The notes under the pieces are model-generated. The model saw nothing but the letters and a program-made list of their open reading frames with translations, did no database searches and was not told the origin of the DNA. Positions 1 to 45,570 of a stretch of 45,570 nt of DNA are shown here, piece after piece. The DNA comes from Acidobacteriota bacterium (lineage in GTDB: Bacteria; Acidobacteriota; CAIWXX01), in assembly GCA_016191015.1 (NCBI GenBank), contig JACPPM010000016.1:1-45570 (forward strand), given 5' to 3'. Every line of letters begins with the position of its first letter. Within the stretch, counting starts at the first letter, position 1. Position numbers and translations under genes: made by a program.

Positions 1-136
1 CAGATTACGCAGATTCTTCCAGCATTCAACCGACGAGCAACTTCCTCCTCACTCTCGGCTCGGCGCGAAGCAATCTGCGACATCTGCGAGTCAATCGGTG
101 GAATCTGCGGTTTCCGGGACTTTGCCGTAGCCTTGC
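1..136 (+). repeat. Family A dispersed palindromic repeat, copy A1 (left end cut by the window)
   Basis: CGCAGATT-type units open the window and the right arm GAATCTGCGGTTTCC ends at 115, followed by GGGACTTTGCCGTAGCCTTG. The same right edge occurs at 19236-19271 and, inverted and with one change, at 25841-25876. The core (TTCCAGCATTCAACCGACGAGCAAC) is shared with those copies. The repeat ends about 30 bases before the first gene, so any promoter of that operon overlaps or abuts it. No ORF in it looks coding. Confidence 0.85.
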
Positions 137-165
137 TCCGAGACCTGACACTCTAGACTAGGCGT

Positions 166-2136
166 ATGACATCGACTCTTCTCCTGATCGCGGTTCTACT
201 GCTGGCTTTCAGCGGTGTGCCCGAACTTATGCGGCCATCGCGTTCCTCCCAATACGTGGCCACCGTATTTTCGCTAGCCGGCTCGGCCGTTGGCCTGATC
301 GGTGCGGTCCTACGTCTGTTGCGCCCGGCCGACGAGCCCTTCATTCTGATCCCCTGGCGCGCTACGGGCGAGTCGCTGCAGCTCGGCGCCGATCCGCTTT
401 CGGCTTTCTTCCTCCTGCCAATTTTCCTGATTTCGGCGTTGGGAGCCATCTACGGCCTCGGCTACTGGCCGGCGGGTCGCGAGCGGAAGCTGCGCTTCTT
501 CTACGGTCTACTCGCGGCTTCGATGGCCCTCGTCGTCATGTCGCGCGATGCGATTTCGTTCCTGATCTCCTGGGAGGTGATGGCCCTCTCCCCGTTCTTC
601 CTGGTGGTGGCCGACGACACCGATCGCTCCACGCGCCGGGCCGGGTGGCTGTACCTCATTGCCACGCATACAGGCACTCTTTGTCTCTTCGCGCTCTTCG
701 CGTTGCTCCACGCAACGACCGGTTCATACCAGCTGTCCATGCTGCCGGCCGGTACCGCGGCATCGAAGGTGGGCGTCCTGATCTTCGTCCTGGCCACGAT
801 CGGGTTCGGGCTGAAGGCGGGCATCATGCCGATGCATGTCTGGCTGCCACCGGCCCACGCTTCCGCGCCCAGTCACGTGTCGGCCATCATGTCCGGAGTG
901 CTGATCAAGATGGGGATCTACGGGCTGATTCGAGCTCTCTCGCTCTTTCCCGAGATTCCGGCATGGTGGGGCGGTACGATCCTGGTTCTCGGCGTCGTCT
1001 CGGGCGTTCTCGGCGTCGCTTTCGCTCTTGGTCAGCACGACCTGAAGCGTCTCCTCGCCTACCACAGTGTCGAGAACATCGGGATCATCATGATAGGGAT
1101 CGGGATGGCGACGCTGGGGCGGTCTCTGGACCATCCTCTCTGGGTGGCGTTGGGCCTCGGAGGGGCGCTGTTCCACGTCCTCAACCACTCGCTCTTCAAG
1201 TCGCTCCTTTTCTACGCCGCGGGCTCGGTCATCCACGCGACCGGGACTCGCGAGATGGACCACCTCGGCGGCCTGCTCAAGCGGATGCCGCGGACCGGAC
1301 TCGCGTTCCTCGTCGGTGCCGTCGCAATCTCCGGTCTGCCGCCGCTCAACGGATTCGCCAGCGAATGGCTCCTGTACCTGGGCTCCTTCCAAACGCTCCA
1401 GGAATCCGGCTCTTCGGCGTGGTTGGCCGGTGGGCTGGCTGCTCCCGCCCTCGCCCTCATCGGTGCTCTCGCCTGCGCCTGTTTCGTGAAGGCGTTTGGG
1501 AGTGTGTTCCTCGGCGAGCCACGAGCCGTGCGCGCAGCTCATTCCGCGGGGCACGAGGCTCCGCGATCCATGATCTGGCCGATGATGCTGATCGCGTCCC
1601 TCTGCGCCGCGCTCGGCCTTGTGCCGGCCGTCCTGACACGCGCCCTCGACGCGGCCATCCTCGTTGCCGCACCAGCGGGACGCTCGCCTGTGCCGCATCT
1701 GTTCGAGGCCGCTCACTACTCCTCGCTGAGCTTGGCAGGGCTTGGGCTGGTCGGATTGATCGCCGTCGTCGCCCTCTTCGCCCGCTGGCGCACACGGTCG
1801 CGCGGAATCGCCGTGGGGCCGACCTGGGATTGTGGCTACGCGGCGCCGAGCAGCACCATGCAATACACCTCGTCCTCCTTCGCCCAGTGGCTGGTCGGTC
1901 TTTTCGCCTGGGCGTTGCGGCCGCGGGTTAGATCCCGCGAGACGCGGGAGGTATTTCCCGGCCCCGTCCACTTCCACAGCGCTGTTCCGGACACGGTGCT
2001 GGACCTCGCCCTGACGCCAGGGTTTCGTGCCGGTGCCTGGCTGCTGACCCGCGCCAGGTTCCTTCAACAAAACCGAGTGCAGGTCTACCTGCTGTATTTC
2101 GCGGTCATCTTGATCGTCCTGCTTTCTTTGGTCTGA
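166..2136 (+). CDS. HyfB/NuoL-like proton-conducting subunit of a hydrogenase-4/Ehr-type complex
   Basis: Predicted 656-residue polytopic membrane protein of the antiporter-like (Mrp/NuoL/HyfB) family, expected to carry one ion path of the membrane arm. Visible family features are the WEVMALSPFF segment with its helix Glu (about residue 131), the conserved GLKAGIMPMHVWLP with its Lys (about 218-231), HDLKRLLAYHSVENIG (about 290-305) and HVLNHSLFKSLLFY (about 338-351). Length matches HyfB/HycC. The start has no clear Shine-Dalgarno; a TAGACT hexamer lies 6 bases upstream of the ATG, so a leaderless transcript is possible but its -35 is poor. The next gene begins 3 bases after the stop. Family identity is firm; assignment to Ehr rests on the large subunit downstream. 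Confidence 0.93.
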   Translation: MTSTLLLIAVLLLAFSGVPELMRPSRSSQYVATVFSLAGSAVGLIGAVLRLLRPADEPFILIPWRATGESLQLGADPLSAFFLLPIFLISALGAIYGLGYWPAGRERKLRFFYGLLAASMALVVMSRDAISFLISWEVMALSPFFLVVADDTDRSTRRAGWLYLIATHTGTLCLFALFALLHATTGSYQLSMLPAGTAASKVGVLIFVLATIGFGLKAGIMPMHVWLPPAHASAPSHVSAIMSGVLIKMGIYGLIRALSLFPEIPAWWGGTILVLGVVSGVLGVAFALGQHDLKRLLAYHSVENIGIIMIGIGMATLGRSLDHPLWVALGLGGALFHVLNHSLFKSLLFYAAGSVIHATGTREMDHLGGLLKRMPRTGLAFLVGAVAISGLPPLNGFASEWLLYLGSFQTLQESGSSAWLAGGLAAPALALIGALACACFVKAFGSVFLGEPRAVRAAHSAGHEAPRSMIWPMMLIASLCAALGLVPAVLTRALDAAILVAAPAGRSPVPHLFEAAHYSSLSLAGLGLVGLIAVVALFARWRTRSRGIAVGPTWDCGYAAPSSTMQYTSSSFAQWLVGLFAWALRPRVRSRETREVFPGPVHFHSAVPDTVLDLALTPGFRAGAWLLTRARFLQQNRVQVYLLYFAVILIVLLSLV

Positions 2137-2139
2137 TCG

Positions 2140-3051
2140 ATGCAGCTCTCGATCGTCGCACACATCCTCGTCGCCGTTGCCCTACCCCCGTTGCTTCCCG
2201 GAATCATCGCACGCACGAAAGCCGCCTTTGCCGGCCGTCAGGGGCCGCCCGTGCTGCAGCTCTACTGTGATCTCGCGAAGCAGATCCGGAAGGGCACGGT
2301 GTTGAGCGGCACCACGACCTGGGTCTTTTTTGCCGGACCGGTCATCGCAGTCACTGCCGGGCTCATCGCGTCTGTTCTCGTCCCGTTCGGCGGTGCTTCT
2401 GCTCCGGTCTCGTTCACAGGCGATGTCGTGTTCTTCACATATCTCTTCGCACTCTCGCGCTTCTTCGTCGCCTCGTCCGCGCTTGACACGGGTTCGGCGT
2501 TTGAGGGCATGGGGGCGGCGCGGGAGGTGAGCTTTGCGGCACTGGCTGAACCGGCGCTGTTTCTCGGGTTCCTCGTGGGGATGCGTCTCACCGGCAGCTT
2601 CTCCCTTTCCGGCATGCTGTCCAAGCCGTGGGCGGGAGGACGATTCGAGGCCGGGGCATCGCTGGTTCTCGTGCTTGTGAGCTGGTTCATCGTCCTGCTG
2701 GCGGAGAACTGCAGGATCCCGGTCGACGATCCGAACACGCACCTCGAGCTGACGATGATTCACGAAGCGATGGTGCTGGACCACAGCGGCCCGCTTTTCG
2801 GTCTCGTTCTCTACGGCGCCGCTCTCAAGCTGATGGTCTTCGGCGCTCTGCTGGTGAGGCTGGTTCTCCCGATCGCGCAGGCCGGGCCGGTGCTGAGCTG
2901 GGTCGCGTTCTGCGCCACGATAATCGGCCTTGCCGTGGTCATCGGCGCCATCGAGTCCATCATCGCGCGCCTCCGACTCGTCCGCGTCCCGATGCTGCTT
3001 GTGACGGCGTGCCTCCTCTCGGCATTCGCCCTCATTCTGCTTTTCAGGTAG
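2140..3051 (+). CDS. HyfC/NuoH-like membrane subunit (respiratory-chain NADH dehydrogenase subunit 1 family)
   Basis: 303-residue membrane protein with about eight hydrophobic segments, homologous to HyfC, HycD and NuoH. It would form the junction between the peripheral arm and the ion-pumping modules. The diagnostic cytoplasmic loop is present: AENCRIPVDDPNTHLELT followed by MIHEAM (about residues 187-212), carrying the acidic cluster conserved in the family. An N-terminal AKAAFAGRQGP-type segment and LQLYCDLAKQ also match the family. The gene lies 3 bases after HyfB and 6 bases before the next gene, so it is surely cotranscribed. No odd features. Confidence 0.93.
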   Translation: MQLSIVAHILVAVALPPLLPGIIARTKAAFAGRQGPPVLQLYCDLAKQIRKGTVLSGTTTWVFFAGPVIAVTAGLIASVLVPFGGASAPVSFTGDVVFFTYLFALSRFFVASSALDTGSAFEGMGAAREVSFAALAEPALFLGFLVGMRLTGSFSLSGMLSKPWAGGRFEAGASLVLVLVSWFIVLLAENCRIPVDDPNTHLELTMIHEAMVLDHSGPLFGLVLYGAALKLMVFGALLVRLVLPIAQAGPVLSWVAFCATIIGLAVVIGAIESIIARLRLVRVPMLLVTACLLSAFALILLFR

Positions 3052-3057
3052 GCGCAG

Positions 3058-3699
3058 ATGGCTCAACCCGTCGACCTCGTCCTCGTCCTGGTGCTCCTGG
3101 CTAACTTCCTCATCCTCGGCACCGGCTGGATGCGCGTCTGCATCCGCGCGGCCGCGTTCCAGGGGGTGCTCCTGAGTCTCCTCCCATTGCTGAGCCCCGG
3201 CGAGATGGTCTGGCGCGTGATCGTCATGGCCGCCGGCGCCGCCATCGTGAAGGGCATCCTGATTCCGAGCCTGCTGGTCAAAGCCATGCGCGATGTGCAC
3301 ATCAGGCATGAAGTCGAGCCCTATGTCGGCTTCATTCCATCTCTCTTTCTGTGCGCGCTCGGAACGGGCTTCGCCATTCTTTTCTCAGGCCGTCTGCCGC
3401 TGGCTGCCGAACACGTCGGAACGCTGCTCGTGCCAGCAGCCCTGTCGACACTGCTCAGCGGCTTCCTCGTTCTCATCACCCGGAAATTCGCCATCACTCA
3501 GGTCGTCGGGTATCTGGTGCTCGAGAACGGCATATTCGTCTTCGGGCTCCTGCTCATCGAGGCGATGCCGTTCATGGTGGAAGTCGGCGTGCTGCTGGAC
3601 CTCTTCGTCGGTATCTTCATCATGGGCATCGTGCTGAACCACATCCAACGGGAGTTCTCAGCGCCCGAGATCGAGCTGCTGGCGGACGAGGAGGAGTGA
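3058..3699 (+). CDS. HyfE-like membrane subunit (NuoK-related)
   Basis: 213-residue protein with about six to seven transmembrane segments, similar in length and layout to HyfE of hydrogenase 4. The C-terminal half (ITQVVGYLVLENGIFVFG, about residues 148-165) carries the helix Glu typical of NuoK/MrpC-like subunits. It is expected to couple the antiporter-like subunits to the HyfC module. The final residues (ELLADEEE) are acidic and cytoplasmic. Its TGA overlaps the ATG of the next gene (ATGA at 3696-3699 region), which points to translational coupling. Confidence 0.88.
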   Translation: MAQPVDLVLVLVLLANFLILGTGWMRVCIRAAAFQGVLLSLLPLLSPGEMVWRVIVMAAGAAIVKGILIPSLLVKAMRDVHIRHEVEPYVGFIPSLFLCALGTGFAILFSGRLPLAAEHVGTLLVPAALSTLLSGFLVLITRKFAITQVVGYLVLENGIFVFGLLLIEAMPFMVEVGVLLDLFVGIFIMGIVLNHIQREFSAPEIELLADEEE

Positions 3700-5135
3700 T
3701 GATGCTCGAGTTGCTGATTGGTCTCCCTATCGTCGCCGCGGCCGTCGCCTTCCTCTGCCCCAGCGACCGCCTCCGCCCGTGGCTCCTCCCCGCAGCCGGT
3801 CTCGCTCACCTGGGCACCCTCGGCGCGTCCGCCTATGCGGGGCAACCTGCAGCTCCTCGCGTGTGGTTGGGGTTCGATGCTTTGGGCACGCTTCTGCTCG
3901 GCATCGTCAGCCTCCTGTTCCTGCTCTGCGGGCTCTATGCCCCACGCTACCTGGCGCTGCGCGCCGAACGTCCGAACCGGATCTTCTGCACGTGCTACCT
4001 GCTCTTTCTTGCCGCCGCGTCGGTGGTCCTGCTCTCGCGGCACCTCGGACTGCTGTGGGTGGCCGTCGAAGCGCTCACCCTCGTCACGGCACCCCTCGTC
4101 TACTTCAACCGCAACTCCCGCTCGATCGCGGCGACCTGGAACTACCTGATGATCAGTTCGGTTGGCATCGCCCTCGCCCTGCTCGGCTCTCTTTTCCTCG
4201 CCTATTCAGCGCACATCGGGGGCAGCGGCACATCTCTGCTCTTCGACGATCTGGCCCTGAATGCGGGAGGGTTCGCGAAGCCCTGGCTGCGCGCCGCCTT
4301 CGTCCTGCTGTTGCTGGGGTACGGGACGAAGATGGGACTCGCCCCACTCCACACCTGGAAGCCGGAAGCTTACGGCGAGGCTCCCGGGATCGTCGGCGCG
4401 ATCCTGGCCGGGGGCGTCACCAGCTGCGCGTTCGCAGCGCTCCTGCGCGTCTACCGGGTCATCAACATCGCGGGAGAAGGGCCGTTCGCCAGAAAGCTTC
4501 TCGTGTTTATGGGGTTGCTCTCGATGGCCTGGGCCGCGGCGTTCATGGTGCGGCAGCGCGATTTCAAGAAACTCCTCGCCTACTCCAGCATCGAGCACAT
4601 GGGGATCCTCGTGCTGGGCATCGGCATCGGAGGAGCAGGGGTCTGGGGGGCGATTCTGCACGCGATCAATAACGGGCTCACCAAGGGAGCGATGTTTCTG
4701 ACGGCCGGCAACATCCACCGCGCGTACGGGGCGAAGACGACGGGCGAGGTGCGCGGAGCGCTGCGGCGCGTGCCGGTTTCAGCAGGTGTCTTCCTCGCAG
4801 CGTTTTTCGCGATCACCGGCTCGCCGCCATTCGGACCGTTCGTCAGCCAGTTCACGGTCCTCAACGCGGCCATCGGCGGCGGGCACGGGCGCGCGGCGGC
4901 GGTGTTTCTGATCCTGCTCGGCATCGTCTTTTTCGGCATGGGCGCCACAGTCCTGTCGATCCTGCAAGGGACGCCGTCGGTCGAGGCCGAGGCGACGAGT
5001 TTTCGTGATGAGGTCGCCAACGTCGCCCCCGCGATCGCAGCAATTCTGATCGTGCTGGTTCTGGGAATCTGGATTCCGGACCCCCTCGGTGACTTGATCG
5101 ACCAGGCAGCCGCGGGCCTCGAGGTGCGTCCGTGA
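3699..5135 (+). CDS. HyfF/NuoN-like proton-conducting subunit
   Basis: I place the start at the ATG at 3699, which overlaps the preceding TGA; a second ATG follows directly at 3702, and the open frame extends upstream only as a shadow of HyfE. The product is about 478 residues with some 13-14 hydrophobic segments. Antiporter-family marks are the helix Glu in GLLWVAVEALTLVTAP, the GYGTKMGLAPLHTWKPEAY motif with its Lys, RDFKKLLAYSSIEHMGIL and HAINNGLTKGAMF. This is the second ion-path subunit next to HyfB. HyfD is not present as a separate gene. The stop overlaps the GTG of the next gene. Confidence 0.92.
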   Translation: MMLELLIGLPIVAAAVAFLCPSDRLRPWLLPAAGLAHLGTLGASAYAGQPAAPRVWLGFDALGTLLLGIVSLLFLLCGLYAPRYLALRAERPNRIFCTCYLLFLAAASVVLLSRHLGLLWVAVEALTLVTAPLVYFNRNSRSIAATWNYLMISSVGIALALLGSLFLAYSAHIGGSGTSLLFDDLALNAGGFAKPWLRAAFVLLLLGYGTKMGLAPLHTWKPEAYGEAPGIVGAILAGGVTSCAFAALLRVYRVINIAGEGPFARKLLVFMGLLSMAWAAAFMVRQRDFKKLLAYSSIEHMGILVLGIGIGGAGVWGAILHAINNGLTKGAMFLTAGNIHRAYGAKTTGEVRGALRRVPVSAGVFLAAFFAITGSPPFGPFVSQFTVLNAAIGGGHGRAAAVFLILLGIVFFGMGATVLSILQGTPSVEAEATSFRDEVANVAPAIAAILIVLVLGIWIPDPLGDLIDQAAAGLEVRP

Positions 5136-6640
5136 CGGACATCTTCGTTACCGGGAAGAACGCGCGCCCGATCACACTGGCGGCCCTGCCGGAATGCGAC
5201 GTCGACGCACTAAGAGAAGGAATCCTGCAGCGTGTCGAGAACGGGGGGAGGCTCGCGGCCCTGTTCGGAGACGCGTGCGAGGACGGCGCCATCATGATGT
5301 ATGCGGTGATCGCTGACGATTCCGAGGGGCAGTTGGCAGTGGGCCGGGCCAAGCTCGAATCGGCTTCCTATGCTGCCCTGACGCCGGACTGCGCACAGGC
5401 CCACTGGTTCGAGAGGGAGATGGCCGAGCAGTTTGGCCTGAAGCCCGATGGTCATCCGTGGCTGAAGCCGATCAGGTTCCAGAGGCCGCTGAGCTCGGAT
5501 CGCGAGCCTGCCGAGCTGCCACAGATCGGCGTGACGGATTTTTATAGGGTCCGCGGCGAGGAGGTCCACGAAGTGGCCGTGGGACCCGTTCACGCGGGCG
5601 TGATCGAACCAGGGCACTTCCGATTCCAGTGCCATGGCGAAAACGTCTTCCATCTGGAGATTTCGCTCGGCTACCAGCACCGCGGCATCGAACGGGCGTT
5701 CGTTGGAGGGCCGCACAAGCTGACTGTCCATCAGGTGGAAACGATCGCGGGGGACACGACTGCCGGCCATGCGATCGCGTACTGTCAGGCGGTCGAGGCG
5801 CTCTCGGCCGTATCGCCGCCGTCGCGCGCGTTGGCGCTGCGCGGGATCGCGCTGGAGCTCGAACGACTGGCGAACCACGTGGGGGATCTCGGCGCGCTGA
5901 GCGGTGATGTCGGCTATCTGCCGACGGCGTCGTACTGCGGGCGCATCCGTGGTGATTTCCTGAACATGACCGCGTCGCTGTGCGGGAGCCGCTTCGGGCG
6001 CGGTCTGATCCGGCCGGGGGGCGTCGCGTTCGATTGCAGCGAAAGCGATCGAGCGCAACTCGTGGAGAAGCTCGCGATCGCAGAGAAGGATGCGAAGAAC
6101 GCCGTCGAGTTGCTCTGGGCCATGTCGAGTGTGGTGGCGCGGTTCGAGAATACGGGAACGGTGGGGCGGGCGATGTGTGAGGAAATCGGGCTGGTCGGCC
6201 CGGCGGCGCGCGCGTGCGGAATCGAACGAGACGTACGCCACGATCATCCGGCCGGCATCTATCAGTATGCGCAGGTCCCGGTGATGACGGGGCACCACGG
6301 CGATGTCAACTCGCGCGCGATCGTGCGTTGGCTCGAGATGCAGCAGTCGATCGAGTTCGTCCGGGACCGTTTGGCCAACTTGCCCGCATCGCCCCTCATG
6401 GCCTCTGCGGCACAGATCGCCGCCGACGCGATGACCGTCTCGATGGTCGAAGCGTGGCGAGGCGAGATCTGCCACGTCGCCATCACCGATGATCGCGGGC
6501 GCTTTCGGAGGTACAAGATCGTCGATCCGTCCTTCCACAACTGGTTCGGACTGGCCGTGGCGCTGCGAGGGCAGCAGATCTCCGACTTCCCGCTCTGCAA
6601 CAAGAGCTTCAACCTCTCGTACTGCGGGCACGACCTATGA
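5132..6640 (+). CDS. HyfG/HycE-like large subunit (NuoC-NuoD fusion) lacking the NiFe-binding cysteines
   Basis: 502 residues. Residues about 1-130 resemble the 30-kDa NuoC domain (HWFEREMAEQFGL, HPWLKPIRF). Residues about 150-502 resemble NuoD/HycE (GPVHAGVIEPGHFRF, EISLGYQHRGIERAF). In NiFe hydrogenases the first motif reads roughly ERICGxC; here the aligned segment is ETIAGDTT (residues 203-210) with no Cys. The C-terminal DPCxxC motif is replaced by DFPLCNKSFNLSYCGHDL, whose Cys489 and Cys498 have the wrong spacing. The protein should therefore not bind NiFe, which is the defining trait of Ehr (energy-converting hydrogenase-related) complexes. GTG start chosen because it overlaps the previous stop as GTGA. 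The electron partner is unknown. Confidence 0.92.
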   Translation: MTDIFVTGKNARPITLAALPECDVDALREGILQRVENGGRLAALFGDACEDGAIMMYAVIADDSEGQLAVGRAKLESASYAALTPDCAQAHWFEREMAEQFGLKPDGHPWLKPIRFQRPLSSDREPAELPQIGVTDFYRVRGEEVHEVAVGPVHAGVIEPGHFRFQCHGENVFHLEISLGYQHRGIERAFVGGPHKLTVHQVETIAGDTTAGHAIAYCQAVEALSAVSPPSRALALRGIALELERLANHVGDLGALSGDVGYLPTASYCGRIRGDFLNMTASLCGSRFGRGLIRPGGVAFDCSESDRAQLVEKLAIAEKDAKNAVELLWAMSSVVARFENTGTVGRAMCEEIGLVGPAARACGIERDVRHDHPAGIYQYAQVPVMTGHHGDVNSRAIVRWLEMQQSIEFVRDRLANLPASPLMASAAQIAADAMTVSMVEAWRGEICHVAITDDRGRFRRYKIVDPSFHNWFGLAVALRGQQISDFPLCNKSFNLSYCGHDL

Positions 6641-7425
6641 TCAGGGCCCTTCTCGCGCGGATGCATCAGCGGCACCGGACGATCAAGTATCCGGACGGAC
6701 CCGCCCCGGCGCTCCCCGCGCGCTTCCGGGGACTGCCGCGGATCGAGACCGGCCGGTGCGAGCAGGGGTGCCGCGATTGCGCCGAGGCGTGCCCGACGGA
6801 TGCGATCCGGCTCGACGGCGGCGGCATCCGCCTCGATCTGGGCAAGTGTCTTTTCTGTTCCGAGTGTGAGCGGGCCTGTCCGCAGAAAGCGATTGAATAC
6901 ACACAGGACTACAGGCTTGCGGCGTCGAACCGCGAGGATCTGATCATCGGAGAGAAGGATCTACGGCACGCACAGTCCATGGGACGCGAGCTGCGACGGC
7001 TGCTAGGCCGTTCTTTGCGGCTCCGTGTCGTGAGTGCCGGCGGGTGCAACGGATGCGAGCTGGATGTGAACGTGCTGAGCACCGTCGTATGGGACATCGG
7101 CCGATTCGGCATCCAGTACGTCGCGTCACCGCGCCACGCCGACGGCCTCATCGTCACCGGCCCCGTGACCGAGAACATGCAGTTAGCGTTGAGGAAGACC
7201 TACGATGCCGTGCCCGCCCCAAAGATCGTCATCGCGGTCGGCGCATGCGCCATCAGCGGCGGGCCGTATCTGAATCAGCGAGAGCAGCACGGCGGCGCCG
7301 CCTCGACCGTCCCCGTAGACCTCTACATCCCCGGCTGCCCGCCACATCCGCTCACGATCCTCGACGGGCTCCTGCGACTCATCGGGCGGATCGGCGTGGC
7401 CCAAGTGCGGGAGTCACGGGGCTGA
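6637..7425 (+). CDS. Fused ferredoxin-like (HyfH) and NuoB-like (HyfI) subunit
   Basis: 262-residue protein starting at an ATGA overlap with the large subunit. Residues about 40-90 hold two 4Fe-4S motifs. The second (CLFCSECERACP) has normal spacing; the first (CEQGCRDCAEACP) has three residues between Cys 1 and Cys 2 in place of two. Residues about 128-255 are NuoB/HyfI-like with GGCNGCELD, VGACAISGG and PGCPPHP, supplying four cysteines for the proximal (N2-type) cluster. In E. coli hyf these are two genes, so this is a fusion, giving a chain of three clusters in one polypeptide. It should pass electrons to or from the NiFe-less large subunit. It closes the operon; no terminator is evident. 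Confidence 0.92.
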   Translation: MIRALLARMHQRHRTIKYPDGPAPALPARFRGLPRIETGRCEQGCRDCAEACPTDAIRLDGGGIRLDLGKCLFCSECERACPQKAIEYTQDYRLAASNREDLIIGEKDLRHAQSMGRELRRLLGRSLRLRVVSAGGCNGCELDVNVLSTVVWDIGRFGIQYVASPRHADGLIVTGPVTENMQLALRKTYDAVPAPKIVIAVGACAISGGPYLNQREQHGGAASTVPVDLYIPGCPPHPLTILDGLLRLIGRIGVAQVRESRG

Positions 7426-7571
7426 TCGGGGTTTCGCGGACTGTCGTGCAGAGGTTCAAAGGACATCCTCGCCGCCCTGGTGAGGGGCCGAGGAGCGCTG
7501 GGAGTGTCCGATGGAGTCGTGCTCGAGGCGATTGCTGGCCCTCGCGCGACAGGAGCTCCAGGTAATCTCGC

Positions 7572-7892
7572 TTAGCGAGACTCGAAGAACCCATTGCCTA
7601 CGGCGCGGTCGAGCACGTCATGATCCAATCCGGGGAATCGTCCGGCCAGTTCGCGAGCCACCTCAGCCGAACTCCGGCCGGTCTCACGCGCCTGATCGGC
7701 CAATTCATACGCCGATCTTCGAAGGGCTGCGACGATGTCAAGAATCCCGAGGAAGGTCGACCAATCCAAGCCGGGGAATCGCTTCGACATTTCTTCGTAT
7801 ACCGCAAGTCGCTGATCGGATGGCAGGGACCCCAGGGCGCCCCGTTGATCGAGGGCACGGTAGACCGCATTGACGGCGTTGTCGAGCGTCAT
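7572..7892 (-). CDS. Hypothetical protein, about 106 residues
   Basis: The frame is open further upstream, but I place the start at the ATG at 7892 because it overlaps the TGA of the gene at 7889-8365 as ATGA, a pattern common in this window. The product (MTLDNAVNAVYRAL...) is charged, soluble and probably helical. It contains two similar stretches, RFPGLDWSTFLGILD and RFPGLDHDVLDRAVG, suggesting a small internal duplication. No family recognised. A perfect 6-bp inverted repeat (7566-7580, loop TTA) spans its stop codon. Codon usage looks normal for the window. Confidence 0.6.
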   Translation of the reverse strand: MTLDNAVNAVYRALDQRGALGSLPSDQRLAVYEEMSKRFPGLDWSTFLGILDIVAALRRSAYELADQARETGRSSAEVARELAGRFPGLDHDVLDRAVGNGFFESR

Positions 7893-8365
7893 TCGATCGG
7901 CGTCCATTTGCACTCGACGTCGGATACGACGATCAACCATCTGCCTGTGTCCTGAGGTCCGCACCACTCGATTTCATGCACAAGCCGCCCCTCGTCCGTC
8001 AGCCGAAACTCGGCATAGCGCCAATCTCGGTGCCCACCGGTCAAGCTGGCTGAGCAGAGCTTGTATTCAAAGACACGCGGATAGTGAAAGTCGATAGTTC
8101 CATCGTGGTAGGCACCAAGGAGCTTGATGGTGATAGCCACGAATCGATTCTCGTCCCGTTTTCCACATGATTGTTCATCGATCCGAATCCACTCCAGCCA
8201 CGCGTCGTGCGGGCACTCGTGGCATTCGGCATTCAGGTAGCAATCTGATGCGACGAGGGACCACGCGGATGGCGGGAAGCGAGCTCGATTCGCCTCCAAA
8301 TAGTCCGTGTACTCCTGAAATGACCCCGTCGGATCATCATCCCGTTGGGCAGCAAGCATGAACAT
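7889..8365 (-). CDS. Hypothetical protein, 158 residues
   Basis: Reads MFMLAAQRDDDP... with no signal peptide and no membrane segment. It is rich in Trp, Cys and acidic residues (CYLNAECHECPHDAWLEW, about residues 43-60, holds a loose CxxxxCxxC), so a metal-binding or beta-rich fold is possible, but I recognise no family. It is translationally coupled to the next hypothetical (ATGA at 7889-7892) and lies 46 bases downstream of the small membrane protein gene, so the three may form one transcript. Function unknown. Confidence 0.6.
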   Translation of the reverse strand: MFMLAAQRDDDPTGSFQEYTDYLEANRARFPPSAWSLVASDCYLNAECHECPHDAWLEWIRIDEQSCGKRDENRFVAITIKLLGAYHDGTIDFHYPRVFEYKLCSASLTGGHRDWRYAEFRLTDEGRLVHEIEWCGPQDTGRWLIVVSDVECKWTPIE

Positions 8366-8411
8366 TCGATTTGTGAGGTCTATCGCTGAAGTGACTCGCC
8401 TGACCGCCAGG

Positions 8412-8756
8412 TCATGACAACTTCAGGCCTTGGTAGATACATATGGAACCCATCACGAAAGCAAAGGCAGACCAAAGTTGGGCAGTCCGACGCCCGCGGG
8501 GCTTGCTCGTGCGTTCGCACAGCCACATCAGACCCTTCAATAGCCAGGAGGCATCTGACCGATAATAGCTGATCAGAAACATTGCGCTCCAAAAGTAGAA
8601 ATAGACACCGGTAACAATGGCGACGCGCACATCGGTGACAGGTCCAGCCTTGAAACCAACCAGCCATCCAAGCAACCAGAACAGGAGGGTGACGGCCCCG
8701 AGCAATACATCCAACCGCCAGTCGGGTCGCCTGGCACCACCCGATATTTCCTGCAT
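8412..8756 (-). CDS. Small membrane protein of unknown function, about 114 residues
   Basis: I choose the ATG at 8756 since GGGAGGAC lies 6 bases ahead of it; the longer open frame runs back into a dispersed repeat and is not credible. The product (MQEISGGARRPDWRLD...) has about three hydrophobic segments (roughly residues 13-33, 38-60 and 88-110) separated by a basic loop (CERTSKPRGRRTAQ), so it is likely an inner-membrane protein. No family recognised. The copy B1 repeat begins 17 bases upstream of the start, so its promoter either lies in the repeat or between the two. Confidence 0.6.
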   Translation of the reverse strand: MQEISGGARRPDWRLDVLLGAVTLLFWLLGWLVGFKAGPVTDVRVAIVTGVYFYFWSAMFLISYYRSDASWLLKGLMWLCERTSKPRGRRTAQLWSAFAFVMGSICIYQGLKLS

Positions 8757-8773
8757 CTTCGTCCTCCCGCCTA

Positions 8774-9008
8774 ACGCGGCGGAGCCGCAACCAAAAAGGT
8801 TGCGTCTCCACCGCGCGTGAGAGCGTCCGGCCCGCTTCGCGGGCCTGGAGCGTGGAGCGTGAGAGCGTTCTTCCGAGCCACCCTGATCGTCCGAGGCGAG
8901 CGCTCCGTTCCTGCATTCCTCTCCTCCTGCGTTCCTGAGAGGAGTTCGGAAGATCTTGCCCCCTCGAATTCTTGCCATTTCGTGTCAACACGCAACTTGT
9001 AAGACACT
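8774..9008 (+). repeat. Family B dispersed repeat, copy B1 (long form)
   Basis: Long copy of a repeat seen five times here. It holds three parts: (1) an 18-bp stem hairpin at 8776-8816 with an AAAAA loop and two mismatches; (2) a second hairpin GGCCCGC-TTC-GCGGGCC at 8829-8845; (3) a shared tail from GTGAGAGCGTTCTTCCGAGCC to CATTTCGTGTCAACACGCAACTTGTAAGACACT. Copy B2 shares parts 1 and 3, copy B4 parts 2 and 3, B3 and B5 only the end of part 3. The rest of the 8757-9201 gap shows no gene or recognisable site. Confidence 0.9.
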
Positions 9009-9201
9009 AACAGTCGGTCTCGCGAGCGCGCGGCGGCGCAGAGAGTATTGCGAGCGCCCGAGGACGCATCCTGCGAAGCGAGTCGTTCGTCGGCGCGGGG
9101 TCCATTGTACGCTCCTTCTGTGGTCGAGATGCCACGATTCGCGACCGGTATCCGAATTCAGCCAAAATCCTACGGTTCACGTCCTTGTCGAAGGAAACGA
9201 G

Positions 9202-9942
9202 TCAACGCATGCGGATTTGGACAGTGATCGTCGCCCACGCATCGACCGGCGCACCGTCTTTCGTTCCTGGCGTGAACCCCCATTTCAAAGCCGCCTCCTC
9301 AAAGCTCCTCACGAGTGGTTCGTCGACCGGACGGCAGTCCGCGCGTTGCACCTCCACTTTCTGCACAGTTCCCTCTGCGGAAACGAAGAGCCGCACCAGA
9401 TGCAGACCCGACCAGTGGTGCCCGTCTTGGGCAAGAGGCGGACGTTCGAAATTCGCGCGCTTCAGGAGCTGGGGATCTATCCGCCCGGCACCTTCGGTGG
9501 GAGCGAGCAACTTGGTAGGCGAGAATGCATGGGAGAGGTCGACCCATTCATAGGCAACCCGGTTTTCTTTCTTTTCGCATGAATGCACCAAAACCAGCCG
9601 CCGCTCGGAATGTTTCTCGACGTTTCTGATCGGACCCAGCTCTTCGAATATCTTCTTCACGCGACCGTCCGCACAGCGCAAGGCGAAGACCCAGGACCAT
9701 CCAGATTCTCCGCCGGCGTACGCATCCGCAAGAAAGATCACGCGAAGCCGAACCGATGGCTCCGGTTCAATCACGAAGTCCTGGAACACCCGTCCACAGG
9801 ACCGCTCCGACGCCTGAATGAGCGACCCGATCTCGACCTTCGCAATATAGGTACAATTCTCAGCCCCGCCACCGGCGCGGCCATACAGTACGAGCATGAT
9901 GAGGACGGCGAGAGACCGGCGTCCGTCTATCCGGCTCCTCAT
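9202..9942 (-). CDS. Secreted or periplasmic protein with a TonB C-terminal-like domain
   Basis: Start at the ATG at 9942 is preferred since it gives a signal peptide (RSRIDGRRSLAVLIMLVLYG, then AGGGAENC), with the frame open 18 codons further upstream. About 246 residues. Residues about 155-246 resemble the TonB C-terminal fold: a conserved-looking HLVRLFVSAEGTVQKVEVQ strand pair, then a helix with FEEAALKWGFTPG and the closing strand VDAWATITVQIRMR. Unlike a real TonB there is no Pro-rich linker and the N-terminus looks like a cleavable signal. A lipoprotein-type Cys is not in a clear lipobox. It probably acts in the periplasm; no ExbB/D genes are adjacent. Function unknown. Confidence 0.7.
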   Translation of the reverse strand: MRSRIDGRRSLAVLIMLVLYGRAGGGAENCTYIAKVEIGSLIQASERSCGRVFQDFVIEPEPSVRLRVIFLADAYAGGESGWSWVFALRCADGRVKKIFEELGPIRNVEKHSERRLVLVHSCEKKENRVAYEWVDLSHAFSPTKLLAPTEGAGRIDPQLLKRANFERPPLAQDGHHWSGLHLVRLFVSAEGTVQKVEVQRADCRPVDEPLVRSFEEAALKWGFTPGTKDGAPVDAWATITVQIRMR

Positions 9943-10029
9943 GGATGGATGGAGTGAATTCGGCCTCGCAAAGCCATAGTCGAGCGGCATCGCCAAGGCG
10001 CCGAGCGACTGGCTGCATGGTGCATCGCG

Positions 10030-10407
10030 TCACTGACTCTTTTCTTGCCCGGCAGAGTACTCCGCGATGACTTCTATTGATCCCACGATATTGTTGTTGA
10101 GCTCGGGGAGCTGATCTGCGGGTATCCAGTACTCGATGTGGCGAGCACCACCCACCGTCTGAGCTTCGAACCTGTTCAGGAAGGTGCGGCGCACGCTGAA
10201 CTTTGTCACGTATCCCCGATGGTCCGAGGTCTGTTTGACATTCCAATCGCGGGCAATCTGCACAGCATAGTCTTCGGTCAGAACGGGATAGAATATCGGC
10301 TGGCCCGGTAAGCGCGGCGGGAATGCGGCATAGCCCGACGCACGAATGAGGTCGAGCTCTCTCGTGCCCATTGGCCTGTAGAGAACAGTGCATTCGGAGC
10401 TGCTCAA
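10030..10407 (-). CDS. Short protein of the group annotated ADP-ribosylation/crystallin J1
   Basis: About 125 residues if translation begins at the TTG at 10407, which follows AGAGGGAG at good spacing and retains the conserved-looking N-terminus (TVLYRPMGTRELDLI); the first ATG, 14 codons later, would cut into it. The body reads FPPRLPGQPIFYPVLTEDYA, ARDWNVK, GYVTKFSVR, RFEAQTVGG and HIEYWIPADQLPELNNNIVG, a pattern I recall from small bacterial proteins given that label. No catalytic role is established to my knowledge. It follows the YcxB-like gene on the same strand (84 bases apart). Confidence 0.75.
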   Translation of the reverse strand: MSSSECTVLYRPMGTRELDLIRASGYAAFPPRLPGQPIFYPVLTEDYAVQIARDWNVKQTSDHRGYVTKFSVRRTFLNRFEAQTVGGARHIEYWIPADQLPELNNNIVGSIEVIAEYSAGQEKSQ

Positions 10408-10490
10408 GACTCCCTCTGAGCGAAAGAACGCCTGTGGTGCGTCATCCAAAACCGGCCCGCTCCGCCGCCGGAAGCGCGGGGAACGGCTGG

Positions 10491-10973
10491 TCAGGCCGAG
10501 ACTGTCGAGATACCATGCGAGATAATGGCTCGAAGCTCGGCGGCTCGGTCGCCGACCACGGCCTTTGGAATGAAATAGGCCGTCTGGGTGGAGAGGAAGA
10601 ACAGGAAGTAGCGGGGCGTCTCGACGACTCTGTGGAGCGCGGACCACTTGAGGTGAACGTCGAAGGCCGGAGCCGCGATGGCCAAGCCGGCCTCGTCGAC
10701 GGCGTAGCGATGAAGCCCCTCGATGGTGCGGTTCTTCCTTCGGCTGAGCCAGACGTTGAACGCGAGAACATTGGGCGTGAAGGCGAAGCACAGGAACAGG
10801 ACGAGGATGTGGATTGGCGACACAGAGCCGGCCCGGCGATAGGCGAGCACGGTCGCGACGAGCCCAGCGAGCGGGAACGCGGGCATCAGGAGAAGTTGGA
10901 GGGGCGAGCGCAACATCACGGCGAATGATGCCTGGTATTGGTCGGCGAAGGACGGCCGGAATTCAAATATCAT
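10491..10973 (-). CDS. YcxB-like membrane protein
   Basis: 160 residues. Two hydrophobic segments at about 22-43 and 52-72 are followed by a soluble C-terminal domain resembling the YcxB-like domain: a basic segment (WLSRRKNRTIEG), then GLAIAAPAFDVHLKWSALHRV, the strand FLFFLSTQTAYFIPKAVVG and a helix. The family is membrane-anchored and of unknown function. ATG start at 10973; just upstream on this strand is a short open stretch with a hydrophobic beginning that stops at TGA overlapping this start, but it has no usable start codon. The TTG-started gene at 10030-10407 follows. Confidence 0.75.
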   Translation of the reverse strand: MIFEFRPSFADQYQASFAVMLRSPLQLLLMPAFPLAGLVATVLAYRRAGSVSPIHILVLFLCFAFTPNVLAFNVWLSRRKNRTIEGLHRYAVDEAGLAIAAPAFDVHLKWSALHRVVETPRYFLFFLSTQTAYFIPKAVVGDRAAELRAIISHGISTVSA

Positions 10974-11388
10974 GAGCCGTAACCTTTGGCTCGGCGAAGT
11001 CGGCTTCGGCGGCGAGCGAAACTATTCCTTCCATGCGGTGGGACAGGGATTTCGCTCCAGGCCGAAACATGGAAGAAGCACAGCCAGAGTGCTCCCGCCA
11101 GCAGCGATACGAGGATGGATCATGACTTGCAGTTTAGATGTCTATCCTCTGTTTTGCAAGGCTGGCGCGATCCCCGAATCGGCGCGTACGGACTTCAATC
11201 CGCGGACGCTGGCATCAGGTGCTCGTTCTCGGTTTCGAACATTTGTGCGACCTCTCGGATTGGGCGGCGGATCGGGAACACCGATGGGCGAATGGCGAGA
11301 AATCGCGCGATCATCACCGCGTGCTGCCTGCGCCCCACACCTCTCTCCCGTGATAGAATATGGCGCAGTTCATGCGGAGGACGATTGG
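10974..11388. other. Gene-free gap between divergent genes
   Basis: Lies between the YcxB-like gene (reading left) and the hybrid kinase (reading right), so promoters for both are expected here. The + strand frame of the kinase is open through it, but composition and lack of similarity to GAF domains argue that it is not translated. I see no convincing -35/-10 pair, repeat or RNA. Confidence 0.5.
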
Positions 11389-14355
11389 ATGACGCGGGGC
11401 GAGGAGCTCCTCGGGAGCCTGCTCGAGGCGGCGCGGCGCGTCATTCCGCGAGCTCGACGGGGAGCAGTATTGCGGGCTGGTAGGGAAGCCGGGGGCACCC
11501 TGACGGTCGTCTCGCATTTCGGCTACGAGAATCGGGACGTCGTTCTGAGCACATTCCCGGTGAGTGGCGGAGACGTGATCCGTGCGATTCGGGAGCGCCG
11601 TGCGCAGGTGATTGCGGAGGCACCGGAGAGCGGCGAGAGCGCGGCGGCGATGATCATGCCGCTGGTGGACGGGGATGTTGTCGTGGGGGCACTGCTCCTG
11701 GTCTCGGTGGTTGACACGCCGCGGGTGGGTCAGGAAGCGTCCGAGGCACTCTCGGCTCTGGCGCGAGCCGCTGCGATCGCGGTCAATGAATGTGCGCGGT
11801 TGGAAGCTGAGGCGCGCCACACCGCTCGCCTGACGCTCGTCCGTGAGGTGGGGAAGCGATTGTCGTCGATCCTGAGCCTGGAAGAGGTCCTTCAGCAGAT
11901 CGCCACCGCCCTGGTGGAGACATTCGGTTACTATCATGCCTCGATCTTTCTGGCGGATATTCCGGCGGGTGAGATCATATTGCGCGCGAAGGCGGGGCGT
12001 GCTGCCGAGCCGATCGGGCTGCGCCTGAAGATCGCGGAGCATGGAATTACGGCTGCAGCGGCGGCATCGGGTGAGACGCTGCTGGCCAACGACGTCTCTC
12101 GGGAACCTCGCTACAGACAGGTCGAGTCGTTGAATGAGACCGCGTCGGAGCTGGCCGTTCCGATCAAGGCACGCGGCCGCGTCGTCGGCGTCATCGACGT
12201 GCAAAGTGTCCAGCGCGACGCGTTCGAGGAGGAGGATGTTACGACGATCGAGGATCTGGCCGACCAGACCGCCTCCACGATCGAGAACGCGGGATTGTAC
12301 GAAGAGGCGCAGCAGCAGACGAAAGATCTGATTTCGCTCTACGAAGCGGGACAACTCTTTTCGTCGACCCTCGACCACGAGGAGGTTTTGCAGGAGATCA
12401 CGAGGAGGTGTGTGGAGGCGCTGGATGTCGACACCGTCCTCCTGCGGCTGGTCGAGGCGGACTGCTTGCAAGTGCGGGGGAGTTGCTATCGCGATTCAGG
12501 CGAGAAGGAAGAGGTGGAACGGCTGCTCCGCGAGACGCCGATCCGTGTCGGGGAGGGTATTGCGGGGAAGGTCGCACAGACGGGGGAGGCGGCCGTATCC
12601 GGGAGCACGCCCGGGGCATCGGCCACTCTGCCGGCCTTTGTGGACTACCTGGAGAAACGGAGGTGGCTGGTGGTCCCCTTGAAGGTGAGGGAGCGGATCA
12701 TCGGCGTGCTGACCTTTATTGCGCGGAACGCCCCGCTGTCCTTCTCCCAGCGGCAGCTCACTCTTGCTCGAGGCATCGCCAATCAAGCGGCAATCGCGAT
12801 CGAGAACGCGCGACTCTTCCAGGAGGCACGGAGTACGAACGCGGCGCTGCGGGAGTCGGAGGAGCGATTTCGCACACTGTTCCACGGGGTGCCAGTTGGC
12901 CTGTATCGCAGCACGCCGGACGGGGACGTCCTGGAGGCCAATCTGGCGCTCGTGCAGATGCTCGGCTATCCTGACGTCCAGACGCTGCAGGCGGCGAAGG
13001 CGGGTTCGTTCTACACGACGCACCAGGATCGCGACGCGTGGCGGGCCGTTGTGGATACGTCGACTGCCCCGTCCAGGACAGTCGTCAGGTTGCGACGGCG
13101 GGACGGGACCGCGATCTGGGCTCACGACGACGCGCGAGCGGTGTGTGATGAGAATGGGCGAGTGCTGTACTACGAAGGGAGCCTGCAGGATATCACCGAG
13201 CAGAAGGCTCTCGAAGAGCAGCTCCGCCATTCGCAGAAGATGGAAGCGGTCGGGCGCCTCGCCGGCGGCGTTGCGCATGACTTCAATAACATCCTCACGA
13301 CGATCCGTGGATATGTCGAGCTGACTCTCAGAGGTCTCAAGCCCGAGGATCCGCTCGGTGCCAGGCTGAAGGTGATCGAGCGGGAGGCCGGACGGGCATC
13401 GACGCTCACCCGCCAGCTCCTCACCTTCGGCCGGCGGCAACCCCTCGAGCTGACGGTGATCGACCTCAACGAGACGGTCCTCAACCTCAGCAAGCTCCTG
13501 GAGAAGACGCTCGGTGAGGCGATCAGGCTCCGGACTCTGGCGCCGGGCGCATTCTCGATGTATATCATGGCAGACGGGTCGGCGATCCAGCAGATGATTC
13601 TCAATCTCTGCCTCAACGCTCGTGATGCCATGCCGGCAGGCGGAGAGCTCACGCTGAGCACCCGCGCTGTCATCTTCGATCCGGCGTTCGTGGCCCTTCA
13701 TCCGTGGGCGGAATGCGGCCACTATGTCGTCCTCTCCGTCGCAGACACGGGCGTCGGGATGGACAAGCAGACCCAGGAACGAGCGTTTGAGCCATTCTTT
13801 ACGACGAAAGAGAGGGGGACGGGACTGGGGCTTTCCATGGTCTACGCTCTCGTCCGGCAGCACCGGGGGTTCATCCATCTTGCCAGTGAACCGGGATCGG
13901 GGACGACCTTCGAGATCTATCTGCCGCGCATCCTAGAGAAACCGGCGCCCCAGGAAACACAGACGTCTCGCGGTCCGCTTGCCCGCAGGTCGGAGGCGAT
14001 TCTCGTCGCGGAGGACGAAGAGGCGGTCAGGGAGCTGCTCCAGTCCATTCTCGAAGAGCGTGGATACACGGTGCTCGTGGCCAGCAACGGGAAGGACGCC
14101 CTCCGCGTGTTTGACTCGGCAAACGTCGCGGTGCAGCTGGCCCTCCTGGATATGGTCATGCCGGAAATGGGCGGGATTGAGGTGTGCAAAGAGCTCCAGC
14201 GGCGGCAGCCTGGCCTGAAGTACCTTTTCATGTCGGGATACAGCCTGGATGGCGCCAGGGGCCAGTTCCTGCGTGACTCCCGGGCGGAGTTCATCAAGAA
14301 GCCCTTCAGCTCGGCAGAAATATCCCTTAAGGTTCGCCAGGTTCTCGATAGCTAA
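11389..14355 (+). CDS. Hybrid sensor histidine kinase: GAF-GAF-GAF-PAS-HisKA-HATPase-receiver
   Basis: Start at ATG 11389 after a strong GCGGAGGA; 988 residues. Three GAF-like domains lie at about 5-135, 150-308 and 312-480, each preceded by a helical linker (REVGKRLSSILSLEEVLQQI; YEAGQLFSSTLDHEEVLQEI). A PAS domain follows at about 490-610 (SEERFRTLFHGVPVGLYRS). HisKA carries AGGVAHDFNN with phospho-acceptor His630. HATPase_c motifs are LNARDAMP, ADTGVGMD, FEPFFTTK and GTGLGLSM. A C-terminal receiver (about 870-988) has acidic EDEE, phospho-acceptor Asp921 in LLDMVMPEM and the KKPF lysine. No transmembrane segment, so a cytosolic sensor. No response-regulator gene is adjacent; phosphotransfer to its own receiver or to a remote partner is inferred. 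Signal unknown. Confidence 0.95.
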   Translation: MTRGEELLGSLLEAARRVIPRARRGAVLRAGREAGGTLTVVSHFGYENRDVVLSTFPVSGGDVIRAIRERRAQVIAEAPESGESAAAMIMPLVDGDVVVGALLLVSVVDTPRVGQEASEALSALARAAAIAVNECARLEAEARHTARLTLVREVGKRLSSILSLEEVLQQIATALVETFGYYHASIFLADIPAGEIILRAKAGRAAEPIGLRLKIAEHGITAAAAASGETLLANDVSREPRYRQVESLNETASELAVPIKARGRVVGVIDVQSVQRDAFEEEDVTTIEDLADQTASTIENAGLYEEAQQQTKDLISLYEAGQLFSSTLDHEEVLQEITRRCVEALDVDTVLLRLVEADCLQVRGSCYRDSGEKEEVERLLRETPIRVGEGIAGKVAQTGEAAVSGSTPGASATLPAFVDYLEKRRWLVVPLKVRERIIGVLTFIARNAPLSFSQRQLTLARGIANQAAIAIENARLFQEARSTNAALRESEERFRTLFHGVPVGLYRSTPDGDVLEANLALVQMLGYPDVQTLQAAKAGSFYTTHQDRDAWRAVVDTSTAPSRTVVRLRRRDGTAIWAHDDARAVCDENGRVLYYEGSLQDITEQKALEEQLRHSQKMEAVGRLAGGVAHDFNNILTTIRGYVELTLRGLKPEDPLGARLKVIEREAGRASTLTRQLLTFGRRQPLELTVIDLNETVLNLSKLLEKTLGEAIRLRTLAPGAFSMYIMADGSAIQQMILNLCLNARDAMPAGGELTLSTRAVIFDPAFVALHPWAECGHYVVLSVADTGVGMDKQTQERAFEPFFTTKERGTGLGLSMVYALVRQHRGFIHLASEPGSGTTFEIYLPRILEKPAPQETQTSRGPLARRSEAILVAEDEEAVRELLQSILEERGYTVLVASNGKDALRVFDSANVAVQLALLDMVMPEMGGIEVCKELQRRQPGLKYLFMSGYSLDGARGQFLRDSRAEFIKKPFSSAEISLKVRQVLDS

Positions 14356-14539
14356 CGGGGTTCATTGCGCGGCTCCGCACTGACGAAGGATTCCTGGCGC
14401 CCGCACCCACCCTGGACGCAGACGGCGAGATTCACGCTATCGAAAGCAACTCTTCGCGCCAATACATCTGCGCCTGCGTCAACGGCTTCGTGGCGAGTAC
14501 CCCTGGCCGCATGGCGGCAGGAGTGAGCCGCCCAGCGAC

Positions 14540-15289
14540 CTACTCGCAGGACCGCTCGATGATGATCACCTCTCTGTGGCGCCGGCGACCCGTCGAATCG
14601 CCGAGCTCGTCGGGACTCTCTTCGGCTCCGGAGGCATTGGCGCTGGCAGTCCATGTGCCTGACTGGGTCAGCGAGGGACAAAACGGACCGAGATAGAGGT
14701 TGGTGAATCTGTATGTGCCTGTCGCTGCCGTCGTCGATGTGAACTCGCCGGTGAAGCCGAAGTTCCCTCCCGAGTAGCTGAACTTGTTTCCGGAGATCGA
14801 ACCGGTTCCTGTCACCGATATCGTCGTGGTACCGGTGCAGCCGCCGACCTTGAAATCGGTCTTGAGGGTGAAGTTGTTCCACTTGGTACTGTTGGATGTG
14901 ACATTGAACGACATCGGCTGGTTGCGGCTGGTCGTCCCTTTCCATTTCCCGCCTTTCGGCTTGTTGTCGCAGAAGATCTTGATCAGGCTGGCGGCGCTAC
15001 TCTTGAGCGTGAGAACACCACCGATGGGCTTCGCGATGACACGCTGTCCGGGATTGAGTATGACCGTCTGATTCACAACCGGACCATCATCTTCGACGGC
15101 CCACTCGCCTGCCTCGTCGATGCACTCGACCTTGATGACAGTAGCGGAATTCGTGAGCACTGACAGCACGCCACTCCCGGGCTTCACGGTGAGCCAGTCC
15201 CCAGGATTGAGACTCACGGTGGTGGCAGCGCTGAGAGTGAATGATGAAGCCACGGTCAGGACCAGTGGCAGAAGTAGTCGTCGGATCAT
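14540..15289 (-). CDS. Secreted hypothetical protein with an internal duplication
   Basis: 249 residues with an obvious signal peptide (RRLLLPLVLTVASSFTLSAA) and an excellent GGAGGAGGTGACC before the ATG. The mature N-terminus holds two similar units: VSLNPGDWLTVKPGSGVLSV...VIKVECIDEAGEW (about 25-64) and VILNPGQRVIAKPIGGVLTL...LIKIFCDNKPKGGKW (about 76-115). The middle and end are rich in Thr, Ser, Gly and Asn in beta-type alternation (TTTISVTGTGSISGNKFSYS), as in secreted or surface beta-sandwich proteins. The last 25 residues (STGRRRHREVIIIERSCE) differ in style and might come from a frame change near the end. No family recognised. Confidence 0.75.
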   Translation of the reverse strand: MIRRLLLPLVLTVASSFTLSAATTVSLNPGDWLTVKPGSGVLSVLTNSATVIKVECIDEAGEWAVEDDGPVVNQTVILNPGQRVIAKPIGGVLTLKSSAASLIKIFCDNKPKGGKWKGTTSRNQPMSFNVTSNSTKWNNFTLKTDFKVGGCTGTTTISVTGTGSISGNKFSYSGGNFGFTGEFTSTTAATGTYRFTNLYLGPFCPSLTQSGTWTASANASGAEESPDELGDSTGRRRHREVIIIERSCE

Positions 15290-15424
15290 TGGTCACCTCC
15301 TCCGTCTAATATAAGACCGCCGACGCCGAGATGCACGGCAATGCATGAGCACCCAGATCCGGCGAAAAGGGGGCATCTGCTTCGTCGTCTTCGTCGCGGC
15401 GGTGCTCACATGCAAGGGCGAGAT

Positions 15425-15535
15425 ACTGGTAGAGACTCCACAGCGATCGGTGCAGCCCTGGTTTCACAGCTGGACATTGTTCCTCTCGGCAGTCTCTACC
15501 AGTCTCTACGAATCTCCACCAGTCTCTACGAGATT
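15425..15535. repeat. Cluster of AGTCTCTAC-type short repeats in both orientations
   Basis: ACTGGTAGAGACT near 15427-15440 is the exact inverse of AGTCTCTACCAGT near 15491-15503. Further direct copies of CAGTCTCTAC or AATCTCCAC follow to 15535, spaced about 10-12 bases. The cluster directly precedes repeat copy B2. It has no coding potential I can support. Confidence 0.7.
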
Positions 15536-15551
15536 GGGGCACCTACCCCCC

Positions 15552-15746
15552 AACGCGGCGGAGCCGCAACCAAAAAGGTTGCGTCTCCGCCGCGCGTGAG
15601 AGCGTTCTTCCGAGCCACCTCGATCGGCGGAGACGACCGCTCCGTTCCTGCATTCCTCCCCTCCTGCTTTCCTGAGAGGAGTTCGGAAGATCTAGCCGCC
15701 TCAAATTTCTTGCCTTTTTGCGTCAACACTCAACTTCCTAGACACT
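15552..15746 (+). repeat. Family B dispersed repeat, copy B2
   Basis: Starts with an 18-bp stem at 15554-15594 (loop AAAAA, one mismatch), then the shared tail GTGAGAGCGTTCTTCCGAGCC...TCAACACTCAACTTCCTAGACACT. It lacks the second hairpin seen in B1 and B4. The whole 15290-15888 gap consists of the short-repeat cluster, this copy and about 140 bases in which I see nothing. Confidence 0.9.
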
Positions 15747-15888
15747 ACTCGCCGGCCTGGGCTTTCAAGGAGTTATGGCCTTGTCGCCGGGCTATGGGTG
15801 AAGGTGAGATCCTGGCGTTCGGGAACTTGGAGGGGGCACGATCGGAGTGGGCTCGGCGCACCGCATTCCCGGCGCCCGCGACTCGGCC

Positions 15889-17175
15889 TCACACCTTCGA
15901 CGGATCGATCGGACTGACAACGCGCAGATCAGTCATCAGGTTGCCGGCCTCGCCTCCGCCACCCGGCCTGCGCATGTGAGGCCCACCGACGTCGTTCTCA
16001 AGGTCATCGGCTGAGGACTTTCCGGAGGTGTTTCCGACAACCGGCGTCTCTTCGTCATCCGCGCCCGTCTTCTTCGCGAACGCTGGGCCGACGAGGTCTG
16101 CCTGCTGCTGCGTGATCCCTCGAGGCCGGCCCGGGATGTGCCCGCGCGCACCGATGTCGTCTCCGCCGCCGTGTCCGGACATCGGATCATCAGAGGGCAG
16201 CTCCTCCCCGCCCGATTCCGATTTCGGTTGGTCATCCCAGGAGGAAATGAGCTTGTCGACAACGGCCATCGTGCTCTTGGTCGTCGAATGTTCTCCCCCG
16301 CCGCTCCCGGCGGACTTGATCTCCTTGTCCTTCTCCCTGTCGGTCTTCGGAGGCTGGCTCGTCGGGTGCGAAGGGGTATCGGGTGGATTCGGGGGGCCAC
16401 CGGGAGTCGCCGGCGCGCCGCCGGGACTCGTTCCCGGTTGGCGATCATGTCCTGGATGGGACCCGCCGATGTAGCCGCTTCCACCCTGGAAAATCGGACT
16501 GCCGCCACCTCCACCCGCACCTGGCGAGGTCCCCGTCCCCCCGCCGCCACCTGATCCTCCTGCGCCACCCAAACCAGTCAGAGTTCCACCTTGACCGGGC
16601 TGTGGTCCGATGTGCGGACCTCCTCCACCGGCCGGATGGGTCATGGACTCGGGATCCCTGTGGTCGAATTGCTGGGTGGGAGTGTACGTATCGGATTCGG
16701 GGGGCGACAGGCGGAACTCACCCGTCTCCCCGTTGACGACCGCTCTCTGTCCCGGTTGAAGCCCGAGTACGGTCTCAAGGCCCCGGATCTGAAAACGGCG
16801 AAACTCCTGCTCGTCGCGGTTCGCCGGCGTGATGATGGTATTCTCAAAACTTTTCCTGTAGTCCTCGAGAACTTTGTATCGATCGACCCATTGCTGATCA
16901 ATGCCGCCCTTCGGCCTGCCACCGGCGTGGCCATCGTGGTGGACCGTCATTGCAGGGAGATCTCCCTTCGCACCCGGCAGGGCCGAGGCCGGTGTCCTGA
17001 CGAGCTGCTGGAATGCACTGTCCCCCGGCAATCGTTCGAACTTGTCGCGGAACGCCTCCCGCCTTGTTCTCTGAATGATGCCTTTCTGGTTTTCGCCCAC
17101 TCGTTTGGTATCACCCGTTTTCGGTGCGCTCGTATCCGTCGCCGGAAATTGCTTCCCATGGGTCCCGACTTTCAT
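15889..17175 (-). CDS. Gly/Pro-rich hypothetical protein, about 428 residues
   Basis: ATG at 17175 chosen because GGGGGAGGTCGAGC precedes it; the frame is open 16 codons further up. Residues about 1-190 are charged and polar with a helical centre (WVDRYKVLEDYRKSFEN). Residues about 190-310 are low-complexity Gly with Pro, Ser and Thr. The rest is acidic and Ser/Gly-rich with a short conserved-looking helix (MAVVDKLISSWDD). There is no signal peptide or membrane segment. I recognise no family; the layout (helical head, flexible Gly linker, acidic tail) suggests a scaffold or an effector-like protein but that is only a guess. It lies 103 bases after the end region of the membrane protein gene, same strand. 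Confidence 0.65.
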   Translation of the reverse strand: MKVGTHGKQFPATDTSAPKTGDTKRVGENQKGIIQRTRREAFRDKFERLPGDSAFQQLVRTPASALPGAKGDLPAMTVHHDGHAGGRPKGGIDQQWVDRYKVLEDYRKSFENTIITPANRDEQEFRRFQIRGLETVLGLQPGQRAVVNGETGEFRLSPPESDTYTPTQQFDHRDPESMTHPAGGGGPHIGPQPGQGGTLTGLGGAGGSGGGGGTGTSPGAGGGGGSPIFQGGSGYIGGSHPGHDRQPGTSPGGAPATPGGPPNPPDTPSHPTSQPPKTDREKDKEIKSAGSGGGEHSTTKSTMAVVDKLISSWDDQPKSESGGEELPSDDPMSGHGGGDDIGARGHIPGRPRGITQQQADLVGPAFAKKTGADDEETPVVGNTSGKSSADDLENDVGGPHMRRPGGGGEAGNLMTDLRVVSPIDPSKV

Positions 17176-17278
17176 GCTCGACCTCCCCCGTGATCTACTG
17201 GGCAAGACCCGCGACACGCGCAAAACTACTAGTGACGGATGTCACCAGGGTTGCCGGCGCACCGCTGTTCGAGCGCTT

Positions 17279-18994
17279 TCACGGGTCGGCGGCGGATCGC
17301 GGCTTCAGGATGACGTAAGGTCCGAAGCGGGCCACGGTCTCGCATGTGCCATCCTCAAGCACGTCTCGTGCGAGCTCGCCGGACTGCAGAGTCAGGACAT
17401 CTCCGATCTCGCGCGCCGCCCATTTCTTCTTGAGCTCATCCCGAGCCTCGCGCGTAAAGAGGCGATCATAGGGGTTCGCTCCTTCCTTGATTTTTTGCGT
17501 CCTGAGCGGAATACACTTGATTCCGAAAGCAGCTTGTGCGTAGCCGCCGACCGCGACCGGACACCCTGTGATGATCACGCGTTCCCGGACACGCAGCGTT
17601 CCGAGCAGAGTGGCACCGTAAGCCGCGAATTCGTCGTAGAGATCATGACCGTTGCTACGGAATTTCCAGGGTACGACAATGGCCCGCTTCTGGAAGATGG
17701 CCGCGTTGATCGTCCAGTGGAGCAGTGAGAACGCGGGCAGCAGGAGGAGCGCGCGCAGGGCGGGTCTCTTCCAGCTTCGCCCCGTCGCATCGAGGAGAGA
17801 TTCGCATCCCCGGGCAGCGGCCAGGAGGATCAACGGGGTCGCGACCGCCCGCCATGGTGCGAGGAACCCGTAGTAGCCCGTCAGAGCACGATACTGATAA
17901 GAGACGACCGATAGGAGCGTCGTCACCCCTATGCAGACGGCAACGCAAGCGGGGAACAGCGCCGATCGGCCAGACTCCTCATCCGCGAAATCCCGCCCGG
18001 TGGTCCGGCGTCTTCTAACAACGGTGCCGGCGACGACGACCAGTATGAAAAACGAGTATTCGGACAGGATGGTCTGAGGCCGGAATCGGAACTGCTCGGG
18101 CAGGATCGCCGGCCCGGTTCGGTATGTGCTCGCAGCATCCAGGAGGGACATTCCATAGTAGATCCGGTAGGCGCGGAACGCCCCTATCGTCGCGAAGGAG
18201 AGAATCGCCGCGACCAGAACGGACAGCAGGATCAAGTGGATCGGGCGAGACCTGAGTCGTAGTGCGGTTTGAATCACGAACGCCGTGCCGACGATGAACG
18301 CAGGGACCACGTAGTAGGGATATACGAGTATAGCGACGAGGATCAAGGCGCCTCCGCAAAGCCCCCGCTTCATTGAGCTGCGTTGGCTGTAGAGCGCCCC
18401 GAGTCCGAGCCAGAAAAAACAGAAGCCGACCTCCTTCGGATAGAAAGGGACGTCAGAGAGGTAGGAGCTGAGCGGGCTGTTGATCCCGCGGTATTCTCCG
18501 AAATGTCGAGGCTCGTAGTAGTCGGTGGTCATGAGGAGCTCTGGCCGGGTGTCGGCCGGAGCGCTTACTACGGTTGTAGCAAACCAATGATAACCGGCGA
18601 GCCCGCCCCAGAGACCGGCGATGAGGATGCCGATGCACGAGGTCCTCCATCGTCCCGTGGCGAGGAGAATAAAAACCCCTGCGCACGCCGGGATGACGAA
18701 GGCACCGACAATGCCTGAGATCTTGTAGAGGTACATCGGGTGGAGGCTCGTCACCCTCGAAAGGATCGCCAGGAGGACGAAGTAGGCGGACCCGTAGCCC
18801 GAGGCGGCGGGGCCGGAAGGCGAGGCGAGAAACGCGTCGGTGCTGATCAGGCGGCTCGTCTGGTAGAGGTAATGGAGAGTGTCGTCGGTGTCGGCGGGAT
18901 ACCAGGTGAGGCCGGCGAGCGCATGTGGCAGACCGGCGATCAGCACTGCCAGCGCAAAGGCAATCCACGGAATCCGCGTTAGTATTCGCGACAA
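17279..18994 (-). CDS. Polytopic membrane protein, possibly GT-C glycosyltransferase-like
   Basis: 571 residues with about 11-12 hydrophobic segments. The first helix is followed by a periplasmic loop with WYPADTDDTLHYLYQTSRLI (about 31-50); an Asp-rich first loop is typical of GT-C lipid-sugar-dependent transferases (PMT/ArnT-like), which suggests but does not prove that fold. A C-terminal soluble part (about 480-571: VIITGCPVAVGGYAQAAFG ... VARFGPYVILKPR) resembles the closing domain seen in similar annotated membrane proteins. No sugar-pathway genes are adjacent, so the substrate cannot be inferred. Confidence 0.8.
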   Translation of the reverse strand: MSRILTRIPWIAFALAVLIAGLPHALAGLTWYPADTDDTLHYLYQTSRLISTDAFLASPSGPAASGYGSAYFVLLAILSRVTSLHPMYLYKISGIVGAFVIPACAGVFILLATGRWRTSCIGILIAGLWGGLAGYHWFATTVVSAPADTRPELLMTTDYYEPRHFGEYRGINSPLSSYLSDVPFYPKEVGFCFFWLGLGALYSQRSSMKRGLCGGALILVAILVYPYYVVPAFIVGTAFVIQTALRLRSRPIHLILLSVLVAAILSFATIGAFRAYRIYYGMSLLDAASTYRTGPAILPEQFRFRPQTILSEYSFFILVVVAGTVVRRRRTTGRDFADEESGRSALFPACVAVCIGVTTLLSVVSYQYRALTGYYGFLAPWRAVATPLILLAAARGCESLLDATGRSWKRPALRALLLLPAFSLLHWTINAAIFQKRAIVVPWKFRSNGHDLYDEFAAYGATLLGTLRVRERVIITGCPVAVGGYAQAAFGIKCIPLRTQKIKEGANPYDRLFTREARDELKKKWAAREIGDVLTLQSGELARDVLEDGTCETVARFGPYVILKPRSAADP

Positions 18995-19059
18995 GTCTCA
19001 GATCCCCCTGACGCAGTCACAGAGTTAACCGGTGGGAAGCGGCCAGATCATAGCAAAGA

Positions 19060-19271
19060 TCGGAGGCCAGGACCGCCGAAAAGTCGCAGAGCAGATCTCG
19101 GCGAGTCCTCTCCGGAGGAAACCGCAGATTTCCGCGCAGATTACGCAGACTCTTCCAGCATTCGACCGACGAACAACTTGCTCCTCACTCTCGGGTCGGC
19201 GCGAAGCAATCGGCGACATCTGCGATTCAATCTGTGAAATCTGCGGTTTCCGGGACTTTGCCGTAGCCTTG
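19060..19271 (+). repeat. Family A dispersed palindromic repeat, copy A2
   Basis: Contains perfect 16-bp terminal arms GGAAACCGCAGATTTC (19117-19132) and GAAATCTGCGGTTTCC (19236-19251) around a core shared with A1 and A3. Outside the arms, further sequence is also shared (GGGACTTTGCCGTAGCCTTG on the right; a GTCGCA...GTCC..CCGGAGG block on the left). It fills nearly all of the gap 18995-19314. Confidence 0.9.
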
Positions 19272-19314
19272 GGATCGGCGGTTGCGGACATGGACAATCG
19301 GGGCGGCGAGGCAT

Positions 19315-19923
19315 ATGCTCAATGACATCGTGATCGAGTCGTTCATCCCGCCCCTCGTTGCGGGGATCATGCTTGCCGCTGCGACGGGGCTCCGCGCGTT
19401 CCTGCCGCTGTGCATGCTCTCATGGGCAGCCTATCTGGACTGGATCCAGCTCGGTGGCTCGTTCGCGTGGCTCGACTCTCTCCCGGCGGTCGTTGCATTC
19501 ACTGCGGCGGTGCTGTTCGAGCTCGCGGGAGACAAGATCCCGGCTGTCGATCACCTGCTCGACTTCCTCGGCACCTTCGTCAAGCCACTGGCCGCGCTGG
19601 TCATCACGGCGGCATCGGTCTCCGACATCGCGCCGCTGTACGTGCTCATTGCCGCCATGATCGGCGGGGCGTCGATCGCCACCAGCGTTCATCTGGTGAA
19701 GGCGAAGGGAAGGCTGCTGGCCAATGCGGCCTCCTTCGGCCTCGCGGCCCCCGTCGTGTCGGTTCTCGAAGACTGCCTCTCCTTCACGATGGTGCTGGCA
19801 GCCATCTTCGTTCCGGTCGCGGCCATTCTTATTCTCGCTGGGCTGGGGTTCCTGTTGGTGCCGGTCATTCGAAGCAGGCGCAGGCAGAGCGCGCCGACCC
19901 GTGGCCCGGCGGGCAAAGGCTAG
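19315..19923 (+). CDS. DUF4126 family membrane protein
   Basis: ATG at 19315 with GGCGGCGAGG 5 bases upstream; 202 residues, about six hydrophobic segments. AAATGLRAFLPLCMLSWAA (about 20-38) and FELAGDKIPAVDHLLDFLG (about 62-80) are hallmarks of DUF4126. Function of the family is unknown. Its TAG overlaps the stop codon of the convergent radical SAM gene by two bases, so no terminator can lie between them. Family A repeat sits directly upstream. Confidence 0.88.
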   Translation: MLNDIVIESFIPPLVAGIMLAAATGLRAFLPLCMLSWAAYLDWIQLGGSFAWLDSLPAVVAFTAAVLFELAGDKIPAVDHLLDFLGTFVKPLAALVITAASVSDIAPLYVLIAAMIGGASIATSVHLVKAKGRLLANAASFGLAAPVVSVLEDCLSFTMVLAAIFVPVAAILILAGLGFLLVPVIRSRRRQSAPTRGPAGKG

Positions 19924-22157
19924 AGGCCGCCGAGGGGATCGCCGACTTCGTTATAGCGGATCTTCGCAATCGCGACACCGAATGCGAACGCAGCCAGATA
20001 GCGGAGGTCCCGCAGCATGTTGACGGCGAATCTGACAGGATTGATCCGGAACAGCCGACCCTTGCGGATGTTGGCGATGGTCTGATCCCAGTACTGCTGC
20101 AGTGGCTGGCGGCTCGTCGGGCGCCTCAGCGCAAGGAAATTCAGGCGTGCAAGCGAGCGTCTGAGCCGCCCTCCCTGACGCTGCAGCCCGGAGATCCCGG
20201 CTGCGGCGCGGCCCCAGGCACCTTCGCGAGAATCGATCTGTTGCTGGACAGCCCGGATCTGTTCGGCAACCTGCTGGAGTAGCCCCTTCGGATCGAACTC
20301 GCGGAGCCACGCGGTGAGCTGATCCAGGTGCTGACGGAATTCGAGCGTGTCGCGCCCGCGGAACTGGTGGAGCATGTCGATCAGTCGTTGGGTCATCTCA
20401 CGGCGATCCAACCCCTTGATGCCGACCAGCACGTTGACGATTCTGAGCTGCAGCTCCTTGACATACTCGAGTCTCTCCCGGCTTCTCGTGTGCGTCTGTA
20501 GCCAGACTTCCTCCATCTCCATGAGCATGCGCCACGTGGCGATGAGCTTCCTCGACATCTCGGGGATCCTGCGGCGCAGGTGGGCGAGTCGTCCTTCGAT
20601 CGGGATGCCGGGCCGGCGGGATGTCCGATCCTTGATGCGGACGAACCCTGCGATCATCGGGTGCTGTCCGTCGATGATCGAATGGCGAAACCACAGGTAG
20701 TTTTTGAAGATGTCCCAGTAGGTGCCCTCGTTGCTTCGCGCCAGCACCGCCTTCATGTTCTCAGTGCTGTAAAAAGAGTCCCATGCTTCGCGATAGGCCC
20801 GGTTCAGCTCGCCCGGCTCGAAGTTCGGGTGCCTGATTGTCTCTCGAAAGGAGTCGTAGTTGTTGTAATCCGGGTCCATGGCGACACCCTCACGCGACAT
20901 CCGGAGGTGGTCCATCGAGCCCGGGAGCGGCGTGAGGACGAAGAAGGATATGAGGTCGAGTTTGACCTCTTCCTTGAGCCGCTTGATGTCCTCTCGCACC
21001 GACTCGGGCGTGTCGTGAGGGAATCCGAGGATGTATCCGGAATGCGTGATGATACCGGCGTTGTGCCAGGCAGCAATGAGGTTTTTGAAATCATCCACAT
21101 CATTCTGTGTCTTTCCGGCGTCGGCGAGGTTCTTCGGATTGATGCTCTCCATGCCGATGAACACGTTCGAACAGCCGGCGGCCTTCGCCTTCTCCACAAA
21201 GCCGGGAATCTTGTACGAAAGCACGTCGACCTGCATCATGAACTGCACATCCATATGCTCGTCCCGGCGCAACTTGATGAGCCTGTCCATGATCGCTTCC
21301 CAGTTCTTATTCCGCGCAAAATTGTCGTCGGTGAAAAAGTAGAAGCGGACTCCGAGCTTGTGGTAATCCTCGCGGATGCGCGCTTCGATCAGATCCGCGC
21401 TCCGATGCCGCATCTTCCTCCCCTGCACGTTGATGATCGTACAGAAGGAGCAGTCGAAGGGACATCCACGTCCGGCATCGATCGTACCGAACCCCGAGTA
21501 GACGAACCGCCGCATGTATGTCCGGTTGACTCGCGGAATCGGCTTGAGGTACAGATCCGGCTTGGAATCGATCAGGTCATAGATCGGCTGAAGCTGGCCG
21601 CGCACCGCGTCTCCCAGGATCGCCTCCCAGGCCTCCTCGACCTCCCCCTTCACGATCGTCACGCCGCGATCGAGGAGCTCCTGGATGTCCGCCGGGACGG
21701 CGCCCACCATCGACAGCAGGCCGCTCACGTGAAAGCCCCCGATCATCACCGGAAGGCCGGCTTCACGGAACTGCAGCGCCAGATCTCGCGCCCGCACGAA
21801 CTGATTCGTCTGCACACCAGTCAGAGCGATCACGGTGCGGGTTCGTGACTGCCGGCGAGCCCGCCGGATAATCCTGTCGACTCGCACCTTCTGGACCGCC
21901 TCATCAATGATGATCGGATCCAGCTTCAGATTGCCGCCAAAAGCCTGCCGATTCGCCAGGTCCTCCGTCAGGCTGTACAAACACGACAGGGTGTTGCTTG
22001 GCAACACCCCGCGCAAATACCGAATGACGTATCCGTCGTTGTCGTACTTCGACGGTTTGATGAAGTAGATCCGGAGCCGCCTGATTGGGCGGTTCGGCAC
22101 ACCTACAGCCCCAGGCGCCTGCCGCAACGAATCCACTGGATCAGGAGAAACTGCCAT
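19920..22157 (-). CDS. B12-binding-type radical SAM protein
   Basis: 745 residues. Residues about 25-185 form the cobalamin-binding-like N-terminal part (RLRIYFIKPSKYDND; GLPVMIGGFHVSG), without the DxHxxG that would ligate cobalt. The radical SAM core begins with CPFDCSFC, giving cluster ligands Cys232, Cys236 and Cys239, followed by YFFTDDNFARNK, VFIGMESINP and HSGYILGFPHDTPESV, all typical of this superfamily (BchE/MiaB-like anaerobic enzymes). The C-terminal third (about 500-745) is helical and basic, with coiled-coil potential around WLREFDPKGLLQQVAEQI, and is unusual for the family. Substrate unknown; ladderane-, lipid- or cofactor-type methylation or rearrangement are all possible. Confidence 0.88.
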   Translation of the reverse strand: MAVSPDPVDSLRQAPGAVGVPNRPIRRLRIYFIKPSKYDNDGYVIRYLRGVLPSNTLSCLYSLTEDLANRQAFGGNLKLDPIIIDEAVQKVRVDRIIRRARRQSRTRTVIALTGVQTNQFVRARDLALQFREAGLPVMIGGFHVSGLLSMVGAVPADIQELLDRGVTIVKGEVEEAWEAILGDAVRGQLQPIYDLIDSKPDLYLKPIPRVNRTYMRRFVYSGFGTIDAGRGCPFDCSFCTIINVQGRKMRHRSADLIEARIREDYHKLGVRFYFFTDDNFARNKNWEAIMDRLIKLRRDEHMDVQFMMQVDVLSYKIPGFVEKAKAAGCSNVFIGMESINPKNLADAGKTQNDVDDFKNLIAAWHNAGIITHSGYILGFPHDTPESVREDIKRLKEEVKLDLISFFVLTPLPGSMDHLRMSREGVAMDPDYNNYDSFRETIRHPNFEPGELNRAYREAWDSFYSTENMKAVLARSNEGTYWDIFKNYLWFRHSIIDGQHPMIAGFVRIKDRTSRRPGIPIEGRLAHLRRRIPEMSRKLIATWRMLMEMEEVWLQTHTRSRERLEYVKELQLRIVNVLVGIKGLDRREMTQRLIDMLHQFRGRDTLEFRQHLDQLTAWLREFDPKGLLQQVAEQIRAVQQQIDSREGAWGRAAAGISGLQRQGGRLRRSLARLNFLALRRPTSRQPLQQYWDQTIANIRKGRLFRINPVRFAVNMLRDLRYLAAFAFGVAIAKIRYNEVGDPLGGL

Positions 22158-22207
22158 CCACTACCCAACTGTATGAAACGTAGCATGTGGGGCCACGGGG
22201 GTCAAGG

Positions 22208-22236
22208 TTGACACCATGACGCGGCCCTTCTACAAT
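22208..22236 (+). promoter_or_regulatory. Sigma-70-type promoter of the tRNA pair
   Basis: TTGACA at 22208-22213, 17-base spacer, TACAAT at 22231-22236. This is near consensus and ends 14 bases before tRNA-Lys. It also shows that the organism's primary sigma factor reads standard hexamers. Confidence 0.85.
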
Positions 22237-22250
22237 CCTCCTTTTTCGGC

Positions 22251-22324
22251 GGGCCGTTAGCTCAGCTGGTTAGAGCACCTGCCTTTTAAGCAGGGGGTCG
22301 CTGGTTCGAATCCAGCACGGCTCA
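22251..22324 (+). tRNA. tRNA-Lys (anticodon TTT)
   Basis: 74 bases fold as a full cloverleaf. Acceptor arm GGGCCGT/ACGGCTC has one G-T pair; the D arm is GCTC/GAGC. The anticodon arm is CCTGC-CTTTTAA-GCAGG with TTT at the centre; the T arm is GCTGG-TTCGAAT-CCAGC. The discriminator base is A. The CCA end is not encoded (the next bases are GGA), so it must be added by nucleotidyltransferase. Confidence 0.97.
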
Positions 22325-22341
22325 GGACCTGGTTTTACAGC

Positions 22342-22417
22342 GTCCCCATCGTCTAGAGGCCCAGGACATCGCCCTTTCACGGCGGTAACGGGGGTTCGAA
22401 TCCCCCTGGGGACGCCA
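22342..22417 (+). tRNA. tRNA-Glu (anticodon TTC)
   Basis: Acceptor arm GTCCCCA/TGGGGAC, anticodon loop CTTTCAC giving TTC (Glu), T arm GGGGG-TTCGAAT-CCCCC. The discriminator is G and CCA is encoded (22415-22417), unlike the neighbouring tRNA-Lys. Seventeen bases separate the two tRNAs, so they are almost certainly one transcript from the promoter at 22208. Confidence 0.96.
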
Positions 22418-22441
22418 TTGAACGAGATATTGTCAATGGGG

Positions 22442-22471
22442 CCGGTCTTCATGCGGAATGGCGAGGACCGG
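22442..22471. other. Imperfect hairpin downstream of the tRNAs
   Basis: CCGGTCTTC and GAGGACCGG can pair with one mismatch around a 12-base loop. No T-run follows, so a role as terminator is uncertain. Confidence 0.35.
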
Positions 22472-22508
22472 TCGCGCGGCGAGATCCCGCGGAATTCCTC
22501 AGAAGTGA

Positions 22509-22737
22509 GAAATGCAAAATGCAACGCAACTACTCAGGCAGGCTAACCACAGAAGGCACAGAACACGCAAAAGGCACAGAAGGAATGGGTGAAAAAGAGG
22601 TATCGAACATTTGTGACTTCTGCGCATTCTGTGCATTTTGTGGTGGGCTCCACCTGACCTGAGCAGGTACAATTCAGAATGCAGAATGAAGCTGTGCGAC
22701 GAAAGTTTTGCAATTTGCAATTTACATTTTGCATTTC
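22509..22737. repeat. Nested palindromic, MITE-like element (family C)
   Basis: Outer arms GAAATGCAAAATGCAA (22509-22524) and TTACATTTTGCATTTC (22722-22737) are inverse at 15 of 16 positions. Inside are inner arms built of CCACAGAAGGCACAG-type units (22546-22582) facing CTTCTGCGCATTCTGTGCATTTTGTGG (22617-22643). Base composition is more AT-rich than the surroundings. There is no transposase and no credible ORF. The remainder of the 22418-22891 gap shows only a weak hairpin. Confidence 0.75.
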
Positions 22738-22891
22738 TTCAGGGGGGGCGGGTGGCACAATCGCTCTGTTTGGTCGGAGCTGGTCGGCGTTGGGAGGAAG
22801 AGTCGCGCCAGCCGACAGTGGTGTCATGTTGATGCGTCGGACTCTGTCGGACGAGCACGGGGTCTCTGCCTAGCCACGAGCGGAACCTGAG

Positions 22892-24295
22892 ATGCGTCGA
22901 TTTTGGTCGGGTGAGGGAGGAGCGCGCGAGGTGCTCGTCATCTCCTACCCTCTCATCCTCAGCCACATGTCGTTTACGATCCAGACGTTTGTCGACCGGA
23001 TCTTCCTCACCTGGTACTCGTCCGAAGCCATCGCGGGCTCGATGACAGCGCTTTTCGTCGCGTGGGTCGTGATGGGGCTCTTCCTGGGCACCGGCGAATA
23101 CGTCGTCACCTTCGTCGCCCAGTACACCGGGGCGGGGCGCCCTGAGCGGATCGGGCCGGCGGTGTGGCAGGGGATCTACTTCGCGATCCTGGCGGGCCTC
23201 AGCCTGGCCGCCCTGGGCCCCCTGGTCGGACCGGTGTTCTCGCTCGCGGGTCACGCTCCGGCAGTGCGTGCCTGCGAAGTCACCTATGCGAGCATCATTA
23301 TCTACGGGGCCTGCCCGACTGTGATGATGGCAACGCTCTCAACCTTCTTCTCGGGCCGAGGAGAAACGCTGACCGTCCTCGCCGTCAACCTGCTCGTGAC
23401 GGCCGTCAACGTCGTCCTCGACTACCTCTGGATCTTCGGCCATGCAGGCTTTCCGCGCGCCGGTGTCGCGGGCGCCGCGCTGGCCACCGTTGCATCACAG
23501 GCCGTCGGAGCGGGGGTGTTTTTCGGCATCATGATGAGGTCCACATACCGGACCCGATTCGCGACGCTCGCCGGACGCGCACTCGACTGGTCCCTGTTCC
23601 GCCGTCTGTTGCGCTACGGCCTGCCGAACGGCCTTCAGTACACCGGTGAGATTTTCGCCTTCGCTATCTTCATGGTCCTGGTCGGAAGGATCGGGACCGA
23701 TGAGCTCGCCGCCTCCAGCCTCGCTTTCAACCTGAACATGCTCGTCTTCATGCCGATGATCGGCATGGGCGTTGGAGTCTCTTCGCTTGTCGGCCGGTAC
23801 CTCGGCGCGAACCGGCCGGAGATCGCGGAAAGATCCACCTGGTCGGCGTTTCGGATGAGCATGCTCTATATGACGCTCTGCGGAGCAGCCTACGTCTTCG
23901 CGCCCCGCCTCCTGCTCAGCCCCTACGCCGCCGGCGCCGATGCCGCGTCGTTCGCGCGACTCGAGCCGATCGCGATCGTCCTGCTCAAATTCGTCGCCCT
24001 CTATTCGATCTTCGACATGATGAACCTCATCTTCGCCTCAGGTCTGAAGGGCGCGGGGGATACGGTCTACCCGCTGGGGCTCAGCGTCTTCCTGTCGTGG
24101 GTAGCCATGCTGATCCCCGCGTATATCGCCTGCGTCCGGATGGGGGGCGGGGTGCTCATCGCCTGGACCGCAGCCAGCGCCTACATCATCCTCCTCGGGC
24201 TCCTCATCGTCCATCGGTTCCGCAAGGGCCGCTGGAAATCGCTCCGCGTGATCGAGCCCCACGGCGGCGAGATCGGCGAGGCGGCCGCCAGCTGA
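22892..24295 (+). CDS. MATE family efflux transporter
   Basis: 467 residues, 12 predicted transmembrane segments in two similar halves, the MATE layout. Family-typical segments include SYPLILSHMSFTIQTFVDRIFL at the first helix (with the conserved FVDRIFL), VNVVLDYLWIFG at the end of the first half and GLPNGLQYTGEIFAF at the start of the second. It would export organic cations, drugs or metabolites using an ion gradient. ATG at 22892 with only a weak upstream CCTGAG. It stands alone; the AsnC-EamA pair 76 bases downstream has its own promoter. Confidence 0.92.
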   Translation: MRRFWSGEGGAREVLVISYPLILSHMSFTIQTFVDRIFLTWYSSEAIAGSMTALFVAWVVMGLFLGTGEYVVTFVAQYTGAGRPERIGPAVWQGIYFAILAGLSLAALGPLVGPVFSLAGHAPAVRACEVTYASIIIYGACPTVMMATLSTFFSGRGETLTVLAVNLLVTAVNVVLDYLWIFGHAGFPRAGVAGAALATVASQAVGAGVFFGIMMRSTYRTRFATLAGRALDWSLFRRLLRYGLPNGLQYTGEIFAFAIFMVLVGRIGTDELAASSLAFNLNMLVFMPMIGMGVGVSSLVGRYLGANRPEIAERSTWSAFRMSMLYMTLCGAAYVFAPRLLLSPYAAGADAASFARLEPIAIVLLKFVALYSIFDMMNLIFASGLKGAGDTVYPLGLSVFLSWVAMLIPAYIACVRMGGGVLIAWTAASAYIILLGLLIVHRFRKGRWKSLRVIEPHGGEIGEAAAS

Positions 24296-24335
24296 CAGTC
24301 ATTCTGTATGGCCGGGCCGAGACGCGGCTTGCATC

Positions 24336-24371
24336 TTGACAAGCATGGAGGCCTGGTACTATACATATTGT
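24336..24371 (+). promoter_or_regulatory. Promoter giving a probably leaderless mRNA, with an overlapping dyad
   Basis: TTGACA (24336-24341), 18-base spacer, TATACA (24360-24365). The A of the ATG at 24372 falls exactly at the expected +1. No Shine-Dalgarno lies near that ATG. The imperfect dyad TACTATACAT-ATTGTATGGTA (24357-24377) covers the -10 and the start codon and is a candidate autoregulatory site. Confidence 0.65.
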
Positions 24372-24893
24372 ATGGTATTGGATGAGATCGATCTTCTGAT
24401 CGTCAAGTCGCTGCTGGAGGATGCGCGGATGTCGCACGTCGATCTGGCGCGACGGGTTTCCCTCTCGCGCCCAGCACTCCTTGCACGGGTCCGGAAACTC
24501 GAACGCGCACACATCTTCCGCGGGTTCTACGCCGACGTCGGCCGCAAGGTGCTCGGCTTTCCGATCACCGCCTTCATCAATCTCCGTTACGCACAGCAAC
24601 TCTCGTCGCGCGAGAACGCTCGGATCCGCTCCCTGGCCGGCGACGAGCAGGTGCTCGAGCTGCATCATGTGGCGGGTGAGGATTGCTTCATTCTGAAGGT
24701 GTGTGCCGCGAGCGTCGAGGATCTCTCGGGGTTGCTCGAGCGGGTCAAGGACACGCGGGAGCCGGTCACGTCGAAGACGACTCTGGTGCTTTCGACTGTA
24801 TTCGAGAAGCCCTATCCACGGTCGGACATCGGATCGGCCGGGGCTGCGCGCTCGACGAACGCCAGAGGGCATGGGGCGAGGAGCGCGCGATGA
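24372..24893 (+). CDS. AsnC/Lrp family transcriptional regulator
   Basis: Start at ATG 24372 gives MVLDEIDLLIVKSLLEDARM, the classic Lrp/AsnC opening; the open frame 12 codons upstream overlaps the promoter. 173 residues. The helix-turn-helix lies at about 18-45 (HVDLARRVSLSRPALLARV), followed by the ligand-binding RAM/ACT domain (about 65-145: GFPITAFINLRYA, VLELHHVAGEDCFILKV). A basic tail (RSTNARGHGARSAR) is extra. It is translationally coupled to the EamA transporter (ATGA at 24890-24893), so it likely controls that exporter in response to an amino acid or similar small molecule. Confidence 0.92.
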   Translation: MVLDEIDLLIVKSLLEDARMSHVDLARRVSLSRPALLARVRKLERAHIFRGFYADVGRKVLGFPITAFINLRYAQQLSSRENARIRSLAGDEQVLELHHVAGEDCFILKVCAASVEDLSGLLERVKDTREPVTSKTTLVLSTVFEKPYPRSDIGSAGAARSTNARGHGARSAR

Positions 24894-25795
24894 CATCCGG
24901 GGGCTCGACTCGCAAGTCGACGGTTCTCGTGACGATCCTGGCTTTTCTGGCCGTGTATCTCGTCTGGGGATCCACGTACCTCGTGATCAGGATCGGAGTG
25001 CGGGACTTTTCGCCTTCCGGCCTGTTGGGCCTCCGCTTCCTCATCGCAGGGGTCGTCAACATGGGGATCTGGGGTCTGTTTCACCGGCGGCAGCGAGCCA
25101 CGCTGGGGGAGATGAAGACGGCCGCGGTGGCCGGCGTCATCATGCTCGTCGGTGGAACCGGACTGCTGGCGTACGCGGAGAAGACGGTGAACTCGAGCAC
25201 GGCGGCGTTGATCGTTGCGGCCGCGCCATTCTGGTTCGCGCTGGGCGACTACATTTTGGGAGGGAAGGCGCTGAGGCCTCGCCAGATCGCCGGCATCGCG
25301 ATTGGATTTGCGGGAGTGTGGATTCTCGTCTGGCCATCGTTCGGCAGTCAGCGTGGCGAAAGCACCGTGTGGACGCTCCTGCTCATGCTCGCGACCGTAG
25401 CGTGGGTATCGGCCGGGCTCTATTCGAAGCGCAGACCGATGCCGAAATCGATATTTCTCGGCGCGGGTGTGGAAATGATCGCTGCCGGTGCGTTTCTGAT
25501 GGGTCTTGGCGCCATACTCGGCGAATACACTCCCGCGTCGTTCCTGCAGGCCCCGTCTCACACATGGGCCGCGGTGCTATACCTCGCGCTCTTCGGCTCG
25601 TGCGTGGCTTTCACGGCCTACGCCTGGCTGCTCGAACACCAGCCGACACACCGTGTCGCCAGCTACGCCTACGTCAACCCCGTCGTTGCGGTGCTCCTCG
25701 GGGCTCTCTTCGACGGCGACCCTTTCTCGATCTCGATCGTGCTCGCCCTCGCCCTGATCACCCTCGGCGTCACGCTCACCATGTCGAGAAGGTAA
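24890..25795 (+). CDS. EamA-type DMT superfamily transporter (RhaT/YedA-like)
   Basis: ATG at 24890 overlaps the regulator's stop. 301 residues, ten predicted transmembrane helices in two EamA repeats. YLVWGSTYLVIRIGV in the first helix and GTGLLAYAEKTVNSSTAALIVAAAP in the third-fourth helices are strongly typical of the YedA branch; the second repeat ends YVNPVVAVLLGALFDGD. Likely an exporter of amino acids or related metabolites. Coupling to an AsnC/Lrp regulator fits control by the exported compound. Confidence 0.92.
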   Translation: MTSGGSTRKSTVLVTILAFLAVYLVWGSTYLVIRIGVRDFSPSGLLGLRFLIAGVVNMGIWGLFHRRQRATLGEMKTAAVAGVIMLVGGTGLLAYAEKTVNSSTAALIVAAAPFWFALGDYILGGKALRPRQIAGIAIGFAGVWILVWPSFGSQRGESTVWTLLLMLATVAWVSAGLYSKRRPMPKSIFLGAGVEMIAAGAFLMGLGAILGEYTPASFLQAPSHTWAAVLYLALFGSCVAFTAYAWLLEHQPTHRVASYAYVNPVVAVLLGALFDGDPFSISIVLALALITLGVTLTMSRR

Positions 25796-25840
25796 TGGGT
25801 CGGGGTCGGGTACGGGAACGGGAACGAGTGGGGGAATGAG

Positions 25841-26050
25841 CAAGGCTAAGGCAAAGTCCCGGAAATCGCAGATTTCACAGATTGACTCGCAGATGTCGCC
25901 GATTGCTTCGCGCCGACCCGAGAGTGAGGAGCGAGTTGCTCGTCGGTTGAATGCTGGAAGTATCTGCGTAATCTGCGCGGAAATCTGCGTCATCTGCGGT
26001 TTCCTCCGATCGACTTCACCCGGACTTCGCGGTGCGACTTTGACGTTCCC
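25841..26050 (-). repeat. Family A dispersed palindromic repeat, copy A3 (complete, inverted)
   Basis: Reads CAAGGCTAAGGCAAAGTCCCGG at its left, matching the inverse of the right end of A1 and A2, through the same core, to ...CTTTGACGTTCCC at its right. The last 73 bases (25978-26050) are identical to 30063-30135. It occupies most of the gap between the EamA gene and the aminotransferase; the short stretch before it is G-rich (GGGTACGGGAACGGGAACG). Confidence 0.9.
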
Positions 26051-26133
26051 CTGGGGAATGAGGAGGGGAGCTTGACAGACTGGTTTACGTTGGCCGAAGA
26101 TCGGCGGATGACATATCGAAAAGCAGGTGAAAC

Positions 26134-27336
26134 ATGTTGAAGCTATCCCGACGCGCACAGAGGATCCCGGCCTCACCGATTCGCAAGCTGCACCCGCTGG
26201 CTGAGGCGGCGAGGGGTCGCGGAGTCGACGTCATCAATCTCAACATCGGCCAGCCTGACCTGCCAACGCCGCCTGAGTTCTTCGACGCGGCCGCGCGCTT
26301 CGGCTCTCCGGTTCTCGCCTACAGCCCCAGCCAGGGCATCCCGGCATTCATCGACGGTCTCATTTACTACTACGCTCAGAACGGAATGACGGTACGCCCC
26401 GAAGAGGTGATGGTGACGATCGGAGGCAGCGAGGCGATCACGATGGCGCTTCTCTGTTGCGCCAACCCCGGCGACCATGTCCTCACTTTCGAACCCTTCT
26501 ACACGAACTACTACTCGTTGGCGATGATGGCCGGCATCCAGGTCGACGTCTGCCCAACCCGCATCGAGAACGGATTCAGGCTCCCATCCCAGCGGACAAT
26601 CAGCAAAGCGATCACGCCGAAGACGCGCGCGATCATCGCGTGCAATCCGAGCAATCCGACGGGAGCCGTGCTGACCCCCGATGAGATCGAAGGCCTGCGG
26701 CGTATCGCGCGCAGCAAGGGGCTGTTCATCATTGCCGATGAAGTGTACCGCGAGTTCTGTTACGACAGCCCGTTCAATTCCTTCTGGCATTGCGAGGGGC
26801 TCGAGGATCATCTGATCATTGCCGATTCCCTTTCAAAGCGCTTCTCCGCGTGCGGCGCGCGCCTCGGCTCTCTTCTGACGAGAAACAAGGGGCTGCAGCA
26901 GGCATTTCTCAGGTTCGGGCAGGCTCGCCTCTCCGCGGGCACTTTCGATCAGCACGCCGCCCTGCCACTGCTTCGTCTCGGCAGGGACTACTATGACCGC
27001 GTCGTCGGCGAATATCGCAAACGCCGCGACACGCTCGTCGAAGCTCTGCAGATGATCCCGGGCGTCCGTTGTCAGAAGCCGGAAGGCGCCTTCTACCTCC
27101 TGGTCGATCTGCCGGTCGACGACAGCGACAAGTTCTGCGCGTGGATGCTTTCGGACTTCAGTCATGAAGGCGCGACCGTCATGCTCGCCCCGGCCAACGG
27201 CTTCTACGCCACCCCCGGCAAGGGCCTGACCGAGGTGAGGATCGCCTATATCGTCAACACCGACAGACTCCGGCAGGGGGTCAGAGCCCTGCAGGTGGCG
27301 CTCGCACAGTATCCGGGCAGACGTGGTGGGGCCTGA
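26134..27336 (+). CDS. PLP-dependent class I/II aminotransferase (fold type I)
   Basis: 400 residues, the usual length for AspC/AAT-I enzymes. NLNIGQPDLPTPPEFF opens the substrate-binding part; AYSPSQGIPAF, CNPSNPTGAVLT (PLP contacts) and IADEVYREF (Asp that pairs with the pyridine nitrogen) follow. The Schiff-base lysine is Lys235 in ADSLSKRFSACGARLG; the carboxylate-binding Arg is in EVRIAYI near the end. The DSLSK context, with Cys and Ala after it, resembles the aspartate/alanine-type aminotransferase branch. Substrate cannot be set. No pathway neighbours. A family B repeat begins within 10 bases of the stop. Confidence 0.92.
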   Translation: MLKLSRRAQRIPASPIRKLHPLAEAARGRGVDVINLNIGQPDLPTPPEFFDAAARFGSPVLAYSPSQGIPAFIDGLIYYYAQNGMTVRPEEVMVTIGGSEAITMALLCCANPGDHVLTFEPFYTNYYSLAMMAGIQVDVCPTRIENGFRLPSQRTISKAITPKTRAIIACNPSNPTGAVLTPDEIEGLRRIARSKGLFIIADEVYREFCYDSPFNSFWHCEGLEDHLIIADSLSKRFSACGARLGSLLTRNKGLQQAFLRFGQARLSAGTFDQHAALPLLRLGRDYYDRVVGEYRKRRDTLVEALQMIPGVRCQKPEGAFYLLVDLPVDDSDKFCAWMLSDFSHEGATVMLAPANGFYATPGKGLTEVRIAYIVNTDRLRQGVRALQVALAQYPGRRGGA

Positions 27337-27344
27337 CGCGGCCG

Positions 27345-27461
27345 AGACCACCGCTCCGCTCTTGCATTCCTCCCCTCCTGCTTTCCTGAGAGGAGCTCGG
27401 TAGATCTAGCCGCGTCGAATTCCGTGCCATTTCGTGTCAACGCTCAACTTCCTAGACACTA
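27345..27461 (+). repeat. Family B dispersed repeat, copy B3 (short form)
   Basis: Only the tail part is present: CTCTTGCATTCCTCCCCTCCTGCTTTCCTGAGAGGAG...CATTTCGTGTCAACGCTCAACTTCCTAGACACT. It lacks the two hairpins at the left side of B1. Confidence 0.85.
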
Positions 27462-27463
27462 GG

Positions 27464-27491
27464 CTCGTCGCAGGACAGCGCCTGCGACGAG
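27464..27491. other. Perfect 11-bp stem hairpin
   Basis: CTCGTCGCAGG, loop ACAGCG, CCTGCGACGAG. It lies between the convergent aminotransferase and zinc-ribbon gene, directly after repeat B3. No T-run follows on either strand, so it may be a Rho-independent-like barrier or part of the repeat insertion. Confidence 0.5.
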
Positions 27492-27523
27492 AGGCCGCGT
27501 TGCGGCAGCCCGAAGGCCCGTGA

Positions 27524-28633
27524 TTAGTGATCCGGATACGGGATGAGGGGCAGGCGGCAGTCCACGCAGGTACTGACGCTCTCACTGAACTCGACGCCGC
27601 ACTCCGGGCAGTAGCCCATGGCTGCGGCATCATCTCGTCTCCTGGCCGCGGCCAATGCCGCCACATCGTGTCCCTCCCGGGCCACCACATCCCGCAGGGT
27701 CTCCGCGCATAGACTCCAGAATTCGGATCGCGTGGCATCGCGGCTCTGGGAACGTGCGGCTGCGATCAGATTGTTCTCACGCCTCGCGTAGCTCACGAAT
27801 TCCTCACGGTCGAGAAGCACGGCGCCGATCGCCCACGGATCGAAGCGTGCATAGAGGTCGCGGGTGAGGATGGCCGTCGCGTGGACTGCTGCCCACGGGA
27901 AGAAGCTCATCGGCAGGATGACCACAAGGATGGATCGCGGGCTGAGCTGGACCGCCCTCAACGCCATCACGCTCAGGGTGATGATCGAGGCATGGATTGC
28001 GAGCAAAGCGACGAGCAGCCACAGCAGGGGACGTGACATGCCTTGACCGGCGGTAAGAGTGGCCGGGAGCAGGAGAGACAGTCCGGCGAAGAGCGCCCAG
28101 CTCAGGCCGTTCAGCCATCGCGAAAAGCGTCCGAACGTGGCCCGGTGCTCCCGCAGTGCATCCAGATCGAGTGCGGCCGCGAAGAGGCTCCGAAGGCGCT
28201 TGGAGCGCTTCTCGCCGCGTGCGACCCGAAGTGACTCGATCTCTCCCGCAATCCTCCTGGCATAGACGCCCGAATGAGTGGTGAGGAGCACCCGTCTTCC
28301 CGACTTGATCCGCTTGTCTTCGACGGTGATCTCACGGAGGTCGTCCAAGCCGATGCAGTCAGTATCCTCGTCCATGAGCAGACTCGGTTCGTAGGGCAGA
28401 TTGTCCTTGAGCACAACGATGCCTCGGGATGTCAGGCCGACGCTCCGCTCCTGCGCCACGATCACCTCGGTCCCGGGCAGCAGTCCCGCCAACCGCAACC
28501 CGGCACGTTTCAAAGTGAACCCGCGACCGGATGTGCCGGCGAACACTACCTGGTGCCGGCGCACCCACACAAGCGACTCCAGAACGTAGAACAGGACAAC
28601 ATACGGCAGGAGATCTTGGATGAACTGGTACAT
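27524..28633 (-). CDS. Membrane protein with a C-terminal zinc ribbon
   Basis: 369 residues. An N-terminal hydrophobic segment (LLPYVVLFYVLESLVWV) is followed by a soluble region (about 30-170) of mixed strands, then three hydrophobic segments (about 178-200, 203-225 and 233-258). The C-terminus has CPECGVEFSESVSTCVDC, two CxxC pairs that form a zinc ribbon. The family is unknown to me. Its gene is preceded by the DUF2167 gene on the same strand (150 bases apart, with a perfect GC hairpin at 28700-28719 in the gap), so cotranscription is doubtful. Confidence 0.75.
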   Translation of the reverse strand: MYQFIQDLLPYVVLFYVLESLVWVRRHQVVFAGTSGRGFTLKRAGLRLAGLLPGTEVIVAQERSVGLTSRGIVVLKDNLPYEPSLLMDEDTDCIGLDDLREITVEDKRIKSGRRVLLTTHSGVYARRIAGEIESLRVARGEKRSKRLRSLFAAALDLDALREHRATFGRFSRWLNGLSWALFAGLSLLLPATLTAGQGMSRPLLWLLVALLAIHASIITLSVMALRAVQLSPRSILVVILPMSFFPWAAVHATAILTRDLYARFDPWAIGAVLLDREEFVSYARRENNLIAAARSQSRDATRSEFWSLCAETLRDVVAREGHDVAALAAARRRDDAAAMGYCPECGVEFSESVSTCVDCRLPLIPYPDH

Positions 28634-28699
28634 GCTTCGCTAGTGTCCGAGTACCAGGACGGTGCTGCCGGATTCCGCCTGCCCGCGATCCGGCAGGAC

Positions 28700-28719
28700 G
28701 GCGCGGCAGGAGCCGCGCC
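28700..28719. other. GC-rich 8-bp stem hairpin between two - strand genes
   Basis: GGCGCGGC, loop AGGA, GCCGCGCC. It is downstream of the DUF2167 gene, but no T-run follows on that strand, so a role as terminator is uncertain. Confidence 0.4.
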
Positions 28720-28782
28720 CTCCCAATCCACGGAGCAAGCAGAATGGCGTCCTGGACCGAGCCTTTTCTGGACGAATGTGGA

Positions 28783-29667
28783 TCAGGCCTCAGCGCCTCG
28801 ACCGCGAAGCGCGGAGATTCCTTTCTTGATCGCTGCGACGATCGCCAGGGCGGCGACCACGAGGAGCTTCCAGGCCTTCGCTGCGAACTTCAGGAATGCC
28901 GCGAAGAAGCCCAGCTTGACCGCCGCTGCACCGGCGCCTCCGGCCACAAGCGCGGCCAAACCGTACTTCGCAACTTTGTCCCCGGGCAGCCATTCAGCGT
29001 ACCGCTTTCCCTGCTTGTACGAGAAGGCTGAGATGATCCGGTCGATCTCACCCTTCGAAGTTGCCAGCCGGGATGGATCGTCCACCAGCGTCGCCGACAT
29101 GTACCCTTCGCGCCCGAGGAGGCGCACATTGTAATTGACGACCTGGCCTCCACCATCATCCTTGGCGAGGATGGCCCAGACGAGGTTGTGAGTCCGTTCG
29201 TCATAGTGGGGCTCCTCGTACCAGCCGACGACGTGGAGTCCCGAGATGCCTTTCTCCTTTCGCGTCTTGTTGGCCTCCTCGGTCCCCTCCTGATAGCTCT
29301 TCAGGATCGCGTCCTTGTCAATCGCGTCCTTGTCGTCATCTTTGACGTACCCTTCCGGCGCGTATTCGAAGATCATGAACCAGTCCTGGTTCTCGGCCTT
29401 CGGGCTGACGATTCCGACCTCCTGACCGGAGACCGAGTTGCCCATCATTTCCATGAGTTTCCGGGTATCATCACCCCCGGCGAAGATATGGTCGGCAGAG
29501 AGGGCCAACTCGGCGATGTTTTCGCCGAGTTTGACGGTATCGGGCCCCTCGGTCCAGGCGACGTTGGGTTCCTGTGCGACGCCCATGCCGGTGAAGCCGC
29601 CAAGAAAGATCGCGCCGGACATTGCGGCGAACAGCCTCTGAATCGCCACGCTCCGTTTCTGGTTCAT
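28783..29667 (-). CDS. DUF2167 family membrane-anchored protein
   Basis: ATG at 29667 after CGGAGGACCCCTAC; 294 residues. A signal peptide or anchor (FAAMSGAIFLGGFTGMGVAQ) is followed by the DUF2167 domain (about 35-225: ENIAELALSADHIFAGGDDTRKLMEMMGN; GWYEEPHYDERTHNLVWAI; YNVRLLGREGYMSATLV). C-terminal hydrophobic helices (about 235-285) end with a Lys-rich tail. Family function is unknown. Related proteins are usually single genes in Gram-negative bacteria. No regulator adjacent. Confidence 0.88.
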   Translation of the reverse strand: MNQKRSVAIQRLFAAMSGAIFLGGFTGMGVAQEPNVAWTEGPDTVKLGENIAELALSADHIFAGGDDTRKLMEMMGNSVSGQEVGIVSPKAENQDWFMIFEYAPEGYVKDDDKDAIDKDAILKSYQEGTEEANKTRKEKGISGLHVVGWYEEPHYDERTHNLVWAILAKDDGGGQVVNYNVRLLGREGYMSATLVDDPSRLATSKGEIDRIISAFSYKQGKRYAEWLPGDKVAKYGLAALVAGGAGAAAVKLGFFAAFLKFAAKAWKLLVVAALAIVAAIKKGISALRGRGAEA

Positions 29668-29944
29668 GTAGGGGTCCTCCGGGGATGGCCCGAGACTCGA
29701 ACTTGCATCCGATTCGGGGCGAATGATCACCGTTCCAGCAATTCACGAGCCAGTCGGACGACTTCCGCAGCCGTGCGGCCCGACCTCGTATGAGGGTGTA
29801 TCCTAGCCCGCCGCGTTCAACGCGTCAATCTGCCTGGAGATCTGCGGCATCTGCGGTTGAGTACGGAACGGACTGGCCCAAGTCGATCGCCTCGAATCCG
29901 CCTCAGACCCGAGCCGAGTCGCAGGGCCTCGTCAAAGTACCGAG

Positions 29945-30135
29945 CTAACCGCAGATTTCGCGGATTCTTCCCGCAGATTCCGCCGATGGGTTCGCGAGAC
30001 CGGTGGAATTCGCTTTGAGGAGCGCTCTGCGATGAGTCATGATCCCATCTGTGTAATCCCTCCGGAAATCTGCGTCATCTGCGGTTTCCTCCGATCGACT
30101 TCACCCGGACTTCGCGGTGCGACTTTGACGTTCCC
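29945..30135 (-). repeat. Family A repeat remnant, copy A4
   Basis: The right 73 bases (30063-30135) are identical to the end of A3; the left begins CTAACCGCAGATTTCGCGGATTC, a degenerate arm, and the middle has diverged or been replaced. A further fragment of CTGCGGCATCTGCGGTT type lies at 29840-29862. Together they explain most of the 640-base gap 29668-30308. Confidence 0.85.
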
Positions 30136-30155
30136 ATGGCCGAGTCGGTCCGGGC

Positions 30156-30185
30156 TTGACCCATCGTGCCCCGCGATGATATTAA
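30156..30185 (+). promoter_or_regulatory. Candidate sigma-70 promoter for the pyrophosphatase gene
   Basis: TTGACC (30156-30161), 18-base spacer, TATTAA (30180-30185). It is about 120 bases ahead of the start codon, leaving a leader with GC-rich arms (CTGGCGGCTGGCGCGAGGGGG). It abuts the end of repeat A4. Confidence 0.5.
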
Positions 30186-30308
30186 TCCCCTCCCCGGATG
30201 ATGGCTGGCGGCTGGCGCGAGGGGGCTCGGGGGCCTGTTCCGTGAGCGCTGGCGGCGCGGCGCAAGCTGCAAGCTACACTACAAGCTACCAGGTGCCTTG
30301 GAGGATTT

Positions 30309-32744
30309 ATGTCGATTTCATCCCAGGATAGGAAGGGAGTCCGCGCTTCGGCGGCACGGATCGCCCTCTCGGCCGTCACTCTCATTGTTTTGTTCGCATC
30401 GCCGGCGGCGCACGCCGGCGAAGCTGAGCTGACGATTCCAGATCTCAGGACTGTCAGTTTCTTCGGCGGGTCGATCGACGGGCACACGCTGCTGCTGGCC
30501 GGCCTCGCCGTCTGCTTCCTGGGGATGGTGTTCGGCGTGGTGCAGTACACGCAGATTCGGGATCTGCCGGTCCACAAGGCAATGCGGGAGATTTCCGAGC
30601 TCATCTACGAGACCTGCAAGACGTACCTGATCACACAAGGGAAGTTCCTGGCGATCCTCTGGGCGTTTATCGCTTCGATCATCGTTGTCTACTTCGGGGT
30701 CCTGCTTCACTTCCGCGCAGGGCAGGTGGCGACGATCATCCTCTTCTCGATTGTGGGCATCCTCGGCAGCTACGGTGTGGCGTGGTTCGGGATCCGGATC
30801 AACACATTCGCCAACTCGCGGACCGCGTTTGCCAGCCTCGGCGGCAAGCCGTACCCCACGATGGCAATCCCGTTGAAGGCCGGCATGAGCATCGGGATGC
30901 TTCTGATTTCGGTCGAGCTCGTAATGATGCTGTTCATTCTGCTGTTCATTCCCGGCGAATCGGCCGGCCCGTGCTTCATCGGCTTCGCCATCGGCGAGTC
31001 GCTCGGCGCGGCAGCCCTGCGAATCGCCGGTGGCATCTTCACCAAGATCGCCGATATCGGTTCGGATCTGATGAAGATCGTCTTCAAGATCAAGGAGGAC
31101 GACGCGCGCAACCCCGGCGTCATCGCCGACTGCACGGGGGACAACGCTGGTGATTCGGTCGGCCCGACGGCCGATGGCTTCGAGACCTACGGCGTCACCG
31201 GCGTCGCACTCATCACCTTCATCCTCCTGGCCGTCCACAACCCGATCACTCAGATCCAGCTCCTCGTCTGGATCTTCGTCATGCGCATCGGGATGATCGT
31301 CACATCGGCTGTTTCGTATTGGATCAACGGAGCGATCGCCAAGGCCAAGTATGCGAATGCGGCGAGATTCAATTTCGAGCACCCGCTGACGTCGCTGGTC
31401 TGGATCACCTCTTTCATTTCGATCGTGATGACCTACGCGCTCTCGAGCGCGCTTGTCCCGGATCTCCAGAACGACACTTCGCTGTGGTGGAAGCTCGCCA
31501 CGATCATCACCTGCGGGACGATCGCGGGGGCGCTGATTCCCGAGCTGGTGAAGGTCTTCACGTCGACGAGCTCGCGACACGTGCGAGAGATCATCGACGC
31601 GTCGCGGGAAGGCGGCGCCTCGCTCAACATCCTCTCCGGCCTCGTGGCAGGCAACTTCAGCGCCTACTGGATGGGCATTTCGATCATCGCGCTGATGGCG
31701 GGCGCCTACGCCGTCAGTACCACCGGGCTTGCCGCAGTGATGACCGCACCGGCGATCTTCTCTTTCGGTCTCGTCGCATTCGGGTTCCTCGGGATGGGCC
31801 CCGTCACAATTGCGGTCGATTCATACGGCCCAGTCACCGACAACGCACAGTCGGTCTACGAGCTGTCGACAATCGAAACGCTGCCCAACGTCAAAGAGGA
31901 GGTCCGGAAGGAGTTCGGGTTCACCCCCGACTTCGAGGATGCGAAGAAATACCTCGAGGAGAACGACGGAGCCGGCAATACCTTCAAGGCCACGGCCAAG
32001 CCGGTTCTCATCGGCACGGCCGTCGTGGGCGCGACGACCCTGATCTTCTCGATCATCCAGCTGCTCACGCACCGCTTCGGTCAGGCGGGGGTGGCTGAGG
32101 GCCTGTCGATTCTGAACCCGCTCTTCCTGCTCGGCCTGATCACCGGCGGGTCGACCATCTACTGGTTTACAGGCGCCTCGATCCAGGCCGTTTCGACCGG
32201 GGCGCATCGGGCCGTCGAGTTCATCAAGAAGAACATCAAGCTGGAGGGGGGCGGCGAACGGGCCTCGATCGCCGACTCGAAGAAGGTCGTCGAGATCTGC
32301 ACGCAGTACGCGCAGAAGGGAATGTTCAACATCTTCCTCGCTGTCTTCTTTTCGACTCTGGCCTTCGCCTGTGTCAATCACTACTTCTTCATCGGCTACC
32401 TGATTTCGATCGCTCTGTTCGGCCTCTATCAGGCGATCTTCATGGCCAATACCGGCGGTGCCTGGGACAACGCCAAGAAGATCGTCGAGACCGAGCTGAA
32501 CATGAAGGGGACGGCCCTGCACGACGCGACCGTCGTCGGCGACACAGTCGGTGACCCGTTCAAGGACACCTCATCGGTCGCCATGAACCCGATCATCAAG
32601 TTCACAACTCTCTTCGGGCTCCTGGCGGTGGAGCTGGCGATCGAGCTGCCTTCGATCACCAGCCGCATCGCGGCCGTCGTCTTCTTCCTCATCGCGGCGA
32701 CCTTTGTCTACCGGTCATTCTACAAGATGCGAATCACCTCGTAG
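30309..32744 (+). CDS. hppA: Membrane-bound ion-translocating pyrophosphatase
   Basis: Hydrolyses PPi to pump H+ (or Na+) out of the cytoplasm. GGAGG lies 6 bases before the ATG; 811 residues, longer than usual because of a 36-residue signal-like N-terminus ending ASPAAHAGE. Family motifs: DIGSD (249-253), EDDARNP (263-269), ADCTGDNAGDSVGPTAD (273-289) and the C-terminal DTVGDPFKDT. They carry most of the Asp residues that bind Mg-PPi. Odd points: the usual DNAGGIAEM after the GP motif is here DNAQSVYEL (511-519), and GNTFKATAK places Lys560 where K+-independent enzymes have Lys. These suggest a divergent, K+-independent clade; ion specificity is not decided by sequence alone. Confidence 0.96.
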   Translation: MSISSQDRKGVRASAARIALSAVTLIVLFASPAAHAGEAELTIPDLRTVSFFGGSIDGHTLLLAGLAVCFLGMVFGVVQYTQIRDLPVHKAMREISELIYETCKTYLITQGKFLAILWAFIASIIVVYFGVLLHFRAGQVATIILFSIVGILGSYGVAWFGIRINTFANSRTAFASLGGKPYPTMAIPLKAGMSIGMLLISVELVMMLFILLFIPGESAGPCFIGFAIGESLGAAALRIAGGIFTKIADIGSDLMKIVFKIKEDDARNPGVIADCTGDNAGDSVGPTADGFETYGVTGVALITFILLAVHNPITQIQLLVWIFVMRIGMIVTSAVSYWINGAIAKAKYANAARFNFEHPLTSLVWITSFISIVMTYALSSALVPDLQNDTSLWWKLATIITCGTIAGALIPELVKVFTSTSSRHVREIIDASREGGASLNILSGLVAGNFSAYWMGISIIALMAGAYAVSTTGLAAVMTAPAIFSFGLVAFGFLGMGPVTIAVDSYGPVTDNAQSVYELSTIETLPNVKEEVRKEFGFTPDFEDAKKYLEENDGAGNTFKATAKPVLIGTAVVGATTLIFSIIQLLTHRFGQAGVAEGLSILNPLFLLGLITGGSTIYWFTGASIQAVSTGAHRAVEFIKKNIKLEGGGERASIADSKKVVEICTQYAQKGMFNIFLAVFFSTLAFACVNHYFFIGYLISIALFGLYQAIFMANTGGAWDNAKKIVETELNMKGTALHDATVVGDTVGDPFKDTSSVAMNPIIKFTTLFGLLAVELAIELPSITSRIAAVVFFLIAATFVYRSFYKMRITS

Positions 32745-32786
32745 GCCACACCGCCGCTCGCCCTGCTGCCGATCGGCGGGCGGGGG

Positions 32787-35132
<2,346 letters not shown>

Positions 35133-35158
35133 CAAGCGACACGTATCGAGGGGATCTC

Positions 35159-36712
35159 ATGCGAAACAACATGCTGTGGAAGGTTTTGTCCGTGGTCGCG
35201 ATTGTGGGAGGGTGCGTCTATTTGCTGTACCCCCCGAAGGAGAAGATCAAGCTGGGATTGGACCTGAAGGGGGGCATGCAGCTCGTCATCAAGGTCCAGA
35301 CCGATGATGCGCTGAAAATCCATGCCGACCAGGAGATGCTCCGGCTGGACGACAAGCTCAAGGGCGAGGCCGTGACGGTGAAGTCGATCCAGGCGGGTGG
35401 CGTGGGCGAAATTGTGATCGATGGGGTCGATCCCAAGGACGAGTCCACGGCCGTGAAGGTACTGAAGGAGTACTTCCCCAGCTGGTCGTACTCGACCAAG
35501 CCCGGCACGATGACGTTGCAGATCAAGCCCGAGCTGGCCTCGTCGTTGCGCGAAGAGGCGATCAAGCAGGCGATCGAGACGATCCGCAACCGCGTGGATG
35601 AGTTCGGCGTGGCCGAGCCGTCGGTGCAGCGCCGTGGGTTGACCAGCGATACGGTGCTCGTGCAGCTCCCGGGCGTCGACGACCCGCAGCGCGTGAAGGA
35701 TCTGATCAAGATCACGGCTGTCCTCGAGCTGAAGCTCGTCGAATCGGGGCCCGTCGGGAGCCGGGAATCACTCTTGGCCGCGAGTGGCGGTACGGTACCG
35801 CCCGGCACCGAGGTTGTCACGGGAAAGGGGGAGGATACCGCTCAGGGGCCGGAGTACTACCTGGTCAAGAAGGCCTCGGCGATCACCGGCCGCGACCTGA
35901 GGAATGCGAAGAGAAGCGCAGACCAGTATAATCTCCCCGCGGTGAGCTTCAGTCTGACGCCGGAAGGTGCCGACAAGTTCGAAAAAGTCACCGGTGAGAA
36001 TGTCGGGAAGCTGCTCGCCATCGTTCTCGACGGGCAGGTGGAGTCTGCGCCTCGGATCAACGCGAAGATCTCGGACGAAGGCATCATCGAGGGCAATTTC
36101 ACGACGGACAGGGCTGAGGATCTGGCGCTGGTGTTGCGGAGCGGATCGCTGCCGGCCAGCCTGCAGTTCCTCGAGGAACGCAGCGTCGGCGCCTCGCTCG
36201 GCATGGACTCGATCCGCCAGGGCCTCCGCGCGTCAATTGCCGCGGTGATTGGCGTCATGATCTTCCTCATCGTGTACTACAAAGCCAGCGGCATCAATGC
36301 CACGATCGCATTGATCCTCAACATCGTCATCCTGCTCGGCTGCATGGCCTACTTCCAGGCCACACTGACGCTGCCCGGGATCGCCGGCGTCATCCTCGGC
36401 ATCGGCATGGCGGTGGACGCGAACGTGCTTATCTTTGAGCGAGTCCGTGAGGAATTGCGCATGGGCAAGACGGTCCGATCGGCGGTCGCGGGCGGCTTCG
36501 GGAAGGCTTTTTGGACGATCTTCGATTCGAACCTGACGACGGTGATTTCGGCCGTGTTCCTCTTCCAGTTCGGCAGCGGGCCGATCAAGGGGTACGCCGT
36601 GACGCTGATCCTCGGTATCGCGGCGAGCATGTTCACGGCGATCTTCGTTTCGAGAGTCATGTTCGACTTGACCATGGGATCGAAGACCAAGGTCGAGAAA
36701 CTCAGCATCTAA
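35159..36712 (+). CDS. secD: Protein translocase subunit SecD
   Basis: 517 residues, six membrane segments. First helix then KLGLDLKGGMQLVI (the SecD signature), the large periplasmic P1 region (about 60-330), then helices TM2-TM6 with GIAGVILGIGMAVDANVLIFER, including the Asp of the proton path. Within P1, a stretch (VKKASAITGRDLRNAKR ... SFSLTPEGADKFEKVTGEN) is typical. Drives the late steps of protein export with SecF using proton motive force. secF starts 13 bases after the stop, in the same operon. Confidence 0.97.
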   Translation: MRNNMLWKVLSVVAIVGGCVYLLYPPKEKIKLGLDLKGGMQLVIKVQTDDALKIHADQEMLRLDDKLKGEAVTVKSIQAGGVGEIVIDGVDPKDESTAVKVLKEYFPSWSYSTKPGTMTLQIKPELASSLREEAIKQAIETIRNRVDEFGVAEPSVQRRGLTSDTVLVQLPGVDDPQRVKDLIKITAVLELKLVESGPVGSRESLLAASGGTVPPGTEVVTGKGEDTAQGPEYYLVKKASAITGRDLRNAKRSADQYNLPAVSFSLTPEGADKFEKVTGENVGKLLAIVLDGQVESAPRINAKISDEGIIEGNFTTDRAEDLALVLRSGSLPASLQFLEERSVGASLGMDSIRQGLRASIAAVIGVMIFLIVYYKASGINATIALILNIVILLGCMAYFQATLTLPGIAGVILGIGMAVDANVLIFERVREELRMGKTVRSAVAGGFGKAFWTIFDSNLTTVISAVFLFQFGSGPIKGYAVTLILGIAASMFTAIFVSRVMFDLTMGSKTKVEKLSI

Positions 36713-36725
36713 GGCGGACGGAATC

Positions 36726-37940
36726 ATGGAATTCTTCAAAGAAACACGCATCGACTTCCTGCGCATCCGGTGGATCACCATCGGCATCTCCCTCGTCGTG
36801 ATCCTGACCGGCGCTGTCTCCTACTACGCGAAGGGGGGGTTGAGCTACGGCGTCGATTTCGCCGGCGGCACGATGGTGCACCTCAAGTTCAAGTCCCCGC
36901 ACGACATCTCAAAGCTGCGCGACACGATCAAGGAGATCGGATTCGGCGGAAGCCGCATCCAGCAGCTCGAGGGACAGAACGAGTTCGTGCTCAGGATCGA
37001 GCAGAGCAGCAAGGAGGGTGTGGCGCGGACCGACTCCGAGCTCGATGCGATCCGCACGCGGGTTGTCGATGGGTTCCGCAGCGCCGAAGAGAAGGCGCAG
37101 ATCTCCGCGGGAAAGCTCGACCTGAACACCTCAGGCGTCGATTCGCTCTCCGGCCTGCTCGAGCCGGTCGTTGGGTCGGCCGTTGGGACGACACCGCCGG
37201 CGCGCGAGCTGGCCGGGAGGATCCTCGAACATCGCGACTCGACGATCGCGTCGGGGGGGGCCGGTGGAGTTTTCCAGAGTGTCGAGCAGATCAGGGCCGT
37301 CCCTGGCGTCACGGACGCCGTTTATTCGGCGCTGAAGGACCGCGTCTATTTCGGCGAGATGCGCGTCATCCGGACCGACATGGTCGGACCGCAGGTGGGC
37401 AGGGAGCTCAGGACCAAAGGCATCCAGGCGACGATCTGGGCGCTGCTCGGCATGCTTCTCTACATCACATTCAGGTTCCAATTCGTCTACGGCGTGAGCG
37501 TCATCCTGACCCTCACGCACGATGTCCTGGTGACGATCGGCTTCCTCTCGATCTTTGACTACGACATGGACCTCACAGTTCTGGCAGCCATCCTGACGAT
37601 TGTCGGCTTCTCGGTCAACGACACGATCGTCATCTTTGACCGGATACGGGACAATCTCAAGATCATGAAGAAGGAGAGCCTGATCGATATCTGCAACAAG
37701 TCAGTGAACCAGACGCTCAGCCGGACGATCTTGACCTCGGGTACAGTGTTCGTCACGGTTCTCTCCCTCTTCCTCTTCGGTGGTGACGTCATTCACCCGT
37801 TTGCGTTCACGATGCTGGTGGGCGTGATCTCCGGCAGCTACTCGACGATTTACATTTCGTGCCCGATCCTCGTGTGGTGGAAGCAGGGTGCCGAGTGGCG
37901 GAGGGCGCGGGAGGTTGCGAAGCGGCGGAGCCGGGTGTGA
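36726..37940 (+). CDS. secF: Protein translocase subunit SecF with an enlarged periplasmic domain
   Basis: 404 residues against about 300 for most SecF. The frame keeps all family features: YGVDFAGGTMV near residue 41-51, VGPQVGRELRTKGIQA (220-235), TIVGFSVNDTIVIFDRIRDN and SRTILTSGTVFVTVL. About 85 extra residues lie between P1 and the second helix (about 125-210). They include FQSVEQIRAVPGVTDAVYSA, which resembles a helix-hairpin-helix segment. No frameshift or codon change is evident, so the insert looks native. The family B4 repeat follows the stop at once, and no terminator is clear. Confidence 0.95.
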   Translation: MEFFKETRIDFLRIRWITIGISLVVILTGAVSYYAKGGLSYGVDFAGGTMVHLKFKSPHDISKLRDTIKEIGFGGSRIQQLEGQNEFVLRIEQSSKEGVARTDSELDAIRTRVVDGFRSAEEKAQISAGKLDLNTSGVDSLSGLLEPVVGSAVGTTPPARELAGRILEHRDSTIASGGAGGVFQSVEQIRAVPGVTDAVYSALKDRVYFGEMRVIRTDMVGPQVGRELRTKGIQATIWALLGMLLYITFRFQFVYGVSVILTLTHDVLVTIGFLSIFDYDMDLTVLAAILTIVGFSVNDTIVIFDRIRDNLKIMKKESLIDICNKSVNQTLSRTILTSGTVFVTVLSLFLFGGDVIHPFAFTMLVGVISGSYSTIYISCPILVWWKQGAEWRRAREVAKRRSRV

Positions 37941-38129
37941 CAGCGTCCGGCGCGCTTCGCGCGCCTGGAGCGTAGAGCGTGAGAGCGTTTTTCCGAGCCA
38001 CTCTGATCGTCCGAGTCGACGGCTGCGTTCCTGCATTCCTCCGTTCCTGCTTTCCTGAGAGGAGCCCGGAAGATCTCGCTTCCTCGGAAGTCTTCCCATT
38101 TCGTGCAGGCACTCAACTTCTTGGACACT
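37941..38129 (+). repeat. Family B dispersed repeat, copy B4
   Basis: Holds the second hairpin (GGCGCGC-TTC-GCGCGCC at 37949-37965, loop TTC) and the shared tail to CACTCAACTTCTTGGACACT. It lacks the first 18-bp hairpin. Compared with B1, both sides of the stem differ in matching positions (a C-G pair in B1 is G-C here). With the promoter region below, it fills the 37941-38255 gap. Confidence 0.9.
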
Positions 38130-38181
38130 GACGGAGTCGATGTGTGCTCTGCGGCGGGAAAAAAAGAGTGTTCGGGCGCGA

Positions 38182-38215
38182 GGTGGAGTTGTGCTAGAAT
38201 ATGTCATACTCCACC
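38182..38215 (+). promoter_or_regulatory. Dyad over a -10-like hexamer upstream of tonB
   Basis: GGTGGAGT (38182-38189) and ACTCCACC (38208-38215) are perfect 8-bp inverse arms, 18 bases apart. TAGAAT at 38195-38200 lies between them and would be the -10; no good -35 is seen. The start codon is 41 bases downstream. A repressor or activator site is likely; a hairpin in the leader is an alternative. Confidence 0.5.
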
Positions 38216-38255
38216 CAGCCCAGGCGGGTAGGTGAAGAAAGGTGGGTGATTCATC

Positions 38256-38990
38256 ATGTTCGTAGAATCGATGATCGATTCGGCCCCAAAGCACGGGGGG
38301 AGCCGGCGCCCAGCGACGTTCACTATTGCGGTCGTCGCGCATATCGTCATCATTGGATCGATTGCGGTTATCCCTCTGCTCTCAAACACGAACCTCCCCA
38401 CGGTGGGGGCAATCAGCGCCTTTCTGACAGCCCCACCGCCGCCGCCGCCTCCACCGCCGCCACCCCCGCCGCCCAAAGCTGCGGCGGCGAAGCCGGTCGA
38501 GGTCAAGAAGGTGGACACTCCGCCACCGGATCCGAGCAAGTTCGTCGCACCGGTCGAGATCCCCAAGGAGATCGAAGAGGAACAGATCGACCTCGGGATC
38601 GAGGGTGGTGTTGAAGGCGGTGTCGAAGGCGGTGTGGTCGGTGGAGTGATTGGCGGTGTGGTCGGTGGTGTCGTCGGTGGTGTCGTAGGCGGTGATGCAA
38701 CTTCGCCGATCAGGGTCGGCGGGGACATCAAGCCGCCGAAGCTGATCAAGAAGGTCGAGCCGCGATACCCGGCCATCGCAGCGGCAGCACGGGTCCAGGG
38801 TGTCGTGATTCTGGAGGCGACAACCGACACTAACGGGCGCGTGACGGACGTGCGGGTCCTGAAGTCGATCCCGCTGCTCGACGCGGCGGCAATCGAGGCT
38901 GTTCGGCAGTGGGTCTACACGCCCGTCTATTTGAACGGTCGACCCCAGCCGGTCATTTTTACCGTCACCGTGAATTTTCAACTCCGATAA
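38256..38990 (+). CDS. tonB: Energy transducer TonB
   Basis: 244 residues. AGGTGGGT precedes the ATG at 38256. An N-terminal anchor helix (about 22-42) is followed by a run of Pro (about 59-73), a Lys/Pro linker, and then an unusual tract of GGV-type repeats (about 117-147, period three to eight residues). The C-terminal TonB domain (about 160-244) has PPKLIKKVEPRYPAIA, ARVQGVVILEATTDTNGRV and AIEAVRQWVYTPVYLNGRPQ. It moves energy from ExbB-ExbD to outer-membrane receptors. First gene of tonB-exbB-exbD-exbD. Confidence 0.95.
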   Translation: MFVESMIDSAPKHGGSRRPATFTIAVVAHIVIIGSIAVIPLLSNTNLPTVGAISAFLTAPPPPPPPPPPPPPPKAAAAKPVEVKKVDTPPPDPSKFVAPVEIPKEIEEEQIDLGIEGGVEGGVEGGVVGGVIGGVVGGVVGGVVGGDATSPIRVGGDIKPPKLIKKVEPRYPAIAAAARVQGVVILEATTDTNGRVTDVRVLKSIPLLDAAAIEAVRQWVYTPVYLNGRPQPVIFTVTVNFQLR

Positions 38991-39020
38991 GTCTCGCGAG
39001 TACAACCCAGAGGAGGAAGC

Positions 39021-39707
39021 ATGGAAGGGTTTAGTATCATTGGGATGATCGAGCAGGCTGGGTGGACAGCCCGCGGCGTGTTGCTGGTGCTGGCAGTCAT
39101 GTCGATTTGGTCGATCGGGATCGCGATCGAGCGGTGGATGACATTCAACAAGGCGCGCAAGGAGTCGAGGACGCTGGCCCCGTACCTGGCGAAGTGCCTG
39201 AAGGATGGCCGGATCAAGGACGCGATCGATGCGTCGATGAAGAACAAGCATTCGCACCTGGCGAAGGTCTTGGTCGCCGGGTTGCAGGAGTTCCAGTTCC
39301 AGGAATCAGATCAGTCGGTCGACTTCGAGACCCAGATCGAATCGGCGAAGCGAGCATTGCAGCGGGCCACGGTCATCGGCACGCAGGAGTTCAAGCGCGG
39401 CCTGAACGGCCTTGCCACGATCGGATCGACGGCACCCTTCGTCGGCCTCTTCGGAACGGTGTTCGGCATCATCAGCGCCTTCCAGGGCATGGCGATGACA
39501 GGTTCAGGCGGAATCGGAGCCGTTTCCGCTGGAATCGCCGAGGCGCTCATCACCACCGGCTTCGGCCTCTTCGTGGCCATCCCGGCGGTGTGGTTTTTCA
39601 ACTACTACGTGAACAAGATCGAGGTCTTCAGCGCGGAGATGGATAACTCCTCGGCCGAGCTGCTCAACTACTTCCTCAAAAAGAAGGCTGCCGGGCAGGC
39701 TTCCTAG
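39021..39707 (+). CDS. exbB: MotA/TolQ/ExbB proton channel family protein
   Basis: 228 residues, AGAGGAGG before the ATG. Three membrane helices: an N-terminal one (about 16-36), then two near the C-terminus in GLNGLATIGSTAPFVGLFGTVFGIISAF and GGIGAVSAGIAEALITTGFGLFVAIPA, the ExbB/TolQ signature with its Thr and Gly positions. Forms the pentameric channel around ExbD. Followed 41 bases later by exbD. Confidence 0.95.
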   Translation: MEGFSIIGMIEQAGWTARGVLLVLAVMSIWSIGIAIERWMTFNKARKESRTLAPYLAKCLKDGRIKDAIDASMKNKHSHLAKVLVAGLQEFQFQESDQSVDFETQIESAKRALQRATVIGTQEFKRGLNGLATIGSTAPFVGLFGTVFGIISAFQGMAMTGSGGIGAVSAGIAEALITTGFGLFVAIPAVWFFNYYVNKIEVFSAEMDNSSAELLNYFLKKKAAGQAS

Positions 39708-39748
39708 GCCGATACGGCCTAAATAGGGCCAATCAAGGAGTAACAACG

Positions 39749-40192
39749 ATGGGAATGGATGTCGGCGGCGGCGGGGGGATGAAGAGCGAACCCAATGTGG
39801 TTCCGCTCTGCGACATCCTCCTCGTGCTTCTCATCATCTTCATGGTCATCACCCCGATGTTGCAAAAGGGGGTCGACGTGAGACTGCCTGAGGCGTCGAA
39901 CACGAAAGATCAGCCCGAGCCCACCTCACAGGTAACCCTCGCGATCAAGAACGACGGCACAGTCTATCTGAACTCGGAAATAATTTCGGACCGCACCCAG
40001 CTGAAGGGCCGGATCACGGAAGAGTTCGAGAGCAGGACGGAAAAGGTGCTCTACCTGAAGGCTGACTCGACTCTCGACTACGGCGCGGTCCTCGATGTTC
40101 TCGACGACGTCATGCACGCCGGAATCGAGAACATCGGAGTGGTGACGGAACAGCTCACGAGCGACGAGGACCGTGCGCTCATCGGTGAGTAG
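39749..40192 (+). CDS. exbD: ExbD/TolR biopolymer transport protein, first copy
   Basis: 147 residues. The single helix starts after SEPNVVPLCDILLVLLIIFM; the Asp in PLCDILL is the proton-carrying residue. A periplasmic domain follows (QVTLAIKNDGTVYLNSE; LKADSTLDYGAVLDVLD). The N-terminus has a Gly-rich stretch (VGGGGGM). Pairs with ExbB. A second exbD follows after 21 bases. Confidence 0.95.
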   Translation: MGMDVGGGGGMKSEPNVVPLCDILLVLLIIFMVITPMLQKGVDVRLPEASNTKDQPEPTSQVTLAIKNDGTVYLNSEIISDRTQLKGRITEEFESRTEKVLYLKADSTLDYGAVLDVLDDVMHAGIENIGVVTEQLTSDEDRALIGE

Positions 40193-40213
40193 CGGGCAGG
40201 AGGAGAATACACA

Positions 40214-40660
40214 ATGGATGTAGGCGGCGATACTAGCCACGCGAAATCAGAGCCGAATGTCGTACCCCTCTGCGATATCCTGCTCGTCCTTCTCATCATC
40301 TTCATGATCATCATCCCCGTCACACAAAAGGGGATCGATATCAAACTACCGGAGCCTAATCCCGATCCGGGTCCTCAGCCTCCGTCCCGCTTGATCGTCC
40401 TGAACCTCAAGAAGGACGGCATCTTCATCAACCAGGAATCGGTCCCGCGCGAGCTGCTCAGAGGGCGCCTCAAGGAGATTTTCGACATCCGCGCGGACAA
40501 GACTGCGTTCCTCAAGGCTGAGCCCACCGTGAAGTTTGGCGAAGTCGTCCGCGTCATGGACATCGCCAAGGGTGCCGGTGTGGACACGATCGGGATTATT
40601 ACCGAAAAATCAACACCACAGGCGGCCGCGGCTCCTGCTCCGGCTCCAAGCCCGAACTAG
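40214..40660 (+). CDS. exbD: ExbD/TolR biopolymer transport protein, second copy
   Basis: 148 residues; the N-terminal 50 are nearly the same as in the first copy (KSEPNVVPLCDILLVLLIIF), while the periplasmic part has diverged (RLIVLNLKKDGIFINQES; FGEVVRVMDIAKGAGVD) and ends in a Pro/Ala-rich tail. Two ExbD proteins per operon are common in Gram-negative phyla of this sort and may form mixed dimers in one ExbB channel. The operon's terminator lies just downstream. Confidence 0.95.
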   Translation: MDVGGDTSHAKSEPNVVPLCDILLVLLIIFMIIIPVTQKGIDIKLPEPNPDPGPQPPSRLIVLNLKKDGIFINQESVPRELLRGRLKEIFDIRADKTAFLKAEPTVKFGEVVRVMDIAKGAGVDTIGIITEKSTPQAAAAPAPAPSPN

Positions 40661-40682
40661 AGACTCCAAGCTTCCACCAACG

Positions 40683-40712
40683 AAGGGGGCCGACCGGCCC
40701 CCTTTGCTATTT
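40683..40712 (+). terminator. Rho-independent terminator of the tonB-exbB-exbD operon
   Basis: AAGGGGGCC, loop GACC, GGCCCCCTT, then TGCTATTT. The 9-bp stem is perfect and a T-rich stretch follows. It is 22 bases after the last exbD stop. Confidence 0.9.
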
Positions 40713-40780
40713 CGTCCCGACGAGGTCGCCGCGTGCGGCCGACGGAGGATCTCCTGGAGTGGTCGCCGATCACGCGTGAG

Positions 40781-40805
40781 ATCCTTCGGGCTTCGCCCTC
40801 AGGAT
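40781..40805. repeat. Short palindrome ATCCTTCGGGCTTCGCCCTCAGGAT
   Basis: Outer arms ATCCT/AGGAT and inner GGGC-TTC-GCCC with a two-base mismatch between them. It sits between convergent operons. Similar hairpins are, as I recall, frequent in soil-bacterial genomes; here it could serve as terminator for the - strand operon. Confidence 0.55.
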
Positions 40806-40817
40806 GACGGATATAGT

Positions 40818-41627
40818 TCAGCGGAACACTCCGGCCACGTATTGCAGGGCCCGGGAGATTCCCGCGAGCCCATCCGAGGGGGGGCGCATCTCGATCGAGA
40901 CCCAATTGAGGTAGGGGGCGCCTCGGAGTGCCGCAGCGACGCCGGGATAGTCGATCGGCACGTCTGGACCGACCGGGCCCAGGTTCGGCGCGCTGACATG
41001 GAAATGGCATGCGCGGGCGCCGAGCTTGCGGACCTGGGCCGGGACATCTTCACCAGCCAGGTGCATGGCTGCGGTATCGAGGTGCAGGCCGAACCCGGCG
41101 GAGCCCACGGCCGAGACCAGGTCCTGGGCCTCTTCCGAGGTGGTGACGAAATCGCACTTGTACTGTGGAGGATTGGCCTCGATGCAGAGCACGACGTTCA
41201 GGTCCATGGCTCGCTCGCCGAGCTCCCTGAAAAACGGAATTGCGACATTCAGCGCCTGTTCCAGTGACATCTCACCTCGAGCCCTGTTCACCGGCGAGCC
41301 GAAGACGAGGGCATGCGCGCCGAGACGGCTTGCCAGCCGCATGATGCCAGCGAGGTACTCGCCCGTCTCCTTTCTCCTCTCCGCTGTTCCGAAGATGACC
41401 AGGTCATTCCGCCCGAACAAAAGTGCCTGGAGCGCAACGATCGGAAGCCCGCGCGACTCCCACGAAATCCGATAGGCCGCAACGTCGTGATCGGAGACCT
41501 CGAGCGGGTGGGGCCAGACCTTCGTGGGCGCGATCTCGACACCCTCGACACCGAGCTCGTTCATGCGCTCCGAGACGTCGGGATCCTGCGCCTGTTCCCA
41601 GGCGATGTTGGAAATCGCTATTCTCAC
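40818..41627 (-). CDS. Sugar phosphate isomerase/epimerase family protein (AP endonuclease-2 type TIM barrel)
   Basis: 269 residues starting MRIAISNIAWE, as in many xylose-isomerase-like TIM barrels. Metal-ligand-type positions are Glu in VLCIEANP (about 150), Asp in LHLDTAAMH, His in CHFHVSAPN and Glu in VSIEMRPP. It would isomerise, epimerise or otherwise act on a sugar-like substrate. Last gene of a five-gene operon; its ATG overlaps the stop of the SDR gene (41624-41627). Confidence 0.88.
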   Translation of the reverse strand: MRIAISNIAWEQAQDPDVSERMNELGVEGVEIAPTKVWPHPLEVSDHDVAAYRISWESRGLPIVALQALLFGRNDLVIFGTAERRKETGEYLAGIMRLASRLGAHALVFGSPVNRARGEMSLEQALNVAIPFFRELGERAMDLNVVLCIEANPPQYKCDFVTTSEEAQDLVSAVGSAGFGLHLDTAAMHLAGEDVPAQVRKLGARACHFHVSAPNLGPVGPDVPIDYPGVAAALRGAPYLNWVSIEMRPPSDGLAGISRALQYVAGVFR

Positions 41628-42406
41628 GTCGTCCTCGCCCGCAGTCTCATCAGCTCGCCCTCCACGAAGCGCCTCATCTCGCGCAAGACCTGCTCCTTCC
41701 CATAGAGGTACCGACCATCCTGTCCCCAGGTCCTTCCATGCTTCGAATGCATGTCGTATCTCGCGCGCGGCGGCTGCCCCGTCGCCGGCAACGTCCGGTC
41801 GAAGCAGCGGCGGGCCAGCTCATCGACCGAGACCGGCTCGGTTGCCACATTCACAAGCGCGATTCCGTTTCGCTTGGCGATCTGGGCATCTTCCCAGGTC
41901 CGTTCGACATCGTAGAACTGGAAAATCGAGGCCGGATCGATCGCGTCAAGGCAGTTGTCGTTGAGCAGATCGAAGATCACGTTCTTTCTGAGCCCCGGGC
42001 CAAACAGGCCAGGCAGCCGGAGGACCGTCGTCGCGAACCGGCTTCTTGCGAAATCCTCGACCAAAAGGCGGTGTCGTCCGTACGGGCTGGTCTGTTCCAG
42101 GTCGATCCGCGTGTCTTCGTCGACATCACGTGCGACCGGATACACGTCGATCGTTGAGATGAACACGAACGATGAGGCGGTTGCCTGGCTGAGGCAGTCG
42201 ATGAGCAACTGGATGCTCGCTTTGTCCGCTTCCGGTTCCTTGTTCGCCTTCCACTTTACCCCCGGCGTCCCGGCGCACACGATCTCGTCGAACGACTGCC
42301 CGCGAATCTCCCTGATGTTCTTCGAGTTGAAGCAGGCATCAAACGATGTCTGCTGAAACAGATTCCCCCCCACAAAACCCGTGTGACCGACAAGGCAACG
42401 TCTCAT
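41624..42406 (-). CDS. NAD-dependent epimerase/dehydratase (extended SDR family), atypical
   Basis: 260 residues, shorter than the usual 300-330. The nucleotide-binding motif is GHTGFVGGNLF at the N-terminus. Ser/Thr in FVFISTIDVYP fits the SDR centre. The YxxxK position reads YGRHR, so the catalytic Lys is replaced by Arg; this may weaken activity or reflect a binding or isomerase role. The NNxE-like segment and VNVATEPVSVDELA region are normal for sugar epimerases. Overlaps the isomerase gene; 22 bases separate it from the glycosyltransferase upstream. Confidence 0.82.
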   Translation of the reverse strand: MRRCLVGHTGFVGGNLFQQTSFDACFNSKNIREIRGQSFDEIVCAGTPGVKWKANKEPEADKASIQLLIDCLSQATASSFVFISTIDVYPVARDVDEDTRIDLEQTSPYGRHRLLVEDFARSRFATTVLRLPGLFGPGLRKNVIFDLLNDNCLDAIDPASIFQFYDVERTWEDAQIAKRNGIALVNVATEPVSVDELARRCFDRTLPATGQPPRARYDMHSKHGRTWGQDGRYLYGKEQVLREMRRFVEGELMRLRARTT

Positions 42407-42428
42407 CCCGAGTCCTCCCCTGCCTGTT

Positions 42429-43214
42429 CTACGTCCTTTGATCGTACCTATTGAGACACGCGCGCAGCAGGCATCGCATGACGTCGAAATTTCCCTTGAA
42501 GAAACTGATCTTCGTTGGTGTCTTGCCTTCCTTCGGGTAGATGCGCCGGACGGGGATCTCTTTTACGTTGAACCCAAGCTGGCCCGCTTTGATCGACAGA
42601 TAGTAGTGGAGCTCATACCCGGCAAAAAGGTCCCGGAAGAGCGCGACGCGCGGGTCTGCGAGGAAGCGGCTGCTGTACGCTCGAAAGCCATTCGTGGTGT
42701 CGGTGTATCGCACTCCAGCCGACCAGGAAATCAGAGGCGCATGCAGAAGGCGGATGCCGAGGAGGCGGCTGGCCGGATTGCGCACCGCCTCGCCTCCAGG
42801 GAGAAAGCGAGATCCTTGCACGAAGTCGCCTCCGGCTTCGAGGGCGCCGATGAATCGTGGGATGGCCTCCGGATCGTCTTTTCCGTTTCCGTCCATAAGG
42901 ACGACGCCGTCGTAGCCCTGGTCGAGCGCGTATGCGAAGCCCATGCGGAGCTGAGCGCCGAGGCGCCCAGGGCCTCTCTTGACGAGCAGCGCTCGCACTC
43001 CCGCGCTCCGCAACTCGCTCTCGGCGGTCGAACCGTCCGTGCTCCCGCCGTCGGCGATGATGATATCGGCAACGGAGGCCATCGGGAGCATCTCACGCAG
43101 CTGCGTCCGGATGCGGTCGCCCTCATTGATGACCGGGATGCAGACGCAATAGCGCGTCTTCCTGGCCGCGAGCGCGAGGATGTCGTGCGCCGGAATCTCT
43201 CGCTCCATCCTCAC
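42429..43214 (-). CDS. Family 2 glycosyltransferase, dolichol-phosphate mannosyltransferase-like
   Basis: 261 residues. GTG at 43214 overlaps the TGA of the upstream gene; an ATG two codons in is an alternative. GT-A features: YCVCIPVINEGDRI, IIIADGGSTDGS and VVLMDGNGKDDPEAIP (metal-binding region), QGSRFLPGG, GFRAYSSRF. There is no membrane segment, so it is cytosolic. It probably moves a sugar from NDP-sugar or adds one to a lipid-linked acceptor. Second of the two glycosyltransferases in the operon. Confidence 0.9.
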   Translation of the reverse strand: MRMEREIPAHDILALAARKTRYCVCIPVINEGDRIRTQLREMLPMASVADIIIADGGSTDGSTAESELRSAGVRALLVKRGPGRLGAQLRMGFAYALDQGYDGVVLMDGNGKDDPEAIPRFIGALEAGGDFVQGSRFLPGGEAVRNPASRLLGIRLLHAPLISWSAGVRYTDTTNGFRAYSSRFLADPRVALFRDLFAGYELHYYLSIKAGQLGFNVKEIPVRRIYPKEGKTPTKISFFKGNFDVMRCLLRACLNRYDQRT

Positions 43215-44194
43215 TCGGACTCCGTCACGACGTTGCGGCGGTCCTGGTGGGCCAACGTCACGGAGCTGTTGATCTCCTCACGGATGTAGTAGAGCGGACG
43301 ATCCTTGGTCTCATTCAGGATCCGGCCGATGTACTCGGTGATCACCGTCAGGATCGCGAAGATGAAGAAGAACATGACGCTGTGCTGAAACGAGAGCGTG
43401 ATCCAGCCCTCGGCCACCTTTTGCTTGAAAATCGCGATGGCGATGACGTACCCGATGTACAGCAGATTCAGAACGCTCGCCAGCAGCCCGACAAGGCTGA
43501 TAATGCGCAGAGGCCGGGTTGAGCTGCTGACGATGATATTCACCGCGTCCTCGAGACTCTCCCAGAAGCTGTCCCCTCGCGGCCGCCCCCGGCGGTTGAT
43601 CTGATCGTACTCGTAGCGGACCGTCTGGTATCCGATGTACGGGGTCAGGGCGCGCAGGTGGCGGTATTTGTCCTTGATCTGGATGACGGCGTTGACGGCC
43701 TGGCGGGTGAGCACGCGGAGGTGAGTTGTGTGCTCGGGAATCGCGAGCCCGAAGATCCGCGAGCATGACCAGTGAAAGATGCGTCCGGCGAGTCTGCGGG
43801 TCCAGGGCCGCCGCGGCCAGTTCTTGTCGATCCCGAGTATGACTGCCTTCTGCGACTGTGCCGTGGCGACCAGCGACGGGATCAAAGCAGGCGGATCCGA
43901 ATTGGGCAGCAGTGTGACGACGTAGTCGCCGATGGCGCTTTCGAGCGCCGCTGTCAGAGCGATCTCGAGGCCGAAGCGCCGGGAGAGCCTGAGGACGCGA
44001 ATGCATTCGAGCTCGTGGAGGAGCGGCCGGAGCCTGTGCGCGGAATCGTCGGTCGATCCGTCGTCGACGAGGATGATCTCGTAGTTCTCGTACTCTGCCT
44101 TCATCACAGAGATGACATCCTTGACGAAGGACTCGATGATGTCTGCGTCGTTGTGGATGGGCGCTGCCACCGATACGAAAAGGCTGGATTTCAT
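43211..44194 (-). CDS. Family 2 glycosyltransferase with two C-terminal membrane helices (ArnC/GtrB-like)
   Basis: 327 residues. FVSVAAPIHNDADII and ILVDDGSTDDSAHRL mark the GT-A fold; the DxD position reads NSDPPALIP where related enzymes have DADLQDPP. Two helices (about 228-252 and 268-290) and a cytosolic tail (ETKDRPLYYIREE) are typical of polyprenyl-phosphate glycosyltransferases. It should attach a sugar to undecaprenyl phosphate at the membrane. It lies 5 bases after the FAD oxidoreductase gene. Confidence 0.9.
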   Translation of the reverse strand: MKSSLFVSVAAPIHNDADIIESFVKDVISVMKAEYENYEIILVDDGSTDDSAHRLRPLLHELECIRVLRLSRRFGLEIALTAALESAIGDYVVTLLPNSDPPALIPSLVATAQSQKAVILGIDKNWPRRPWTRRLAGRIFHWSCSRIFGLAIPEHTTHLRVLTRQAVNAVIQIKDKYRHLRALTPYIGYQTVRYEYDQINRRGRPRGDSFWESLEDAVNIIVSSSTRPLRIISLVGLLASVLNLLYIGYVIAIAIFKQKVAEGWITLSFQHSVMFFFIFAILTVITEYIGRILNETKDRPLYYIREEINSSVTLAHQDRRNVVTESE

Positions 44195-44199
44195 GCGAG

Positions 44200-45330
44200 C
44201 TATCCCTCAGCCCGGGAGAAGAGCATCTGCAGCTCCCTGGGCAGGTCATAGATGTTGTCGAACTTGCCGCCGAGGACCGACACGAGCCCGGGCACCTCAT
44301 CGTGGGCCTTGAACAGTATCGGGCGAGCATCGTTGACCTCGCACTGTGGCAGCACCGTCTTCACCTCCCAGAGCGAATCGACCTGCCGGGCGCGCTCGAG
44401 ACAGGGCAGGAATCGCTTCGCATCCATGATCATGTTCAGGCAGTGCGAAGCGCGGCCGGGTGCCTCACGATCCAGCATCATCGGTGCGCCGCCGCCCGAG
44501 CGCTCCTCCCAATCGTAATGCGGCGTGTAACGCACGTGACTGAGGCTGTGCGTCCCCGCGGGCGGGAAGGGCATCGTGGAGAAGAAGGGACCACACATCA
44601 CCGTGACCGCCCGCTTGCGCAGCTCCTCGGGCGCCTCGATGAGCGCAATTTCGGTGTATTCGTGCCGGAGGGGAATGGGGGGGACCTCCGACTTGTGAAG
44701 CAGATGGTTGATTCGAGAGTAGGTACAGTTGAACAGCCAGCGGGTCGTCGCTGACCAGCTTTCCGATCCCGTTGACATGTCCACCTGAATTCCCCGGCTG
44801 CCCACCGTTGCGCGGCGCGCCTCGGTGCCGAGCCGAAGAGGAATGTCGCGGCCGGCCATGCGGACCAGCAGATGCTCCTTCAGCTTCACGGAATCGAACG
44901 CGTACTCGGTGACCTCGAAGACCTCCTCCACGAGGTCGCGATCGAAGAGCCGGCTGACGGCGGAAGGTGCCTTGCGAAACGGCGCACCGATCTCCTGGCA
45001 GAAGCGCGCAAACTGCAGTGCGGTGACATTCGAGAACTTGCGAGCGATGGCATAGAAGTGTGTGAAATCGCGGTCGACCGCGACGGCGTACTCGCGCATG
45101 AAGCGCGAGAAGTTGGCGTGCGAGCGAAGTCCGGTCAAGATACTACGGGGGTAGTGATATCCGCCGTGCACCCGCGCCTGGTTGGCGTATGAGGCGCGTT
45201 GCATCAGGTCTGCGTCGCGCTCGACGACCAGCACGCGCATGGAGCTGTCCGCAAGCATCAGGGCGAGGTTGCAGCCGAAAAAGCCGCCTCCCACCACGAT
45301 CGCGTCCCAGTTCTCAGCCGCCACTGTCAC
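44200..45330 (-). CDS. FAD-dependent oxidoreductase (DAO family)
   Basis: 376 residues; GTG at 45330 (a second GTG two codons on is possible). FAD-binding IVVGGGFFGCNLALMLAD at about 10-27 and VLVVERDADLM at about 33-43 give the Rossmann fold; the C-terminal SVLGGKFDNIYDLP is the second FAD contact. The middle (about 80-330) is the substrate domain. First gene of the operon; located with two glycosyltransferases and an SDR, it likely oxidises a sugar or an amino group for a surface glycan. The substrate is unknown. Confidence 0.88.
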   Translation of the reverse strand: MTVAAENWDAIVVGGGFFGCNLALMLADSSMRVLVVERDADLMQRASYANQARVHGGYHYPRSILTGLRSHANFSRFMREYAVAVDRDFTHFYAIARKFSNVTALQFARFCQEIGAPFRKAPSAVSRLFDRDLVEEVFEVTEYAFDSVKLKEHLLVRMAGRDIPLRLGTEARRATVGSRGIQVDMSTGSESWSATTRWLFNCTYSRINHLLHKSEVPPIPLRHEYTEIALIEAPEELRKRAVTVMCGPFFSTMPFPPAGTHSLSHVRYTPHYDWEERSGGGAPMMLDREAPGRASHCLNMIMDAKRFLPCLERARQVDSLWEVKTVLPQCEVNDARPILFKAHDEVPGLVSVLGGKFDNIYDLPRELQMLFSRAEG

Positions 45331-45471
45331 CCTCTCTCAGCCTCTCCGGCGCGCAACAGTCTATCGCAGCCGCGAGACCCCCGCAAAGCTTGCCGAACTA
45401 TCATCGTAAGGTACCCGCGATCTGGTAGGCGCCCTCCCCCCCAACATCGGGCTCGCCGGCTCGTGGCCATT

Positions 45472-45570
45472 AGTGTCTAAGAAGTTGAGTGTTGACACGA
45501 AATGGCAAAACGTTCGAGTGGGTGAGATCCTCCGAACCCCTCTCAGGAAAGCAGGAAGGGAGGAATGCAG
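45472..45570 (-). repeat. Family B dispersed repeat, copy B5 (inverted, cut by the window end)
   Basis: Reads AGTGTCTAAGAAGTTGAGTGTTGACACGAAATGGCAAAAC from its left; the reverse complement matches the tails of B1-B4. It is truncated at the right edge, so its length cannot be given. It follows a 140-base gap from the FAD oxidoreductase gene. Confidence 0.88.

Follow-up and report, generated by a model that had tools for sequence, protein, structure and literature searches.

An Ehr-family operon in an Acidobacteriota genome encodes a six-subunit membrane complex whose large subunit lacks the NiFe ligands

The window, that is, the whole stretch of 45,570 nucleotides analysed here, is one entire contig (G000:C118) of a 6.43 Mb draft genome of an Acidobacteriota bacterium. 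Near its start, six tightly packed genes at 166-7425 encode HyfB, HyfC, HyfE, HyfF, a large subunit and a small subunit. The features are as follows.

1-138, no strand assigned: dispersed repeat (blastn identity 89-93%; pattern scan, 4 matches against 0 expected)
166-2136, plus strand: HyfB/EhrA, NuoL-like antiporter subunit, 656 aa (Pfam PF00361, E=2.6e-53)
2140-3051, plus strand: HyfC/EhrB, NuoH-like subunit, 303 aa (Pfam PF00146, E=2.9e-30)
3058-3699, plus strand: HyfE/EhrC-like small membrane subunit, 213 aa (NCBIfam hydrogenase 4 membrane subunit, E=8e-17, under the curated cut-off)
3699-5135, plus strand: HyfF/EhrD, NuoM/N-like antiporter subunit (Pfam PF00361, E=8.4e-43)
5132-6640, plus strand: EhrL (HyfG-like), fused NuoC+NuoD large subunit (PF00346, E=9.4e-40; PF00329, E=1.3e-5)
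6637-7425, plus strand: EhrS, fused ferredoxin domain and NuoB-type domain (PF01058, E=6.3e-29; Fer4 families)

Further copies of the repeat, which is about 135 bp long, lie at 25838-25975, at 19137-19271 and in G000:C61. The assembly break at the contig start falls within this repeat and hyfB begins 165 nt further on, so the upstream context of the operon is not visible in the window. The ATG start of hyfF at 3699 overlaps the stop of hyfE. HyfB scored 581 bits against the NCBIfam family hydrogenase 4 subunit B, for which the cut-off is 667, and the match of HyfF to hydrogenase 4 subunit F was also under its cut-off. A scan for promoters and terminators gave no signal clearly above chance, and the window genes downstream of the operon were not conserved with Ehr in the neighbourhoods of relatives. 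All six subunits are intact. The description of the membrane complex as complete in the original prediction can be kept for these six core subunits; many relatives, however, carry a second NuoL-like subunit (gene order B B C E F G HI). The rest of the assembly yielded no further HyfB of the Ehr type.

EhrL begins with GTG and comprises 502 aa in an intact frame, with no frameshift. Re-reading of the sequence confirmed the coordinates and the operon as first described, together with ETIAGDTT at 203-210, the terminal motif DFPLCNKSFNLSYCGHDL, and Cys489 and Cys498. The EhrL signature consists of AGDT (206-209) and SDFPLCNKSFNLSYCGHDL (484-502), without NiFe ligands. A true group-4 hydrogenase paralogue with 38% identity to EhrL is encoded in the same genome (G000:C61) and contains ERICGVC and LCYSCTDR. 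In the gapless alignment of the two proteins, the first ligand pair corresponds to A206/T209 and the second to S496/G499, whereas Cys498 aligns with the Ser between the two C-terminal ligands of the paralogue and not with a ligand. Thus none of the four ligand cysteines is present, both CxxC motifs are absent from the NuoD-like subunit as had been claimed, and neither is restored by frame or alignment correction. Part of the large-subunit gene is also present a second time: a contig end, L039:1-408 (G000:C251), contains a copy of residues about 229-361, with 96.8% DNA identity, 9 synonymous nucleotide changes, 3 amino-acid changes and unrelated sequence joined upstream.

Two motif types were counted among relatives under the working names Ehr-A (97 sequences) and Ehr-B (8 sequences), 105 in all. 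The ligand columns of Ehr-A hold A/S, T/S (rarely A or V), S and G, and those of Ehr-B hold S/A, S/T, S and G; all four are Cys in 7/7 hydrogenases. A single Cys was found at column 206 among the 97 Ehr-A sequences, in L063. An assembly error is excluded: the reading frame is unbroken along all 502 aa, and 97 relatives from more than 10 phyla carry the same replacements. Asp208, located between the lost ligands of the N-terminal pair, is present in 105/105 Ehr-A and Ehr-B sequences and in 0/7 hydrogenases.

Cys489 and Cys498 had been considered unusual, a view that the comparison with relatives does not bear out. C489 occurs in 93/97 and C498 in 88/97 Ehr-A sequences, and both occur in 85/97; the exceptions are Cys/Ala in 8, Asn/Cys in 3 and one sequence that is not resolved there. 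In Ehr-B, C489 is found in 5/8 sequences and C498 in 0/8, position 498 being Ser or Ala in all 8. Judging from these alignments, the two cysteines are a signature of the Ehr-A clade rather than a peculiarity of the window's genome. Neither is strictly required.

In a tree that had HycE-type and NuoD sequences as outgroups, Ehr-A forms one clade with a support of 100/100. The Geobacter and Geomonas sequences, including Geobacter argillaceus, fall in this same clade with the EhrL of the window; the EhrL of G. sulfurreducens itself was left out of the tree. Ehr-A and Ehr-B join at 100/99, and the NiFe-bearing type of C61 is their sister with an insecure support of 91/72. A third NiFe-less group-4-like large subunit was observed in L155, L159 and L164, with TGTS, SGTS or AGST followed by ATFGLSTAEGDR; 2/3 of these lack the equivalent of E159. 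This type branches outside the group of Ehr and the NiFe-bearing sister, again with weak support (91/72), and two independent losses of NiFe are only suggested by the sequences.

In the literature, Ehr (energy-converting or Ech hydrogenase-related) complexes are said to resemble group 4, to lack the NiFe cysteines in most cases and to have no assigned function (PMC10284858, PMC6349859, PMC3569383). The known hosts include Geobacter, Methylacidiphilum and comammox Nitrospira. The large subunit of the window is related to group 4 and lacks the NiFe cysteines, a membrane arm resembling those of complex I and Ech is encoded in the same operon (HyfB, C, E, F at 166-5135), and the protein groups with Ehr sequences already described and separately from the enzymes that bear NiFe. 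By alignment, phylogeny and literature, the original assignment to Ehr is right, and its remark that the donor and acceptor of Ehr complexes are undefined agrees with the same three papers. On sequence grounds, the locus is a further, ordinary member of the already described family of the Geobacter ehrABCDLS type. GSU0739-0745 of Geobacter sulfurreducens and ehrABCDLS of Methylacidiphilum resemble the window in subunit set, gene order and loss of the NiFe cysteines. Geobacter Ehr has two NuoL-like HyfB-type subunits (EhrA-1 and EhrA-2), while one is present in the window, where the upstream region lies beyond the contig.

Formate hydrogenlyase and hydrogenase-4 of E. coli (HycE, HyfG; PDB 7z0s) share with the window operon the fold, the fused NuoC+NuoD, the HyfBCEF-type membrane arm and a conserved equivalent of E159, but this operon lacks the NiFe ligands and the C-terminal processing peptide and encodes neither HycB nor a subunit of formate dehydrogenase. 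The hydrogenase in C61, group 4f-like in our reading, shares the NKSF motif, the six-gene architecture and the absence of a C-terminal extension; unlike EhrL, it has its CGVC and CYSC ligands. Complex I (Nqo4/NuoD) has homologous subunits and is also devoid of all four NiFe cysteines; the window operon differs in having no NuoEFG, in not conserving H38 and Y87, and in having a proximal CxxC instead of CC. The Pyrococcus MBS complex is likewise a hydrogenase relative that lost NiFe, but it has a three-Cys proximal cluster, no equivalent of E21 and an Mrp-type membrane arm.

Within the phylum, 31/199 genomes scored as Ehr-A, this assignment being made by score and the motifs being read only in extracted sequences. 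Of these 31, 12 gave no HypD match; 11 of the 12, spread over five families, have a completeness of 96% or more. Ehr-A therefore does not show the strict association with HypD that would be expected of a group-4 [NiFe] hydrogenase, and no dependence of the family on hydrogenase maturation genes emerged, though HypD is present in the genome of the window, alongside other NiFe hydrogenases that could use it. The scan recovered more than 580 relatives from more than 10 phyla. POR (PF01558) was considered as a sign of ferredoxin metabolism and discarded as uninformative, being found in 190/199 genomes. Several other loci were recorded during this survey. In G019 (L047:7366-9610), a 100%-complete genome, EhrL and EhrS occur with no Ehr-type HyfB at any other place in the genome, and the antiporter genes found are only of the complex I type. 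A Verrucomicrobia genome (L106:12530-19898) contains a complete second operon of Ehr-B type directly behind its Ehr-A operon. In L161 and L180:7540-8862, a TGA replaces the second Cys of CGIC in a HycE-like large subunit and is followed by a hairpin of -14.3 kcal/mol (z -1.8); this codon is possibly a selenocysteine in the N-terminal motif, or else a nonsense mutation.

The Fe-S chain and the pump residues are preserved. The ferredoxin domain of EhrS has eight cysteines (41, 45, 48, 52, 71, 74, 77, 81), and its NuoB-type domain has C137, C140, C204 and C234, a hydrogenase-type CxxC four-Cys proximal cluster. Three [4Fe-4S] clusters are predicted, and each of the 12 cysteines is kept in 74-83 of 86 homologues. 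By conservation count, the charged pumping residues are near-invariant in HyfB, HyfF and HyfC: E137, K217, K248 and K345 of HyfB are present in 76-81 of 84 rows, the remainder being mostly gaps, and E137, E203, H208 and E209 of HyfC are invariant among relatives. Profile alignment matches E159 of EhrL, invariant in Ehr, to E21 of MbhL, which has been described as the key residue for proton reduction in MBH (PMC7684303). H38 and Y87, the quinone ligands of complex I, fall on I158 and G207 of EhrL when the profile is aligned to 2fug_4, which means that the quinone site of complex I is absent. Together, the retained E159, Fe-S cysteines and pump residues point to a machine for electron transfer and ion pumping with a changed terminal acceptor. 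An AlphaFold model of EhrL from a 66-row alignment reached a mean pLDDT of 91.6; its best fold match was HycE (TM 0.89), followed by complex I NuoCD, and the profile comparison with HycE (7z0s_E) gave E=5.4e-87. The pLDDT fell below 50 at 155-158 and 498-502, so the model is no guide to the Cys pair and the pocket. The low confidence of the tail at 498-502 is perhaps due to a partner subunit missing from the single-chain model.

The operon probably encodes an Ehr-family membrane oxidoreductase rather than a hydrogenase, namely a redox-driven ion pump with a ferredoxin-like donor and an acceptor in the former NiFe pocket. Alignment, ligand columns, Fe-S and pump conservation, the structure model, the clade and the HypD-free genomes all support this reading. 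Electrons from a low-potential ferredoxin-like carrier, or from a formate dehydrogenase encoded elsewhere, would enter the two ferredoxin-type clusters of EhrS and continue to the proximal [4Fe-4S] cluster. The former NiFe pocket of EhrL, which would now be lined by E159, D208, S496 and the NKSF...SYCGHDL tail, would then be the site where a small acceptor, perhaps a quinone, is reduced, and the energy may be relayed via the NuoH-like subunit to the two antiporter-like subunits, which would pump H+ or Na+. Given a high-potential donor, the reverse reaction might take place, the ion gradient driving the formation of reduced ferredoxin. We infer the donor, acceptor, direction and pumping. Given the replacement of H38/Y87 by I158/G207, a quinone would need a different binding mode in EhrL. 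Ehr subunits are abundant in formate-grown Geobacter, and the operon GSU0739-0745 is higher on formate (PMC7894505), which shows expression; no measured activity for any Ehr complex was reported in the literature found. Besides the I158/G207 replacements and the lack of a reported activity, the lack of a consistently linked donor or acceptor gene at Ehr loci and the absence of Ehr-type HyfB from G019 stand against the pump. No conserved dehydrogenase partner appeared across the gene neighbourhoods compared.

Other readings of the same residues must be weighed. Sulfane or polysulfide reduction after the manner of archaeal MBS has in its favour that MBS also lost the NiFe ligands and lacks H38/Y87, and that its pocket holds a hydrophobic substrate (PMC7684303); MBS chemistry, however, uses a three-Cys proximal cluster, whereas all four Cys of the EhrS cluster are present and conserved, and MBS is missing the E21 equivalent with which the invariant E159 of Ehr aligns. 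The continued activity of MBS mutants of Cys85/Cys385 further indicates that leftover pocket cysteines need not be catalytic (PMC7684303). This explanation is quite improbable. The replacement of the NiFe centre by a new metal or redox-active disulfide site, formed by Cys489 and Cys498 with D208, is unlikely as well. The high conservation of the two cysteines in Ehr-A and the constancy of D208 speak for such a site, but 8 Ehr-A sequences that are typical in other respects have Ala498 and 3 have Asn489, and position 498 is Ser or Ala throughout Ehr-B, which speaks against it; moreover, the cysteines are nine residues apart in a tail of low model confidence.

Intact antiporter subunits would also suit a complex whose main role is ion antiport in the homeostasis of pH or Na+, as proposed for Methylacidiphilum (PMC6688271), and whose peripheral arm is regulatory instead of catalytic; the strong conservation of all 12 Fe-S cysteines is hard to explain without electron transfer, which leaves this role little probability. 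A decaying, non-functional remnant of a hydrogenase is the least credible reading by far, and the conservation pattern already disfavours it. One paper treats Ehr as non-functional (PMC13194489), and the membrane arm has apparently been lost in G019, but the frames are intact, the residues are invariant across more than 10 phyla, the relatives number more than 580, and expression is seen in Geobacter.

A gene coding for a fusion of HTH_17 and PTS EIIA_2 adjoins the Ehr operon in 50/94 loci from several phyla (L045:869-1540, L046:9243-9911, L057:4262-4969 and others). It is usually located directly upstream on the same strand and sometimes, in Verrucomicrobia, between subunit genes; in L045 and L046, both closely related, the gene directly adjoins hyfB or overlaps it. 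An IPH motif is kept in 20/31 clustered copies. A search of the genome of the window returned HTH parts only, and a narrow literature search found no mention of a link between Ehr and EIIA. The HTH-EIIA protein is a possible regulator. At L088:3-12371, EhrL-EhrS and HTH-EIIA were observed beside DabA, two antiporter proteins and a SulP+PII transporter. An Ehr-DabA inorganic-carbon module was rejected here, the Ehr membrane genes of that genome being on another contig (L178), and across the phylum DabA occurs in only 2/199 genomes, both without Ehr. There is a small chance that the former NiFe pocket represents a third kind of active site (E159, D208 and the C489/C498 tail), whose acceptor would be neither protons, a complex I-style quinone nor polysulfide, and which would be under a DNA-binding PTS EIIA-type regulator encoded beside many Ehr operons.

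Ehr complexes are widespread and have no established reaction, and the window adds one ordinary member to them. The residue signature, the HypD-free genomes and the HTH-EIIA linkage provide handles for finding the Ehr substrate, and the same handles bear on how hydrogenases and complex I diverged.
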